Shown here in pieces: positions 1 through 64,000 of a stretch of DNA of 64,000 nt (position 1 is its first letter; each line of letters begins with the position of its first letter). A program made the position numbers and the translations under genes. Below the pieces are notes generated by a model that saw only the letters and a program-made list of their open reading frames with translations, had not been told where the DNA came from and did not search any database. Source of the stretch: Phormidium tenue FACHB-886 (GTDB lineage: Bacteria; Cyanobacteriota; Cyanobacteriia; Elainellales; Elainellaceae); contig NZ_JACXWX010000001.1 of assembly GCF_014764505.1 (NCBI RefSeq), positions 806,001-870,000 of the forward strand, read 5' to 3'.

Positions 1-2362
1 GGGTTTGTAGGCGCTGCGCTTTCTCCGCCAAATGAAGGGCACAGAGCGCTGCTCGCACTAAATTGAAGTAACGCGGCTGGGATAGGTCTACGGCTTGTGC
101 GGTTGCTCTTTGCTTGCCCAGATATCCTTGCTGCTGCTGGGGTTGAATAGACAACACCTGCCCTTCTAAATTGCGAATGCGAAGTTCTCGGGTGGATTCG
201 AGTTTGTGGATACTGCAAATGTATTTACGCTTGCTGTGGAAAAATTCCACTTTAGCGATCGCAGGTGCTGCCTCTAATTCAGCATCCAGCGAGAAGCGGT
301 CGTCGGGTAAAGCTTCGTCGGGGGGAGCTAGGTCTATTGAAAGAGCCGCAACGGATGACGTAACCTCTGTCCGGGTGTTAGTTGGGGCAGATTCAATCTC
401 CTCCAGTTTGGGCGGCATCGGAGCAGGCTCAGTAGGTTTTTCTGGGGCTGAGACAAAGCTCTTCTGCGGCGGAGATTCTGCCGTTTGATTGGGCAGGGTT
501 GGGCTTACGCTTGTGCTGAAGGGGGGTGGCGCAGGTAGGGCAGTAGCGCTACGAGAGCCATTAAGCGCTGGAATACGGTCAGGAAACTGAGCTTGCGCCT
601 GAGCAGGGCGAACACCCACCAGCTCTAGTTCCACCGACTGCACGCCATTCCACTCATTTAGTCGCAGCCGATAGGCGATGTCGATCGCCCTTGGCAGCGG
701 ATAATATTCGCCCCAGCGCCAAGCCAGCGCTTTAAAGGAAGTGACTAACCCTTGAGTATCCTGTTCAACGGTCAGCTTCAAATGCGCCTGATTGCGTCCG
801 ATCGGCTGCTGCTCTCGAACCTGCACGTTGGGTGTCCAAAAGACAGGATCGGCATTTTCGATGCCGCAGGGATGGAGCTTGTCGATTTGGCGAAACAGAT
901 CAAACGTCAAGTCGGTCAGCTCGGCTTGGGCATCGATCGTCACTAGTGGCTTGAGGCAGTCGGGCGAGAGGGTTTGGTGGGCGTAGGTGCGGAGGCGCAA
1001 TCGAAAAGCTTCTAGATGCTCGGCTGCTAGCGTGAAGCCGCCCGCTGCTTTGTGCCCGCCAAATTTCTTTAGCAGATCGCCTGCAAACTGCAGCGCTTCA
1101 AACACGTTAAATTCGGGAATGCCACGCGCTGAGCCGCGGATCAGGGCTTTTGCCGCGCCTGATTCGGTTTCATCTGCTTCGTACGTGCCGATAAATACGG
1201 GAACGCCATAGCGCTCGACCAACCGTGATGCCACAATGCCAATCACGCCATGATGCCACTCTGGTTGCACAATCACCAGCACGCGCTCTTGCTGGCTGTC
1301 AAACTGGCTTTCAGTACAGTAGGCGATCGCTTCCTGCTCAATCAGCTCGCACATCCGCTGCCGACACTGATTCACCTGCTCGCATTTCATTGCCAGCTCT
1401 AGCGCCTGTCCATCATCATCCGTGGTTAGCAGCTCAATCACAATCTGTGGGTCAGAGATCCGCCCGATCGCATTAATCCGGGGTCCCAGCCGAAAGCCAA
1501 TCGCCTCTGGCTTCAAAGCTCTTTCGTTGCTGAGCCCAGCGACTTGGATCAACGCCTGAATGCCTGCCAGCCGGGATTTGGGCAACAGCCCCAAGCCCCG
1601 CCGCACCCAGCGCCGATTAACCCCCGTTAAGGGAGCCAGGTCAGCGATCGTTCCGAGTGTAAACAGCTCAATCAGCGGCGTGGTTAGATCCTGAGTTTTG
1701 CCAAGGCACTGCGCTAGGCACACTGCCAAAATGTACGCTACGCCAACGCCTGCTACGCCGCAATAGGGTGAGTCTTCTCGAATCAGTTTGGGGTTGAGGA
1801 TGGCATTAGCAGGCGGCAGCACGGGCGGAATATCGTGGTGATCGGTAACAATCACCGTTAGCCCTAGCTCTCTGGCTCTAGCGATTGGCTCTACTGCCGT
1901 AATGCCGTTGTCCACCGTCAGGATGAGCTGTACGCCTTCCTCGTAAAACTCTTCGACGATCCGCTGGTTGATGCCATAGCCCTCCTGCATCCGGCTGGGA
2001 ATGGCGTAATCCACAATTGCCCCCAAAAATCGCAGCGAGCGCAGCAGCAGTGCTGTGCTGGTCATGCCGTCGGCATCGTAGTCACCACAAATGGCGATCG
2101 GCTGGCGGTGCATCAGGGCGTTGAGCAGCAGCTCCAGGGCGATCGGCAAATCTGGAAATTCTTCCAGCGGCGAGGGCAAGACCTGACTCTCTGGCTTCAG
2201 GAACAGTTGCGCTGCCTCAGCGTCTTCTACACCACGATTAATTAAGACTTGCGTTAAAAGTGGCGATAAACCGGTCATTTGAGCTAGCTGGGCGGCTAGT
2301 CCGGGTTGCGCTGGGGCAATTTGCCAACGCTGCTGAGGAAACCGAAAGGGAGAACGAGACAC
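1..2362 (-). CDS. recJ: Single-stranded-DNA-specific exonuclease RecJ (3' end cut by window edge)
   Basis: The reading frame stays open from a GTG at 2360-2362 to the left edge, about 787 codons. It encodes the DHH-family 5'-3' ssDNA exonuclease used in recombination and repair. Motif I reads CGDYDADG and the DHH motif reads TDHHDIPP; both are metal-binding motifs of the family. An ATG at 2276-2278 exists, but the upstream residues (QRWQIAPAQP) look like the usual cyanobacterial RecJ N-terminus, so I prefer the GTG. After the nuclease core comes a low-complexity Pro/Ser/Glu linker (about 300-600) and a further C-terminal domain, a long architecture seen in cyanobacterial RecJ. The stop codon lies outside the window. 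Confidence 0.93.
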   Translation of the reverse strand, partial: MSRSPFRFPQQRWQIAPAQPGLAAQLAQMTGLSPLLTQVLINRGVEDAEAAQLFLKPESQVLPSPLEEFPDLPIALELLLNALMHRQPIAICGDYDADGMTSTALLLRSLRFLGAIVDYAIPSRMQEGYGINQRIVEEFYEEGVQLILTVDNGITAVEPIARARELGLTVIVTDHHDIPPVLPPANAILNPKLIREDSPYCGVAGVGVAYILAVCLAQCLGKTQDLTTPLIELFTLGTIADLAPLTGVNRRWVRRGLGLLPKSRLAGIQALIQVAGLSNERALKPEAIGFRLGPRINAIGRISDPQIVIELLTTDDDGQALELAMKCEQVNQCRQRMCELIEQEAIAYCTESQFDSQQERVLVIVQPEWHHGVIGIVASRLVERYGVPVFIGTYEADETESGAAKALIRGSARGIPEFNVFEALQFAGDLLKKFGGHKAAGGFTLAAEHLEAFRLRLRTYAHQTLSPDCLKPLVTIDAQAELTDLTFDLFRQIDKLHPCGIENADPVFWTPNVQVREQQPIGRNQAHLKLTVEQDTQGLVTSFKALAWRWGEYYPLPRAIDIAYRLRLNEWNGVQSVELELVGVRPAQAQAQFPDRIPALNGSRSATALPAPPPFSTSVSPTLPNQTAESPPQKSFVSAPEKPTEPAPMPPKLEEIESAPTNTRTEVTSSVAALSIDLAPPDEALPDDRFSLDAELEAAPAIAKVEFFHSKRKYICSIHKLESTRELRIRNLEGQVLSIQPQQQQGYLGKQRATAQAVDLSQPRYFNLVRAALCALHLAEKAQRLQT

Positions 2363-2692
2363 GGGCAGTAAAAAGTCAAAGACTCAAGAATATTGATCAG
2401 AAAATTAGGCTGAGTAATTTGGATGGCTCAGCTATTGGCATCCAGCTTTCCCAAGATTCTACCTGTGATTTTGCGCTTTGCTACATTTCTAAGCGAACTA
2501 ATGTTCTAATTTTCTAGCTGCACATTTCTTAACCCCCTGGTATCATGAAGGCCAAACTGAAGGACTTTTAAGCGTGCAGGAGTGAGGGCAAAAAACTTAA
2601 TAATGGTCAGCGCTCCGTATTATCCGGAACAAGGCTGAAGGGTTCTGAAAGCGCATCTGTGCGCCTGTAGTGACTACGGAAAAATCTTCATC
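2363..2692. other. Divergent intergenic region between recJ and the DUF4168 gene
   Basis: This 330-bp region separates divergently transcribed recJ and the DUF4168 gene, so it should hold both promoters. I see no convincing ORF, tRNA or riboswitch. A short GCGC/GCGC hairpin sits at 2651-2664. No strong -35/-10 pair could be assigned. Confidence 0.5.
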
Positions 2693-3232
2693 ATGCTCAA
2701 GCAATTTTTAATCGGCGGCTTTGTGGGAATTAGCTTAGCGATCGCCAGCGCTCCAAGCCAGGCCCAAACGACACCAGCGTCTCCGTCTCCAGCTTCGCCT
2801 GCCCCTGCACCATCTCCGGCGTCTCCAGCTTCGCCCGCTCCTGAACAAACAAGCCCTCAGGCTACCCAAGTGAGCGCTGAGGAGGTGCAGCAGTTTGCTG
2901 AAGCGCTCAAACAGATGCGTAGCATTCATGAGTCGGCTCAGTCTCAGGCGGCAGCTGCAATTCAGCAGCAAGGGCTAACGCCGGAGCGGTTTACTCAAAT
3001 CGCCCAGGGCCAACAAGATCCCCAGGCTGAAACACAGGTCAGCCAAGAGGAGCGGCAAAAGTTTGACCAAGCCCTGACGCAGGTGACGCAGATCCAACAA
3101 ACGACCGAGCAGCAAATGGAGCAAGCTATTCAAAGCACAGGCTTGGATGTGCAGCGCTTCCAGCAAATCTTTGCGATCGCCCGCCAAGATCAGCAGCTTA
3201 AAGATCGGATCCAGCAGGTCTTGCAGAACTGA
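2693..3232 (+). CDS. DUF4168 family secreted protein
   Basis: A 179-residue protein with an N-terminal signal peptide: MLKQFL, a hydrophobic stretch, then an Ala-Gln-Ala type cleavage site near residue 25. A Pro/Ala/Ser linker follows (about 27-55). The rest contains two similar Gln-rich helical units: 'EEVQQFAEALKQM' to 'GLTPERFTQIAQ', and 'EERQKFDQALTQV' to 'GLDVQRFQQIFA'. This duplicated helix pattern is typical of DUF4168, which is common in cyanobacteria and has no established function. It is probably periplasmic or extracellular. A hairpin with a T-run follows at 3290-3318, so it is likely monocistronic. Confidence 0.85.
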   Translation: MLKQFLIGGFVGISLAIASAPSQAQTTPASPSPASPAPAPSPASPASPAPEQTSPQATQVSAEEVQQFAEALKQMRSIHESAQSQAAAAIQQQGLTPERFTQIAQGQQDPQAETQVSQEERQKFDQALTQVTQIQQTTEQQMEQAIQSTGLDVQRFQQIFAIARQDQQLKDRIQQVLQN

Positions 3233-3289
3233 TTTTGAAGAAAGAACAAGATTCTTCACAGAAGCAGCTTTACAAGCGATAAAAGAACA

Positions 3290-3318
3290 AAGCAAGGGGC
3301 ATAGGCTCCTTGCTTTTT
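3290..3318 (+). terminator. Intrinsic terminator of the DUF4168 gene
   Basis: AAGCAAGG (3290-3297) pairs with CCTTGCTT (3308-3315) and is followed by a T-run. It lies 58 bp after the DUF4168 stop and 40 bp before purM. Confidence 0.75.
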
Positions 3319-3357
3319 GCATTACAATACGTCCTGCAAGCAGACAGACAGAAGCAT

Positions 3358-4392
3358 ATGGATTACAAGCAAGCGGGTGTAGATGTAGAAGCGGGACGAT
3401 CGTTTGTGCGGCAAATCCGTCAGTCTGTCGAAAGCACCTACCGCCCTGAGGTGTTGGGTGGCTTGGGCGGCTTTAGCGGTTTTTTCCAGCTGCCGTCGGG
3501 ATACCGGGAACCTGTTTTAGTTTCAGGTACAGATGGTGTGGGCACGAAGCTAAAGCTAGCGCATCAGTGCGATCGTCACGACACGGTTGGCATTGACCTA
3601 GTAGCGATGTGCGTCAATGACGTGTTGACATCTGGGGCAGAACCCCTATTTTTTCTAGATTATTTAGCAACTGGCAAGCTCAATCCGGAGCAGCTAGCGC
3701 AGGTGGTGTCGGGCATTGCGGAGGGCTGTCGGCAGGCGGGCTGTGCGCTGGTGGGCGGAGAAACTGCAGAAATGCCGGGGTTTTATCAAGCTGGCGAATA
3801 TGACCTGGCAGGCTTCTGCGTTGGGATCGTGGAGAAAAGCCAGATCCTTGATGGTACTCAGGTTCAGCTAGGCGATGTGGCGATCGGGCTTGCCAGTCGG
3901 GGCCTCCACAGCAATGGCTACAGCCTAGTTCGCCGGATTGTGGAAGCGTCGGGCAGCAAATTGACGGATCGCTTCTCGGAACTGGGCGATCGCTCTCTGG
4001 CAGATGAACTGCTAACTCCCACGCAGCTCTATGTCAAACCTGTGCTGGCAGCTCGCAAGGCAGGTCTCGTGCTGCACGGCATGGCGCATATCACGGGGGG
4101 CGGGCTGCCCGAAAACCTACCCCGCTGCTTGGGGGCGGGTCAGTCGATCCAGGTTGACGTCCGCTGCTGGACAACGCCACCAATTTTTGAATGGCTAGCG
4201 ACGCAGGGGTCGGTCAGCCGTTTAGAGATGTTCAATACCTTCAATATGGGGATCGGCTTTGTGCTGATTGTGCCACCCAGCCAGATCGATCAGACGATCG
4301 AGTTTTTTGAGGCGCAGGGCATAACGGCTGGGGCAATTGGTGAAGTGATAGCCGGAGCAGGAGAGTTAACTTTGAACGGGATCGAGGCATAA
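3358..4392 (+). CDS. purM: Phosphoribosylformylglycinamidine cyclo-ligase (AIR synthase)
   Basis: The 344-residue protein makes aminoimidazole ribonucleotide from FGAM with ATP, step five of de novo purine synthesis, in the cytoplasm. It matches PurM along its length: start [13 protein letters not shown], substrate/ATP loop '[13 protein letters not shown]', '[17 protein letters not shown]', '[11 protein letters not shown]', and '[13 protein letters not shown]' near the C-terminus. The frame is open from a TTG at 3310, but that start would fall inside the upstream terminator. The ATG at 3358 gives the normal PurM N-terminus. It ends at a bidirectional terminator shared with ilvB. Confidence 0.97.
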
Positions 4393-4442
4393 AAAACCGC
4401 GGTCGGTGAAAGGGCTTACCTCTGCAGCGATCGCGGTTTTTT
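4391..4442. terminator. Bidirectional terminator between convergent purM and ilvB
   Basis: AAAAAACCGCG (4391-4401) is the perfect inverse of CGCGGTTTTTT (4432-4442). The arms give a GC stem with a T-run on either strand, as expected between convergent genes. The left arm overlaps the purM stop. Confidence 0.85.
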
Positions 4443-4457
4443 AATTTATGCTTGTCC

Positions 4458-6380
4458 CTACAGCTTTGTGCCGCACTCTGGGCAGAATTTGTTGTCAGGC
4501 AAATTAGACGTGCCACAGTCTGTGCAGACTACCGGTGCGGCCGAATTGTTTAGCTCTGGCAGCTTGGGCAAGCCAACCATTTGGGCATTGCTCTTGCCGG
4601 GAGCCACCATTGGGTAACAGTTCTCGTCGCGTTTCACGCGCACATCCAGCAGCACAGGTCCATCGTGCGCCAGCATCGTGGCGATCGCTTCCTGCAGCTG
4701 GTCACGGTGTCTGACCACTATACCTTTGACGCCAAATGCCTGCGCTAGCAGTTCAAAGTTAGGCATGCCGGGCTGCATGTCTGAAGAGGAATAGCGTTCT
4801 CCATAAAAAGCTTGCTGCCACTGACGCACCATGCCCTGCCAACCGTTGTTGATGATTACCGTCTTAACGGCAATGCCATACTGAGCTAGCGTTCCCAACT
4901 CCTGACAGTTCATCTGGAAGCTAGAATCTCCGCTGATGCAGATCACCTGCTCCTCTGGAACTGCCACCTTTGCCCCCATTGCTGCAGGCATACCAAAGCC
5001 CATCGTGCCCAGTCCAGCACTAGAGATCCAGCGGCGTGGACCATTCTTGAGAAATTGAGCTGACCACATTTGGTGCTGCCCAACGTCAGTAGTGTAGTAA
5101 GCGTGGGGAGCCTGTCGCCCGACTTCTGCAATCACCTCTTGCGGTGAGAGTTCATCCGGATAGACGGGTGCAACGAGCGGGTAATCTTGCTTCCAGCGAT
5201 CGATCCGCTTCAGCCATGCCTGGGTTTGGTTAGAATCATGCGGCTTACTGCTATCACGATCACGCTTAAGCAGATCGCTTAAAACCTGGCGAACATCGCC
5301 CACGATCGGCACTTCTGGAATTCGGTTTTTGCCAACTTCGGCAGGGTCAATGTCAATATGAATCACCTTGGCACGGGCAGCAAACTCATCCAGCTTGCCG
5401 GTCACCCGGTCGTCAAACCGAGCGCCTACGGCAATCAGCAGATCGCACTCGGTGACGGCAAAATTGGCGTAGGCAGTGCCGTGCATCCCCAGCATCCCTA
5501 CCGCCAGCCGGTGATGTTCATCAAAAGCACCGATGCCCATCAGCGTAGTCGTGACAGGGATCTGATAGCGCTCGGCAAGCTCCTTAATCTCGGCATGGGC
5601 ATTCGCAGCGATTGCTCCGCCTCCCACATATAGCAGCGGGCGCTGTGCTTGCCGAATTAGCTTCAGCGCCTGCACGAGCTGACGTGGGTTGCCCTTCACC
5701 GTAGGACGGTAGCCTGTCAGCCTCACCGCTCCTGGCTCAACGGGTACATAGTTAAATTCTTCTAAGCCTACATCTTTGGGCACATCAATTAAAACAGGAC
5801 CAGGGCGACCAGAACTTGCAATATGGAACGCCTCTGCAACAATGCGCCCCATATCTTTCGGGTCACGTACTACGTAGGAGTGCTTGACGATCGGCAGTGT
5901 AATGCCGTAAATGTCTGTTTCCTGAAACGCATCGCTGCCAATCGCGGACCGATTAACCTGTCCCGTGATAATCACCATGGGAATTGAATCCATCTGGGCA
6001 GTGGCAATGCCTGTTACCAGGTTGGTTGCACCAGGACCGGATGTGCCAAAGCAGACGCCAACTTTACCTGTGGCGCGCGCATAGCCGTCTGCGGCATGGG
6101 CGGCTCCTTGCTCATGCCGCACCAAAATGTGCTGAACGTGCCCTGCCGCCTCCGATCGATAAAGTTCATCATAAATAGGCAGGATCGCACCGCCTGGATA
6201 GCCAAAAATATGCTTAACGCCATGCAATCTCAGACTGTCCATTAGTGCAAATGCGCCTGTTACTCGAATGGGCGCCACCTGAGCGGATACCTGAGGCTGA
6301 GAGAGTGGACGAGCCGAGGTAGCTGCCTGAGCAGCAGTTTGAGCAGTTGCCTGAGCGGTTGCAGAGAGGACGTTACTCAT
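4458..6380 (-). CDS. ilvB: Acetolactate synthase large subunit with C-terminal zinc ribbon
   Basis: The 640-residue ThDP/FAD-dependent catalytic subunit of acetohydroxyacid synthase makes acetolactate or acetohydroxybutyrate for valine, leucine and isoleucine. The N-terminal ThDP domain has '[15 protein letters not shown]' and '[17 protein letters not shown]'. The middle domain carries '[13 protein letters not shown]'. The C-terminal ThDP domain has '[14 protein letters not shown]' and '[13 protein letters not shown]'. After the usual end ('[15 protein letters not shown]') there is a linker and a CxxC-x11-CxxC zinc ribbon (CTDCGTSN to CPECGTKL). An Ala/Gln-rich leader of about 40 residues precedes the core. 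I chose the ATG at 6378-6380 over the upstream TTG at 6413. The small subunit (ilvN/ilvH) is not in the window. Confidence 0.95.
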
Positions 6381-6684
6381 AAAGGTTAAAAATTTGTATC
6401 CATTGATGCACAAACATTCTAATACCTCAGCCTGCGGTTCCGGTGATTTTTCTGTGCTGGATTCTGTAGTCTAGGATAAAGATCCAGAGCGATCGCCCAG
6501 GACTGAGATATTGAGCTGTATCTAAAGGCTAACTCGTCTAGCCACTTGCCTCAGCTTCATGTCATGATCTCATAACTTGCTTGCTGTTTGCTTTGCCTTT
6601 TCGCAGCTTAACTTTATTCGTCTCCCTCCCCATTCCCTGTCCCTGCCCTGTAGCATTAGGAATAAACCAATTCGCCTTGACCGA

Positions 6685-7605
6685 ATGAGTGACGTAGAGC
6701 GCTATTATCGAGTCCTAGGACTAAAACCTGGAGCCTCCTTAGAGGAGGTGAATCAAGCGTATCGTCAGTTGGCGTTTCAGTGGCATCCTGATCGCTTGCC
6801 CAAAGATGATCCATCGCTGCAGGCTGAAGCCCAAGAAAAACTCAAAGAGCTGAATCAAGCCCGCGACGTGCTGCGATCGCGTCCGCTTAACTCGTCATCT
6901 CGGTCTGAACGCTACGGAGATCGCTATAGCGATCGCTACGGAGACCGAGTGCGGGGCGATCGTCCACCTGCAAAACCCAACCCCTCTACAAAACCTAATC
7001 CGCCCTCACAGACGGTTCCACCCCGTTATTACTATTACCAACCCCCGCGCTCAGAACCTTCTCGCTCCGCTGCTCCACCGCCTAAATCTCCGCCCCCGCA
7101 GTCCTCGCCGCCTCAAACTACCCCCTCGCCTCCTGCCCGGTCGGCTCCACCTGCACAGCCGCGTCCAACAGCAACCCAATCGAACTTTGCCTCTTGGCAG
7201 CAGCAATCTCCTCCGCCCGCCCCAGTCAGTCACAAAGCCAATCCTGATTTGAGCGGAGCCGATCTGCAGGGAGCTGATTTGCGGGAGAGAGATTTGTCAG
7301 GACGAAACTTGAGCCAGGCAAACTTGAGCAATGCCAACCTCAGCGACGCATTTCTGCACAAGATTAATTTGTCAGAGGCAAACTTGTCTAGCGCGAATCT
7401 TTTTCGGGCGAATCTGCTGCAGGCTAATCTCCGCAATGCCAACCTGCAAGATGCTAATCTAATCGGCGCTGATCTCAGCGGTGCAGATTTGAGCGGAGCC
7501 AATCTTCAGGGAGCCAAGATGGGCTTTTCCGATCGGGTAATGGTTAAACTAACGGGCGCAGTGTTGGCTGGTATGATTATGCCGGATGGCAGCATTCATC
7601 CCTAG
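6685..7605 (+). CDS. J-domain protein with proline-rich linker and pentapeptide repeats
   Basis: A 306-residue protein in three parts. Residues 1-70 are a J-domain with an intact HPD motif ('FQWHPDRLPKDD'), the element that stimulates Hsp70 ATPase. Residues about 75-185 are Arg/Asp/Tyr- and then Pro/Ser-rich, low complexity. Residues about 190-285 are tandem pentapeptide repeats of the A(D/N)LxX type, which fold as a right-handed quadrilateral beta-helix. A C-terminal tail contains 'AVLAGMIMPDGSIHP'. The ATG at 6685 gives the normal J-domain start; the frame extends upstream to a TTG at 6577. It is likely a DnaK co-chaperone with a repeat scaffold as client- or site-binding part. The target is unknown. 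Confidence 0.88.
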   Translation: MSDVERYYRVLGLKPGASLEEVNQAYRQLAFQWHPDRLPKDDPSLQAEAQEKLKELNQARDVLRSRPLNSSSRSERYGDRYSDRYGDRVRGDRPPAKPNPSTKPNPPSQTVPPRYYYYQPPRSEPSRSAAPPPKSPPPQSSPPQTTPSPPARSAPPAQPRPTATQSNFASWQQQSPPPAPVSHKANPDLSGADLQGADLRERDLSGRNLSQANLSNANLSDAFLHKINLSEANLSSANLFRANLLQANLRNANLQDANLIGADLSGADLSGANLQGAKMGFSDRVMVKLTGAVLAGMIMPDGSIHP

Positions 7606-8359
7606 CGGCAAGCCACAGCTCTATTAAATAGCCCCATTAATTAATATAGTTCCGCTCTCAAACAAATCCAAGTTTTGTTCTAAGTTCTGTAGCTAAGCTT
7701 TTTGGGCAGCTAGTTTTTTGGACAGTGCCACATGCCGCTAGGGGATGTGAAAACATTTTGCATCCATTTGGAGATGAGTAGCGTACTACTTATAGCCACT
7801 TTGCGGTTATCTGTTCATCTATTCTCAGTATTGAATCAAGCAGACCTCAGGTATTTACCCCTCCTAAAAGTTATTCAGCGCAGCACGCAGCACGTTCCAA
7901 ATTCCGTCTAGGTGTAAAGACCTAGTGGATTCTTCTGATATCTCTAGTATCATCTATAACAAATTAACACTACCCGATTCAACTTCTTTTAACCTGTGAA
8001 GCGCTGTTCTCAATATTGATTTCGTCCCTGTGGGCTTAGCGTTCGCGATGTTTCCCTTGGACAACAGCTTTGATAATAGAAGTGATTATCGGCTCACCAT
8101 TTCAGTACTTTAAAAACGAATTGGTATCAAAATCACTTTGTTTATGGTAGATTGGCTACAGCTTTACCGTTATCTCACATAGATAAATCGAATCTTTACA
8201 CAGCTTAATCCTCACACAGTTATGAAAGTATCAGATTCGGTGAACAGTAGTTCAGGGGTATATACCAGTCCGGGGATGAGTGCCAGTAGAGTAGATGCCA
8301 GAGACAGCAGAAACGAGGCATTGACATCAATTTCTTTCATAAAATGCGGAAGGCTGGTG
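7606..8359. other. Long AT-rich intergenic region
   Basis: About 750 bp without a convincing gene. The frame of the next gene opens at an ATG at 8222 without a ribosome-binding site, so the part from 8222 may be 5' coding or leader. A short inverted repeat (AGTAG/CTACT) lies near 7778-7791. I found no tRNA, NtcA box (GTAN8TAC) or riboswitch signature. Confidence 0.4.
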
Positions 8360-8719
8360 ATGAGTCCCTCTACCTCGGTTTCTTTGTTTCGATCGATTCC
8401 ACCCGAAAGGGTTGGTTTAAACGGTGAATATGACCACAACGGGCTGGCAAAACGAGTTTGGCTACTATTTAGCGAGACTTTTGAACCCGAAGAAATTGCC
8501 AACCTGCGGGTAAAGCAACGAGGTGCAGTGGTCGTGCTGATGGGAACGATCGCTACCCAACAGCTGCTAGTTCGCTTTGTACGGACGGCGATGGAAGTCA
8601 ACGGTGCGGTTGATGTAGAGGTGAATGGGGTGAGCCTTGCCGATCGCCTCCGTTCTTACCTGGACAAACCTTCTAGAGCTTCGCTGCTGAGCCTGCTAAG
8701 TGCGGTCAACAATAACTAG
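8360..8719 (+). CDS. BON-domain-like conserved cyanobacterial protein
   Basis: A 119-residue soluble protein. After a short N-terminus it has 'IPPERVGLNGEYDHNG' and then an alternating pattern (RVKQRGAVVVLMGTI, ARFVRT-like helix, 'VNGAVDVEVNGVSL'). This resembles a BON fold: strand, strand, helix, and a 'NGA-x-V' strand. BON domains are linked with membrane or periplasmic binding, but no signal peptide is visible here. I chose the ATG at 8360, which has GGAAGG six bases upstream and fits the family start. The ATG at 8222 would add 46 low-complexity residues. The stop lies inside a 17-bp tandem duplication. Confidence 0.6.
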   Translation: MSPSTSVSLFRSIPPERVGLNGEYDHNGLAKRVWLLFSETFEPEEIANLRVKQRGAVVVLMGTIATQQLLVRFVRTAMEVNGAVDVEVNGVSLADRLRSYLDKPSRASLLSLLSAVNNN

Positions 8720-8748
8720 TCAACACTTAAAACTAGTCAACAATTAAA
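8715..8748. repeat. 17-bp tandem duplication across a stop codon
   Basis: Units 8715-8731 and 8732-8748 both read ACTAGTCAACAnTTAAA and differ at one base. The first unit contains the TAG stop of the BON-like gene. Confidence 0.85.
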
Positions 8749-8822
8749 GCGTTGAACGCAGTGTCGCTTGTCCAGGCAATTTTGCTGTCTAGGTACTCTT
8801 GTGTCTACACATAATCTGGCGT

Positions 8823-9311
8823 CTAAGCGATTTCAAACTCAACGCCATAGATTTCCTGAAGGTTGCAGGTATGGTGATCGATGAGGTTGGTGTCGCTAAG
8901 CTCTAGGTTGTAGAAATCGATTGAGTCTTGTTCAAAGTAAGGTCCAGCGTGCCAAGTGCCCACTTCTAGCTTGATAAAGCAGTTGCCAGGGACGCGAAAA
9001 GCGACGATCGAGTCTAGCGCTGGTGCTGGTACTGCACCGGGTGGCGCGACGGCAATCAGCCATTCTTTTCCTTCCAGCGATCCTAAGCACTGCGTACACT
9101 TCTGGTGACGGGTAATTTGAGAAAATTTGCGCCCCCGCTCCTGCAGGCGCATAATGTAAAACCGCGGAACTCCTTGATCGAGCTGCAGCTGGGCATCTTC
9201 TCCATCAAAGGGTTTGCCATCAAGGCTGGCTGCAATCATCTGCCCATAAGGGCGAAAGCGACTGGGGGTAATGGGGAGAGCAGTTAAAGCATGCACAGTA
9301 GGCATAGACAT
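8823..9311 (-). CDS. Ureidoglycolate lyase family protein (AllA-like)
   Basis: A 162-residue cupin-fold protein similar to ureidoglycolate lyase, which releases urea and glyoxylate from ureidoglycolate at the end of allantoin breakdown. Recognisable elements are 'RFRPYGQMI' near the N-terminus, 'ITRHQKCTQCLGSLEG' in the centre, and 'VGTWHAGPYFEQ' with a conserved His. It starts 61 bp after the gcvP stop on the same strand and may be cotranscribed with gcvH-gcvP. No other allantoin gene (puuD, alc, allB) is in the window, so the true substrate may differ. Two in-frame ATGs (9311, 9305) exist; I used the first. Confidence 0.8.
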   Translation of the reverse strand: MSMPTVHALTALPITPSRFRPYGQMIAASLDGKPFDGEDAQLQLDQGVPRFYIMRLQERGRKFSQITRHQKCTQCLGSLEGKEWLIAVAPPGAVPAPALDSIVAFRVPGNCFIKLEVGTWHAGPYFEQDSIDFYNLELSDTNLIDHHTCNLQEIYGVEFEIA

Positions 9312-9372
9312 TGAATCTAATTGAAAACTATTGCTCGGCAGCCCCCTTGACTGAGCCTCCCCGTTCCCCTAA

Positions 9373-12357
9373 CTAAGCTTCAGAATAGGCATCTATGGGA
9401 AGGCAGGCACAAATCAGGTTGCGATCGCCATAGGCGTTGTCTATCCGTCCGACTGCTGCCCAAAATTTATTTTCCTGGGTCCAAGCCGTCGGGTAGGCAG
9501 CGCGAGTACGAGAGTAGGGGTGCTGCCACTCGTCGTTAATTAAGACGGCAGCAGTGTGGGGCGCATTTTTCAGCAAGTTGTCGGACAAATCGGCTTTGCC
9601 GCTTTCAATCTCGCGAATCTCCTCACGGATAGCAATCATCGCGTCACAGAATCGATCTAGCTCCTGCTTCGATTCGCTCTCTGTCGGTTCGACCATCACC
9701 GTTCCGGCAACAGGCCACGAAACGGTCGGCGGATGAAAGCCATAATCGATCAGCCGTTTGGCAATGTCATCCACCTCAATGCCAGCACTCTTTTTGAACT
9801 GGCGCAGATCCAAAATGCATTCATGCGCCACTAGCCCATTTTTGCCTTTGTACAACACAGGGTAATGGCCTTCTAGCCGCTTAGCAATATAGTTGGCGTT
9901 GAGGATGGCAACTTCAGTGGCTTTAGTGAGCCCAGCACTGCCCATTAGCCCAATATACATCCAGGAGATCGGCAGGATACTGCTGCTACCCCAGGGTGCG
10001 GCAGAAACTGCACCCACGCGATCTTCAGCGCCAGCGCCGTTCAAATTCACAACCGCATGACCGGGCAGGAATGGAACGAGATGCGCCTTCACCCCGATCG
10101 GACCCATCCCCGGACCGCCTCCCCCATGGGGAATGCAGAAAGTCTTGTGCAGATTAAGATGGCAAACATCTGCTCCAAAATCTGCTGGACGGCACAGCCC
10201 CACTTGGGCGTTCATGTTGGCTCCGTCCATGTAGACCTGGCCCCCATTGACATGGACGATCGCACAGATTTCCTGAATTCCTTCTTCAAAAACCCCATGG
10301 GTTGAGGGATAGGTCACCATCAGTGCTGAGAGGTTGTCTTGGTGTTTTTCGGCTTTGGCTTTCAGGTCAGCCAGGTCAATATTGCCTTCTTTGTCGCAGG
10401 CAACCACCACAACCTTCATGCCTGCCATCACCGCGCTAGCCGGATTTGTGCCATGTGCCGATTCTGGAATCAGACAGATGGTGCGGTGCGCTTCGCCACG
10501 ATGGGCATGATATTGACGGATTACGAGCAGCCCGGTGTATTCGCCCTGTGACCCAGCGTTGGGCTGCAATGAGATACCGTCAAAACCAGTAATTTCAGCC
10601 AGCCATTGCTCTAGCTGCTGAAACAGCATTTGGTAGCCCTGGGTTTGCTCGAGCGGCGCAAAGGGATGAATATTGGCAAACTCTGCCCATGTCACCGGGA
10701 TCATCTCCGCTGTGGCGTTTAACTTCATGGTGCAAGACCCGAGCGGAATCATCGCGGTAGTAAGCGATAGATCTTTGCTTTGTAGGCGATGCAGGTAGCG
10801 CAGCAGTTCAGTTTCAGAATGATAGGAATTAAAAACGGGGTGGGTTAAATAGGCAGAAGTTCGCTGTAGCGAGGGCGGAATCGGAGATGCCATCGGTTTG
10901 CCAGGCAGTTTGGCAAGGGTGGCAGGCTCCGCACCAAAGATTTGCAGCAGATCTAGCACATCCTGTTCGGCTGTGGTTTCGTCGAGGGAGATGCCGATCG
11001 CTCCACTGCCCAATGGACGCAGGTTAATTTGCTGGGCAACTGCCCGTTCTAAAATCTCGGCTTGCCGATCGCCGACTTCGACCCGTAGCGTATCAAAGAA
11101 TAGCTCCGAACCAAGCTGATAGCCCTGCTTCTCTAAGCCTGTTGCTAGGGCAAGGGTGAGGCGATGAATTTGCTCAGCGATCTGCCGTAGCCCTGCTGCC
11201 CCATGGTAAACCGCGTACATACCTGCCATCACGGCCAGCAGCACTTGCGCCGTGCAGATATTACTGGTAGCTTTGTCGCGGCGGATATGCTGTTCACGGG
11301 TTTGTAGGGCTAAACGCAAAGCGGGCTGTCCGGCGTTGTCTTTAGAGATGCCCACCAGCCGTCCGGGAATTTGCCGCTTGTAGAGATCACGGGTGGCAAA
11401 GTAGGCGGCGTGCGGCCCACCGTAGCCAAAAGGAACGCCGAAGCGCTGTGTGTTGCCAACAGCAATATCGGCTCCAAATTCGCCGGGGGGCTTCAACAAA
11501 GTCAGGCTCAGCAAGTCAGCGGCAACGGTGACGAGTGCGCCTGCAGCATGGGCACGATCGCAAAATTCTTGATAGTCATAAATCGCCCCATCGGTGGCAG
11601 GGTATTGCAGCAGTGCCCCAAAGATCGGCTGCTCAAACGTAGCCGTCCGGTGGTCGCCAATGATCACTTCAATGCTCAAGGGCTTGGCTCTAGTTCTTAC
11701 GATGTCGATCGTTTGGGGATGGCAAGCTTCCGAAACCCAAAAAGCTTTGGCATTGCCCTTGTGCTGCCCATAGCTCATGGTCATGGCTTCAGCAGCGGCA
11801 GTGCCTTCGTCGAGCAGCGAGGCGTTAGCGATCTCCAACCCAGTTAGGTCAATGATCATCGTCTGGAAATTGAGCAAGGCTTCCAGCCGCCCTTGAGCGA
11901 TCTCAGGCTGGTAGGGCGTGTATTGGGTATACCAGCCTGGATTCTCTAGGATGTTGCGTTGAATGACAGGCGGCGTAATGCAATTGGCATAGCCCATGCC
12001 AATGAAAGAGCGATAAATCTGATTCTGGACAGCGATCGCCTTCAGCTCTTTCAGTAGCTCGTATTCACTCCGTCCTGCTCCAATCTGCAAGGGCTGCTTT
12101 AGTCGAATAGAGGCAGGAACAGTTCGATCGATTAGTTCACTGAGCGATGCCAAGCCTAACGCTTGCAGCATCACTTGAATTTCTGCGTCGTTGGGTCCAA
12201 TGTGCCGTCGCTCAAAGCCTGACCGTTCTGCTAACGATGCTGTAGCTGGTTTTGGCGCAGAAGATCGAGATGCGGGCTCTGCGTCACCGTGAGCACTATA
12301 GGCTGCATCAACGGGTTCAGCCACAGTGGAAAAGGAGATCGAGTCTGAAGACGACAT
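9373..12357 (-). CDS. gcvP: Glycine dehydrogenase (decarboxylating), P-protein
   Basis: The 994-residue homodimeric-type P-protein is a PLP enzyme. It decarboxylates glycine and loads the aminomethyl group on the lipoyl arm of GcvH, a step of the photorespiratory glycine cleavage system. An N-terminal Ser/Ala-rich extension of about 45 residues precedes the conserved start '[10 protein letters not shown]'. Both half-domains are present, and the PLP lysine motif reads '[16 protein letters not shown]'. Other family marks are '[12 protein letters not shown]' and '[10 protein letters not shown]'. It lies 191 bp downstream of gcvH on the same strand. gcvT and lpd are not in the window. Confidence 0.97.
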
Positions 12358-12441
12358 AAATTGAACGTTTTACTGGAAATAGAGTATGCAAACCAGAGTA
12401 GATAAGTTTTAACGATTTCAGCAACATTTTGCAACAAATCA

Positions 12442-12496
12442 GGGAGGACACAGACGAACTTGGCTAATATCTAATGCCTCTATTGCTTGTCCTCCC
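12442..12496 (-). promoter_or_regulatory. Stem-loop in the gcvH-gcvP intercistronic gap
   Basis: GGGAGGACA (12442-12450) is the perfect inverse of TGTCCTCCC (12488-12496), with a 37-nt loop. On the minus strand it follows the gcvH stop by 52 bases and precedes gcvP by about 85. There is no adjacent T-run, so it looks more like a stability or processing element than a strong terminator. It does not match the glycine riboswitch pattern I know. Confidence 0.4.
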
Positions 12497-12548
12497 GCTG
12501 TAAAAATTTAGGCAAGTGAAGATCTGGAGAGCAAAGCCCAACAGCGTC

Positions 12549-12938
12549 TTATTCCCCCTCAACCTGTGCGCGGTACTCACCTGCAGATAGGGTATCTTCT
12601 AGTTCGCCGGCATCGGTAACCCGAACTTTGAGCATCCAGGCTTCACCATAAGGATCGTCAGCAAGCTGCTCCGGTGCGTCTATCAAGCTATCATTGCGCT
12701 CAACCACGGTTCCTGAAACGGGGGCTTTCAAGTCTTCTACGGCTTTGACGGATTCTACAGTGCCAAAGCTTTCGCCTTTTTCAAGCGCTGCTCCCACATC
12801 TGGTAGCTCCAAAAATACAATGTCACCGAGCTGATCGACTGCGAAAGCCGTAATACCGATCGTAGCAATTTCACCGTCTAGCCGAGCGTATTCATGGCTG
12901 TCTAAATATTTCAAATCTTCTGGATATTCCAGCGCCAT
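12549..12938 (-). CDS. gcvH: Glycine cleavage system H protein
   Basis: The 129-residue lipoyl carrier shuttles the aminomethyl group between GcvP, GcvT and the L-protein. The lipoylation lysine is in '[15 protein letters not shown]', and the fold start '[16 protein letters not shown]' is typical. Length is normal for the family. It is first in the minus-strand gcvH-gcvP pair. The ATG at 12938 has AGAGGA upstream. No glycine riboswitch was recognised in the 181 bp between it and divergent panB. Confidence 0.96.
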
Positions 12939-13119
12939 ATCAGGGTTCCTCTTTGGTTTTCCTCGGACAATGCCACCTCAAAGTATATCTGACCCAACTT
13001 ATGACAATGGTTCCCCTGACAATCGTTCCCCAACGCCTGCCCGCTAAAAACGCTCTGGTCTAAACCCAATTTGATAAGATCAGGAGTAGGTCGCCCTGTC
13101 CGCAGAAGGAGCATTCTGT

Positions 13120-13911
13120 ATGGCAATCACTACACAACAGCTAATTCGCTTCAAAAAGGAAGGACGGCTCATTACCGCTTTAACCGCTTGGGACTACCTG
13201 ATAGCCATGGCGATCGACCAGGCAGGAGTTGACCTAGTGATGGTTGGTGATTCGCTGGCAATGGTGGCACTAGGGTACGAAACCACGATTCCGCTGACGC
13301 TAGATGAGATTATTCACCACGCCAAGGCGGTGCGGCGGGGGATCAAGAATGCTCTGATGGTGGTGGATCTGCCTTTCATGACCTATCAGGAGAGCCAAGA
13401 GCAGGCAATGCGCTCGGCAGGTCGGGTCATGAAGGAAACCGGAGCACAGGCGGTTAAGCTGGAGGGCGGCTACCCTGCCATGGCAGAAACGGTTGCACGG
13501 CTAACCAAAGCAGGTATTCCAGTGATGGGGCATGTGGGACTAACGCCGCAATCGGTGCACCAATTTGGCGGCTTCCGCAAGCAAGGCAAATCTCCAGAGG
13601 CAGGCGATCGTATTGAGGCAGAAGCGATCGCCCTACAGCAAGCTGGTGCTTTTTCAATTGTCCTAGAACATATTCCAGATGAGCTGGCAATTCGGATTAG
13701 CCAAAAGCTAACAATCCCTACAGTTGGGATTGGTGCTGGTGCAAACTGTGATGGGCAGGTGCTCGTTACGGCAGATCTATTGGGCTTGTCTGCCTGGCAT
13801 CCACCGTTCGCTAAAGCCTACGCTAACCTGCAGGAGACGATCCAGCAGGCAGTCCAGACTTATTGTGCAGAAGTGCGATCCCATCAATATCCCCACTCAA
13901 ATCACTCCTAG
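13120..13911 (+). CDS. panB: 3-methyl-2-oxobutanoate hydroxymethyltransferase
   Basis: The 263-residue TIM-barrel enzyme transfers a hydroxymethyl group from methylene-THF to 2-oxoisovalerate to make ketopantoate for pantothenate and CoA. Signatures include '[16 protein letters not shown]', '[15 protein letters not shown]', 'VKLEGG', '[16 protein letters not shown]' and '[16 protein letters not shown]'. Length matches the family. It is divergent from gcvH, and both enzymes belong to one-carbon metabolism. The downstream gene begins about 26 bp after its stop and may be cotranscribed. Confidence 0.96.
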
Positions 13912-13937
13912 TTAACTCAGTAGGACGCCGCGCTGCA

Positions 13938-14516
13938 ATGTTGCAAGCAAGAGGATGGATCAGCGCATTGCTGCTGTTAACCACGATGTTGGCAAATCGA
14001 CCCGCAGTAGCGGCGGCAAATCATCCGATTCGCCCGCCGATCGTCTGCCCTAATCGTTTGGAGGAGCTGATGCCCCTGCTGCTACGCGATCTGCCCAGCT
14101 ATGCCAATCGCATTAGTCAACAGGCATATCAGCTCGATCAAAGTCCTGATGTGCCTGGCTATGTAGTTCTAGCTGGAGAGCCAAACTATGATCCGTTGAC
14201 GCTCAACCCTGGTGAAAAGCTGCCTGCTGCTGAAAGCGACACCTCACAGGTTTTCTTCACGACCCTAGAACGACAGTATGTGGATGGCGAACTGATTCGG
14301 CTACAGCACCACCACTGGCTGTTCATCACCCCAACTGCAAGTCGCGGTTGGAGATTGGTGTTGCTCTATTCTGCGATCGGCAACTATCCGGCCCAACAGC
14401 CTGTTGTATCTCAACCGAGCAGCCCTCCTCAAGATGTAAGTCAAGGCGTGATCGCTCAAGCTATTCGGCAATGGCTGCGCGACTGTGAGGCAGGTAGCGT
14501 TGCTGGTCAAAAATGA
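13938..14516 (+). CDS. Exported conserved hypothetical protein
   Basis: A 192-residue protein with a signal peptide (MLQARGWISALLLLTT, cleavage probably after the AVAAA region, residues 20-27). The mature part has 'PIVCPNRLEELMPLLL' and 'LPSYANRISQQAY', and ends in a Pro/Ser linker plus a short helix with one Cys ('WLRDCEAG'). It resembles cyanobacterial hypothetical proteins with no assigned function. It is probably periplasmic or thylakoid-lumenal. The frame opens at 13863 inside panB, but the ATG at 13938 gives a proper signal sequence. Confidence 0.7.
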   Translation: MLQARGWISALLLLTTMLANRPAVAAANHPIRPPIVCPNRLEELMPLLLRDLPSYANRISQQAYQLDQSPDVPGYVVLAGEPNYDPLTLNPGEKLPAAESDTSQVFFTTLERQYVDGELIRLQHHHWLFITPTASRGWRLVLLYSAIGNYPAQQPVVSQPSSPPQDVSQGVIAQAIRQWLRDCEAGSVAGQK

Positions 14517-14593
14517 CAAGCTCAAGCAGTTTGTGGAAGTAACAGGTGAAGCCTGCTGCACCTCTACCAAACGCCATGGACTACCGTACAGCC

Positions 14594-15634
14594 TTAGGCA
14601 ATTTGGATCAGGTTGGTATATTCGGTCAGCAGTTCATCGTAGGTGAGGCTATCTGCCGCATCTTGCGGACTCCATAGCAGTTCAAAGACTGATAGAGAGG
14701 GTGGTGATATTGCTGCGATCTGCTGGAGCGCAGTTTGAAGTTCTTCGGCTGTATGCACCTGCTCGATCAAGGGACGATCGTTTTCTGTGCCGATCAGCAG
14801 CGTGACCACGATGTAGGCGGCAGATTCAGATTCATCCAGCCGCAGCGCTTTCTGACGAACTCGACCGCCCACATTTGCCAAAACCTCTACATCAAACTTG
14901 CTGCGCTCTGCGATCGAGAGTTGTTCAAACAATTGTTCAGCAGCTTCCCTAGTGTTAAGGATTTGGGAGCTAACAGCGGTATGTGTCCAGTTTTCGGGCG
15001 ATCGTAGCAGTGCCAGTACGGATTCCTGAAGCAGCTGGTTCATTCCTTCAGGCGTGGTGGTATCAACCTCCAGCGCGAGTTGAGTTAAATCTGTTTGAAG
15101 TTGTTTTGCCTCTGCCAATAGCGCGACCTGAAGCTTTGTGACTGTCACCACATCATTTTCCAGCTCACCAACCGAGGGGTTGCGTCGCTTCAGCAGATAG
15201 AAGACCATAACGCCTACGCCAAATCCGCCCAGAATTAGCAACACCAAAATCACCAAAACTACCCAATCTTCTGCATCTGTTGTGGATGAAGTGGGAGCCG
15301 CGTTGGAATTGGAATGAATAATAACCGGTGCAGACGGATAAGCCGGTGATGTTTGATAGATGCGGGGTGTACTGGAGCGATCGGGAGAATTCGACCGGGT
15401 TGAGCGTGACGGAGAGCTAGACGAAGAACCTGACGAAGAACTTCTGGAGCTGGAAGGGGACGATCGCCGAAATGAACCGCTCCGGCTGCGAGCGCCCGAA
15501 CTTCTAGCTTCCACTCGATCTCCATTCAGCTGCAGCTGCCCAGATTGCAATGTTTGTAGGTCAGCCCCCAAGCTGTTGACGAGGGCAAAGGCAAGCAGAG
15601 TGGTGCTGAGTAGGTGAATCGAGCGGAGTTGCAT
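14594..15634 (-). CDS. DUF1517 family membrane protein
   Basis: A 346-residue protein. It has an N-terminal signal or anchor (residues 1-22), then a Ser/Arg-rich stretch (about 45-100, 'SGSFRRSSPSSSRSS') and one transmembrane helix near 125-148 ('WVVLVILVLLILGGFG'). The cytosolic or stromal-type DUF1517 domain follows: 'VTKLQVALLAEAKQL', 'TTTPEGMNQLLQESVLALLR', 'LSIAERSKFDVEVLAN', and 'VFELLWSPQDAADSLT' at the end. The family is shared by cyanobacteria and chloroplasts and has no firm biochemical role. It lies downstream of, and on the same strand as, the cellulose-synthase-like gene, separated by a perfect hairpin. Confidence 0.87.
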   Translation of the reverse strand: MQLRSIHLLSTTLLAFALVNSLGADLQTLQSGQLQLNGDRVEARSSGARSRSGSFRRSSPSSSRSSSSGSSSSSPSRSTRSNSPDRSSTPRIYQTSPAYPSAPVIIHSNSNAAPTSSTTDAEDWVVLVILVLLILGGFGVGVMVFYLLKRRNPSVGELENDVVTVTKLQVALLAEAKQLQTDLTQLALEVDTTTPEGMNQLLQESVLALLRSPENWTHTAVSSQILNTREAAEQLFEQLSIAERSKFDVEVLANVGGRVRQKALRLDESESAAYIVVTLLIGTENDRPLIEQVHTAEELQTALQQIAAISPPSLSVFELLWSPQDAADSLTYDELLTEYTNLIQIA

Positions 15635-15756
15635 AAATAGTTTTAGTCAGTGTTTATTTGAATACATCTTTCCCAATTGGGTTTCGGGAATCACAGCGGA
15701 GCCGCAATGAAATTTCTCAAATCCGAAACCCTAGAGGCACTGCTTGAATGCCCTCA

Positions 15757-15797
15757 AATTCAACAGGCGCTCCGGACTACGGAGCGCCTGTTGAATT
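15757..15797. terminator. Perfect 18-bp hairpin after the glycosyltransferase gene
   Basis: The arms 15757-15774 and 15780-15797 are exact inverses around the 5-nt loop GACTA. The ends read AATTCAACAGG and CCTGTTGAATT. It lies 32 bp past the stop of the minus-strand glycosyltransferase and is likely its terminator, though the T-run is short. Confidence 0.7.
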
Positions 15798-15828
15798 CAA
15801 AGAACCCTTGTAGCTTTTTAAGCAAAGA

Positions 15829-18171
15829 TTAAACTTGTGCTACGGAGACTGCACTGACATCAACTTGTCGATCGAACAGCACACGGGGGCGCAGCAAAAT
15901 GCGGAACAGCAGCCACAGCGACTGCAACTCACCCGGTGTGCAACGGTTTTTCCATTGCCCAGGGCGGCAGAACAACATTTCGGTGAGCTGTCGCTGTTGG
16001 GGCAGGCTCAGCGGCTCAAACATTAGCCGCGCGGTGGGAAACTCACCGTCAAATCTGGTGCGTGTGACATGCGCAGGAAGTAGTAGATCGGTTTCGAGAA
16101 TCTCCAGCGTCACGGGTAGAGCTGCGGCATTTGAGCTGGAAGATTCATCTGAGCTAGCCTCAGCCTCTGGAAAGCCAGCTTCTGTCAGCGCTACTTCTGC
16201 ACCAATTTCAGAAATCATCGTCGTGATTCCCCAGAAATAACGCGCTGAGGTGCGATTCTCTGACGGAGAGGCTGAGCCAACGCGCAGCTTCACTGTCCGC
16301 CGCAGATTGAACCATTCGTAGGGGCTAGGGCGTGGCACATCCAGCAAAATCAACAGGGCAATGCCGATCATAATCAGGTTGTAGCCACTCCAGATCCAGC
16401 CTAAATCAATTCCTTTAGCCTGCTCTGCCACTTCTGGCGGCACGGTTTCCATCCAGGCTCCCTTGATCATGCACAAACCAAAGTTTACCCAGAGGCTAAT
16501 CGCCGTTGCCACGAACAAAATTAGCAACGGCCAAGCCAAATGCCAGTTGAACGAAAACCGATTGCTGGCAGTTCCCTTGGGAGTTACCCGGAAGCCCTTA
16601 GCAAACGGATTGAGCATCGCCTGGATCACCGTCAGCGCCAGTGGAAAGCAAAGCACCAAGGAGTAAATGTCAGACAATAAAGCAGAGCGCGAGCGAAAAT
16701 TCAGCCAGGAGAATACGGCGATTTGCACCAGGTAATAGGGCAAGAAGAAATAAAGCAGCTCGGCTGGGGCTGCCCGCAGCGGAATCACACCCAGAAACGA
16801 GTATGCCAAAGGCATGATCATAAAACCAACGCGCGAGATGCTGGTGAACCAGTGCAGCAAGCCTTCAAAATGTGCTAAGCGTTGAAGTGGGTTCAGTCCG
16901 CGAATCGTTAAGGGATTGGACTGAATAAAAAAAGCTTGCAGAGTGCCGCGTGCCCAGCGGAGGCGTTGCACAGCATGCGCCGAAATATTTTCTGCCGCCA
17001 AGCCTGCACTCAGCTTTTCGTCTAGGTAGACCAAACGATAGCCCTGCGCCGAAAGCCGAATGCCCGTGAAGTAATCTTCGCTCAGAGAATCCGTGACGAA
17101 GCCCCCCGCTGCCTCTAGAGCTGTGCGCCGCACTACAAAAGATGTCCCAGAGCAAATGACGCTGCCTGCCCCGTCCCGAATCGGCTGAATTTGCCGATAA
17201 AATACTTCTTCTTCTGGTGTGAGGACGTTCTCTAAACCCAGGTTGCGGGCGATTGGGTCAGGGTTATAAAAACTTTGCGGTGTCTGCACCAGTGCCACCT
17301 GCGGGTTTTGAAAAAAGCCGATCGTCCGGGTCAAAAAGTTGGTAGTTGGCACAAAATCAGCATCAAACACCACAATCAAATCACCCTGAGTTTGATTAAT
17401 GGCATTGTTCAAGTTGCCGGCTTTGGCGTGGCTGTTGTCTGGTCGTGCTAGATACTCGCAGCCCAGCTCTTCCGCAAGCGCTTTTACTTCGGGGCGGTGC
17501 GTGTCGTCTAACAGGTACACAGTTTTGTGGAGGTAATCGATCGCCTGACAGCCAATAACGGTTCGTTTGAGAATGAAGGGTGGTTCGTTATACGTGGGAA
17601 TTAGGATATCTACCATAGGCGTAAACCGACCCTCAATGACATCCATTGCTAGCCAGTCTGCTTCACGGCGGCGATCGCGCACCTGCAGCATCAGAAAAAG
17701 CTGAATGGTGCTGCTAGTCATCATCAGCATTTCTAGGGCAAACAATCCCATGCTAAACACACCATTCAGCGGTGTACTCACGTTGAGCGTAGACAGCGAT
17801 CGCCACAAAATGTAGCGAATAGTCAGCGCCAGCAAAATTCCCACCACTACAAAACGCGACCAAGTGCGGGGCTGTGGCGAGACACGCATCACCAGCAGCA
17901 CAATCAAAAACAGTGCCACCGTTGGCACAATCAAATAGCCCCCAGCAACCATCGGCACTTCTAGCCACAGTGGGGGCTGGTTTTGTAGGTCGTTGAGCTG
18001 CTGAAAAATCTTGCTGATGGTTCCTTGTCCAGCAAACCAAGCGGCGACGATTGCCCCAGACAGCACCACCACTGCCAGCATCACCAGCGTTCCAAGCTGA
18101 GGACGGGAGAACGGCTGCTTCCCAGAAGCTTTAAGGACATTCTGGCTATCAATCCGAGACGTGGTTGTCAT
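15829..18171 (-). CDS. Cellulose-synthase-like family 2 glycosyltransferase with C-terminal PilZ-like region
   Basis: A 780-residue integral membrane processive glycosyltransferase of the BcsA type, which would polymerise a beta-glucan from a UDP-sugar and extrude it. Three or four N-terminal helices (about 28-150) precede the GT2 domain: 'ILIPTYNEPPFILKRT', 'LLDDTHRP', the DxD motif in 'VVFDADFVP', 'SEDYFTG' in the TED position, and the acceptor motif 'QRLRW'. More helices follow (about 430-620). The C-terminal part has 'FNLRRTVKLRVG' where PilZ domains carry RxxxR; the spacing and the following [D/N]xSxxG are not canonical. AGGAGG lies 7 bp before the ATG. No bcsB, bcsZ or other cellulose gene is adjacent. 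Confidence 0.85.
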   Translation of the reverse strand: MTTTSRIDSQNVLKASGKQPFSRPQLGTLVMLAVVVLSGAIVAAWFAGQGTISKIFQQLNDLQNQPPLWLEVPMVAGGYLIVPTVALFLIVLLVMRVSPQPRTWSRFVVVGILLALTIRYILWRSLSTLNVSTPLNGVFSMGLFALEMLMMTSSTIQLFLMLQVRDRRREADWLAMDVIEGRFTPMVDILIPTYNEPPFILKRTVIGCQAIDYLHKTVYLLDDTHRPEVKALAEELGCEYLARPDNSHAKAGNLNNAINQTQGDLIVVFDADFVPTTNFLTRTIGFFQNPQVALVQTPQSFYNPDPIARNLGLENVLTPEEEVFYRQIQPIRDGAGSVICSGTSFVVRRTALEAAGGFVTDSLSEDYFTGIRLSAQGYRLVYLDEKLSAGLAAENISAHAVQRLRWARGTLQAFFIQSNPLTIRGLNPLQRLAHFEGLLHWFTSISRVGFMIMPLAYSFLGVIPLRAAPAELLYFFLPYYLVQIAVFSWLNFRSRSALLSDIYSLVLCFPLALTVIQAMLNPFAKGFRVTPKGTASNRFSFNWHLAWPLLILFVATAISLWVNFGLCMIKGAWMETVPPEVAEQAKGIDLGWIWSGYNLIMIGIALLILLDVPRPSPYEWFNLRRTVKLRVGSASPSENRTSARYFWGITTMISEIGAEVALTEAGFPEAEASSDESSSSNAAALPVTLEILETDLLLPAHVTRTRFDGEFPTARLMFEPLSLPQQRQLTEMLFCRPGQWKNRCTPGELQSLWLLFRILLRPRVLFDRQVDVSAVSVAQV

Positions 18172-18665
18172 CTCATACCTCCTAAAGACAGGGCAACGGG
18201 CGGTGAACTGAGAAGCACCATTTGCATCGGCGCAGGGCGCGTAAGGAGTGAGGCAATCGTTGCGTGGGTCATCGTTGGATGCATGAAGTGGTTCTAGTAA
18301 TCATTGAGCTAAACCGAATTAGATGCAAGCCAAGAAACACAGAGCATCATGCTCACTCGGTCGTGATAAAACTCGAGCGAGATTTGATCCATTGATCTTA
18401 AATGTTCCTTGAGAATTCAAAACCATACTTTAGCGCCGGAGACTGTTACATTGAACACCTACGGCGCTCTTGATCAAAAGCTGCACGGATAGCTAGAAGC
18501 ACCCACTAGCAAGACGTATTTCAAGAAACAATGTTCCCTGTCTGGCGCAAAGTTTTAAAAATTTAACAGTAAAAAAAGCTTCTCAATTAATATCAAGTCT
18601 GCTTTACCGATCGCGAAGCGGTATGCTTGAGGTCACAATAAACCTTGATAATCTTCACTTTCTAA
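18172..18665. other. Divergent intergenic region upstream of the glycosyltransferase
   Basis: This 494-bp region lies between divergent genes. It contains the AGGAGG ribosome-binding site of the glycosyltransferase (near 18179-18184), a 7-bp inverted repeat (AGCGCCG 18432-18438, CGGCGCT 18462-18468), and a possible plus-strand promoter TGCTTG-17-GATAAT ending about 15 bp before the next ATG. No gene was recognised. Confidence 0.45.
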
Positions 18666-18995
18666 ATGTTGACTGTTGATGCGCTTGTTCAATTCTCTTG
18701 CAGCTACTGCATCACCATTTGTGCAGTGCTTGTACCAGCCAACCTGCTAGCAACGCTGCAAACGATGCTGCTAGTCTGGTATCGCCGCCCACTTGCTAAA
18801 GTTCAACTAACTGCCACCGCTGCCAGTCTCTTTGCCCTGCTGCTGCTGCTGCATGTGCTGGCTTGGCTATCGATCGGTGTAGTTATGGCTCCAACCTATA
18901 TCCTGGCGTTCTTAGGATGCCTATGTGTAATGACTAATCTGGGCTGTGTAGCGATCGCTGCCCAACGATGTAGCAACCTCATGAAAGCAGGCTAG
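18666..18995 (+). CDS. Small membrane protein, function unknown
   Basis: A 109-residue protein that is nearly all hydrophobic. Three membrane segments are suggested: about 8-35, 50-72 ('ATAASLFALLLLLHVLAWL') and 72-98. I do not recognise the family. It is followed after 16 bp by another small membrane ORF with a clear GGAG site, so the two probably form an operon of small membrane proteins. A candidate promoter lies just upstream. It could be a subunit of a larger membrane complex, but nothing in the sequence shows which. Confidence 0.55.
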   Translation: MLTVDALVQFSCSYCITICAVLVPANLLATLQTMLLVWYRRPLAKVQLTATAASLFALLLLLHVLAWLSIGVVMAPTYILAFLGCLCVMTNLGCVAIAAQRCSNLMKAG

Positions 18996-19011
18996 GCGTA
19001 AAGGAGCACAA

Positions 19012-19149
19012 ATGAACACAACCGATTGGCTCAGCTCCAATACCTTCGATTGGATTGCAGGCGGGCTGGCAGTTTCCCTGCTGGTCGGCAGCTTTGTGAT
19101 GATGTTCACTACCATTTTTACTAGGCGCAAGACTAGGAACGACGAATAG
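19012..19149 (+). CDS. 45-residue single-pass membrane protein
   Basis: The ATG at 19012 has AAGGAG 8 bp upstream and the frame runs 45 codons to TAG. The protein starts MNTTDWLSSNTFDW, has one membrane helix ('GGLAVSLLVGSFVMMFTTIF') and ends in a positively charged tail (TRRKTRNDE), which suggests an N-out/C-in topology. It lies 16 bp after another small membrane gene and is probably cotranslated. I do not recognise the family. The good ribosome-binding site and complete topology support a real gene. Confidence 0.55.
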   Translation: MNTTDWLSSNTFDWIAGGLAVSLLVGSFVMMFTTIFTRRKTRNDE

Positions 19150-19240
19150 CGTTAAAGCTACCGCCTCCAAAAGCTGCTAGGGCAGAGTTAAACTTTGCCT
19201 GCAAGAAATGCAGTTTCAGCAGACCGGAAAATTCCCAAGC

Positions 19241-19561
19241 TTAAGAGGCATCCTGGCGATGAATTTGAAATTCCTGCTCTAGCGTCGGGGGTTCAATCTC
19301 TTCTTCAGCTAATGTCGTGAGTTCATTAATTTTTTCCTGCAAAGAATGAACCCGCTCCTGGATGCGGGCTTTTATCCCCTCAGAGCCAGAAGCAACGCAG
19401 TCACGGCAGGCTTCTCCCCATGCTACGCCCCGCTGATCATAGATAACAGCTAATAGAAGCTGGTTGCGGCGGTTGCGGATCGGGTAGGAACGACGACCGC
19501 AGATGGTGCAGAATACGGGCGCATTACCAACGTAAATACTGTGTTCCCAAACAATTTTCAC
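19241..19561 (-). CDS. Small protein with two CxxC pairs (zinc-ribbon-like)
   Basis: A 106-residue protein starting at GTG with AAAGGTGA upstream. Two Cys pairs, 'CTICGRR' and 'CRDCVAS', are separated by about 33 residues containing 'YDQRGVAWGEA'. This looks like a zinc ribbon or treble-clef unit. The second half is a charged helix (about 60-95, 'IQERVHSLQEKINELT'), possibly a coiled coil. It looks like a cyanobacterial hypothetical; nucleic-acid or protein binding is possible but not shown. Its upstream region holds two inverted repeats (19668-19682; 19722-19762). Confidence 0.65.
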   Translation of the reverse strand: MKIVWEHSIYVGNAPVFCTICGRRSYPIRNRRNQLLLAVIYDQRGVAWGEACRDCVASGSEGIKARIQERVHSLQEKINELTTLAEEEIEPPTLEQEFQIHRQDAS

Positions 19562-20028
19562 GAGTCACCTTTCCGTTTGCTGCACGTCAAGTTAAGTTAA
19601 CTTTGTCAGCTAACTTTGCTGCACTCTAGCGCAACTTTTTAATTCATTGAGGTTATGTAAGAACAATTTCCAATTCTTGGAATTCGTAGAGCGCTCATCT
19701 ATGATGCTCTGCCCTTACATAAAACCGGACTACATCATCTACTAACTTGCGAAGTCTGGTTTCTATTCGGCTTCTACAGTAGCTTAGCGCCATCAGGAGA
19801 CATAAAAGTTAGTGCCACATAGCACAAACCTCTAAGGATTTCTTTCAAAGAAAGCAAAGTGTCGCCTAACATTATGGCAAAATAAAAAGCCCTACAACCA
19901 GTTGCAGGGCAGAGACAGTTAAACGCTACTTATCTATTAGTGTGCGATCGGCAATTGGCGTCCCTCGACAACCGTGTGACGATTTCTCCAGTGTCTGTAT
20001 CTATCCCTTAGTTCCTTCGCTTCTACCT
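19562..20028. other. Intergenic region with several inverted repeats
   Basis: A 467-bp region between divergent genes. TTCCAA-TTC-TTGGAA lies at 19668-19682. An imperfect 10-bp stem (19722-19731 with 19753-19762) follows, and a minus-strand terminator-like hairpin at 19882-19910 ends no known gene. The frame of the next gene opens at 19942, but the family start is at 20029. Confidence 0.5.
19882..19910 (-). terminator. Orphan minus-strand intrinsic terminator
   Basis: Read on the minus strand, GCCCTGCAAC pairs with GTTGTAGGGC (19889-19910, one mismatch) and is followed directly by CTTTTTATTTT. No minus-strand gene ends here; the flanking gene to the right runs on the plus strand. It may end a small RNA or an antisense transcript. 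Confidence 0.55.
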
Positions 20029-20397
20029 ATGTCTGATCTGCCTCCTTTAACGGATGATACCCTGTGGGCAATTCTGCGAGACGAGATTGATGATGCCACC
20101 GCCAATCAATTGGTTTGGCAGAGCTTGGGCTATCGCTACGACGATCGCACCCAGCAGTGGGGCTCAGCCAATGCCGATCCAGCCTGGCAAACAGACTATC
20201 CAAACCCACCTGACTTTATAGAGAGTCGACCGGCAACTGTAAAGCTAACTCGATCGATTCCCACAACCGACAAACAGCTTTTGAAGGAAGAGTTGGGCTT
20301 TGGAGGCTACAAAATTGACGAACTCGTTCCGCGCAAAACTCGCCGCGCCACACTGGTGAATTGGTTGTTGAGCTATCGGAGCCGGAAGGGAAGCTGA
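20029..20397 (+). CDS. DUF1823 family protein
   Basis: A 122-residue soluble protein of the cyanobacterial and plastid DUF1823 family. Typical elements are 'LPPLTDDTLWAILRDEIDD', 'NQLVWQSLGYRYDDRTQQW', 'PDFIESRPATVKLTRSIP' and 'KQLLKEELGFGGYKIDELVPRKTRRATLVNWL' read in parts. No biochemical function is established. The ATG at 20029 (MSDLPPLT) matches the family start. The upstream extension to 19942 would be non-homologous. Confidence 0.85.
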   Translation: MSDLPPLTDDTLWAILRDEIDDATANQLVWQSLGYRYDDRTQQWGSANADPAWQTDYPNPPDFIESRPATVKLTRSIPTTDKQLLKEELGFGGYKIDELVPRKTRRATLVNWLLSYRSRKGS

Positions 20398-20746
20398 GGG
20401 CAGAAGACAGACGCAAGATTTGGGGTGGCTAATATGGCAATTTTCAATCCCGTGAGGTACAGGTTTTCTTGAGGTACAGGTTTTCTATTGTGTGTCGCTG
20501 TGTGCCGCGCAAGGCGCTATAAAATTGCTTAGCTAATAAAACTTGCAGGTTGCCGCTATAAATTTAGCCGATTCAGATGCTTGGGAATCGGGTAGGCTTA
20601 AACGTATATCTTAAGCAGAGCGCCAACGGGTAAAATTTAACCGGCTCTGTGAATTGGCCACTATAGTTTGCGAGCGCAGACTCCTGCTGGATTTCGGCGT
20701 TTAGGCTGAAATCATAAATTCAATAGTGAACGGAAGGTAGTGAGGG
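20398..20746. other. Intergenic region with a 17-bp tandem duplication
   Basis: A 349-bp region without a gene. TGAGGTACAGGTTTTCT occurs twice in direct tandem (20453-20469, 20470-20486) without mismatch. The rest is AT-rich, with GGAAGG (20731-20736) ahead of the GTG start at 20747. Confidence 0.6.
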
Positions 20747-21013
20747 GTGGAAGTCCAGTCGGATAATTTGGAGTCGATCGTTCTAAAAATTGGTGAAGCC
20801 GTTCTTGCCACCACTGAAACTGTGGACAAGCTAGCAATACAGGTAGATACGCTGACCACACAGGTGCAGCAGCAAAACTATCAGCTTTTTGCCCTCAGCG
20901 ATTCGGTGCAGATGCTCATTGAAAACCAAGATAACGTGACGGAGCGGCTAAAGCAGCTCACTGACACGCTGCAGAGTTTGGTTACGGCAATTGTTGAATC
21001 AAGTGAGGGTTAG
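20747..21013 (+). CDS. Short coiled-coil protein
   Basis: An 88-residue acidic protein starting at GTG (GGAAGG upstream). Nearly the whole length is heptad-like ('VDKLAIQVDTLTTQVQQQ', 'SDSVQMLIENQDNVTERL', 'LTDTLQSLVTAIVE'). It has no Cys, no signal peptide and no membrane segment. It is probably an oligomerising or adaptor protein. It lies 136 bp before a HetZ-related gene on the same strand. The family was not identified. Confidence 0.6.
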   Translation: MEVQSDNLESIVLKIGEAVLATTETVDKLAIQVDTLTTQVQQQNYQLFALSDSVQMLIENQDNVTERLKQLTDTLQSLVTAIVESSEG

Positions 21014-21149
21014 CTCCCACTGTCCAACTACTAGCACACAGGCACTGAGCACATCAGTGTTCAATGCACAAGTACCGTGTAGGGTGAGCCAAATTTTTTG
21101 GAAAGAAGAGTATAACTAAAACACTTAAGCATCAAGGACTAACGATGGG

Positions 21150-22283
21150 ATGGCAGTAGTTGAGGAACTCCGGAAAGATTGGCGATCGCGCCTCCAAGAC
21201 GGCTGCCCAACTTTATCGTCTGCCGATCGAGAAAGCGTAGTGTCTTGGCTGCTAGGCGAAGATTTGCAGCGGTTTGAAGAAATACCCACTGCTCAGTTGG
21301 CAGTGGCGCAGCAGGCGATGGATTATCGCTTCCGCATTCTGCAGCAGCGCTACTTGGGTGTGCCGCCGGAGCGGGCGTACCGTCAGTTACTACAGCGCCT
21401 CAGCAGTCTATTCCTGATTCGCAGCAAAATTCGTACTTGGGTAGCACTCTCGCGCGATCGTCGTCGTAGCGTGATGGATGTGCTGCAAGAGGTGATTCAA
21501 GAGCTGATGCAGAGCGACAACTACATGCGGCAGCAGATCGCCTGGATTGCTCAATGCACTCAAGACCCACGTCTGCGAAATGCCTTGATGCTCGCCAGTA
21601 TCGAAGAATATTGCCTGCGCCCTATTCGCAACCAGCCGCTTTTGGTTTATCGCTTTGTCAACTATCTGCGGCGCTCCCAGCGGGGTGGCATGACGCAAGT
21701 ACCCACCGGCGATCTAATTCGGCTGGTATCAGAAGAAATTACGCCAGATGATGCCGACAATCCTGTAAACCTGCTGGACAGCCAGGCAATCGCCCGCTAC
21801 CAAGATGCGCAAGCTAGCGAAGAGCAGCAGATGCTCCGCAGCAAGGTGATTCAAGAATTCTCGGCTTATCTGGCAGAGCATGTGGAGCCAGTGGCAGCGG
21901 AGTGGCTGAAGCTGCACTTGCAGGGTCAGTCACAGGAGGCGATCGCTCAAGCTCTCGGTCTGCCGATTAAACAGGTGTATCGATTGCGCGAAAAAATCAA
22001 TTACCACGCCATTCGAGTGTTTGGCTTTAAGCATGAGGCAGAACTTGTAGGAACCTGGCTAGGAACCTCACTCGCAGAACACAGTTTAGGGCTCACCCCA
22101 GACCAGTGGCAAACATTTTGGAGCAGCTTGACTGGGTTTCAGCAGCAGCTGCTGGAACGGTTGAAAGGGGGGCAAAACCTAGAGGCGATCGCCAAAGACT
22201 TTAATCTAAAAATAACCCAGGTTACGGGTGAATGGAGCAAGCTTTATTTAGCGGCTCAGGAGGTGCGGAGTGGTTCTGGATGA
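21150..22283 (+). CDS. HetZ-related protein
   Basis: A 377-residue all-helical protein. The sequence resembles the HetZ-related family of filamentous cyanobacteria ('YLGVPPERAYRQL', 'KIRTWVALSRDRRRSVMDV', 'EYCLRPIRNQPLLVYRFVN', 'VYRLREKINYHAIRVF'). HetZ acts early in heterocyst differentiation and binds DNA. The related proteins also occur in species without heterocysts and their role is less clear. Around 'GQSQEAIAQALGLPIKQVYRLREK' (residues about 255-280, read in parts) is a sigma-region-4-like helix-turn-helix; a second such segment lies near 'LEAIAKDFNLKITQV'. It may regulate transcription. The ATG at 21150 gives the family N-terminus MAVVEELRK. Confidence 0.75.
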   Translation: MAVVEELRKDWRSRLQDGCPTLSSADRESVVSWLLGEDLQRFEEIPTAQLAVAQQAMDYRFRILQQRYLGVPPERAYRQLLQRLSSLFLIRSKIRTWVALSRDRRRSVMDVLQEVIQELMQSDNYMRQQIAWIAQCTQDPRLRNALMLASIEEYCLRPIRNQPLLVYRFVNYLRRSQRGGMTQVPTGDLIRLVSEEITPDDADNPVNLLDSQAIARYQDAQASEEQQMLRSKVIQEFSAYLAEHVEPVAAEWLKLHLQGQSQEAIAQALGLPIKQVYRLREKINYHAIRVFGFKHEAELVGTWLGTSLAEHSLGLTPDQWQTFWSSLTGFQQQLLERLKGGQNLEAIAKDFNLKITQVTGEWSKLYLAAQEVRSGSG

Positions 22284-22442
22284 GTTGAAAACGCCGAGGA
22301 CGAGCCGTTAACCGGAACCTAAAATTTGGGAACGCTGGATGACATTCATCCAAAGAAATTGGCGCCCCGCTCGGACGACTCTGGTAGTTCTAGAGCGGCA
22401 CCCCTACAAAACTCTCGGCTAATTAAAGTGCTTTTATCATCT

Positions 22443-23735
22443 ATGGCGTCTTCTCCAGGCGACCACAACTCATCTCAGCCCTCACAGGCAGTGCAACAGC
22501 GCATTCTCTCTCAGCTCCAGGGAGACTGGGTCGATCGGCTCAGCGTCGCGCAAATGTTTATTTTGATCGATCGGGTGCTGCCGGTTGAAGCTTGTCTCTA
22601 CTACCAAATCTTGCCGCTGTTTCTGGAGGGGAGCCTTCTGTACTTGGGAATGGTTAACCCAAGAGACCCAGCCGCCGCGGAATATGCCCGCCGCATTGTC
22701 TCATATCTCAACTACTCAGTGATGCCGCGTTCCATTTCATCTGAAGCGCTGCAAGCCACTTTAACGGCTTATCTCAGTCATGTAGGGAGCCATGTAGGGA
22801 AGCAAGCGACAGAACGGGCTTCGTTTAACCATAGCACTCCTGATGCCGTTGCCAGTGGAACATCTAGCACTGATCAAGCACCAGAAGCAAACCCTGGCGA
22901 TCGCAACACGCTAATTGTAGACAGCCCAGAAGAACTAGATTCGCCCAGCTTAGATCAGCCTAGTTTACTTAAGCCCAGCTTAAGTAAGCCCGGTTCAAGC
23001 GTTTCAAGCCGAGCAGATTTAATTATCAAAGCAAATGCGTCTTTTCTTCGTCGGAACTCGCAAAAGCCTGCGGGAATCCCTGCTTCATCCGCTCCTCGCA
23101 GCTTGCCGCCATTAGAATCACTGCCTGTGCTAACCGTGCAGGCTCATCATCCAGGCAGCCCACTGCAAACTTTGAGTGGTCTGCCTCCCCTGGAGCTGTT
23201 GCAGGAGCTTCTGGTGAGAGTTTTGGCAGATGGCATAGGACGGCTGTATTTTGAATGCCATGCAGGCTACGGGCGTGTCCTCTGGAGCCAGGATGGAGTT
23301 TTGCAATCGGTTTTGGAAGGGCTCCCTCTGGCTCAACTCCGCGGCATGATTAAAGAGCTGAAGCAAGTTGTGCATCTGCCGCCCCAACCCGTGGAACGGC
23401 TCCGACAAGCAGAAGCAGAATACCTATACGATCATCACCGTATTTTGCTGTGCTGCCGGTTTATGCCTAGCAATCACGGAGAAGAGGCGACCGTACAAGT
23501 TCTGCGAGGAGCTGCCCTCAAGTTTTATCAGCAGCAGCAGGTTTCTAAACTAGAGCGAGATGCCCTCAGCATTGCCAATCAGCTCCAAAACAAGCTCAAA
23601 GAGATTCGCAATCGCACCCATGCGGAACCAGGCTTAGTATCTGCCAAATCCGAGACGCTGCCTGCCCTTAGCCAGCTACTACAAGGGATGGAAGAGCTGT
23701 TAGATGATTTGGGCGTGCAGAAGACTGAAGAATGA
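22443..23735 (+). CDS. Protein with GspE/PilB N-terminal-like domain, no ATPase domain
   Basis: A 430-residue protein. Residues about 15-125 ('RILSQLQGDWVDRLSVAQMF', 'ACLYYQILPLFLEGSLLYLG', 'YLNYSVMPRSISSEAL') resemble the N-terminal domain of type II secretion/type IV pilus ATPases (GspE/PilB/MshEN). A Ser/Pro/Asp-rich linker follows (about 130-230). A C-terminal domain ('LPPLELLQELLVRVLADGIGRLYFE', 'GYGRVLWSQDGVLQSV') then ends in a helical tail. There is no Walker A motif, so it is not a pilus motor by itself. In other bacteria some MshEN domains bind c-di-GMP; whether this one does is unknown. The frame opens at TTG 22326; the ATG at 22443 fits better. Confidence 0.6.
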   Translation: MASSPGDHNSSQPSQAVQQRILSQLQGDWVDRLSVAQMFILIDRVLPVEACLYYQILPLFLEGSLLYLGMVNPRDPAAAEYARRIVSYLNYSVMPRSISSEALQATLTAYLSHVGSHVGKQATERASFNHSTPDAVASGTSSTDQAPEANPGDRNTLIVDSPEELDSPSLDQPSLLKPSLSKPGSSVSSRADLIIKANASFLRRNSQKPAGIPASSAPRSLPPLESLPVLTVQAHHPGSPLQTLSGLPPLELLQELLVRVLADGIGRLYFECHAGYGRVLWSQDGVLQSVLEGLPLAQLRGMIKELKQVVHLPPQPVERLRQAEAEYLYDHHRILLCCRFMPSNHGEEATVQVLRGAALKFYQQQQVSKLERDALSIANQLQNKLKEIRNRTHAEPGLVSAKSETLPALSQLLQGMEELLDDLGVQKTEE

Positions 23736-23774
23736 GGAGTGGTGTTTGAGGAGTAGTATCCGCTGTTAGGGGTG

Positions 23775-24884
23775 CTAGGGTTGACGAAGTGCCAGTGTGA
23801 CAGGCTGCCCACCTTGATTAAGCGATCGCGTTAAAGCTGCCAAAATTTGCACCAGCTCTGCCCCCAACCACCCTGACGAAATTGTAGAGGGAGAATGAGT
23901 CTGGACGCAGTTCAGAAAATGGGTGCAGACTGCCTGCAGTGGCTCAATTGGGGCGAGATCGAGCACCCGCCGGACTTGCTCGATGGGGGTATAGTGCTGT
24001 TGCTGCAGCTCCAAGCGCCCCTGTAGCAGCGTCAGCGGAGCATCACTCAACTCATCGAAAACTAATGTGCCTCGATCGCCTACGGCACACAGGCGTCGCT
24101 GCTTATCAGGATTTGACCAGCAGAGGTGGAGGGAAGCCTGGAAGCCACAGGGATAAAGCAGCTTGACCCATACTAAGTCAGACAAGCTTTGGGGCAGGCG
24201 GTCACCTGTTGTTGAGCTATCTGACCCGTTTGCCTGCAGCCAAACTTTTCCTTGAGCCTGCACCTGGATTGGCACTTGATTAAGCCAGTGATTGAAGATC
24301 GCAATGTCATGAATTGCTAGATCCCACAGGGCATCGACGTCACTTCGCACCGGGCCTAAATGGGTGCGGCTAGCATATCCATAGCGTAGCTCTCCTAGCT
24401 GCTCCTGCTGAATTACCGCTCGCCCTCGGCTAACTGCCGGATGAAAAAGATAGGTGTGATCGATCACGAGCTGACGCTGCTGAACCTCTGCCAGACAGCA
24501 GAGTTCGAGGGCAGTGAGTGGGTCTAGCGTCAGCGGTTTTTCTGCTAGCACATGCAGCTTTCTCTGAAGGGCAGCTCGAATCAGCCGATCGTGCGTTGCG
24601 GCAGGCGTTGCGACCACGATCGCCTCTAACCCAGGTACCTCTAAAGCGGTTGCCCAGTCGCTTATTAGCAGCGAATGATCTAGCTCAAATTGATGGGCAG
24701 TTCTTTCCAGGCGATCGGCATCTGGATCAACGATTGCCACCACCTCCGCTTGGGGATGCGCCAGCAGGTTTCGCAAAAGATGGTTGCCCCAGCGTCCGAC
24801 TCCCAAGAGGGCGATCTTAACAGGCTGGCAGGGGGAGATGGATTGGGAAAGGGTTTGAGGGAGGCTGTGGGACGTGAGAACCAA
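23775..24884 (-). CDS. Gfo/Idh/MocA family oxidoreductase
   Basis: A 369-residue NAD(P)-dependent sugar-type dehydrogenase. The Rossmann motif 'ALLGVGRWGNHLLRNL' sits near residue 25, followed by 'VAIVDPDADRLE', 'VATPAATHD' and the catalytic-region 'AEKPLTLDP' lysine. The C-terminal domain has 'HTYLFHPAV' and 'WDLAIHDIAIFNHW', with the His/Asp typical of the family. The start is TTG, supported by GAAGGA seven bases upstream. Substrate cannot be read from sequence; nucleotide-sugar or polyol oxidation is possible. Convergent with the preceding gene. Confidence 0.85.
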   Translation of the reverse strand: MVLTSHSLPQTLSQSISPCQPVKIALLGVGRWGNHLLRNLLAHPQAEVVAIVDPDADRLERTAHQFELDHSLLISDWATALEVPGLEAIVVATPAATHDRLIRAALQRKLHVLAEKPLTLDPLTALELCCLAEVQQRQLVIDHTYLFHPAVSRGRAVIQQEQLGELRYGYASRTHLGPVRSDVDALWDLAIHDIAIFNHWLNQVPIQVQAQGKVWLQANGSDSSTTGDRLPQSLSDLVWVKLLYPCGFQASLHLCWSNPDKQRRLCAVGDRGTLVFDELSDAPLTLLQGRLELQQQHYTPIEQVRRVLDLAPIEPLQAVCTHFLNCVQTHSPSTISSGWLGAELVQILAALTRSLNQGGQPVTLALRQP

Positions 24885-24976
24885 GGCTGTATCCTTCGGT
24901 GGCAGTTCGGCTCTAGAGTTCCCTGAAGGTTGAACGGCTATGTCGGCGAAATTGCTGAAGTTGGAGAAAGAATGGC

Positions 24977-25747
24977 TTAATCCTGGGGCTGGAGCGGCTT
25001 TTGTTCGCGTAACGCTAAGAAGGCGACTTGGGCAGCAGCTTGTTCAGCGGCTTTCTTCGATTGTCCTTTTCCTTGTCCCCAGAGCTTGTCTTGTAGCCAA
25101 ACCTCAGCGACGAATCTTTCTTGATCGCCATAAGCTTGCCCAACTTCCATGACGCGATATTCCGGCAAGGCTTTGTAGTGGGTCTGCGTCCAAGCTTGCA
25201 GTGCGCCTTTGTAGTTTTGTAAGGCGGGGTCGCGGCGGATAGTTTCTGTAAACTGCTGCAGGTGAGAATCTAACCAAATTCGAATTAGCTCAAGATTGCC
25301 AGTACTGAGGTAGAGGGCTGCCAAAATTGCTTCTTGAGCGGCTGCGAGGCGGGTTTCTCGACCCACTTTGTCGGCAAGGGCGCTGTTGCCTTGGAGCAAA
25401 TAGCGATCGACTCCGTAGGCTTCAGCAACTTGGGCGAGCAGGCGATCGCTCACCAGAATGCCCCGAATTGCTGCCATTTCGCCCTCGGTTGCCTGTGGAT
25501 AGGTGGTGAACAGAAACTCGGCTGCTGCCAGCTTCACCACAGCATCTCCGACAAACTCTAGCCGCTCATAGTTTGCGGTTGCTGATGCCGTGGGATGCGT
25601 CAACGCTAGGTCTAGCAGCTGCCAATTGACTGCCGCCTGCTGAGGGAGTCCTAGCTTTTGGATAAATTGGCGGAGTTGAACTTGCCGCCGCGATTCCACG
25701 CTATGATCCTGGCTGACCTCGTTCCATGTCCCATCGCTTTTGGTCAT
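24977..25747 (-). CDS. rnc: Ribonuclease III
   Basis: A 256-residue dsRNA endonuclease used in rRNA and mRNA processing. The catalytic signature 'YERLEFVGDAVV' is intact, with the second acidic site in 'AAAQEAILAALYLSTG'. The C-terminal dsRNA-binding domain (about 170-250) includes 'NYKGALQAWTQ' and 'GQGKGQSKKAAEQAAAQVA'. The ATG at 25745-25747 lies inside the 3' end of the coiled-coil gene, a 47-bp overlap. The frame extends further upstream without homology. Cyanobacteria often carry more than one rnc-type gene. Confidence 0.93.
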   Translation of the reverse strand: MTKSDGTWNEVSQDHSVESRRQVQLRQFIQKLGLPQQAAVNWQLLDLALTHPTASATANYERLEFVGDAVVKLAAAEFLFTTYPQATEGEMAAIRGILVSDRLLAQVAEAYGVDRYLLQGNSALADKVGRETRLAAAQEAILAALYLSTGNLELIRIWLDSHLQQFTETIRRDPALQNYKGALQAWTQTHYKALPEYRVMEVGQAYGDQERFVAEVWLQDKLWGQGKGQSKKAAEQAAAQVAFLALREQKPLQPQD

Positions 25748-26585
25748 TAATTCTCTGCTGCAATTTGTTTGTCTGCTCCAATTGTTGCTCAACCCGCTGC
25801 TGTTGGGCTGTAATCTGGTCTTTCGGTTGCTCAAGCAGGTGCTGAATAGCAAATTCAGGAAGGGCAGAGTTGCGAGTCGCCGGGTGGAGAGCTGGTTTAT
25901 TGCCTAAGAGTTGCTTCGATTGCCTGATCTGATCTGCAGACTGCTGAGTATGCTGCCGGGTTTGTTGAAAGATGACGCTCCGCTGCTGCTTGGACTCCCT
26001 GTGCCGGTTACGAAGATTGACAAAGCGAGCGGCTAGTTTGAGAGCTGTTGTTCTAAATGTTCCAGTAGAGTCGATCAGCTTGCCCGACCGCACAGTAAAT
26101 TGTTCAACAGTGCAATGAGTGCGATCGTATGACCTTTTGATATCTCCAGGTTGCAAAGTTATACGATTGTATGCTGCCGCTTCGGCTTTGCCAATTTCTT
26201 CAGGGCAGAGAGTTTCGTTGTCAATTAGCTTCAGCAATTTAACTAATGCCTCTTTTGCTTCTTCAGACAGCTCTCCTTCCTGCAGCAAAATATGAGTAAT
26301 TCCTCTGTTCTCCTTGAACGTTCGCTGTGTTGCCTCAAATATGGACTGAATTTCCTGGTTCATCAGCCCAAGCTCTTGTTGGAACATCTGTAGCTCTTGT
26401 TCTATTTCCCGCTGTTGTTGCACTCGCTTAGCCAGCTCCTGTTGAAGTGACTCAACCTGATGGCGCAACCAGCTCACTTCTGATTGAGTATTTTCTAAGT
26501 CGAATGCTAATTGCTCTTGCTTACTAGGAGTATCTGCTGAGATCAGATGCTTTTGATGCAGTTCTCCTGAGTCACCGTTGAACAT
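25701..26585 (-). CDS. Coiled-coil protein of unknown function overlapping rnc
   Basis: A 294-residue, Gln/Glu-rich, largely helical protein. A coiled coil spans about 22-90 ('LENTQSEVSWLRHQVESLQQ', 'QQREIEQELQMFQQELGLM'). The middle (about 95-205) is less regular, with 'LSEEAKEALVKLLKLIDNE'. A second Gln-rich coiled coil covers about 205-285. I see no signal peptide, membrane helix or enzyme motif, and do not recognise the family. The last 47 bp overlap the start of rnc in another frame, so expression of the two may be coupled. Codon use looks less HIP1-rich than its neighbours. Confidence 0.6.
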   Translation of the reverse strand: MFNGDSGELHQKHLISADTPSKQEQLAFDLENTQSEVSWLRHQVESLQQELAKRVQQQREIEQELQMFQQELGLMNQEIQSIFEATQRTFKENRGITHILLQEGELSEEAKEALVKLLKLIDNETLCPEEIGKAEAAAYNRITLQPGDIKRSYDRTHCTVEQFTVRSGKLIDSTGTFRTTALKLAARFVNLRNRHRESKQQRSVIFQQTRQHTQQSADQIRQSKQLLGNKPALHPATRNSALPEFAIQHLLEQPKDQITAQQQRVEQQLEQTNKLQQRINDQKRWDMERGQPGS

Positions 26586-26784
26586 AGAGTTGTCAACTTA
26601 CTAGAAAATAAAGCATGTTTTATATTATGGCAGGGCAGCTCTTCTGTCTTAATGTGACTGGCTGAATATTTACTTTACAGCTGCTACAAAGCAAGTAATT
26701 TAAGACTTCTATAGCTGTTGGGAAGTGAACTTCTACTCAACCGCAGCCCTATACAAGTTTGATTGTTGGGAAGGGCTGATCGTT

Positions 26785-27204
26785 GGGAAGAGGCGGACAT
26801 AAGCCGGGTTCTGTTCTCTAAATGGCAGTACCACTTAGAGGGTGGTTATCTATCTGGGATGTCTGTTACCAGACACCTCTAGCGGATCTCGCAGCAAGGT
26901 TGCCCTTGTTGCCCGGAGCCGGAAAAAGACCAACCGTGGCTCCTACTCCCTTGCTTCCCACCGGGGTTTACCGAGCCAACGCCTCTCGACGTTGCTGGTG
27001 CGCTCTTACCGCACCTTTGCACCCTTACCAGTGAATGGTGAGGACAGATGTCCTCGGCTACTGGCGGTATGTTTCTGTGGCACTATCCTCACGCTCGCGC
27101 GCACTGGGCGTTACCCAGCAAGTTTGGTCTTTCGGAAGCCCGGACTTTCCTCAGAAGACGATCGACACCGATCGTCGTCCGTAACCCCCTCGCCTCCTCT
27201 TCCC
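26785..27204 (-). ncRNA. rnpB: RNase P RNA
   Basis: On the minus strand the conserved 5' block GAGGAAAGTCCGGGCTTCCG is present near 27131-27152. The 3' part has the universal ACCCGGCTTATG element near 26800-26814. GGGAAGAGG at the 5' end (about 27204) pairs with CCTCTTCCC at the 3' end (about 26785) to form helix P1, giving about 420 nt, in the cyanobacterial type A size range. The RNA is the catalytic subunit of RNase P, which trims tRNA 5' ends. A -10-like TATAAA at 27212-27217 sits 7-8 bases before the predicted 5' end. Confidence 0.96.
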
Positions 27205-27211
27205 ATTCCAG

Positions 27212-27217
27212 TTTATA
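27212..27217 (-). promoter_or_regulatory. Candidate -10 element of rnpB
   Basis: TATAAA on the minus strand, 7-8 bp before the predicted RNA 5' end. No clear -35 element was found. The element lies in the 60-bp gap after the upstream protein gene. Confidence 0.45.
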
Positions 27218-27264
27218 GCGATTCCCAACCCTGTAAGGTATAACTCCGCTTTCCTGGTCTTTCC

Positions 27265-28005
27265 TCACTTTTTGGGGTTCCAGGGGAGCTGATCCCACCA
27301 GGGCATGTTGATCACCCTAAATTTACATAGAAGTAGATATTCATAGGTTCTGCCACCGCCGTCGCTCAGGGGTTTCATTTGTAGGAGCAGACGCAGGGAA
27401 AATTCTAGCGGTGCTTTGCGATTTCTGAATCTGCTGTTTTTTAGTTTGACTTCTTTAGGCGTTATTTTTAGGTCGGCTCTTCTTGCCAGATCGTCTAGAT
27501 CGACGATCGGCTTCATGGGTTCTAAAACGTTTTTTTCAAAGTTTCGTTGGACGACTTCTTCGGGAGCTAGCTGGGCAGCAATGAGGCTGGTGCCGGGTGT
27601 GATGGGGTTGGGAACCTGGATGAGCGGCGGTTGGTGGTTGCTGATGAATTGCCTAGCAGAATTCAGGTGAATTACCCGACGAGAAGCATTGCCGTAGTCA
27701 GTCAGGGTACTTCTGTCCCAGTCGGCAAAGATTTGGATATCTTTGGATTTATTTTTGATGGTGGTAGAGAGGGATTTAGGCTGGTCGGAGAATTTGAAGC
27801 GATCGAAAGGTTTGAAGCCAAAGCTGACTTCAACAATCTCTTTGAGAGGAGTGCCCTCCAGAGTGAGGCTGCTGAGCTGGCTGTCTAGTTCACCTCTCTC
27901 AAATTCAACTTTGGTTTGGTTGTCCAGCCAGTTGATCGCGTTGTAGACCACGTAGGACACACAAATCAAAAAGATGACCAGAATGATTAGATCGCTATCG
28001 CTCAT
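27265..28005 (-). CDS. Membrane-anchored hypothetical protein
   Basis: A 246-residue protein with one N-terminal membrane helix (about 5-25, 'LIILVIFLICVSYVVYNAI'). The remainder is soluble, with 'GFKPFDRFKFSDQPKSLS', 'ADWDRSTLTDYGNASRRVI' and a basic C-terminal part ending 'WWDQLPWNPKK'. I do not recognise the family. It lies just upstream of rnpB on the same strand, with 60 bp between, and could cotranscribe into it. The ATG start is clear. Confidence 0.65.
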   Translation of the reverse strand: MSDSDLIILVIFLICVSYVVYNAINWLDNQTKVEFERGELDSQLSSLTLEGTPLKEIVEVSFGFKPFDRFKFSDQPKSLSTTIKNKSKDIQIFADWDRSTLTDYGNASRRVIHLNSARQFISNHQPPLIQVPNPITPGTSLIAAQLAPEEVVQRNFEKNVLEPMKPIVDLDDLARRADLKITPKEVKLKNSRFRNRKAPLEFSLRLLLQMKPLSDGGGRTYEYLLLCKFRVINMPWWDQLPWNPKK

Positions 28006-28304
28006 AGCCTGCCCTCATTCACCACTAAGACCTGGGTTGCACTTTGAATTTTAGAGCGTAGATTCAAAAGTGCATTAGCAGATGGCAGAAAAGACTTTTT
28101 TAACCGACAAATGGTTCGATCCTTCTAAGATCCCCCTTTAAATAGGAAGGACTTTGAGTGGTGGTGTGCTCCACGCACGCTCCACAAACGGTTTCGCCTT
28201 TTTAGGCTTTGTTTTTCTCAGGATGGAGCCCGGGGGGAGCAGCATTGCTAAAGCGAAAAAAGCAACATTTCAAACATCCTCTGAAACAAACAGGCTGCTG
28301 TTTC
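28006..28304. other. Intergenic region with a hairpin downstream of narM
   Basis: A 299-bp region. CACTTTGAAT (28040-28049) and ATTCAAAAGTG (28062-28072) form a near-perfect 10-bp stem, which could terminate narM transcription although it is far from its stop. No ORF was recognised. Confidence 0.4.
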
Positions 28305-28763
28305 TTAGGGTTCCGTGAGGTGAAACTCTTTGAGCGCGGGCAAAAAGTTACGATTTTCGTGATTGGAACGGCTCAGCTTGATTAGGGCAAATCGTTGGAG
28401 GGGGGTGAGGCTTATCCACTGCTCTAGGCTCAGCGCTGTGCCGACTGCCTCCCCCTGCTGCTGAACGCTTTCAGGAATTTTGGCTAGGTTGTTCCAGTCG
28501 GGGCGATCGTCTACTGGCAGATCTGCCGGAACTTCGCCTAAGTGGGATTGCACTAGCTGATGCAGCAACGATCGATAGGCTTGGATTTCAGTTGCGCTCT
28601 CGCAGGGGGCTACCAAAACCTGCTGGCGTTCTGCGGAGCTGAGTTGGTTCCAGTGATGCAGCTTGAGTTTCACCCCGCAAGTATCGAGCTTGTAGCGCAC
28701 CAGCATGGGGATGCAGCGGAGGGAATTGGCAAAATCTGCTTCAAATTCAAACAGTTCAGTCAT
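28305..28763 (-). CDS. narM: Nitrate reductase associated protein NarM
   Basis: A 152-residue soluble protein of the nitrate-reductase-associated family found in cyanobacteria. NarM is needed for active assimilatory nitrate reductase, probably in its maturation. The N-terminus 'FEADFANSLRCIPMLVRYKLDTCGVKLKL' (read in parts) is the family hallmark, with two conserved Cys, followed by 'WISLTPLQRFALIKLSRSNHE'. Length is typical. nir, nrt and narB genes, its usual neighbours, are not in the window. It lies downstream of the upp-urc4 pair on the same strand but behind a strong hairpin, so it should have its own promoter. Confidence 0.88.
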   Translation of the reverse strand: MTELFEFEADFANSLRCIPMLVRYKLDTCGVKLKLHHWNQLSSAERQQVLVAPCESATEIQAYRSLLHQLVQSHLGEVPADLPVDDRPDWNNLAKIPESVQQQGEAVGTALSLEQWISLTPLQRFALIKLSRSNHENRNFLPALKEFHLTEP

Positions 28764-28821
28764 GGAGACGATCGCTCATCTGGAGGACAGGGCAGGTGAA
28801 CCCGCCTATTAACCCAGCCAT

Positions 28822-28867
28822 TTAAGATTTTGTGGCGGGAGCACTGTACCCCGCCACAAAATCTTAA
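28822..28867 (-). terminator. 18-bp hairpin ending the upp-urc4 operon
   Basis: Arms 28822-28839 and 28850-28867 are exact inverses with a 10-nt loop. The GC-rich core (GTGGCGGG) is flanked by AT-rich ends. It is 37 bp after the urc4 stop and separates the operon from narM. Confidence 0.75.
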
Positions 28868-28903
28868 AACTATATATTTTCAATTATTGCCAGGTTAATC
28901 AAT

Positions 28904-30145
28904 CTAAAACACGGTGCCGTCGCTGATGATCTGAATTGGCGGCACTCCACCCGATCGCCGCTCGACCGCAATTTTGCGTCCGGCTGCCCAGGTTCCGCCC
29001 TCCAAAACTTTGGCTAAAGGTAACTCGGTGGCATCCAGGTTGAGCTGCTGGCGAATCGCGGCAGCAATGCGATCGAGCAGAATCACCGTGAGGGCACGCC
29101 ACTCCACAATCACTGGAGAGCTTGGCTCATACGGCTGCTGCAGGATTGCTTCATGCTTGGGCTGCAATAGCCCTAAGTCAAGGCAAAGTCCGCCATTGCG
29201 GTATTCGGGTAGTCCCGTGAGCTGATCGAGATCGGTAATTTCCAGCCCCAGCGCCTGCAGCGGCTCCAGCAGCGAATAGGTGAGCCACTGAGAGAGCTTG
29301 TGAAAGGGGACAAGCTGACTGCCCAAACCGGTATCGGGTAGGGCGGGATGCCTCCAAACATCTCCTAGATTGATGCCGGCGATCGTTACTCTTCCTGCCC
29401 AGATCGGGCTCAACCCCAGTAGGACTGCCTCAAACACCTGATGGGCTTTGAGCTGTCGATTGGCTGCCTGCCGAAGCAGATAATCGACCAGATTGCCGAG
29501 ACGGGGGCGATCTGCGCCAAACAAGTCTGGCTGTTGCTGAATTGCTTCTCCGAGGCAGTGCATGAGCGCTAGCCGTCCGGCCACGCCCACCAGCGGATTC
29601 TGGTCGCTGATCTGGAAGCCTTGCTTAAAGGCAGCTTCTGTTAAGCCTATTAGTCCGGCAGCGTCGGCTTGTAGCGGTGCAGTCGGATCACTAGAAAAAC
29701 CACCCTGCAAAAACAGATGAAAGCTAGCGACCGCCAAGCCTTCCGATCGCCCAAATGCCCGTGCGGTTTCGGCTTCCTGATATTGCCAACTGGCTCCTGC
29801 TCCTGCATCTAGCAGCACACTGGTGATGGCTAAATCAAACTTTGCTCGCGCCTGCTCTAGTGGATCAAGCCCTGCTAGCTTTTCATCTAGCCATGCCGAT
29901 CGCTCAACTCCCCCTGCAGCAAAATGCCGCCAGCGGCTATGGAAAGGCACCTGCAGATCTGGGTAAGCCGCTTGCATCACCTGCAACACATAGGCGGCAG
30001 TTTGATCCAGCGCATCTAAGTCCAGCCGAAAGTGTTCTAGCCGATCCTGCTCGGCTAAACCAAACAGCGCCCCGCAGCGCTCGCGGATTGCCTGAGTCGA
30101 TCGCAAATACTCTACAACCCTGACATCGCTAAGTTCATTCTGCAT
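28904..30145 (-). CDS. urc4: URC4/Urg3 family protein (DUF1688), uracil catabolism
   Basis: A 413-residue protein of the URC4/DUF1688 family, one of the conserved proteins of the fungal and bacterial URC pathway for uracil breakdown. Its reaction is unresolved. Family marks include 'VPFHSRWRHFAAGGVERS', 'FDLAITSVLLDAGAGASWQY', 'GRSEGLAVASFHLF', 'FHKLSQWLTYSLLEPLQ', 'LTGLPEYRNGGLCLDLGLL' and 'EGGTWAAGRKIA' near the C-terminus. The ATG at 30145 has GGGAGGTG eight bases upstream and is preferred over the GTG at 30184, which overlaps upp. It follows upp by 35 bp on the same strand. The gene product is cytoplasmic. Confidence 0.9.
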   Translation of the reverse strand: MQNELSDVRVVEYLRSTQAIRERCGALFGLAEQDRLEHFRLDLDALDQTAAYVLQVMQAAYPDLQVPFHSRWRHFAAGGVERSAWLDEKLAGLDPLEQARAKFDLAITSVLLDAGAGASWQYQEAETARAFGRSEGLAVASFHLFLQGGFSSDPTAPLQADAAGLIGLTEAAFKQGFQISDQNPLVGVAGRLALMHCLGEAIQQQPDLFGADRPRLGNLVDYLLRQAANRQLKAHQVFEAVLLGLSPIWAGRVTIAGINLGDVWRHPALPDTGLGSQLVPFHKLSQWLTYSLLEPLQALGLEITDLDQLTGLPEYRNGGLCLDLGLLQPKHEAILQQPYEPSSPVIVEWRALTVILLDRIAAAIRQQLNLDATELPLAKVLEGGTWAAGRKIAVERRSGGVPPIQIISDGTVF

Positions 30146-30180
30146 TGCACACCTCCCATACCCCCCACCTTCACCGCTGC

Positions 30181-30816
30181 TCACCGCGTTCCATACAGCC
30201 GATCGCCTGCATCGCCCAAGCCAGGAATAATGTATCCATGATCGTCCAGTCTTTCGTCGATCGCAGCAGTATAGATCGGTACATCGGGGTGCTGCTCGTG
30301 GAAGTGCTGAATGCCTTCGGGGGCGGCAAGCAGACAGACGAAACGGATGGAGGCAGGGTTGGCTTCTTTGAGGCGATCGACTGCTGCCACGGCAGAATTG
30401 CCCGTTGCCAGCATTGGATCGACCACGAACATATCGCGCTGTGCCACATCAGGCGGCAGCTTCAGGTAATATTCAACTGCCATCAGCGTTGTGGGTTCGC
30501 GGTATAGCCCAATATGCCCTACTTTTGCCGTGGGAATGAGTTCAATCATGCCGTCGAGCAAGCCTTGTCCGGCACGCAGAATCGAAACGATCACCATTTT
30601 TTTGTCGGCTGCCAGCATTGGGGCAGACATTTCAGTGAGCGGCGTTTTGATCGTTTCGTACTTGAGCGGCAGATCGCGGGTGACTTCGTATGCCAGCAGC
30701 ATCGAAATCTCCTTGAGTAGGCGGCGAAAATCTTGCGTGTGTGTTTCTGCCTGACGCATGATCGACAGCTTATGCAGGACTAAAGGGTGTTGGATCAGAT
30801 GAACTTCAGGAGTCAT
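30181..30816 (-). CDS. upp: Uracil phosphoribosyltransferase
   Basis: A 211-residue enzyme forming UMP from uracil and PRPP. The PRPP loop reads '[13 protein letters not shown]', and the uracil-binding C-terminus reads '[25 protein letters not shown]' (read in parts). '[14 protein letters not shown]' is also typical. Its position directly before urc4 and divergent from urc1 matches the URC pathway, where UPRT (URC6 in yeast) supplies the nucleotide. It may serve uracil salvage as well. Confidence 0.96.
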
Positions 30817-30857
30817 TGCAGGCGCTAGGGAACTAAAGGGCGTATGGTAATCTTATT

Positions 30858-30885
30858 GGTTCGCAAAAATTCAGCTTGGCGAACC
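30858..30885. promoter_or_regulatory. Candidate operator between upp-urc4 and urc1
   Basis: GGTTCGC (30858-30864) is the perfect inverse of GCGAACC (30879-30885), with 14 bp between and 21 bp centre to centre, two helical turns. It sits 42 bp before the upp start and about 120 bp before the urc1 start. This fits a dimeric regulator site controlling both directions. No regulator gene is adjacent. Confidence 0.4.
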
Positions 30886-31006
30886 TCTAGAAATTAGCCG
30901 ATAGACAGATCCTGATTGCACTTTCTCTTCAGGGAGGAGGTAGAAGCAGGGCAGGCACAAATATTAGAATAAAACACCATCGCTTTACGAGGGCGCAACT
31001 GCTGCT

Positions 31007-32311
31007 ATGACAGACAATTCGACCCCACCGACGAATTCAAAACCAGCATCGGCTTCAAAATCAGCTCAGTCTAAGCACATCATCCTCACGTCCCACCAAA
31101 ACCGATCGAACGGCAAAGTTATTCCCATTTGCTGGGGTGCTGCCAACCCGATCGATCGCGGACCGGTCATTGGTTCGCTCCGCAGTTTGCACTATCGCAA
31201 TGTAATTGGCACTCACGCGGGTTCCTACGGGATCTATCGGGCGCTTGCCGTCGCCAGTGGTGTCCTCGATCCGACTCACAAAGCAGATTTGACCGATACG
31301 TCTCCTCCAGTGCAGATTGGACCGCATCCCAGCTGGAGCGATCCAGACAAGATTGTGTCGCTCGATCCCTTTGGAGCGGTGGTGGGCGAAGTCTTTACCA
31401 ACTACGACCAAGAGTACGATATTCTGCCCACGATCGCCATTACCAAAGCTCATATCAACATCCCAGAGCTCAAAGACGAAATTGCCCAAGGGCGGCTGAC
31501 GATCGATGGACAACTCCTCAAGGCAGACGGCAGCCTGCTGGTGACGAAGGCGGCGATCGATCCGGTCTGGTATCTACCTGGCATTGCAAAGCGGCTGCAA
31601 ATTGAGGAGTGGGAGCTGCGTCGCGTTTTGTTTCAGCAAACAGGCGGCATGTTCCCCGAGATAGTTACCCGACCCGATTTGCATGTGTTTTTGCCGCCAA
31701 TCGGTGGGGCAACGGTATACATTATTGGAGACGTAGAAGCGATCGCTGATCCAACTAAGCCAGTAGCGGTGCGCGTCCATGATGAATGCAACGGGTCTGA
31801 TGTGTTCGGCTCCGATATTTGCACTTGCCGCCCTTATCTGGTGCACGGCATTGAAGTTTGCATCCAGACGGCGCAGGAGGGTGGGGTTGGTATCATTGTC
31901 TACTGCCGCAAAGAGGGTCGGGCTTTGGGTGAAGTTACCAAGTTCTTGGTGTATAACGCCCGCAAGCGGCAGGAAGGCGGTGATCGAGCTGATGCCTACT
32001 TTATGCGAACGGAGTGCGTTGCCGGAGTGCAAGATATGCGCTTCCAAGAACTCACCTCAGATGTATTGCACTGGCTAGGTGTGACGCGGATCGATCGCCT
32101 CGTTTCTATGAGCAACATGAAATACAATGCCGTCACCAATGCAGGCATTCAGGTTGTTCAACGGATTCCAATTCCGCCAGAGCTAATTCCCGCCGATGCC
32201 CAAGTCGAGATTGAAGCGAAAAAATCGGCGGGCTATTACTCGGAAGATGAAGTGCTGGTGGCTGAAGAGCTGGCGCAAATTAAGGGGCGATCGTATACCG
32301 GGGAGATTTAA
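31007..32311 (+). CDS. urc1: GTP cyclohydrolase II homologue of the uracil catabolism type (URC1)
   Basis: A 434-residue protein. The C-terminal half (about 240-410) is a GTP cyclohydrolase II domain with all three zinc Cys ('HDECNGSDVFGSDICTC') and 'VYCRKEGRALGE' in place of the usual RibA catalytic loop. The N-terminal 230 residues ('HYRNVIGTHAGSYGIYRALAVA', 'DPFGAVVGEVF') are not found in ordinary RibA and match the URC1 type, which has been implicated in uracil degradation, not riboflavin synthesis. Later motifs also differ from RibA ('SMSNMKYNAVTNAG'). Divergent from upp-urc4. The ATG at 31007 lies about 50 bp after a GGGAGGAGG tract, so the ribosome-binding site is not obvious. Confidence 0.9.
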   Translation: MTDNSTPPTNSKPASASKSAQSKHIILTSHQNRSNGKVIPICWGAANPIDRGPVIGSLRSLHYRNVIGTHAGSYGIYRALAVASGVLDPTHKADLTDTSPPVQIGPHPSWSDPDKIVSLDPFGAVVGEVFTNYDQEYDILPTIAITKAHINIPELKDEIAQGRLTIDGQLLKADGSLLVTKAAIDPVWYLPGIAKRLQIEEWELRRVLFQQTGGMFPEIVTRPDLHVFLPPIGGATVYIIGDVEAIADPTKPVAVRVHDECNGSDVFGSDICTCRPYLVHGIEVCIQTAQEGGVGIIVYCRKEGRALGEVTKFLVYNARKRQEGGDRADAYFMRTECVAGVQDMRFQELTSDVLHWLGVTRIDRLVSMSNMKYNAVTNAGIQVVQRIPIPPELIPADAQVEIEAKKSAGYYSEDEVLVAEELAQIKGRSYTGEI

Positions 32312-32316
32312 ACCTG

Positions 32317-32366
32317 TTTTAAGGGTAGGTGGTGCATCGCTTGAGATATACCACTTACCCTTAAAA
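32317..32366. terminator. Bidirectional terminator between urc1 and DAHP synthase
   Basis: Arms 32317-32333 and 32350-32366 pair with one mismatch (TTTTAAGGGTAGGTGGT against ACCACTTACCCTTAAAA). It starts 5 bp after the urc1 stop and overlaps the stop of the convergent DAHP synthase gene. Confidence 0.8.
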
Positions 32367-33419
32367 TAAAATCCCTGCTCGCTCCCACCGTCCGATCGCC
32401 CGCCCGATTACCGCTAGTTCTTCCTGCATCAGGTGATCAAAGCGATCGGGTGTTAAAGATTGTGGTCCATCAGAGAGGGCTTTGGCAGGATTTGGGTGGA
32501 CTTCGATCATCAGCGAATCTGCACCAGCGGCGATGGCTGCCATTGCCATTGCGGGCACATACTCAGCTATACCTGTGCCGTGGCTCGGGTCAATCATAAT
32601 GGGTAGGTGAGTCAGCGATCGCAAGACTGGGATCACGGCGAGGTCGAGCGTATTGCGAGCGTACTGGCGATCAAACGTGCGAATGCCACGCTCGCAAAGA
32701 ATTACGTTGGGGTTGCCGGCTGCCAAAATGTACTCGGCTGCCATTAGCCACTCTTCGATCGTGGCGGACATGCCCCGCTTCAGGAGAACGGGTTTATCCT
32801 GAGCGCCAACTCGCTTTAGCAGCGAAAAGTTTTGCATGTTGCGAGCGCCAACCTGCACCACATCTGCAACCTCAGCAATTTTTTCTAAATCGGCGGCATC
32901 CATCACCTCAGTAATGATGCCTAATCCACTTGCATCTCTAGCGGCCGCTAGCAGATTAAGGGCGCTCTCGCCGTGCCCTTGGAACGCATAGGGAGAGGTG
33001 CGGGGCTTGTAAGCTCCACCGCGCAAGAACTGAGCGCCTGCCGCTTTGACTCGCTGCGCCGTTTCAATAATCATCTGCTCGTTTTCGACGGAGCAAGGGC
33101 CTGCCACTACGACGACAGGCGACTGTTCGCTAAAGGTAACGGCTCCGTTAGGGGTCGGCACAATGACTTCGCTGGCTTCCCCATGCCGATAGGTGCGGCT
33201 CACCCGTTTGAAGGGTTTCTCGACCCGCAAGACCTGCTCAATCCATGGATTCATCTCCTGAAGCTGCAGCGGATCAAGATCGACCGTATCCCCAACCAAA
33301 CCCAAGACGGTTTTGTGCTTGCCCACAATCTTTTCGGGGGTCAATCCGGCAGTCTGGAATTCTGCGGCTAGGCTGTCGATCTCGGCTTCTGGAGTGCCAA
33401 TCTTCATGACGACGATCAT
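32361..33419 (-). CDS. aroF: 3-deoxy-7-phosphoheptulonate (DAHP) synthase
   Basis: A 352-residue enzyme condensing PEP and erythrose 4-phosphate, the entry to the shikimate pathway. It is of the type I-beta form: an N-terminal ferredoxin-like regulatory domain (about 1-70, 'MIVVMKIGTPEAEIDSL', 'VGDTVDLDPLQLQEM') is followed by the TIM barrel with 'AGPCSVENEQMI', 'LRGGAYKPRTSPYAFQG', 'VQVGARNMQNFSLL' and 'LPIMIDPSHGTG'. The ATG at 33417-33419 gives this start; the frame extends upstream into basic, non-homologous sequence. The stop lies in a terminator shared with urc1. Confidence 0.95.
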   Translation of the reverse strand: MIVVMKIGTPEAEIDSLAAEFQTAGLTPEKIVGKHKTVLGLVGDTVDLDPLQLQEMNPWIEQVLRVEKPFKRVSRTYRHGEASEVIVPTPNGAVTFSEQSPVVVVAGPCSVENEQMIIETAQRVKAAGAQFLRGGAYKPRTSPYAFQGHGESALNLLAAARDASGLGIITEVMDAADLEKIAEVADVVQVGARNMQNFSLLKRVGAQDKPVLLKRGMSATIEEWLMAAEYILAAGNPNVILCERGIRTFDRQYARNTLDLAVIPVLRSLTHLPIMIDPSHGTGIAEYVPAMAMAAIAAGADSLMIEVHPNPAKALSDGPQSLTPDRFDHLMQEELAVIGRAIGRWERAGILF

Positions 33420-33452
33420 AAGATGCCCTATCGTGAGGTTTAAAACAGTTGA

Positions 33453-33471
33453 GGGGTAGCTTTGCCACCCC
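33453..33471 (-). terminator. Short hairpin after the PAM68 gene
   Basis: GGGGTAGC (33453-33460) and GCCACCCC (33464-33471) pair with one mismatch around TTT. It is 13 bp beyond the PAM68 stop on the minus strand; the T-rich tract on the minus side is weak. Confidence 0.45.
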
Positions 33472-33483
33472 CCAATGCCGATC

Positions 33484-34041
33484 TTAAGATTTTTTATCTG
33501 CCTTGTCTTGCGCCTTATCTTGTACCTTGTCTTGCGCTGCTTCTGCTCTAGCCGCCTTTGCTTTCTGAGCATTTTCTCGCCATGCGTCAGTGGTGCGTCC
33601 TAGATTAGTTTTAAATTCGGCAAACCCCAAGCGACTGCCAACGGCATCTTCTTCCCAAGAAGCCGACAGAACGCCATAGGTCAACCCCACCACGCCCAGC
33701 CCAAAACAGCCCAAGCTCACTAGCAGCACCGCATAGGTCGGCAACTGCAGTAGATCGTTTGAAACTACCAGATAGCTGACGACAAAGGTTAGCATGCCCA
33801 GCATGGTAGGCACGCCACAAAAGAACGCCATCCGCCGTGCCATCCGCCGACTCACCACCTGCGGAATTCCCGCATCTGGACTGGGCTGCGGCTTGGCTTG
33901 CGGTTGAGCTGCTTTACGAATCGGCTGCTTTTTGGCTTTTGGCTCAGGCTTGCGGCTTTTTGGCTCGAAGGGCAGGGATTGCCGACTGGCGGCTTCTGTA
34001 GATTCCTTACCGGTTTGAGCATCACCTTGATTGGAGGACAT
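33484..34041 (-). CDS. PAM68 family protein (photosystem II assembly)
   Basis: A 185-residue membrane protein. The cytoplasmic N-terminus is rich in Lys/Pro/Gln ('PKAKKQPIRKAAQPQAKPQ', 20 to 60). It is followed by 'IPQVVSRRMARRMAFFCGVPT' (read in parts) and two membrane helices (about 70-95 and 102-124). The region after the helices reads 'YGVLSASWEEDAVGSRLGF', the PAM68 hallmark. The C-terminus has a short DK-rich repeat (QDKVQDKAQDKADKK). PAM68 proteins assist early photosystem II assembly in plants and cyanobacteria. It follows rpsO after 20 bp, a common cyanobacterial arrangement. Confidence 0.9.
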   Translation of the reverse strand: MSSNQGDAQTGKESTEAASRQSLPFEPKSRKPEPKAKKQPIRKAAQPQAKPQPSPDAGIPQVVSRRMARRMAFFCGVPTMLGMLTFVVSYLVVSNDLLQLPTYAVLLVSLGCFGLGVVGLTYGVLSASWEEDAVGSRLGFAEFKTNLGRTTDAWRENAQKAKAARAEAAQDKVQDKAQDKADKKS

Positions 34042-34060
34042 ATGCCACCTTGCGAAAGAA

Positions 34061-34330
34061 TTAGCCGCGAATCCCCAACCGCGTAATTAGCGCCCGATAG
34101 CGGTCTTGGTCTTGCCGCTGGATGTAGGCGAGCAAGCGCTTCCGCTGACCAATCATCTTGAGCAGACCCCGTCGAGACGCATGGTCTTTCTTGTTTTCTC
34201 TTAGGTGGAGGCTCAGTTTGTTGATGCGCTCAGTCAACATTGCCACCTGAACATCAGCCGAGCCGGTGTCGGTTCCGTGAACTTGGTACTCAGAGATAAT
34301 TTCTTGCTTGCGTTCTTGCAGCAGTGCCAT
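34061..34330 (-). CDS. rpsO: 30S ribosomal protein S15
   Basis: The 89-residue protein binds the central domain of 16S rRNA early in 30S assembly. Family motifs are '[20 protein letters not shown]', '[19 protein letters not shown]' and '[13 protein letters not shown]'. Length is standard. It forms a pair with the PAM68 gene. S15 represses its own mRNA in several bacteria through a leader structure; a perfect hairpin lies 133-165 bp upstream here (34463-34495), but a regulatory link is only inference. Confidence 0.97.
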
Positions 34331-34646
34331 GATGAATTTGCTTTATTTCTATCAATATCAGTGCAGTCAACTATCCTATCACATCCATTAGAGTGGGTGT
34401 CTTTAATTCCCACGGACAAATTTGCGCCGATCTCCTCTGCATTTTGCCAACGCCAACCACACGATCGGCTGCTATCTGCAACACAGCAGCCGATCATGTC
34501 ACCGGCTTAAACTTAACGGCAAAGACTGATAGTAAAGGCGAATATAAGGCAGCCTCTCAGGGTTGAGCCCGGACAAGCGTTCCACCTCAATTGCATCTGC
34601 AACACCCGGCTAAACCTAATCGCAATGCTGTTTAGGAGACTCCTTC
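34331..34646. other. Divergent intergenic region with a perfect hairpin
   Basis: A 316-bp region between divergent rpsO and the K+ channel gene. GATCGGCTGCT (34463-34473) is the perfect inverse of AGCAGCCGATC (34485-34495), with an 11-nt loop and no T-run on either side. No ORF was recognised. TTTAGGAGA (34632-34640) is the ribosome-binding site of the channel gene. Confidence 0.5.
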
Positions 34647-35696
34647 ATGCCGCCAATTCGAGGCATTTTCACTGGGGCAATCTTTTTTCTGCTCACCTTT
34701 ATGGGTGCAGTGGTGGGCTATATCTGGTTTGGTTGCAATTTGTTTGATGCCGTTTACATGGTCATCATTACGATCTTCGGCGTTGGCTATGGTGAGTTTT
34801 GCCCGGTCACGCCTGTTAGTCGGGTGTTTACAATCATTGTGATCGTGGCAGGCGTAGTTTCAGCCGCCTTTATTGTGGGAGGAATCGTACAGATAGTGAC
34901 AGAGGGAGAAATTCACCGGGCGCTCGACAGCCGCCGCAAAACCAGAGACATTGCCAGCCTGAAAGACCACACGATCGTCTGTGGTTTTGGGCGAATTGGG
35001 CAAGTGCTGACGCGGCAGCTTACCACTACCCAACAGCCATTTGTGGTGGTGGACAATGCAGCCGATCGGATTGCCAGCGCTGAGGAGCGGGGCTATCAGG
35101 TTTGTCAGGGCAGCGCTACAGATGAGCTAGTGCTGCAGGCAGCAGGCATTGAGCGGGCAAAGGTGCTGGCAACCGTTTTGCCAGATGATGCCTTGAATGT
35201 GTTCATTACGTTGACTGCGCGAGAGCTAAACCCAGATCTGGTGATTGTGGCACGGGGGGAAATGCCGACCACTGAGAAAAAACTGCGCCTAGCAGGGGCA
35301 AACCACGTTGTTTCGCCCGCCAGCATCAGCGGTTTACGCATGGCGAATTTAATTACCAGTCCCAATCTGGTGGAGTTTTTAGATCAAAGCGACGATCGCA
35401 CCCACCTCAACGAGCTGCTAGCACAGATTGATGTGCAGGTCGATGAACTAACTATTTCAACCGGCTCACCGCTGGCAGATAGGACGATCGCCGATTTAGA
35501 AGTGCGGGGCAAAGGCGCATTCATCGTAGTGGCGCTACGGCGCAGGCTGGCTGGTTTGGTGCTGCACCCCGATCACACTGAAGTAATTCGGGAAGGCGAT
35601 AGCGTAATTGTGCTGGGGCATCGAGGCGATATTCCACAGTTCACCCGTTTATATAAGGTGAAGCAACAGCTCCGCTATCGGGGCGGAAAAGCTTAA
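34647..35696 (+). CDS. Potassium channel with RCK (TrkA-N/TrkA-C) domains
   Basis: A 349-residue 2-TM channel. Helix 1 is about 5-27, and the pore/filter reads 'TIFGVGYGEF' (residues about 46-55), an intact GYG filter. Helix 2 is about 62-85. A cytosolic RCK module follows: the Rossmann motif 'VCGFGRIGQVLTRQL' (about 109), 'QGSATDELVLQAAGI', and a TrkA-C part (about 265-335, 'GAFIVVALRR', 'GDSVIVLGHRGDI'). This is the MthK/Kch type, gated by a ligand bound to the RCK ring. GGAGA lies 6 bp upstream of the ATG. It converges on the next gene with only 14 bp between stops. Confidence 0.93.
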   Translation: MPPIRGIFTGAIFFLLTFMGAVVGYIWFGCNLFDAVYMVIITIFGVGYGEFCPVTPVSRVFTIIVIVAGVVSAAFIVGGIVQIVTEGEIHRALDSRRKTRDIASLKDHTIVCGFGRIGQVLTRQLTTTQQPFVVVDNAADRIASAEERGYQVCQGSATDELVLQAAGIERAKVLATVLPDDALNVFITLTARELNPDLVIVARGEMPTTEKKLRLAGANHVVSPASISGLRMANLITSPNLVEFLDQSDDRTHLNELLAQIDVQVDELTISTGSPLADRTIADLEVRGKGAFIVVALRRRLAGLVLHPDHTEVIREGDSVIVLGHRGDIPQFTRLYKVKQQLRYRGGKA

Positions 35697-35710
35697 GCTT
35701 CTGGCAAGGC

Positions 35711-36850
35711 TCAAGCTGCCTGCACATCGGGCAAACGAGATTGCACGAATCGATCTAGCCACTTTTCTAGATACGCCCGATTTGCCCGTCGCTGCTCTAT
35801 ATCTGTCGTCGTGGGCGGGTAAGGCATCAGCCCTAGAATGGCAGCTGTGGTCACGCAGAACATTGACTTTTGGAAGCTGATGCAAATTTTTACTCGCAGA
35901 TCGTCTTCGCCCCGCAAGCCTTGCATATAAATTTGGTGGAGATAATCGGGAATATAGTGCCGTAAGTCTTGCATCAGCAGAGTAGGCGGGATGCCCGCTC
36001 CACCGATCGGCAGCGGATCGGCAAACAGTGCCCCATAGCTAAAGTCTGCTTGCTCCTCAGGGATTTGCCCGGCTTGGGCATTATAGGACACCGTGCCGAA
36101 GAAGGGGAACGATCGAAAAAATACTGCTTCAACATAGGGCACAGCCGAATCCATCAAGAACGTCAGCCCTGCCGACTGCGGAATCAGCTCATAGGTTTTG
36201 TCTTTGATGGTCACTGCATAGGTGAGTGGATCGTTTGCTGCCGCCACTAACCCGTCTAGGACATGCTGCACCACCTGCTGGATTGTTTGGATCTCGCCAC
36301 GATCGTAGCGGTCGGACAGCTCCAGAAACATGCGGCTCATCACATTCCAAAATTGTCCCAGAACGCTGTAATACGCCATCATTCGCACCTGTTCTGGGAA
36401 AAATTCTGCAAAGCCACGATGCAACCCCTTCCCCAGCAGGCTGCCCCTAACTTTTGCTTGAATGGCTGCCTCAGCGCGCTGCCGAAATTCGTCGCTGTCC
36501 AAATAGGCATCCAGCTTCTCTGCCCCGTGCCAAAGCATCCCTTTCATGCAGTATTCGGCGAACTCGTAGTTGATCCGATCGTGCCACCAGTGTTTCAGCA
36601 GCTTGGCAAAGGTGACTTCCCCATTCATGTATTTAAAAAAGGGAAACATCACCAAAAATTGATGCTCGGCGATGAATTGCAAATTGCGCTGATAAGCATC
36701 TAGGACGATCCCGTAGCTTTTGAGGACACCCACCACTTCCACTACGTTCTCGGGCGAGTCGGGCAGCAGCGCCTCGCCTGCCTCCAGTCGGTAGATGAAG
36801 TCTGCTAGGGGATGGGAGGAGTAAGGGAGCGTGGGGATAGTTTGAGACAT
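35711..36850 (-). CDS. CO2 hydration protein (ChpX/ChpY, CupA/CupB family)
   Basis: A 379-residue protein of the family that partners with specialised NDH-1 complexes (NdhD3/F3 or D4/F4) to convert CO2 to bicarbonate at the thylakoid, a part of the cyanobacterial carbon-concentrating mechanism. Typical segments are 'HPLADFIYRLEAGEALLPDSPEN' (read in parts), 'FFKYMNGEVTFAKLLKHWWHDRINYEFAEYCMKG' (read in parts) and 'AEFFPEQVRMMAYYSVLGQFW'. No membrane helix is clear. ndhF/ndhD genes are not adjacent; that, plus the length, favours the constitutive low-affinity form (ChpX/CupB), whose gene is often unlinked. That choice is inference. Confidence 0.88.
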   Translation of the reverse strand: MSQTIPTLPYSSHPLADFIYRLEAGEALLPDSPENVVEVVGVLKSYGIVLDAYQRNLQFIAEHQFLVMFPFFKYMNGEVTFAKLLKHWWHDRINYEFAEYCMKGMLWHGAEKLDAYLDSDEFRQRAEAAIQAKVRGSLLGKGLHRGFAEFFPEQVRMMAYYSVLGQFWNVMSRMFLELSDRYDRGEIQTIQQVVQHVLDGLVAAANDPLTYAVTIKDKTYELIPQSAGLTFLMDSAVPYVEAVFFRSFPFFGTVSYNAQAGQIPEEQADFSYGALFADPLPIGGAGIPPTLLMQDLRHYIPDYLHQIYMQGLRGEDDLRVKICISFQKSMFCVTTAAILGLMPYPPTTTDIEQRRANRAYLEKWLDRFVQSRLPDVQAA

Positions 36851-36960
36851 TGTGCGAAATGGGGAACCGAGGGATGAAAAGTATGCCTTTAGTTAATAGT
36901 GTTCCTGGCGATACGAATTGAGTCAAGGGTTGGAGGATGTATTTGGCTTGCTGAAAGAAC

Positions 36961-38598
36961 TCAAACGATCGGCAGCAGCACCTGCGAAGCCTGTCCCTCT
37001 CCGCTGTTTAGCGTTACCGTGATGACCTGTGCCTCAATCAGCTTGCTCTCAGCAGGTGGCGCTCCTGTGCCTGAATTCATTGCATAAGCCGGGAAACAGG
37101 CAGCGCTGACGCTAAGCCGGATGGCGCTGCCTTTGAGAATGCAGATACAAGTGGGCTGGAGGGCGATCGAAATGGGTGAAACAGCAATATTGATGCGGCG
37201 ATAGCCCTGTGAGAAGTTGAAGACAGCACCGTTCGGCTTAACTTCAGAAAGAATCACGCAGAGATCAAAGCTGGGCGTATCGGCGGTGCAGTCTAGCTCA
37301 ACGATCGGCACGCCAGCCAGATGTAGATCGGCTTCCAGCGGTGCTGCAGTGTAGGTCAGCACATCCGAGCGACAATCGATCGCCGCTCGATCAAACGACC
37401 CTGCCGGAAATGCCCCATGCCCACCCAGTGCCGGAACCGGACGCCAAGGATCATGGATTAGCACATCTGCTGCAGCTGGATCTACTTCGTCGGCTGTTTT
37501 CAGCTTCCCCTGACGATTGTCCATTGCTGCTAATCCCGTACTGCTTAACCTGTATGCTTCTGAATTGCGGCTTGGAAATCGATCGAACGATCTCCATTGA
37601 TTCGTGCCCATTTCAAACAGGTACACAGGTGGTTCATCGGGTAATTTGGTCTCTTTACCCTTGAGGAAGTGATCAAACCAGCGAATTTGCAGAGAATCGA
37701 TCGGGCTATTTGCCGCTGCGCCATAGTCAACTGCGCCGACTCTCCGTCCCCAGGGGATGTGTGCCCAAGGACCCACAACCAAATGCTGCCGAGAGGTGCT
37801 GCGTTCTGCCATCTCCTCATACAGCCGCAGCGTGCCGCGCATGTAGGTATCGAACCAGCCGCCAATATGTAGCATTGGCAAGTCCACCGGCTGCATTTGG
37901 CTGCTGGGCGATCGCTGCCAGTACTCGTCTGGCTCTGGGTGGCTCAACCAATCGTGATAGAAGGAGTCGGGTGCAAGCTGCTTGAGGATGCCCGACTGCG
38001 GACAAACCGGATCGTGCAGCGGCGGATTGCGGGCTGCGCCGTAGAGCGTGTGATAAGCATCGCAATTGCCCTGTCGTCGGGCTGTTTCGGCTGCGAGCTG
38101 CATCGCCCAGCCGAGATTGAGCTGGTAGCAAAATGCGCCGCCTTCATAGGCCCAGTCCTGATACAGGTCATAGCCCACCATGCTGGGGCAGATCGTTTTA
38201 AGGGCGGGTGGTTGCGCGCTCGCTGCATATAGCTGCGTCATTCCCTGATAGGAAAAGCCATACATTCCCACCTGTCCGCTGCTCTGGGGCAGGGCTGCTG
38301 CCCAGCTTACGGTGTCAAAACCATCTGCAATTTCATGAGCAAACAGATCAAACTCGCCTTCAGAACTGCCGCGCCCCCGCACGTCTTGAATCACGACAAT
38401 GTAACCGTGCGCTGCATACCAAGTAGGATGCGCATAAACGACCGTGGAGGCGATCGCTCGTCCATAGGGCTGTCGCATCAGCAGCACCGGAAATTCGCCC
38501 TCGGCATCCGGATAATAAACATCGGCATCTAGACGAACGCGATCGCGGGTCAGCATCGAGAGAGTTTGCTTAGGGCGGACAAGCAACATAGGCAGCAT
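36961..38598 (-). CDS. CocE/NonD family alpha/beta hydrolase
   Basis: A 545-residue hydrolase of the X-Pro dipeptidyl-peptidase (S15)/cocaine esterase family. The nucleophile elbow reads 'GMYGFSYQGMTQLYAA' (Ser in GFSYQG). The acid is in 'HIGGWFDTYMRGTL' and the base in 'VVGPWAHIPWG', so the triad is complete. A C-terminal jelly-roll domain (about 360-540) follows, with 'DVLTYTAAPLEADLHLAGV'. There is no signal peptide. The natural substrate, an ester or amide, is unknown. The gene stands alone between the CO2 hydration gene and divergent menB. Confidence 0.9.
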   Translation of the reverse strand: MLPMLLVRPKQTLSMLTRDRVRLDADVYYPDAEGEFPVLLMRQPYGRAIASTVVYAHPTWYAAHGYIVVIQDVRGRGSSEGEFDLFAHEIADGFDTVSWAAALPQSSGQVGMYGFSYQGMTQLYAASAQPPALKTICPSMVGYDLYQDWAYEGGAFCYQLNLGWAMQLAAETARRQGNCDAYHTLYGAARNPPLHDPVCPQSGILKQLAPDSFYHDWLSHPEPDEYWQRSPSSQMQPVDLPMLHIGGWFDTYMRGTLRLYEEMAERSTSRQHLVVGPWAHIPWGRRVGAVDYGAAANSPIDSLQIRWFDHFLKGKETKLPDEPPVYLFEMGTNQWRSFDRFPSRNSEAYRLSSTGLAAMDNRQGKLKTADEVDPAAADVLIHDPWRPVPALGGHGAFPAGSFDRAAIDCRSDVLTYTAAPLEADLHLAGVPIVELDCTADTPSFDLCVILSEVKPNGAVFNFSQGYRRINIAVSPISIALQPTCICILKGSAIRLSVSAACFPAYAMNSGTGAPPAESKLIEAQVITVTLNSGEGQASQVLLPIV

Positions 38599-38834
38599 TT
38601 CTGAGAAGGCGTATTTTGATTACTGTAGAGCAAGTTTCTAACGAATCTGCACCAGAGAGGGACACAGGATTTTGATCCAGCCGATCAGGGGGTGAGATAA
38701 TGAGCAAGCCGATCGTTCCAGCGATTGCCTTCGATCGGCTCCCAAAGGACCAGGATCAACCTTTCGTTTAGCTATCTAGCGCCAAGCAAGAAACCTGGTT
38801 TCCCAGCAATTTCGCTCCTCTTTCATTCCTCATC

Positions 38835-39665
38835 ATGTCCTTCTGGCACGCTGTTAAAGACTACGAAGATATCCTGTATCACAAAGCAGACGGGATCGCC
38901 AAAATTACGATCAATCGCCCTCATAAGCGCAATGCTTTTCGTCCTAAAACCGTGGTCGAGCTGTATGACGCTTTTGCGAATGCGCGAGAAGATTCGCGGA
39001 TTGGCGTGGTACTGCTGACGGGAGCAGGTCCGCATACCGATGGTAAATATGCCTTTTGTGCGGGCGGCGATCAAAGCGTTCGAGGTCAGGGCGGCTATGT
39101 CGATGAGGCGGGAGTGCCCCGCTTGAATGTACTGGACTTGCAGCGGCTAATTCGCTCGATGCCCAAGGTTGTGATTGCGCTGGTGGCGGGCTATGCGATC
39201 GGCGGGGGGCATGTGCTGCATCTGCTGTGCGATCTGACCATTGCCGCTGACAATGCCATTTTTGGGCAAACCGGACCCAAAGTAGGCAGCTTTGACGGCG
39301 GCTTTGGCGCCAGCTACATGGCGCGCATCGTTGGGCAAAAAAAAGCGCGAGAAATTTGGTATCTTTGCCGCCAATATAGTGCAGAGCAGGCGCTAGAGAT
39401 GGGATTGGTGAACTGCGTAGTTCCAATTGAGCAACTGGAGGCAGAGGGTATCCAGTGGGCGCAAGAAATCTTGGAGAAAAGCCCGATCGCCATTCGCTGT
39501 CTCAAAGCTGCCTTCAATGCCGACTGTGATGGGCAGGCGGGGCTGCAAGAGCTGGCAGGCAACGCTACTTTGCTCTACTACATGACCGAAGAAGGTGCGG
39601 AAGGCAAGCAGGCGTTTTTGGAGAAGCGTAAACCAGATTTTCGCAGGTACCCTTGGTTGCCATGA
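38835..39665 (+). CDS. menB: 1,4-dihydroxy-2-naphthoyl-CoA synthase
   Basis: A 276-residue crotonase-fold enzyme forming the naphthoate ring in phylloquinone (vitamin K1) synthesis, the cofactor of photosystem I in cyanobacteria. Signatures are '[18 protein letters not shown]', '[18 protein letters not shown]', '[22 protein letters not shown]' (read in parts) and '[21 protein letters not shown]'. The bicarbonate-type active-site Gly ([12 protein letters not shown]) is typical of the plant/cyanobacterial type. The TGA stop overlaps the ATG of the next gene (ATGA). Other men genes are not in the window. Confidence 0.97.
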
Positions 39666-40291
39666 AGCTATCAACCGAACTCGTGCCGCTGCGGCGAATT
39701 AAAGCGTCAGCCTCCCGCTGGAATTTTGCACAAGCCGATCTAGAACGAGCAACCCAGTTGCTCTTGGAGGTAGAAAGCTGCATCAATCCGCTGGTTCTGC
39801 GGCGCGAAACTGGCAGTACTTTTGAGGTGATCGAGGGCAACTTCGAGTATTTTGCTGCTCTTGCCGCAAACCGCCTCAATCCACAGCTGTTTGACCGCGT
39901 CGAGGCCTATCTAGTTGAACCAACTCAGGAGAAAGCCATTCTCCAGCAGGTTCATTTATTTCGCCGTCCGTCTCCACGCAACGCGGAGCCAGATCGCCTG
40001 ATACAAGCAGAGGCAGGACAAACCCAAATCCCACCAAAATGGTCGATTGGTGGATATTCGGCAGACTTAGGCTGTAGCAGGCTGCTAGAAACCTTCAATG
40101 TTGCAGAGGTAGGTCAACTGCAGCAGCTTGTGAAGCGGGTGGGAATTGTTGGCAAGACGGCAGAGCGGGTAGTGGAGGCGATCACGATAGAACGGAGTGA
40201 GCGTCCGTTTCAGTCGTTGAAGGAAGTGGCTCAACGGATTAAGGGATTCTCGTTTGAGAAGGTGATCGATTTAATTGAATTAGACCAATAG
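39662..40291 (+). CDS. ParB-N-like and helix-hairpin-helix protein, overlapping menB
   Basis: A 209-residue protein. The N-terminal half ('[17 protein letters not shown]', '[29 protein letters not shown]', read in parts) resembles a ParB/sulfiredoxin-like domain. The C-terminal part (about 138-205, '[18 protein letters not shown]', '[15 protein letters not shown]', '[24 protein letters not shown]' in parts) has the look of a helix-hairpin-helix repeat, so nucleic-acid binding is plausible. The ATG overlaps the menB stop (ATGA), implying translational coupling. The TTG at 39653 would give an earlier start. Function is unknown. Confidence 0.65.
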
Positions 40292-40351
40292 GCGACAAAT
40301 AGCCAACAAAATTGATCGCCCGAAAGCCTCCACTGCTCAGCAGTTCAAGCC

Positions 40352-41458
40352 TCATCCTTCGGGATCTGAAAGCTTAAATACATCTGCAAAAACTGAGTTG
40401 GCTCCCACTAAACGATTGGCATCAGGCGCATCGTAAACTACCATCAGCGCGCTAGCCTGCCCAACACAGGGAAACAGCGTCATTCCTTCTGCCTTGTCGC
40501 CTGTAGCACTGTAGGGTAAATCAAACTCGATCGTTAGCTGGTCAGGGCTTTGACTGCACAGGCTATCGGTCGAACGTTCTAAAGCATCTTTAAAGCGGTA
40601 TAGCCGCAGCGTTCCTGCCAAATCCATAGTGGGTCCTGCCAAAATCAGCAGATCCTGGTTCTGTCGAACCATCTCACGGATGCCCAAGCCATCCAGATCG
40701 AGAAAGTGCTTGCGGTAAAGGGAGTTTTTCTTGCCAACTGGCTTAAGCGTTAAAACGCCTGGTTCTAGCTCTTCTAGCTCAATTTCCAGCACCACCGCCC
40801 AGCCGCGCAGCACCGGACCCCGCAATCCTAAAAAGAGTTTGCTGCCATATGCTGCCAAGCCTTCTATGTCGAAGCCATTTTCCTTGCTGGGCAGCCCCGA
40901 CTTTAAGATTTCACCTAGATGAGGGTCTTCCTTCAGTGCTTCTGTCAGTTCATTCCCTTCATCGGTCAGCTTTAGGAATGCTGCCGTTAGGGGTTCGTTC
41001 GACTTTGACGCACACGAGCGGTAGAGCTGCCCTTCTGCCACCGGAATGCGAGCGATTAAATAGCGGTTTGGCTCAGACTTAACTTTTGTCAGGCGCTCGA
41101 AGTCCTTTTCAGGGGTTTTGCCTTTCGGTTTCTTGCGCTTGCTGCTATGAGAGCCAGTCAACCACAGGTAAGGGCTGCTATAGTCCAATCCTTCAATGTC
41201 AATTTCTCCCGCCTCGTCGTGAATTGGCAGAAAATCGCGGATTGCGAACGAGGTCTGGTTAGCGAAAACTTGTGGCTCCCCTAGCGAGAGACGTTCGAGC
41301 GTGTTGAGCTCCTCTGAGCCGATTGAATTTTGCTCATCCGACCCAAGCCACAAACTGCCGTCTGGTGTCAAAGCGATCGCCGAGAGGTTAAGAGGCAGCT
41401 TGCTAGAGTCGCCATTGAAGTGAAGCAGCAAGCGGCTTAGGAGGAAGGCAGAATTCAT
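40352..41458 (-). CDS. DUF3616 family protein
   Basis: A 368-residue protein of the DUF3616 family, probably a beta-propeller: repeated strands such as 'LSAIALTPDGSLWLGSDEQ', 'DIEGLDYSSPYLWLTGSHS', 'DIEGLAAYGSKLFLGLRGPV' and 'KAEGMTLFPCVGQASALMVVYD' each look like a blade. There is no signal peptide. Biochemical role is unknown. Its ATG overlaps the stop of the upstream A-type carrier gene by 4 bp (ATGA), so the two are likely coupled. Confidence 0.85.
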   Translation of the reverse strand: MNSAFLLSRLLLHFNGDSSKLPLNLSAIALTPDGSLWLGSDEQNSIGSEELNTLERLSLGEPQVFANQTSFAIRDFLPIHDEAGEIDIEGLDYSSPYLWLTGSHSSKRKKPKGKTPEKDFERLTKVKSEPNRYLIARIPVAEGQLYRSCASKSNEPLTAAFLKLTDEGNELTEALKEDPHLGEILKSGLPSKENGFDIEGLAAYGSKLFLGLRGPVLRGWAVVLEIELEELEPGVLTLKPVGKKNSLYRKHFLDLDGLGIREMVRQNQDLLILAGPTMDLAGTLRLYRFKDALERSTDSLCSQSPDQLTIEFDLPYSATGDKAEGMTLFPCVGQASALMVVYDAPDANRLVGANSVFADVFKLSDPEG

Positions 41459-41838
41459 AGGTCAGTTGAAGGGGCGGTGGATGGGGTTTTGTGAGATTCT
41501 CCTCCAGGGTTGCTCACAGAAAACGAGTTACCGCAGCCACAGCTCGCTGCAGCATTAGGATTGTTGAAACGGAAGCCGCCTCCCATCAAATCTTCGGAAT
41601 AGTCCAGCGCTAACCCATCCAGGTATGCCCAGCTTTGAGCATCTACCACAATCGCAACACCGTCGCAGGTCAAGCTGCGATCGTTTGCTGTAGGCTGGTC
41701 GTCGATCGTCAGGATATAATGCCAGTCTGCACAGCCTCCTGCCGCGATTCCTAAGCGAAACCGTGCCTCTGGATTGGGGTGCTTGGCTCTAATCCGGTTC
41801 ACTTCTGCTACGGCTGCCGGACTCAGTTGAATTGCCAT
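41455..41838 (-). CDS. A-type iron-sulfur carrier protein (HesB/IscA/SufA family)
   Basis: A 127-residue protein with the three A-type carrier cysteines: one in 'IAAGGCADWHYIL' and two in 'AASCGCGNSFSV'. 'SWAYLDGLALDYSEDLMGGGFRFNNPNA' (read in parts) is also diagnostic. These proteins bind or transfer Fe-S clusters. The C-terminus has a short Ser/Thr/Pro tail beyond the usual end. It is not near suf or nif genes; it is coupled to a DUF3616 gene by a 4-bp overlap. Confidence 0.9.
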   Translation of the reverse strand: MAIQLSPAAVAEVNRIRAKHPNPEARFRLGIAAGGCADWHYILTIDDQPTANDRSLTCDGVAIVVDAQSWAYLDGLALDYSEDLMGGGFRFNNPNAAASCGCGNSFSVSNPGGESHKTPSTAPSTDL

Positions 41839-42024
41839 ATCCGATTTACAGAATTCAGCGATAAGTCATCTTATCGCTTTTTATCTCGCTTTCCGCATCA
41901 AGAGAATCTGCACTCAGAAAGCAGTGGGGCGCAAACTCTGCGCCCCGACTAGAAAATGAATTGTAGAACTTGTGTAAGCCCTAGAAATTGTCAGACTAGG
42001 AAAGTACGCTGTAAAAGCGCCAGT

Positions 42025-42435
42025 TTACGCCTTTGTTCGCGCATAGTCGTCCTGGAAGCGCACGATGTCATCCTCGCCCAGATATTCGCCGTTCTGAACT
42101 TCGATTAAAATCAGCGGAATGACACCAGGGTTCTCTAGGCGGTGAGTCGTGCAGGCAGGTACATAGGTAGACTGATTGCAGAACAGTAGCTTTTCCTCGT
42201 CATTGCAATGGACTCGCGCCGTTCCTGAGACTACGATCCAGTGTTCACTGCGGTGGTGATGCATCTGCAAGCTGAGCCGATGCCCCGGCTTCACCTCAAT
42301 CCGCTTGATTTTGTAGCCTTGTCCTTCCTCCAGCACAGTGAACGACCCCCAAGGGCGCAATTCGGTTGCTGCAACCCCTTGCAGGGCAGGGGTGGTCAAA
42401 GCCAGTGAGGCAGTTGCTTCTTTCGGTTGAGCCAC
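42025..42435 (-). CDS. Cupin of the mannose-6-phosphate isomerase type II family
   Basis: A 136-residue single-domain cupin. Motif 1 'RIEVKPGHRLSLQMHHHRSEHWIVV' (read in parts) and motif 2 'PACTTHRLENPG' are like the C-terminal isomerase domain of ManC (GDP-mannose pyrophosphorylase/PMI), including 'RPWGSFTVLEEGQGYKIKRI' at the start. It may isomerise mannose 6-phosphate or act as a sugar-phosphate cupin. I chose the GTG at 42433-42435, which has AAGGAG nine bases upstream; the frame otherwise opens at TTG 42456. Confidence 0.85.
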   Translation of the reverse strand: MAQPKEATASLALTTPALQGVAATELRPWGSFTVLEEGQGYKIKRIEVKPGHRLSLQMHHHRSEHWIVVSGTARVHCNDEEKLLFCNQSTYVPACTTHRLENPGVIPLILIEVQNGEYLGEDDIVRFQDDYARTKA

Positions 42436-42813
42436 AGTAATTTCTCCTTGGAACAATTGCAGAATTAAATCCGATCGACTAAATCAAGGTGCAACACTCA
42501 GGTCTAGATCGCTTAGCACTTCCGAGGTATAGAGGGCTTCCGAGGCGGGTTAAAATTTAAGCCAAAACGACTGGAGTTAGCACTCAGAGCCAGAACTCAG
42601 AAAACACGGCAGAACCAGGAGCATAGTAACCATAACAAAATCCTTTCTGGTCCGAAACCTTGACCCTGCTGATCTGCAAGATTTATACCGTCTCTTCATA
42701 AACGCTAGTTTTTTATGTAGCACTCGCCACTAAAGGACATAGGCGGCACTCTGGGCCGCCTACATTTGCTGATTGAGATTATTGAGAGCTATTTCATGGA
42801 GAACTGTGAGAAA
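42436..42813. other. Intergenic region with the terminator of the phosphodiester glycosidase gene
   Basis: A 378-bp region upstream of the cupin gene and downstream of the glycosidase. No ORF was recognised. It holds a hairpin at 42740-42762 and presumably the cupin promoter. Confidence 0.5.
42740..42762 (-). terminator. Terminator-like hairpin downstream of the glycosidase gene
   Basis: TAGGCGGC (42740-42747) is the perfect inverse of GCCGCCTA (42755-42762), with a 7-nt loop. It lies 52 bp past the stop of the minus-strand gene. The tail on the minus strand (TGTCCTTT) is only moderately T-rich. Confidence 0.55.
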
Positions 42814-44715
42814 TTACGAACCTGGCTGGAGAAATACGCCAATCCCGTTATGAACACGGGCAGCCGTACTAGCAGGGCGATCAAGTATTTGCCCGCCTAG
42901 ATAGAGGGTAGTGGAGCTGCCGCCATCCAGATTCAATGCGTTGACAAAACCCATTTGCTGAATGATTTTGGCAGCTTCTGCCAAAGTAGGACCTAGACCA
43001 TCCACTCGTTCGTGCAGCGTGACCAAGGCTAAGCTACCTGTAGCCGTGGAAGCAATTACGCTGCGCGGCGCAGATTGCTGAATGAAAGCATTGGAGAACT
43101 TTTCGGCCTGAGCATTGAGAACAATTTGACGATCGCGCAGCAGCAGAGGACCACCGCCCATAATTTCGGCAAACTGGTCAAAATCTCCGGGCTGTGTGGC
43201 AGCCTCTACTTGAATCGTTGCCCCAGTTGCTAAAGCTCTTGCTGCTTCTCGATCTGCCCGAACAACTAGCAGATAGCCATCAGCAGGAATGGGGACGGTC
43301 GTTTGTCCGGCACGGGTAGCAAGGCGCTGGCTCACGACTTGGCGATTGCGGACTATTACCAGGGTTTCATTGTCGAGGATTGTCTTATAGTTCGCCCCCC
43401 AGGCAGGCGTGTAGCGGCAAACCCCGGCCCCCACATAGCCACTGTTGAGCGATAGCACTGGCAAGTGCTGCCCATTGCCCAGGCTGATGGTTTCCTGGAG
43501 GCTGAGGTGTCCCACGCTGATTTCCCCCGTCTTTCTCCAGGCGATCGCCCCTCGATTGAGGATCGGACCTGAAACCCAGCGCTCATCGGTGCGAATTGCG
43601 CCTAGCGGAAGCTGCGTGTTGCGGTTAAAGAAGCCACCGTTAATAGCGGCTGCCGCCTGATGCCGCTGTGCCGTAGAAAGCAAAGGCGCAGTGCCAGCCA
43701 TCTCAGCCGAATTACTGACGATCGGCTTTAGCTCCACACCAGGTTGGGTGGAATCCACCTCCAGTGAAATCACCGGGAACTGGCTGCGCCCGAGGCTAAC
43801 CATCTGCTGCTGCCAGCGCAGCCCAGGCGCCCAGGCGATACTGCGCGTCACAAGTGAATCTGGACGAATATCAATCAGCAGCCGATTGGGGTTATTCAAC
43901 GACCAGACTCGCGGACGGATGTAAGTGGGGATCGAGACGCGAATAACAGTTCGATCGCCGCTCTGCTGCACTTTGGCTCCCTGCAGGCGATTGCCTTTGC
44001 GCGGCACAAAGCCCCGGAGCGTAGCAGGATCAATTTTGGCATCGATTGTGATTGTGGCTGCCCCCCGTTCCTCGGTGACTTGCCAAGGGGTGGGCTTGTC
44101 TAGATCAATCACAATTCGATCGCCCCAGCTTTGCCGTCCCTGTCGAATCTGGGTAATGGCGGCAGGAGGCGTTGAAATTTGTAGGGTCGATCGATTGGAC
44201 TGCACCTGCCAGCCAGAGCGCTGCGCCAGCTCAGTGATATCCAGGTAGCGGTATTGTCCGGTAAGCCAGGTTGATAGAGACAGCAGGTCGCGCTGGGGAT
44301 CAGAGAACCATTCCACAGGCTGTGCGGCTGGGTCATTGCTGTCTAGTAGCTCTACCCCAAAAGCTCGCATCAGCCCGGTGTCAGCAATGCCAATTTTCTG
44401 CTGGCGCTGGCTCCAGGGAGCATTGAGGGCACGTCCATTAAGAACAACCTGAGCGCCTTGCTGAGTAAGGGGTGCCGGAACAGAAGCCTGTGCCAAAGTT
44501 GGCACCCAGGCAGAGCTGAGAAAAGCGGGCTGGGTGAGCGCTGCCTCTGAAGGGCTAATGACAACGGACTTGGAAAAAATGAAGAAAATTGATAGGGCAA
44601 CAAGCGGAACAAGTAGAAAAATTCGGCGACCTGCTGAAGCGGTTGGAGCTAAATAAGTGCCTTGAAAGCGACGGGGACGCGGTCGTCGCCGTCTGCGCGT
44701 TCTGGTACTGACCAC
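42814..44715 (-). CDS. Phosphodiester glycosidase family (NAGPA/DUF2233) exoprotein with AMIN domain
   Basis: A 633-residue envelope protein. It starts with GTG and an Arg-rich cytoplasmic stretch ('STRTRRRRRPRPRRF'), then one membrane helix (about 29-50). A copper-amine-oxidase-N-like domain (about 85-180) and an AMIN-type domain (about 190-285, 'GDRIVIDLDKPTPWQV', 'NNPNRLLIDIRP') follow; AMIN domains locate proteins to peptidoglycan. The C-terminal NAGPA domain (about 350-630) carries 'AAAINGGFFNRNTQLPLGAI', 'GGGPLLLRD' and 'NALNLDGGSSTTLYLGG'. It probably cleaves a sugar-phosphodiester in the cell wall. The long upstream region is shared with glsF, which is divergent. Confidence 0.88.
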   Translation of the reverse strand: MVSTRTRRRRRPRPRRFQGTYLAPTASAGRRIFLLVPLVALSIFFIFSKSVVISPSEAALTQPAFLSSAWVPTLAQASVPAPLTQQGAQVVLNGRALNAPWSQRQQKIGIADTGLMRAFGVELLDSNDPAAQPVEWFSDPQRDLLSLSTWLTGQYRYLDITELAQRSGWQVQSNRSTLQISTPPAAITQIRQGRQSWGDRIVIDLDKPTPWQVTEERGAATITIDAKIDPATLRGFVPRKGNRLQGAKVQQSGDRTVIRVSIPTYIRPRVWSLNNPNRLLIDIRPDSLVTRSIAWAPGLRWQQQMVSLGRSQFPVISLEVDSTQPGVELKPIVSNSAEMAGTAPLLSTAQRHQAAAAINGGFFNRNTQLPLGAIRTDERWVSGPILNRGAIAWRKTGEISVGHLSLQETISLGNGQHLPVLSLNSGYVGAGVCRYTPAWGANYKTILDNETLVIVRNRQVVSQRLATRAGQTTVPIPADGYLLVVRADREAARALATGATIQVEAATQPGDFDQFAEIMGGGPLLLRDRQIVLNAQAEKFSNAFIQQSAPRSVIASTATGSLALVTLHERVDGLGPTLAEAAKIIQQMGFVNALNLDGGSSTTLYLGGQILDRPASTAARVHNGIGVFLQPGS

Positions 44716-44972
44716 AGTTTGTTGGGAGGGGATAGCGTGAGGAGAGTGAACTAGAAATAGAGCGTTTCTGGAGCTTTGATGTCTACTAAATATGAATTCT
44801 TGCTAGTGGCATCTCTCCAGAATTCCCTACCCAGCTTTGATTTACCGATACTTTTCACAAATCGTTAGCGAATTATCAACAATCTTAAGCTTTCTAATAT
44901 TTTGTGAAAGAAGCTGGGCAAGCGTTCCGGAACCTCCAGAACGTTATATTGGTGAGCTTTTATCAACAAAGC

Positions 44973-45001
44973 TTGACATGCCAGACGATTCTCGATAAAT
45001 A
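44973..45001 (+). promoter_or_regulatory. Consensus-like sigma-70 promoter upstream of glsF
   Basis: TTGACA (44973-44978), a 17-bp spacer, then TAAATA (44996-45001). The spacing is optimal and the -35 is perfect. If used, it would give glsF a leader of about 700 nt, or it may drive a small RNA. Confidence 0.45.
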
Positions 45002-45582
45002 GCCCAGTTGAGTGACGTTGAGCACTTCCTCAGAGGCAGAGTTTGGTCGCATAATAAAAGTAAGGAGAAACACCACGATTTCTCTCCTAGTCGATTTGAA
45101 TAACAGGGTCGGATTAGAAGCCAATAATCAGCATGAAGCCCTTCAAGTCAGTATTTGATACGTTTCGCAGTTGAGGTATTTTGCCGTCATAACGTTCTGG
45201 CTTAGCTGTTCAATGGTGTGATCGTTTTGGGTTCATCTAGGGCTTGTTCGCTCTTTTCCGCAGACAGCAGCGGTGAATTCAAAGTTAGAAGATGCAGCCT
45301 GAGGAATACTGAGTTAGGGATTGTCAAGGCGATATACTTTCTATAAGATTTTTACTCTGTCCCTTTAGTAGATTGCTCTAAAAAGTCTCTAAAGGTAATT
45401 TTCTGCGCCTGCAATCGAGGAGCCTGATAGCAGCGGGTGATGAAAGCAGCTCTGCAGGCGTTAGCGTTGCCGTGAGGATTTGTGGAGGTGCAATCCAAAG
45501 TGAACTTCAAGCGATGTAGTGACACTTCTAGACTTTGGCTTCGTAGCGGCTGAGTCGGATTTAGGCGGTCTTTGTGGCTATT

Positions 45583-45618
45583 GTTTCAAATGGCTGCCGT
45601 TTGAGGTGGGTTTGAAAC
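45583..45618 (+). promoter_or_regulatory. Stem-loop in the glsF leader
   Basis: GTTTCAAA (45583-45590) pairs perfectly with TTTGAAAC (45611-45618) around a 20-nt loop. It ends 93 bp before the glsF ATG. Role unknown. Confidence 0.35.
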
Positions 45619-45711
45619 AGTGGGAAGGAACAGGATTTTGGATGTACGACTTATGAATGTTTCTAGTTGATTGGTTGGGGCTATTTAAAACTTCTAGCGA
45701 ATTCGATCGGA

Positions 45712-48700
45712 ATGAACAGCTTTAACACCGGGGGTAACGAGAGCGTGAGTCAGGATATACACAACAATCAGGGGAACGATTGGGTAGCGCAGGGCTGGGC
45801 TGAAACTTATGCGGGACAACCGTGGTTGGTAGAAGAGCGAGATGCCTGTGGCGTTGGCTTTATTGCAGATATGCACGGCCGCGCCAGCCATAGCATTATT
45901 CAGAAGGCACTGCCTGCCCTTACCTGCATGGAGCATCGCGGTGGATGCAGCGCAGACCAAGACTCTGGCGACGGTGCAGGCTTGATGACGGCTGTGCCAT
46001 GGGCAATCTTGACAGACTGGCTCCAGACGCAAGGAATTACCCCACCTCCGATCGAACAGCTCGGTGTCGGTATGGTGTTTTTGCCACAGTCTCCGGAAGC
46101 GGCTGCCCTTGCCCGCCAAATCACAGAGCAAGTGCTGGCTGAGACAAACCTCAAGGTGCTGGGCTGGCGGGTTGTGCCCGTGAAGCCAGAGGTGCTGGGA
46201 ACGCAGGCGCGGGAAAACCAGCCGCAGATTGAACAAGTTGTGGTGCATTCAGTAAATCATCAGGGCGAAGAGCTGGAGCAATTGCTCTACTGGAACCGCA
46301 AGCGCATCCGCAAGGCGATCGATGCCTCTCCTGCACAGCCTGCCGGACTGTCTGACATCTATCTCTGCTCCTTCTCGCACCGGACAATTGTTTATAAAGG
46401 TATGGTGCGATCGGCGGTGCTGAGTCTGTTCTACGAAGACTTGAGCAACCCTGCCTACGAGAGTGCATTTGCTTTGTATCATCGCCGTTTTAGCACCAAC
46501 ACAATGCCGAAGTGGCACTTGGCACAGCCGATGCGCTACTTGGGGCATAACGGCGAGATCAACACGCTGCTGGGCAATATTAACTGGATGATGGCGCGGG
46601 AAACGGATCTAGCCCATCCCTACTGGGGCGATCGCCTGGATGACCTGAAGCCTGTCGTCAACCCAAACTTGAGCGACTCGGCAAACCTAGACAACTCGAT
46701 GGAGCTGCTGGTTCACTCGGGTCGCAGCCCGCTGGAAGCGCTGATGATCATGGTTCCTGAAGCTTATCAGAACCAGCCTGACCTGATCGACCATCCAGAA
46801 ATCGTCGACTTTTACGAATATTACAGCGGGCTGCAAGAACCTTGGGATGGCCCGGCAATGGTTTCCTTTAGTGATGGGCGGACTGTCGGTGCGGCGCTCG
46901 ATCGTAACGGTCTGCGTCCAGCGCGGTATGCAATTACCCGCGATGGGCTAGTTGTGGTGGCATCTGAAGCAGGCGTAGTGGAGCTGCCGGAAGCCGAGAT
47001 TATTGAGAAGGGACGCTTGGGTCCGGGGCAGGCGATTGCCGTTGATTTGGAATCTCATGAAGTCCTCAAAAATTGGGAGATCAAAGAGCGCGTTGCTAGT
47101 GCTTATCCCTATGGGGAATGGCTGCAGCAGTACCGGCAGGAGTTAGAGCCGCAGCCTTACCCAGATGCACCACAGATGGAAGCGGCAGCGTTGCTGCGGC
47201 AGCAGAGCGCCTTTGGCTACACCACAGAAGACGTGGAGATGGTCATCGAAGAGATGGCATCGCAGGGCAAAGAGCCAACCTTCTGCATGGGCGACGACGT
47301 TCCTCTGGCGGTGCTGTCTAATAAGCCACGCCTGCTGTATGACTATTTCAAACAGCGGTTTGCTCAGGTCACCAACCCGCCGATCGATCCCCTGCGGGAA
47401 AGCTTGGTGATGTCTTTAACCACCCAGCTTGGCGCCCGTGGGAATCTGCTAGAAGCGAAGCCAGAGCATGCACGGCTACTGAAGCTGCAAACCCCCATTT
47501 TGAACAGCACAGATCTGGCGATGATTCGGCAATCGGGCTTTGAAACGATTGACCTCTCCACGTTGTTCCCGATCGCGGCAGGTCCAGCTGGACTCCAGCA
47601 GGCAGTCAACCACCTGTGCCAGGCGGCAGCAGCAGCGGTGCGTGACGGCAAAACCATCCTGATTTTGAGCGATCGTCGGACTCACGATGGTGAAGTGTCT
47701 GAGGGGGCAGTGACTGCCCTGACTGAGGAATACAGCTATATTCCGCCGCTGCTAGCAGTCGGGGCAGTCCATCACCATTTGATTCGTCAAGGCTTGCGAA
47801 TGAAGGCATCGATCGTGATAGACACGGCGCAGTGCTGGAATACTCATCACTTTGGCTGCTTGATTGGCTACGGCGCAAGCGCGGTTTGCCCTTATCTGGC
47901 GCTGGAAACTGTGCGCCACTGGTGGGCAGATGCCAAGACGCAGAGCATGATGGAGCGGGGCAAGCTGGACAAGGTGAGCCTGACCGGAGCGCAGTATAAC
48001 TACCGCAAGGCGATCGAAGCAGGCTTGCTGAAAATTCTCTCGAAGATGGGCATCTCGCTGCTATCAAGCTATCAGGGCGCACAGATCTTTGAGGCGATCG
48101 GCATTGGCGGCGATCTGCTCAACCTTGCCTTCACGGGCACTGCTTCCCGTCTGGGCGGTATCTCGGTTGCAGATCTGGCGCAAGAGGTGCTAACGCTGCA
48201 CAGCCGTGCTTTCCCAGGGCTGACGACCAAGAAGCTAGAAAACTTTGGCTTCTTCAACTACAAGCCGGGTGGCGAACACCATATGAACAGCCCGGAAATG
48301 GCGAAGCATCTGCACAAAGCGGTGGCAGATAAAAACTTTGACCATTACACGCTCTACCAGAAGTATATGGAAGGCCGCCCAATGACGGCTTTGCGCGATC
48401 TTCTAGACTTCAAGAACGATCGCCCCTCTATTGCGATCGAAGAAGTGGAGCCTGTTGAAGAAATCGTCAAACGCTTCTGCACGGGTGCAATGTCCTTGGG
48501 GTCTCTGTCGCGGGAGGCGCATGAGACGCTGGCGGTTGCCATGAATCGCTTGGGTGGCAAATCTAACTGCGGCGAGGGTGGTGAAGATCCGCTGCGCTTC
48601 GTCACTCTGGATGATGTGGATGAAGCCGGGCATTCACCCAAGTTTCCGCATCTGAAGGGACTTCGCAACGGGGACACCGCTAGCTCTGCGATCAAACAGG

Positions 48701-50421
48701 TCGCATCGGGTCGCTTTGGTGTATCGCCAGAGTATCTGATGAGCGGCAAGCAGCTTGAGATTAAGATTGCTCAAGGCGCTAAGCCTGGTGAAGGCGGTCA
48801 GCTTCCCGGCAAAAAGGTCAGCTCCTACATTGCCATGCTGCGGAAATCGAAGCCGGGAGTAACGCTAATTTCGCCACCGCCGCACCACGATATCTATTCG
48901 ATCGAAGACTTAGCGCAGCTCATTTTCGATCTGCATCAGATTAATCCGGCTGCCAAGGTTTCGGTGAAGCTGGTGGCAGAAGTAGGTATCGGCACCATTG
49001 CGGCGGGGGTTGCCAAAGCGAACGCTGATATCATCCAAATTTCAGGTCACGATGGTGGCACGGGCGCATCGCCGCTCAGCTCGATCAAGCATGCGGGTGT
49101 ACCGTGGGAGCTAGGACTGACCGAAGTGCATCGCGTGCTGATGGAAAATAAGCTGCGCGGTCGCGTGCTGCTGCGGGCAGACGGTGGGCTGAAAACAGGT
49201 TGGGATGTGCTGATGGCAGCACTGATGGGAGCAGAAGAGTATGGCTTCGGTTCAGTAGCAATGATCGCCGAAGGCTGTATCATGGCGCGGATCTGCCATA
49301 CCAACAACTGCCCGGTTGGCGTGGCAACGCAGCAAGAAAAGCTCCGGCAGCGCTTCACAGGAACACCAGAGCATGTCGTTAATTTCTTCTACTTTGTGGC
49401 AGAAGAGGTGCGATCGCTGTTGGCCCGTCTGGGCTATCGATCGCTCAACGAAGTGATTGGTCGGGCTGACCTGCTGAAGCTACGCGAAAGCGTCAAGCTG
49501 ACTAAAACCCAGTCGCTCAATCTGGACTGCCTTACCCAACTGCCTGATACCCGCGAAGACCGGAGCTGGCTGGAGCATGAAGAAGTTCATAGCAACGGCG
49601 ATGTGCTAGACGATCAGCTTCTTGCTAATGCTGAGATCCAGGCTGCAATCCGGGATCAAGGCAGCGTGGAGCAGACGATCGATCTGTCCAACACTGATCG
49701 AGCTGTGGCTACGCGCGTTTCTGGGGCAATTGCCAAACAATATGGCGATGCTGGTTTTGGTGGTCATCTAACGCTGAACTTCAAAGGGGCGGCGGGTCAG
49801 AGCTTTGGTGCATTCTTGCTGCCCTGCATGACCGTTACTCTGGAAGGCGAAGCCAATGATTATGTGGGCAAAGGTATGCACGGCGGCGAGATCATCATCA
49901 AGCCCCCTGCATCTGCCACTTATGACCCGGCTGCCAACGTAATCATCGGCAACACCTGTTTGTATGGCGCAACAGGCGGGACGCTTTATGCCAGAGGACA
50001 GGCTGGCGAACGGTTTGCCGTTCGCAACTCTTTTGCTCAGGCAGTCATTGAAGGCACAGGCGATCACTGCTGTGAGTACATGACAGGCGGTACCGTAGTG
50101 GTGCTGGGCAAGGCAGGGCGAAACGTGGGTGCAGGGATGACGGGCGGCTTAGCCTACTTCCTTGACGAAGACGGCAGCTTCCCCACCAAGGTCAATCCCG
50201 AAATTGTCAAAGTGCAGCGGGTGGTTGCGCCTGCCGGAGAGCAGCAGCTGAAAGAACTGATCGAGGCGCATACCGAGCGCACAGGCAGCGAAAAGGCAAA
50301 GACCATTCTGGCGAACTGGACAGAGTATCTGCCGAAGTTCTGGCAGGTTGTGCCACCTTCAGAGGCAGAAAGCCCAGAAGCGATCGCGGCGGCTGAGAAG
50401 GTGTTGAGTCCGGTGCAGTAA
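45712..50421 (+). CDS. glsF: Ferredoxin-dependent glutamate synthase
   Basis: A 1,569-residue enzyme making two glutamates from glutamine and 2-oxoglutarate with reduced ferredoxin, the second step of ammonium assimilation. After a 45-residue pro-sequence, Cys46 in '[12 protein letters not shown]' is the glutaminase nucleophile exposed by processing. The central domain, FMN domain ('[16 protein letters not shown]', '[13 protein letters not shown]') and 3Fe-4S cysteines ('[16 protein letters not shown]') are intact. The C-terminal beta-helix has repeated G-x-x-G units ('GGEIIIKPP', '[11 protein letters not shown]', '[11 protein letters not shown]'). Length and sequence match cyanobacterial GlsF rather than NADPH-GltB; no gltD is adjacent. 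The ATG at 45712 is preferred over TTG 45667. Confidence 0.96.
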
Positions 50422-50438
50422 TCGCGGGTATAGGCTCA

Positions 50439-50477
50439 TGTTGTGTAAAGCTCTGCGCAGCGGAGCTTTACACAACA
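50439..50477 (+). terminator. glsF terminator; copy 1 of a 39-nt stem-loop repeat
   Basis: The 15-nt arms 50439-50453 and 50463-50477 are exact inverses around a 9-nt loop, followed by TTTTT at 50480-50484. It begins 18 bp after the glsF stop. A second copy with the same 15-9-15 layout lies at 63529-63567. Confidence 0.8.
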
Positions 50478-50504
50478 CATTTTTGAGCTAAGCGCACAGC
50501 GCTA

Positions 50505-50548
50505 TAAAATTCAAAAGGGCAGGCGATCGCCTGCCCTTTTGAATTTTA
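50505..50548. repeat. Perfect 44-bp palindrome centred on HIP1
   Basis: The two 22-bp halves (50505-50526, 50527-50548) are exact inverses. The centre is GGCGATCGCC and the outer arms are AAAATTCAAAAGGGC and GCCCTTTTGAATTTT. It has a GC core with A/T runs on both sides, so it could act as a bidirectional terminator between convergent glsF and pyrG. Confidence 0.85.
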
Positions 50549-50550
50549 GA

Positions 50551-50602
50551 CATGTGAAAACATGTGAAAAAAGGTCACGTCGAGCATTCGCCCCTCGTGA
50601 CC
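50551..50602 (-). terminator. Intrinsic terminator of pyrG
   Basis: On the minus strand GGTCACG (50602-50596) pairs with CGTGACC (50579-50573), followed directly by TTTTTT. A tandem direct repeat of CATGTGAAAA (50551-50560, 50561-50570) lies just beyond. The hairpin is 91 bp past the pyrG stop. Confidence 0.75.
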
Positions 50603-50692
50603 CAAGACCAACCAAATGTCCTTACGGCTTCAGTATTCCCCGCCCAATTGTCCCGCTAACGTCAGTGCTTGAAATTAATTTGCGGACTTTAC

Positions 50693-52363
<1,671 letters not shown>

Positions 52364-52513
52364 CTACCTCTGGCTTGCCCTAAGTTCTAGACACCTGAAT
52401 TCTAGGCATAAGCTTAAGAAAGATATCTTATGCGACGAAATCAAGCTGCTTCGGAGTTGACCCATTCATTATGTCATTTGCTCAGCGATCGCTGCGGCTA
52501 ACCCCATGCCACA

Positions 52514-52855
52514 CTAGCGCACCAAGAAGGGGAAGACGCTCCGAATTGCTCTGCGAATCCGTAAGAGCGTGATTAATCGCCGATACTCTTGTTTGATCGG
52601 CGCTGCGTTGGGATTCTCTTGTATTTGTGCTTCCAGTTCGGCATATTCTGCTGCCGTCAAAGGTGCACCGTTGAGAGGCGATCGCGCTTCGGTAATGATC
52701 TCGGTGCGCTGAATTTCTTCAGGTGGGTCAGTGGCAGGTGGGAGCGCAAAGACAGGGGCAATGGAAGTGGAGGTAAGAACGGTTGCAGAAAACGCGCAAA
52801 CGCTCTTGGGGCTAAAGAAGCCTCTTTTCGCGTTTCCTGTTGCTTCATTCTCCAT
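52514..52855 (-). CDS. Exported small conserved hypothetical protein
   Basis: A 113-residue protein. The N-terminus is a signal-type sequence ('KSVCAFSATVLTSTSIAPVFA', read in parts) followed by the mature part 'PPATDPPEEIQRTEIITEARSPLNG' (read in parts), 'PLTAAEYAELEAQIQ' and a basic helix 'LITLLRIRRAIRSVFPFL'. It looks like a family found in many cyanobacteria, with no function known to me. The frame opens at GTG 52954; the ATG at 52853-52855 gives a normal signal peptide length. Confidence 0.7.
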   Translation of the reverse strand: MENEATGNAKRGFFSPKSVCAFSATVLTSTSIAPVFALPPATDPPEEIQRTEIITEARSPLNGAPLTAAEYAELEAQIQENPNAAPIKQEYRRLITLLRIRRAIRSVFPFLVR

Positions 52856-53047
52856 GGTTGATTGCAGCCTTCCGTTCCAAAGAATATAAATGTCAGCAGC
52901 CCACAGCATGACTCGAGCACCGACTGGAACCGTTAAACCGATCCAATCGACCACGAACTGCTATGGGCTGCAACGACAACGCAAGTTATACAGGCGAATT
53001 GCTAGGCTGAAAGCCTCACAAGAGAGGCTTTCAGTACAAATTGCGAA

Positions 53048-53191
53048 TTAGGGCGATGTGGTGGGTGAAGCTGCCGGAGATTCAGGCGAAGCTGCCGGAG
53101 AGGTTGTATCAGTCGTGCCGCCGCCGCCACAGGCTGTCAAAGCAGCCGCCAAACCTAAACCTAGAAGTAAGCCAATTGCTTTTTTGTTCAT
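53048..53191 (-). CDS. 47-residue lipoprotein
   Basis: A short frame from ATG 53189-53191 to TAA 53048-53050. The protein begins MNKKAIGLLLGLGL with the lipobox LTAC at Cys21, then Gly-rich (CGGGG) and Ser/Pro/Ala/Thr-rich sequence with the repeat 'SPAASPESPAASP'. This is a complete small lipoprotein: signal peptide, lipidated Cys and a flexible tail. AAGGGAAG lies 4-11 bp upstream. Family unknown. Confidence 0.7.
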   Translation of the reverse strand: MNKKAIGLLLGLGLAAALTACGGGGTTDTTSPAASPESPAASPTTSP

Positions 53192-53792
53192 ACTCTTCCC
53201 TTTGGTGAACTGTAATCAACGATATCAATGTTCGATGAGGAGCTAAACCACCGAACTGGCGAGCAAACCTCGCTTACTAGCTGGAAGATCGACCCTCTCA
53301 GCGTCAATCTCAAGAGAGTTGGCGATAACCTCGCCCGGATTCCAGCAACCGTTAGAGGGAGCGGAAGCGTCTATCAGACTCCTGCCATTGTTAGACCGAA
53401 CATTCAGCCTAAAGGCAATTGCCATACAGTACGCCTCTGTTGAATCACTTAAATATTTTTAGCAGATTTATTCCTTTTTAGTGCATCTATCCAAAGTTAG
53501 GGGCAAGGAATTTGCTAGAGCATAGCAATTTTTAGGTCAGCGCTAGAAGGCTTATCTATCAAGGCATTCAGTTAGACTTCTGCCAAAAATATAGAAATTA
53601 GTGTAGCGAGCACTGTTGCTAAGCTTCCTTGATAAGCAATGCTAATCGAATTTAGAAAAACGTTCAAAATTGCATGACTTTCATTATGTCTTGAGGGAAA
53701 CTTCCGGATCGATCCAAAATCTGCCCCAGCAGCTTCTCTAAATTCTCAGGACTGCTGTGCTTCATTAGCGTCAGAGAGAGGCAAAACGGTCT
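53192..53792. other. Intergenic region, no gene recognised
   Basis: A 601-bp region. Open frames of 60-71 codons exist on both strands (53228-53443 plus, 53243-53425 minus), but neither has a ribosome-binding site or recognisable composition. The left part presumably carries the lipoprotein promoter. I saw no tRNA or riboswitch. Confidence 0.4.
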
Positions 53793-54653
53793 CTAGTTTG
53801 GCAGCTCTAGAATCATTGCGCCCAGAATGCCCTTACGAAAGTCATTCAACAGCTGGACTGCTGCCCGCTCCTTATCGGAATGATAACGCTGGTTGGCTAA
53901 CGCCTCGATGAAAGTTTCGCCTGTTATAGCAGTGGGATCAAGCTGATAACGGCTGTGTAGGGCTTTTAGAGGGAGCCAGTTAGGGACCTGAGGCTGCAGG
54001 GCGTTGAGGCGGTCGATCAGAACGGCAGCGATGCGCTGATTATCATAGGCAGCTTCGCCAATGTCATCGCAGATTGCCAAATGCAAAGCAGCGTCCTGGT
54101 TCTCCAGACGCGAGGGCAATACGCCAGGCGCATCGAGTAGCTCTAGCTCATCAGAAATGCGAATCCAGCGGAGCTGTCGCGTCACGCCGGGGCGGCGAGC
54201 ACTCTCTACAACTTTGCGCTTCAGCAGCCGATTGATCAGTGCAGATTTGCCTACGTTGGGAAAGCCAATGACGACTGCTCTAACCGGGCGGGGCAGCATA
54301 CCGCGATCGCGCCGTCGCTGGTTGAGCTGGGTGCCAGCCGCTTGTGCTGCCTGAGCAAGAACGCCGACCCCCTTGCCTTGGTTAGCATTCGTATAGTGGG
54401 GCTGTTCTCCTTGTGCCTTAAACCAAGCCACCCAAGCCTGCTGTGCTTCTGGTGGGATCATGTCCACCCGGTTTAGCACCAGCACGCGCTCCCGATTGCC
54501 AACCCATTGGGCGATCTGTGGATGCTGAGTCGAGAGGGGAATTCGGGCATCCCGCACCTCCAGCACAACATCTACTTTTTTGAGTTGTTCCACCAACGCC
54601 TTCTCGGCTTTGGCAATGTGACCCGGATACCACTGAATTGGAGGAGAAGACAT
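53793..54653 (-). CDS. ylqF: Ribosome biogenesis GTPase YlqF/RbgA
   Basis: A 286-residue circularly permuted GTPase that assists late 50S assembly. The motif order is G4 ('VLNRVDMIP') then G1 ('IGFPNVGKSALIN'), G2/G3 ('PGVTRQLRW', 'LLDAPGVLPSR'), which is the permuted arrangement of this family. The start 'IQWYPGHIAKAEK' is typical, with a C-terminal RNA-binding-like domain after about 190. The ATG at 54653 is the only good start. Confidence 0.95.
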   Translation of the reverse strand: MSSPPIQWYPGHIAKAEKALVEQLKKVDVVLEVRDARIPLSTQHPQIAQWVGNRERVLVLNRVDMIPPEAQQAWVAWFKAQGEQPHYTNANQGKGVGVLAQAAQAAGTQLNQRRRDRGMLPRPVRAVVIGFPNVGKSALINRLLKRKVVESARRPGVTRQLRWIRISDELELLDAPGVLPSRLENQDAALHLAICDDIGEAAYDNQRIAAVLIDRLNALQPQVPNWLPLKALHSRYQLDPTAITGETFIEALANQRYHSDKERAAVQLLNDFRKGILGAMILELPN

Positions 54654-54844
54654 GAGATTAGCCGATGGTGTATGAGAGAAAGATGAGAGAGGCTTTCAGT
54701 GTACAAATTAGTTGACTTTGGTTGACTAATCGAGGGATCGCGCTTGTCCTTTGGATCAGATGCAGAATTACCTTTGTTTTATCTCGAATAATCTGTAATC
54801 ATCATTCTTATTACAGATTAAAAATCCTTTACTTACCCGCTGGA

Positions 54845-56293
54845 ATGTTAGACGGTTCCATCCTGCAAAAGCTCAAAGATAATCATCGCTCGCCCCATCA
54901 GCCTCATAAACGCCCGCTCAACTTTGGGGTGTATTACAAAAACACCCTGGTTGCGCTCTGCCATGCTTTGGAAGACGCGATTCTCACGGCAGACTATCAG
55001 CCCTTGATGATCACCGCCTTTCAGCGGGGCAAGTGGTATCTGGAAGAAGCCGAGCGCTACGGCGAGATTGCCGAAAAATCAGATCAAGTTGTGATCCTAG
55101 CGTCGCCAGAGGCTGGGTTTGCTGAGCATCCGACTAGCCAGAAAGCCAACGTTGCCCTGGTGAGCTTAGACAAACTTGACCCTGTTTCGCAGGAGTGGCA
55201 TTTGATCATCGTATCGCCTAACTACACAGCGATGGTGCTTTGCCAGGAGCTCTCTGATGCAGATTATGGCAGCGCTGGATTGCCCCAGCGGGATCTAGAG
55301 CGCAAGTTTTACGGCTTCTGGACGTTTGAGCCAGAGCTGGTGCTAGAAACCGCAGAATTGGCGATCGACCATGTGCAGCAATACAACCCTGACTTGCACC
55401 AGCAGCTCGCTGCCCAAGTGCAGTCTATCCGCGATCGCATCCAGCATCAGGATGCGCTGTGTGGGGCTCCAACGGCAGATCATCTCGGTGCGATCGTTTC
55501 ACGCGTGGTCAACTATCTGCAAACGAGCGAAGAGAACAGCAAATCGTTGCTGGGTGAAAACCTGGTCTCGAATGAGCTGCAGGCATTTTTGCGAGTGGCA
55601 CAGCTGATTGATCAGACAGATTTAAGCAATCCAATGGCGGCGGCAGAAGTGGCAACCCTGGCAGAAGCAATGGGGCAACTGCTAGATCTCCCGTCGTGGC
55701 AGCTCCATCGACTGCGGTTGGCAGGCTTGCTGCACCGGCTGGCATTTCTGCAAGGCGTGGGTGCGGGGCTGAGTTCGGGCACCTCTGCTCGCGTCTTTGC
55801 CGAATCCCCCGACATGCCGCTGACCTGTCCGCTGGTTCCTGGGATTCAGGTGCTGCGCCGAATGCCTCGGCTGAGAGCGATCGCTACCATCCTGACGCAC
55901 CAATGGGAGTGGTGGAACGGCACAGGGCAACCGGCAGGGCTAACAGGCGACGAAATTCCAGTTGAGTCACGTATCTTGAGCCTGATTGCTGCCTTTCAGC
56001 AGCAGGTGGCACAGCTACGCACTGAGCCAGATGGCACGCCTTCTGCTGCTCAGCCAGAACTGCTGATGCAGGCGCTGGCTGCCTGTCAGGCAGAGCAGGG
56101 CAATCAGTTTGATCCAAAGCTAGTAGAGGCGCTGGGGCTGCTGGTGTCAGCGCTGCAGCAGGGCTTGAGCTTGCCGATCGCACTACCCAAAATTGCAGCA
56201 GGACTGTGGCTGCTTGACCCTGCTTCTGAAGAAAGCTTGCAGATTGTCTTTCAAGAGGCAATCGCGGGTGCTGCCACACCTCCGCAAGACTAA
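54845..56293 (+). CDS. DICT sensor protein with degenerate HD-GYP domain
   Basis: A 482-residue cytosolic protein. Residues about 20-150 form a DICT sensory domain ('LNFGVYYKNTLVALCHALED', 'ITAFQRGKWYLEEAERYGEI' in part, 'FYGFWTFEPELV'). Residues about 250-480 look like an HD-GYP output domain: the HD dyad reads HR (His297-Arg298, 'GLLHRLAFL'), HHExxDGxGYP reads QWExWNGTGQP (Gly361-Gln362-Pro363), followed by 'GDEIPVESRILSLI'. Loss of these metal and GYP residues suggests no c-di-GMP phosphodiesterase activity. The ATG at 54845 is chosen; the frame opens at 54722. A pentapeptide protein follows after 29 bp. Confidence 0.8.
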   Translation: MLDGSILQKLKDNHRSPHQPHKRPLNFGVYYKNTLVALCHALEDAILTADYQPLMITAFQRGKWYLEEAERYGEIAEKSDQVVILASPEAGFAEHPTSQKANVALVSLDKLDPVSQEWHLIIVSPNYTAMVLCQELSDADYGSAGLPQRDLERKFYGFWTFEPELVLETAELAIDHVQQYNPDLHQQLAAQVQSIRDRIQHQDALCGAPTADHLGAIVSRVVNYLQTSEENSKSLLGENLVSNELQAFLRVAQLIDQTDLSNPMAAAEVATLAEAMGQLLDLPSWQLHRLRLAGLLHRLAFLQGVGAGLSSGTSARVFAESPDMPLTCPLVPGIQVLRRMPRLRAIATILTHQWEWWNGTGQPAGLTGDEIPVESRILSLIAAFQQQVAQLRTEPDGTPSAAQPELLMQALAACQAEQGNQFDPKLVEALGLLVSALQQGLSLPIALPKIAAGLWLLDPASEESLQIVFQEAIAGAATPPQD

Positions 56294-56322
56294 GACCATC
56301 CAGCAACCCAACGAAACCACTC

Positions 56323-56964
56323 ATGGATATTGATGCAATTCGTGCTGGCAAACTGAAGCAGCTAGCTGGCATAAATTTGGAAGACGAAGATTTATCGAAA
56401 GCAGCGCTGAGCCGCGTTAATTTGGCAGGGGCAACCCTGAATGGCGCAATACTAACAGCGGCAAACTTAAACGGCGCTACGCTAGATGGCGCTAACCTAT
56501 TAGGCTGTCAGCTGATGCGCTCTGATTTACGAGCCAGTCTACTGGGCGCCAACCTGATGCAGGCAAACTTGAGCGAAACCGATCTGCGTGGCGCTAATCT
56601 GCGTGGGGCAAACCTGATGCAGGCGCAGCTTGCTCACACCACGCTAGCAGGCGCATTTCTTAGCGGTGCCAATCTGATGGGGGTCAGCCTGCGAGGAGTT
56701 GACCTGCGTGGCGCTGACTTGCGTGGGGCAAACCTGAACGGCGCCACGCTAAGCGGGGCAAATCTGTCGCAGGCTGATCTGCAAGGCGCGATCCTGATCG
56801 AAGCCAATCTAGAAGAAGCTGACTTGCGGGGCGCTAATTTAGCAGGAGCAAATTTAACAAGAGCCAATCTGCTTTGTGCAGATTTAGAAGGCGCGAGCCT
56901 GACGGGTACAAATTTGACAGACGCTTGCGTTAAAGGAACGTTGATAGAAGCAGCGGATCAGTAA
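56323..56964 (+). CDS. Pentapeptide repeat protein
   Basis: A 213-residue protein made almost wholly of A(N/D)LxX repeats from about residue 25 to 205, some 36 units, predicted to form a right-handed quadrilateral beta-helix. The N-terminus 'MDIDAIRAGKLKQLAGINLED' (read in parts) is a short helix and cap. No signal peptide is present, so it is cytosolic. It lies 29 bp behind the DICT/HD-GYP-like gene on the same strand, so it is probably cotranscribed. Function is unknown; some pentapeptide proteins bind DNA gyrase, but most cyanobacterial ones are uncharacterised. Confidence 0.9.
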   Translation: MDIDAIRAGKLKQLAGINLEDEDLSKAALSRVNLAGATLNGAILTAANLNGATLDGANLLGCQLMRSDLRASLLGANLMQANLSETDLRGANLRGANLMQAQLAHTTLAGAFLSGANLMGVSLRGVDLRGADLRGANLNGATLSGANLSQADLQGAILIEANLEEADLRGANLAGANLTRANLLCADLEGASLTGTNLTDACVKGTLIEAADQ

Positions 56965-57135
56965 ATTTATGTCATGAGCTTACATGAGCTTAATAGCCCG
57001 ATCGCCTTCGTGTTAATGAGTAAGCGTACCAAAGCGATCGGCTGAACCACGTTACGATTTCCGCAACCCGCCGACCGCTCCTCTAGAGATCGCTCATGCT
57101 GTGGCAAGCGTCATCTTTCCGAGGAGCGTCTGTGT

Positions 57136-57651
57136 ATGAAGACTGCCTTAGCTAGCCTTTGTTTAGTTTTAGCTGCCTGTAGCCCGCTGTTAGCGTCTTT
57201 ACCATCGGTTGCCAGCCCACCATCAATTGAGCTGCAGCAGAATGCCGCAAATGCGCAAACTGCCGTCATTGTAATGGAACGCACGGCTTGTTTTGGGAGC
57301 TGCCCTGCTTACCGGCTGACAATTGCCGGAGATGGTCGAGTCACCTACGAAGGAATTGCCTTTGTTGCCACTCAAGGAACAAAGACCGCTCAGATCAGCC
57401 CTGAGCAAGTGGAAGATCTGGTAACCGAGTTCGAGAAAGCAAATTTCTTTCGGTTGAAGAATGAGTACACGGTAAATGTGACCGATCTACCTGGTACAAA
57501 AACCGCCATTACACTGGACGGACGCAGCAAACAAGTTTGGCACTATGGCTCAGTTGGCGATCCTAACCTAGACAATGCTCCTCCAGCCCTAAGCAGGCTA
57601 GAGGAGGCGATCGACCAAGCGGTAAATGTGAAACAGTGGGTCGGGCGCTGA
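57136..57651 (+). CDS. DUF6438 domain lipoprotein
   Basis: A 171-residue exported protein. The N-terminus 'MKTALASLCLVLAACSP' has a lipobox-like LAAC (Cys15). The mature domain has 'ERTACFGSCPAYRLTIAGDG' (read in parts), with the CxGxCP motif of DUF6438, then 'VTYEGIAFVATQG', 'LVTEFEKANFFRL' and 'VTDLPGTKTAITLDG'. Function is unknown. Cotranscription with the upstream pentapeptide gene (171 bp away) is uncertain. It converges on the CNT gene, with 38 bp between stops. Confidence 0.82.
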   Translation: MKTALASLCLVLAACSPLLASLPSVASPPSIELQQNAANAQTAVIVMERTACFGSCPAYRLTIAGDGRVTYEGIAFVATQGTKTAQISPEQVEDLVTEFEKANFFRLKNEYTVNVTDLPGTKTAITLDGRSKQVWHYGSVGDPNLDNAPPALSRLEEAIDQAVNVKQWVGR

Positions 57652-57689
57652 TGGCGTTTGTCCTGGCTAAAAGCCGTCTTACTGCTCCC

Positions 57690-59210
57690 CTACTGTGGGC
57701 TTAAGGATGGAGCGGCGGGCGGCACAGGAGCCGTGGGCAAAGGAGAACCCGACTGGGCAGGGCTAGGAGCAACTGGAGCAACTACAGGCGCAGGCTGACC
57801 CAAAATACCGGGGTTCCCCGTATTAAATACACCCGCCACGCAGGCGATCATGTAGGTGGCAAGCGTCCCGATAAACAACGCCTTCCAGCCCAGCTCGCTG
57901 ATGTCTTTACGGCGAGAAGGAGCTAGGGCTGTCGCGCCGCCAACGAAGATCGCTAGGGCCGCCAAATGCGCAAACCCCGAAAGCGCATAGCTCACAATCA
58001 CCAATGCTCGACTGCTCAGCGTTCCAGCGGCAGCGGCGGCTCCCAATGCCTGATAAGGCGGAATAGCTGTCTCAAACAAGCGCCGACCGATTAGCACTGA
58101 CGAACTCCATAACTCTTGCCAATCCAGCGAAACGCCTGTCAGCACTGTGAATGGCAAAAACAACGCGCCCATGATGTTTTGTAGTGATAGCACTTTAAAC
58201 AAACCGCCCACCGGATTTGGCAACGCCGCCAGCCCTGCAAACAACAGATTCAGCAGATAAACCAGTCCCAGTACCAGAATCAGCACTCCAGCGATCGCCA
58301 CTGCCATTCTGATTCCATCCAGTACGCCACCGATTGCTGCATCAGTGGGGTTGGCTGGGGCTATCGGCTCGTTGGCATCTCGATCTCGCCGATAGCGCTG
58401 ACTCCGATCGCTTACAGGATCGTCTGTTGTTAAGGGAATGCTCACCTCTGGCACCAGGATTTTTGACAGCACAAAACTAGCCGGAATCGCCAGAAGTGAT
58501 GCCGAAACCAAATGTCCTAGAATATTGGGAAACACGGGGCGCAGGAAGCTATAGATTGCCAGCGTTGAAGAAGCTGCCGAGCTAAAACAGCAAGCCAAAA
58601 TCGCACATAGCTCACTACGAGTCATCTTGGCGAGATAGTGCCGCACGACGATCAGCGCCTCAACCCCTACAAAAATATTCACCACGCCGCTGAGGGCTTC
58701 TGCCCCGCTTAGCCGCAACGCCGCATGGAAAATCTTAGCAAACAGGTTTGTAATCGCTTGGATCACGCCTAAGTAATAGAGCAGCGCCACCAGCCCTGCG
58801 AAGAAAATCACTGCAGGCAAAGCTCGGAAGGCAAATATATAGCCAAGCTGAATTCCACAAAATCCAGCAACAATTTGCCCTGCTGTTCCGGGTGGGCATC
58901 TTCCCGCTGTTAGTGGCGACAAAACGAGTGGATCTTGCCCTGGGAGCGGTACAAAATTCCGGCCAAAAATGAACCTTGCCCCCGCATCTGCTGCATCGAA
59001 CACCACATTCAGCAAATTGCTCAAGCCCCGTAGTAGCTCTAGCGTTCCTGGCACAGCAAACACCAAAGCCCCCAGCACTAGCTGCAGCAGAATTCCCCCA
59101 ATTACCACCCGCCACGGAAAATACTTTGGATTGCGGTTTTCGGAGAATAACCAGGCGATCGCGCATAATCCAAAAATTCCAAGAAAAGAGACGACATTTA
59201 GGAGGCTCAT
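57690..59210 (-). CDS. Concentrative nucleoside transporter (NupC/CNT family)
   Basis: A 506-residue inner-membrane symporter. About ten helices are seen; the family core includes 'FAFRALPAVIFFAGLVALLYYLG' (read in parts), 'GVEALIVVRHYLAKMTRSEL', 'SFVLSKILVPEV' and 'GFAHLAALAIFVGGATALAP'. CNT proteins use Na+ or H+ to import nucleosides. An insertion at about 60-105 and a Pro/Ala-rich C-terminal tail (about 465-506) are unusual additions. Substrate (purine or pyrimidine) cannot be read. It may feed nucleosides into salvage or the URC locus, but they are 25 kb apart. Confidence 0.88.
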   Translation of the reverse strand: MSLLNVVSFLGIFGLCAIAWLFSENRNPKYFPWRVVIGGILLQLVLGALVFAVPGTLELLRGLSNLLNVVFDAADAGARFIFGRNFVPLPGQDPLVLSPLTAGRCPPGTAGQIVAGFCGIQLGYIFAFRALPAVIFFAGLVALLYYLGVIQAITNLFAKIFHAALRLSGAEALSGVVNIFVGVEALIVVRHYLAKMTRSELCAILACCFSSAASSTLAIYSFLRPVFPNILGHLVSASLLAIPASFVLSKILVPEVSIPLTTDDPVSDRSQRYRRDRDANEPIAPANPTDAAIGGVLDGIRMAVAIAGVLILVLGLVYLLNLLFAGLAALPNPVGGLFKVLSLQNIMGALFLPFTVLTGVSLDWQELWSSSVLIGRRLFETAIPPYQALGAAAAAGTLSSRALVIVSYALSGFAHLAALAIFVGGATALAPSRRKDISELGWKALFIGTLATYMIACVAGVFNTGNPGILGQPAPVVAPVAPSPAQSGSPLPTAPVPPAAPSLSPQ

Positions 59211-59559
59211 AGTATCGGCAGATCCTTGCTAACTGAAAGGAGGAATGAGGAATGAAGGATAAGAGATGAGGAATAGATCGAGATCCCGATTTCTATGTCT
59301 CTAACAGGCGATCGCTGCTCCCTGAACTCCCCGAAATCGTACCTAAAGAGAATAGCTAATGCTCATGAATTTGGCGCATCAATTCATGAAAAATTATTTT
59401 TACCCCTGATGCTGCGTCGGTTGCCAAGCTATAGCAACCGCTATGGTAGTTGAAGCCGGGACATTTTTTGGAACGGGCAGAGCCCGTTCCAAAAAATGTC
59501 CTAGACGGACTGGTTCTGCGTGTAGGATAAAGGAGGTCTTTCCCTCTGGGCTGCACGAT
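59211..59559. other. Divergent intergenic region with two strong hairpins
   Basis: A 349-bp region. CGGTTGC (59418-59424) pairs with GCAACCG (59434-59440), and the perfect 20-bp hairpin at 59459-59501 follows. AGGAGG lies at 59531-59536, 23 bp before the next ATG. Neither flanking gene ends here, so the hairpins are not ordinary terminators of annotated genes. Confidence 0.55.
59459..59501. terminator. Perfect 20-bp hairpin with A/T runs
   Basis: Arms 59459-59478 and 59482-59501 are exact inverses around AGA. The GC core (GGAACGGGC) is flanked by T6 and A6, a bidirectional-terminator form. It lies between divergent genes. Confidence 0.65.
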
Positions 59560-59850
59560 ATGGATGCCTTCGCGATCACTCCACCTGATTGGACAAATGC
59601 GGCGGTTCATGCGCGTGACTTTTGCTGTCCGAGCTGTCGCGCTGCTTCACTTGACGCCAAACAAGTATGGGTTAACCGTCGATCGCCTGTTTTCACAGAA
59701 GATCACCGCCGTAAATGGCAAGAGTTTTACGAATGCCAGTGCGGCACAATCTGGTGGGCATGGAGCAACGATCGCCCCCCCACCACACTCAAAAAACCTG
59801 ATTTCCCCCCCTCTTTGCCCTGGGAAAATCGCAACTGGTCTGACCTGTAA
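59560..59850 (+). CDS. Small zinc-ribbon-like conserved protein
   Basis: A 96-residue protein starting 'MDAFAITPPDWTNAAVHA'. Cys pairs are 'DFCCPSCRAA' (CCxxC) and 'FYECQCGTIWWAW' (CxC), a possible zinc site. The C-terminus is Pro-rich. It looks like a widespread cyanobacterial hypothetical. The only good in-frame ATG is 59560; AGGAGG is 23 bp away, so the start may lie upstream or the true ribosome-binding site is weak. The frame opens at 59443 but includes the hairpin. Confidence 0.65.
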   Translation: MDAFAITPPDWTNAAVHARDFCCPSCRAASLDAKQVWVNRRSPVFTEDHRRKWQEFYECQCGTIWWAWSNDRPPTTLKKPDFPPSLPWENRNWSDL

Positions 59851-59926
59851 GCCTGCCAAGTCGCTCAGAGCGGAGTCGCTTTAAGACGAGTTTTTAAAGC
59901 AAGGAGCTTCGAATAGCCCTATAACC

Positions 59927-61195
59927 CTAACCATTGCTTAACAGCTTCCGCCGCAGCAAATCTAGAGCATTGCAGGCGCTAAGCCAGCGGATAAATTCTC
60001 GTCCACGAATTTCGCTGAACTGATAGCGGTGTGCCTCTACGCTGCCGTTGGGAGATGCCACACCGATGTAGACCAAGCCGACGGGCTTGGTGGGGCTACC
60101 ACCGTCGGGTCCGGCGATGCCCGTGATGCTGAGCGCCCAGTCTGTGTGGAGACGATCGCGCACTCCCGCTGCCATTTGCCGAGCGACGACCTCGCTGACA
60201 GCTCCCTGTTCAGCCAAATCATCCGGATTCACGCCTAGCAGATTGACTTTGACCTGGTTATCGTAAGAAATAATGCCACCCCAGAAGTAAGCCGAGCTGC
60301 CAGAGACAGCAGTAAACAAACTGCCCAAGCCTCCACCCGTGCAGGACTCGGCAACTGAAACCGTCTGCTGGGCAGCTTTCAACAGGGCGCCCACGGTCGA
60401 AGTCAGCGTATCCTCATCGCTGCCAAAATAGTCGAGTCCGCCAATCTGCTGGAGCTGTTGAACGATGGGGCTAATTTTTTGTCGGGCAGCGGCTTCAGTT
60501 ACGGCTTTGGTGGAAACGCGCAGACGCACTTCGCCATTGCCAGCGTAGGGTGCAACGGTTGGATCGGCTAGTGCCAGTAGGTCAGCGGCTTTGTCTGCAA
60601 GGGTAGACTCGGCAATGCCCCAGAATCGCAGCGTCTCACTGTAGATGACTTCCTGTCCCCAGCCCTGACTTTGCAGATAGGGAACTGCCGTCTGCTGCCA
60701 CATAGCTTTCATCTCGCTGGGTACACCTGGAAATGTCAGAATCGTCAGACCGGGACGCGGCTGCCAGATAATGCCAGGAGCGCTGCCTGTGGAATTGGGT
60801 AGAACTTCTGCCCCCTGTGGCAGGAGTGCCTGCTTGCGATTGCTCGCGCTCAAGGGGCGCCCACTTCGAGCCAATTTTTGCGTCAAATCTTCTATCACTG
60901 CGGCGCGCTCTTCTAGCGGTGTGCCAAAAAAGTCAGCGATCGCCTCAGTCGTCAAATCGTCGGGCGTGGGGCCCAACCCGCCCGTGAAGATGAGCAGCCG
61001 CGATCGTTCACAGGCAATGGCTATTGCCTTCTGCAGCCGCAGCAAATTATCTCCGACTACCGTTTGGTAATAGTGCGGAATACCTAGCTCTGCCAACTGC
61101 TGCGCCAAATACTGTGCATTGCTGTTGAGAATCTCGCCTAACAGTAGCTCCGTCCCGACACAGATAATTTCAGCGCTTTGGTTGGGTTCAGTCAT
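59927..61195 (-). CDS. cinA: CinA family protein (nicotinamide-nucleotide amidohydrolase)
   Basis: A 422-residue protein with the MoCF-like domain (about 8-175, 'EIICVGTELLLGEILNSNAQ', 'FTGGLGPTPDDLTTEAIA') and the C-terminal deamidase domain (about 260-415, 'SVAESCTGGGLGSLFT', 'YFWGGIISYDNQVK', 'SITGIAGPDGGSPTKPVG'). The C-domain hydrolyses NMN to nicotinate mononucleotide in related proteins. Length is typical. It follows the WecA-type gene after 45 bp on the same strand. Confidence 0.94.
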   Translation of the reverse strand: MTEPNQSAEIICVGTELLLGEILNSNAQYLAQQLAELGIPHYYQTVVGDNLLRLQKAIAIACERSRLLIFTGGLGPTPDDLTTEAIADFFGTPLEERAAVIEDLTQKLARSGRPLSASNRKQALLPQGAEVLPNSTGSAPGIIWQPRPGLTILTFPGVPSEMKAMWQQTAVPYLQSQGWGQEVIYSETLRFWGIAESTLADKAADLLALADPTVAPYAGNGEVRLRVSTKAVTEAAARQKISPIVQQLQQIGGLDYFGSDEDTLTSTVGALLKAAQQTVSVAESCTGGGLGSLFTAVSGSSAYFWGGIISYDNQVKVNLLGVNPDDLAEQGAVSEVVARQMAAGVRDRLHTDWALSITGIAGPDGGSPTKPVGLVYIGVASPNGSVEAHRYQFSEIRGREFIRWLSACNALDLLRRKLLSNG

Positions 61196-61240
61196 AACTT
61201 TAATTGCTTTTGGAGCTGCACCTGAATCAAAGCTTTGGGG

Positions 61241-62290
61241 TTACTGCTGCCTTGCATGTTTGCGGACGCGCCAGCCCGTATAGCTCAACAGCGCAGTAGC
61301 AGCGATCGCATAGGCAGCACCGCTTGGGACACCAGAGAACGCCAGCGCCAAACTGCCGACCCATAGCGTCAGCACATAGATGAACAGGACCGTGAGGCGA
61401 TGAGACAAGCCTGCCTTGAGTAAGCGGTGGTGCAGATGAGTTTTGTCTGCCTTGAAGGGCGATTTGCCTTGCCGAAGCCGATCGATGATCACCGCTGACA
61501 TATCCAAAATTGGCACTGCCAGAATCAGATAGGGCAGCAGCACCGCCACAGTGGTGACCCCTTTCACTAAACCAATCACCCCCACGCCTGCCAGTGTAAA
61601 GCCCATAAAATAGGCTCCGCCATCACCCATGAAGATCTGTGCCGGGTTAAAGTTGTAACGCAAAAAGCCGAGCGCCCCACCTGCTAACGCTGCCGCAATC
61701 AAGGCTGCGGGCAGCTGATTCATAAACAGACAAACAATCAGCATCACCACGGCAGCAATGCCAGAAACGCCAGCCGCTAGCCCATCTAGTCCGTCGATCC
61801 AATTGATGGCGTTTGCCATGCCGACTAGCCAAACGATCGTCACTGGGAAATTAATCCAGACGGGTAGTGCAGTCAGCCCTATTGCAGGAATGCTGAGAAA
61901 CTCAATTTGGACACCAGCATACCAGGCACAGCTTGCGGCGATCGTTTGCAACAGTAGGCGTACAAAAGGAGAGAGCGTAAATAAATCATCTGCTAAGCCG
62001 ATTAGAAAGAAAGCTAAGCCGCCGAGCGTCACGCCCCAAACTTCATACTCTTCTTTAGGAGACTGTGTTCCAAAGCCACCCGCCCACCAAACGATCAGCA
62101 GAGCGACCAGCGTTCCTAGAAAGATCGAGACACCACCAAGTCGAACCATCGGACGCTGATGAACTTTGCGACCACCGGGTGGATCAAAGTAACCGTTTTC
62201 TAGCCCAAATTTTCTGACCAGCGGCGTCGTTAGCAGAACAACGAGCGTTGAAAGAATGAAGGCAGCTAAATGATAAAGCTGTGGGGGCAT
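61241..62290 (-). CDS. Polyprenyl-phosphate N-acetylhexosaminyl-1-phosphate transferase (WecA/TagO family)
   Basis: A 349-residue membrane enzyme with about eleven helices. It transfers a HexNAc-1-phosphate from UDP-sugar to undecaprenyl phosphate, starting cell-surface polysaccharide synthesis. Motifs are 'IGLADDLFTLSPFVRLLLQ', 'NAINWIDGLDGLAAG', 'FMGDGGAYFMGF' and the His-rich loop 'DKTHLHHRLLKAG'. An ATG at 62288-62290 follows an in-frame GTG at 62291-62293; I used the ATG. It is followed by cinA and probably cotranscribed. Confidence 0.92.
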   Translation of the reverse strand: MPPQLYHLAAFILSTLVVLLTTPLVRKFGLENGYFDPPGGRKVHQRPMVRLGGVSIFLGTLVALLIVWWAGGFGTQSPKEEYEVWGVTLGGLAFFLIGLADDLFTLSPFVRLLLQTIAASCAWYAGVQIEFLSIPAIGLTALPVWINFPVTIVWLVGMANAINWIDGLDGLAAGVSGIAAVVMLIVCLFMNQLPAALIAAALAGGALGFLRYNFNPAQIFMGDGGAYFMGFTLAGVGVIGLVKGVTTVAVLLPYLILAVPILDMSAVIIDRLRQGKSPFKADKTHLHHRLLKAGLSHRLTVLFIYVLTLWVGSLALAFSGVPSGAAYAIAATALLSYTGWRVRKHARQQ

Positions 62291-62812
62291 CACAAGTTAC
62301 AAGTGCGACAGAATAGGTGAACAGAGCAAGACAAGTGATTAAGTAGCGAGGCAAACAAATAATTGCTGTCAGGCAGAGTCTACAGGAATGACGGATTCCA
62401 GATCTAGAGTCTTCGGCAGAATTTTTATTGCTCTAGCTCCCCTTTTTGGAAAAATGTCTTTAAAGTTCGCTAGCTAATGCGGCAATAGAGTATTTAGAGA
62501 AACCTTCTAAAGACAGCTTTAGCTTCAGCTAGGCTTGCCCGACCGTATTTTTAACACATGACTCTGACTTGGTATCACCAATCTGATCACATTGGAGCAG
62601 AATTTTTTAAGATTTCTGAGAAAACTAATCAATCGGCTCAATCCTTGATTGCGATCGTCTAGACGCGATCACCTCATGTGCTCCTTTCGATCTTCCACCT
62701 CAAACTTCTCCAAATCCAGAAATTTCTTGCTGAAGCGGCTAACTTTAATAGTCATTAATAGTTAGTAATTTTTAACGCCTTGTACCATATCCCCATCTCT
62801 AAAACTGCAGAC

Positions 62813-62899
62813 ATGCCCTTAGCAATGTCCCTTTCTTATCGGTGTGGGGGTTGCTATGGCACTAGCGACCGTACCGAGTCCTGCTGCAATCCTCATTGA
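62813..62899 (+). CDS. Candidate 28-residue Cys-rich peptide
   Basis: ATG at 62813 to TGA at 62897-62899. The peptide ends 'YRCGGCYGTSDRTESCCNPH', with a CxxC and a CC among 28 residues. It has a second in-frame ATG at 62825. No clear ribosome-binding site is present. A hairpin starts 4 bp after the stop. It could be a metal-binding peptide or a chance ORF; a 29-codon ORF in another frame (62855-62944) overlaps it. Confidence 0.3.
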   Translation: MPLAMSLSYRCGGCYGTSDRTESCCNPH

Positions 62900-62902
62900 A
62901 TT

Positions 62903-62930
62903 ACCCCTGCCAACCGGAGCCAGCAGGGGT
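62903..62930. terminator. Hairpin between the Cys-rich ORF and a convergent membrane gene
   Basis: ACCCCTGC (62903-62910) is the perfect inverse of GCAGGGGT (62923-62930), with a 12-nt loop. No strong T-run follows on either strand. It may end the minus-strand membrane protein gene, whose stop is 33 bp away. Confidence 0.5.
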
Positions 62931-62962
62931 ATTAAAGGTATTTAGATAGCTTGAAGTCTCGT

Positions 62963-63253
62963 TTAGCGGGGTACTTCTTCCAGATCTATTGTGGTCTCGG
63001 TGAGTGAGTCACTAAAGATCGCCCATTCGATCGGGCTCTGATTTTCGCTCGATAGGTAAACTCGCTCGGCCATTTCGCTCATGTAGCCTACATAGTGGCT
63101 CATCAAAAAATAGACTGCCATCATTGCTGCGGCAGTGCTAGACACTAGAAAACCTGCCAGCATCAGAGAGAACTCGCGCTTCTGCACGGCTTCCTGCATC
63201 AGGTGAAGCGCTAGGGCAATTAGCCCCACCACGATTATCAGAATAAAGACCAT
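62963..63253 (-). CDS. Small two-helix membrane protein
   Basis: A 96-residue protein with two membrane helices (about 2-19, 'VFILIIVVGLIALALHL'; about 28-53, 'LMLAGFLVSSTAAAMMAVYFL'). An acidic, soluble C-terminus follows ('SSENQSPIEWAIFSDSLTET', read in parts). The family is not recognised. The ATG start at 63253 is clear. It stands alone between long intergenic regions. Confidence 0.65.
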   Translation of the reverse strand: MVFILIIVVGLIALALHLMQEAVQKREFSLMLAGFLVSSTAAAMMAVYFLMSHYVGYMSEMAERVYLSSENQSPIEWAIFSDSLTETTIDLEEVPR

Positions 63254-63714
63254 TTCTTAAACGCGTTTACGATATGTAATATTTACATATATTAACAAAT
63301 TCTCAGAAAGCTGTCTCTAAGAATTTTTTGCCCAAACGACCCGTGTAGTAGCCCAAGCAACCAGACAGATTTGGCTGTCGCTCGCGCAATCGCTGGGATC
63401 GCACTAACGCTTCTTTTCCTTATCTGTAAGACATCAAACTATAGCAGCAAAATTTAATCTATATATCAAAAGTACATAATTTCTGCTGAAGTGATTTATG
63501 GAGCTAGGCGCCCAGCCTGGGGTTTAGGTTTGTGTAAAGGCTCGGCTAGGCAGAGCTTTCACACAAAATGGTTGCCCTGAGGTGTAAATGGAGGGCTATC
63601 TCACAGACAGGCATCTCGCCTGCCTCACCCAGCAGCGTCTTGTGGGCGATCGAGTTTTGGATAGAGTGTTAATTTAATTAAATTCAAATAGCTTTGAGGA
63701 TGAATGCTGCTCCG
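63254..63714. other. Intergenic region with copy 2 of the 39-nt repeat
   Basis: A 461-bp region between two minus-strand genes, without an ORF I trust. It contains the stem-loop repeat at 63529-63567 and AT-rich tracts. The promoter of the small membrane protein gene should lie just right of 63253. Confidence 0.5.
63529..63567. repeat. Copy 2 of a dispersed 39-nt stem-loop repeat
   Basis: Arms 63529-63543 (TTTGTGTAAAGGCTC) and 63553-63567 (GAGCTTTCACACAAA) with a 9-nt loop. The layout and sequence match copy 1 at 50439-50477 (TGTTGTGTAAAGCTC, 9-nt loop, GAGCTTTACACAACA), but here the pairing is imperfect in the middle. It lies about 150 bp beyond the stop of the minus-strand gene at the right edge, on its downstream side. 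Confidence 0.7.
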
Positions 63715-64000
63715 CTAGGTCTTGACCACCGAAACGCCAACTTCACCCTCGTTATCTTCTAGCGGGATGTCAAAAAAGAAGGCAGACAGCGTGGCAGGCT
63801 CCAGCACTTCTAAAGACAGAGTGTCGTTGTAGCCGTTCAACGTTGACCAAGTTGCCCGAACCGGAACGTTGGTTTTTTGATTAATGACTGTGCCCCCATA
63901 AATCCAAATCAAAACAATTGGTTCGCCTTGGAAGTTGACACTGCGATAGCCAAAGCTACCTTCTTTGATGCGAATTACATATTTCCCAGGCTCTAGCAAT
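63715..64000 (-). CDS. Conserved hypothetical protein (5' end beyond window)
   Basis: A frame from the right edge to a stop at 63715, at least 95 codons. The visible part is beta-rich: 'LEPGKYVIRIKEGSFGYRS', 'EPIVLIWIYGGTVINQKT', 'ATWSTLNGYNDTLSLEV' and 'FFFDIPLEDNEGEVGVSVV'. It looks like a cyanobacterial family of unknown role. The TTG at 63997-63999 is probably internal; the real start lies outside. Confidence 0.65.
   Translation of the reverse strand, partial: LLEPGKYVIRIKEGSFGYRSVNFQGEPIVLIWIYGGTVINQKTNVPVRATWSTLNGYNDTLSLEVLEPATLSAFFFDIPLEDNEGEVGVSVVKT

Follow-up and report, generated by a model that had tools for sequence, protein, structure and literature searches.

A DICT sensor with a degenerate HD-GYP-fold domain is co-inherited with a pentapeptide-repeat protein in cyanobacteria

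Organization of the locus

The analysed window, 64,000 nucleotides of the Phormidium tenue FACHB-886 genome (contig NZ_JACXWX010000001.1, positions 806,001 to 870,000), contains two neighbouring genes on the forward strand. The first, an open reading frame at 54845-56293, encodes a protein of 482 residues, hereafter the sensor, which consists of a DICT domain, a CHASE6_C domain and a domain with the HD-GYP fold. The second encodes a pentapeptide-repeat protein (PRP). The features are as follows.

54845..56293, + strand: DICT-CHASE6_C-pseudo-HD-GYP protein (P0001; AlphaFold2 model mc39866af7fbe)
54899..55249, + strand: DICT domain, residues 19-135 (Pfam PF10069, 138.3 bits, cut-off 23.8)
55292..55537, + strand: CHASE6_C domain, residues 150-231 (Pfam PF17150, 86.5 bits, cut-off 27)
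55559..56122, + strand: HD-GYP-like domain, residues 239-426 (Pfam HD_5, 81.4 bits, cut-off 27.2)
55733..55738, + strand: former HD dyad, now HR, residues 297-298 (R298 in 187/189 homologues, D in 0/189)
55901..55933, + strand: former HHExxDGxGYP, now QWEWWNGTGQP, residues 353-363 (189-sequence alignment)
55946..55978, + strand: GDEIPVESRIL stretch, residues 368-378 (R376 invariant)
56294..56322, + strand: intergenic gap of 29 bp, with no terminator-like or promoter-like site in it (consensus scan)
56323..56964, + strand: partner PRP, 213 residues (P0002; PF00805, 176.1 bits, cut-off 20.2)

The AlphaFold2 model of the window's sensor had a mean pLDDT of 87.4 and a pTM of 0.84. An earlier reading of the letters (the sequence-only reading) had described the protein as a DICT sensor joined to an HD-GYP-like domain; Pfam recovered both domains, together with a CHASE6_C domain between them that this reading had missed. 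The motif residues it had read in place of the HD dyad and of HHExxDGxGYP were borne out, the GDEIPVESRIL stretch proved to be well kept across the sensor family in the 189-sequence alignment, the pentapeptide-repeat nature of the second protein was evident from its Pfam score, and the 29-bp distance between the two genes was exact. As the start of the sensor gene, a longer frame opening with TTG at 54722 was rejected, since the ATG at 54845 begins the ML.GSIL start that is kept in the family. Upstream of the pair, on the opposite strand, lies a gene for a YlqF-type GTPase. Downstream in the window we also observed a DUF6438 gene (57136-57651, 125 bits) whose product has a lipoprotein-like start.

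Loss of the active site and retention of the HD-GYP fold

Residues were counted in 189 aligned sensor homologues and mapped on L221, a canonical HD-GYP protein encoded in this genome. This alignment leaves out identical sequences, the copy of the query (L084), L030, L041, L218, L219, L220 and L001-L003; L163 was left out of alignment A1. Domain conservation percentages are based on a set of 125 sensor sequences, down to 40% identity.

The HD dyad was found in none of the 189 homologues, with Arg replacing its Asp in 187. The HH pair of HHExxDGxGYP was likewise found in 0/189, a single His being left at position 353 or 354 in 14 sequences. Each of the two later Asp residues (D382 and D385) was absent from all 189, and position 385 was occupied by Gln throughout. 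No homologue had the TGDH His, with some His within residues 327-331 in 7/189, and none had the Lys of HDxGK. The first Glu position held Asp in 186 homologues and Glu in three. The Glu, TGDH His, HH and later Asp positions are those that we take to be the metal ligands of HD-GYP phosphodiesterases. An active phosphodiesterase was therefore rejected, the catalytic residues being absent in 189/189.

The fold, in turn, was retained. About residues 238-459 of the sensor matched the HD-GYP fold of c-di-GMP/cGAMP phosphodiesterases, including PA4781 (4r8z), 4mcw, V-cGAP3 (5z7c) and Bd1817 (3tm8), with Z scores (VIA-align) of 17.4 to 5z7c, 16.6 to 4mcw and 16.4 to 4r8z; the first five rows of solved HD-GYP domains against the AlphaFold2 model spanned Z 16.4-17.4 over 174-197 residues. 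The sensor family differs from these enzymes, as judged on L221, in the residues listed above. Seven residues (E355, W357, G359, G361, P363, R376 and Q385) were invariant in all 189 homologues, and Q385 is a new invariant residue of the sensor family. GYP itself was present in 18/189, and the window's protein has GQP. The claim of a degenerate HD-GYP domain with its fold kept thus held well beyond the window, and we found no homologue that keeps the catalytic HD, HH or later Asp residues.

The absence of catalytic residues could also be expected of a domain decaying on its way to loss. This explanation is highly improbable and was rejected on conservation: 43 of the 188 positions of the HD-GYP-like domain were conserved at 95% or more in the 125 sequences, a new invariant Gln has appeared, and stops inside the match were listed for only 6 of the 139 genomes with a sensor. 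With the HD-GYP fold kept and the catalytic centre lost, the domain is a conserved pseudo-enzyme, predicted from its residues to be catalytically dead throughout the family.

The sequence-only reading had further suggested that the domain persists as a c-di-GMP binding or scaffold module. A catalytically dead c-di-GMP receptor, from which the PRP would relay the second messenger, is compatible with the retained fold and with the invariant E355, G359, G361, P363 and R376, and a figure legend in PMC7063779 counts degenerate GGDEF or EAL domains among the effectors. Against it, all 189 homologues lack the HD dyad and the HH pair, the TGDH His, the Lys of HDxGK and each of the two later Asp residues; the only His found in these regions are the single ones in 14 and seven sequences noted above. 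Moreover, Asp replaces the first Glu in 186/189, R298 and Q385 take the places of canonical Asp residues, and in an 11-row alignment the sensor family did not keep the stretch of L221 that resembles RPYR. Because most of the metal-site residues are gone, the residue pattern lends the c-di-GMP binding idea no support and we consider such a receptor distinctly unlikely; a scaffold or switch appears to be the better half of the earlier suggestion.

The DICT half

DICT was the most conserved part of the sensor, with 46 of 117 positions conserved at 95% or more (125 sequences). In the whole-protein model, residues of about 19-188 superposed on NucT, TrmB and TrmBL2, which presumably have PLD-like folds, with a middling Z of about 10 (3.2-4.6 Å over 131-138 residues). 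HxKx4D is the catalytic motif of PLD enzymes. It occurred in none of the 125 sensor sequences when the first 190 residues were searched; the DICT half resembles the TrmB, TrmBL2 and NucT folds in its model and differs from PLD enzymes in the absence of this motif. As a lead from the model, the DICT half may have a PLD-like fold, and the DICT sensor region (54908-55390), in which HxKx4D is missing, may descend from a PLD-like domain.

Two other DICT proteins, L001 and L003, are encoded in the same genome. The DICT domain of L001 keeps H40 and C133 of the sensor and has Ser where all members of the sensor family have C39.

Pairing of the sensor with the PRP

The main counts come only from 242 sampled genomes of the class, taken as Cyanobacteriia; the named and unnamed sets of loci overlap. 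Per genome, the sensor search scored at most the six best candidates of a first look and the PRP search at most the twelve best, and nearly all candidates were scored in a subset of genomes only, including 12 with the sensor and 16 without it. A PRP was counted as adjacent when it lay on the same strand of the sensor's contig, less than 900 bp away; in G159 and G114, where the sensor is split over two contigs, the C-terminal piece was used. The PRP profile (A2) has 82 rows, namely the window's own PRP and 81 of the 117 PRPs adjoining a sensor, and adjacent PRPs therefore match it partly by construction. More independent evidence on the pairing is provided by 103 sensor-less genomes, seven separated pairs and nine further genomes.

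The sensor was found in 139/242 genomes among the best candidates scored. The best E-values per genome lay at about 1e-75 and then dropped straight to about 1e-38, a level at which the matches, in the genomes inspected, were DICT domains of other proteins. The 68 genomes that belong to the phylum but not to the class (68 being read from list order) yielded no sensor at E 1e-50.

A partner-level PRP (at least 194 bits) was present in 134/242 genomes, all of which carry the sensor. The two genes were adjacent on one strand in 127 of these 134, and in the remaining seven they were apart with both kept; none of the seven separated loci had contributed to the PRP profile. Among the best candidates scored (at most twelve per genome), no partner-level PRP was found in the 103 sensor-less genomes, where the top score was 163 bits. 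The hypergeometric value for co-occurrence was 4.5e-63, a figure that ignores shared descent. With nearly all candidates scored, the PRP was found in 11/12 sensor genomes and in 0/16 sensor-less ones. Each of nine further sensor genomes, taken from beyond the sample, had a PRP of at least 195.8 bits, adjacent in seven, although three of the nine (family f32) may overlap with named loci in A2. Families f5, f14, f16 and f26 include some genomes that have the sensor and some that lack it; the PRP was found in none of their 32 sensor-less genomes (best candidates scored). In many Nostoc genomes the two genes overlap by 4 bp.

Five of the 139 sensor genomes had no partner-level PRP. In G032 the PRP is cut by a contig end, in G061 the sensor itself lies at a contig end, in G111 pieces of a PRP adjoin the sensor, and in G240 the sensor is truncated; G086, a draft of 730 contigs, showed no partner PRP even with all candidates scored. 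Three sensor-less genomes of the class were also inspected beyond the sample, two of which had no partner-level PRP. The third, G304, has a borderline PRP of 194.8 bits and, in place of a full sensor, a different protein that matches in its DICT part alone; this may be another PRP, or the sensor may have been lost. In G302, another genome of this genus, a sensor occurs with a PRP of 195.8 bits that is not next to it, and the score border is accordingly not sharp in this genus.

A chance neighbourhood of the two genes was rejected on the 127/134 adjacent pairs and on the missing PRP in the 103 sensor-less genomes (best candidates scored). The sensor and the PRP are a widespread, co-inherited pair. 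The two-protein module proposed from the 29-bp gap is accordingly sound as a gene unit, 134 of the 139 sensor genomes having the PRP, and the pair is far from being rarely adjacent.

In one metagenome assembly (L030:5001-7100) the sensor and the PRP were observed in a single frame of 699 residues. A gene fusion was rejected there, as the linker is the frameshifted end of the sensor and probably stems from an error in sequencing or from a recent mutation; for the same reason this locus is not evidence for the pairing.

Conserved positions of the PRP

The 82-row profile revealed two conserved charged stretches in the PRP.

56581..56604, + strand: PRP residues 87-94, charged, with D87 and R89 (100%) and R94 (95%)
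56701..56724, + strand: PRP residues 127-134, with D127, R129, D132 and R134 (96-100%), repeating the first pattern at a distance of 40 residues

D87, R89, D127, E164 and C185 were invariant, and R94, R129, D132, R134 and E165 nearly so. The D-x-R pattern recurs after 40 residues, which, at 20 residues per helical coil, would place the copies two coils apart. These charged positions may form a docking face.

The protein shares its pentapeptide repeats with the HetL and Alr5209 families. It scored 128.3 against the HetL equivalog NF047416, well under the cut-off of 260. The score of 134.6 against the Alr5209 equivalog NF052603 (cut-off 125) was obtained from four partial matches to a repeat profile of 113 positions and probably arises through the repeats. 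The PRP has invariant positions of its own and follows the sensor gene.

It could also be that the sensor and the PRP share a transcript without touching, the PRP having its own target and the sensor acting elsewhere in the same process. On its side, a model of the two proteins fused by read-through (pTM 0.65) gives no measure of contact. We nevertheless consider this arrangement doubtful, given that both genes are kept in the seven genomes where they lie apart and that the PRP has family-specific conserved charged positions, although both facts are compatible with it. Two proteins that probably work together remain our preferred reading of the pair.

Linkage to the slr0320 orthologue

The radical-SAM neighbour of the sensor at L004 matched NF045585 (Slr0320, photosystem II high light acclimation radical SAM protein) with 1059 bits (cut-off 775); it is B12-binding. 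Orthologues of slr0320 lie upstream on the same strand at 64 of 80 named loci (67/80 by a second search), and three of the 13 loci without one (L009, L052 and L063) have less than 1 kb of upstream sequence. With adjacency taken as the same contig and strand and a gap below 2500 bp, the orthologue adjoined the sensor in 70 of the 106 genomes listed (out of 139 with the sensor), distributed over 16 families. By family, adjacency was found in 12/26 genomes of the window's own family, 0/4 of f20 and 0/2 of f23. In contrast to this frequent upstream position, the orthologue is not beside the pair in the present window: in this genome it is L223, at C1:160023-161585, about 700 kb away.

In Synechocystis, deletion of slr0320 slows electron transfer from QA to QB, and growth in strong light declines (PMC8065906). 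The frequent adjacency suggests that the process targeted by the pair is the functioning, in strong light, of photosystem II or plastoquinone. The orthologue is near-universal, however, scoring over the cut-off in 219/242 genomes; its presence or absence was rejected as a discriminator for this reason, and linkage alone does not fix the process. We must also note that the sensor and the PRP lie together in 35 of the 36 genomes without slr0320 adjacency (G159 being counted through its sensor piece), which makes these two genes the tighter unit.

The same figures bear on another explanation, namely that the pair regulates a process unrelated to photosystem II and that its adjacency to slr0320 is old synteny under separate control. 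The orthologue is much more frequent than the sensor (219 against 139 of the 242 genomes), the two can be parted, as the genome of the window shows, the sensor and the PRP stay side by side in 35 of the 36 genomes just mentioned, and other neighbours recur as well. On the other hand, short same-strand gaps to the slr0320 orthologue recur in 16 families. We regard old synteny as a serious possibility, if somewhat short of even. A role of the pair in photosynthetic acclimation can be put forward with a perhaps.

At L022 and other Nostocales loci, a CPBP-protease-like membrane protein and a ClpS-like protein, identified by sequence reading, recur downstream on the opposite strand.

Relation to previously described proteins

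A DICT-HD-GYP type of protein is already described from Microcystis aeruginosa in PMC7063779, where it is classed as a phosphodiesterase, its variant key residues are given as YR-GVP and the authors ask whether it is degenerate. This protein resembles the sensor in its N-terminal DICT domain, its HD-GYP fold and its variant key residues. The YR at its HD site also occurs in the sensor family (Y297 in 2/189), and the E and D of its EFExxDGxGVP motif fit the family as well. The putative kinship is drawn from the reported architecture and motif, and the passages of PMC7063779 consulted mention no partner PRP. In Anabaena, 16 c-di-GMP turnover proteins are counted (PMC13075795, PMC8682488); in the main-text passages of these two papers, DICT was not found as a domain name. 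A literature search on HD-GYP and pentapeptide-repeat proteins of cyanobacteria, which covered subscription papers in part, returned no report of the sensor-PRP pairing. Hence, as far as these sources go, the degenerate DICT-HD-GYP type has been noted before in Microcystis, and its pairing with a PRP was not found reported.

Proposed role of the pair

Since the sensor and the PRP are usually side by side, and often beside the slr0320 orthologue, it is probable that they act jointly in signalling, as a unit without enzymatic activity. We propose that the DICT/CHASE6_C half, with its PLD-like model and without the PLD catalytic motif, would bind a small cytosolic signal. The HD-GYP-fold half, without most of its metal site, would transmit this signal by a change of conformation, and the rod-shaped PRP would dock on the sensor, perhaps through its conserved charged positions, and carry the output to a target, which may lie in the strong-light photosystem II or plastoquinone process named above. 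In our estimation, a dedicated non-enzymatic sensor-adaptor unit of cyanobacteria, with its target process suggested by the slr0320 linkage, is evenly poised between being right and wrong. A more specific version sees a class-wide photosynthesis unit in which two pseudo-enzyme folds, the PLD-like DICT sensor and the dead HD-GYP domain, are stacked and joined by a pentapeptide rod; it would respond to a signal from the thylakoid or from a cofactor and, with the Slr0320 radical-SAM enzyme and without c-di-GMP, adjust photosystem II on its acceptor side. This version appears unlikely in its full form.

For genome censuses, the residue counts are a warning that this widespread sensor should not be counted as a c-di-GMP phosphodiesterase. 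With a PRP following this one signalling protein throughout the class, a testable partner for it is at hand, and the pair provides a lead into how acclimation of cyanobacteria to strong light may be regulated.
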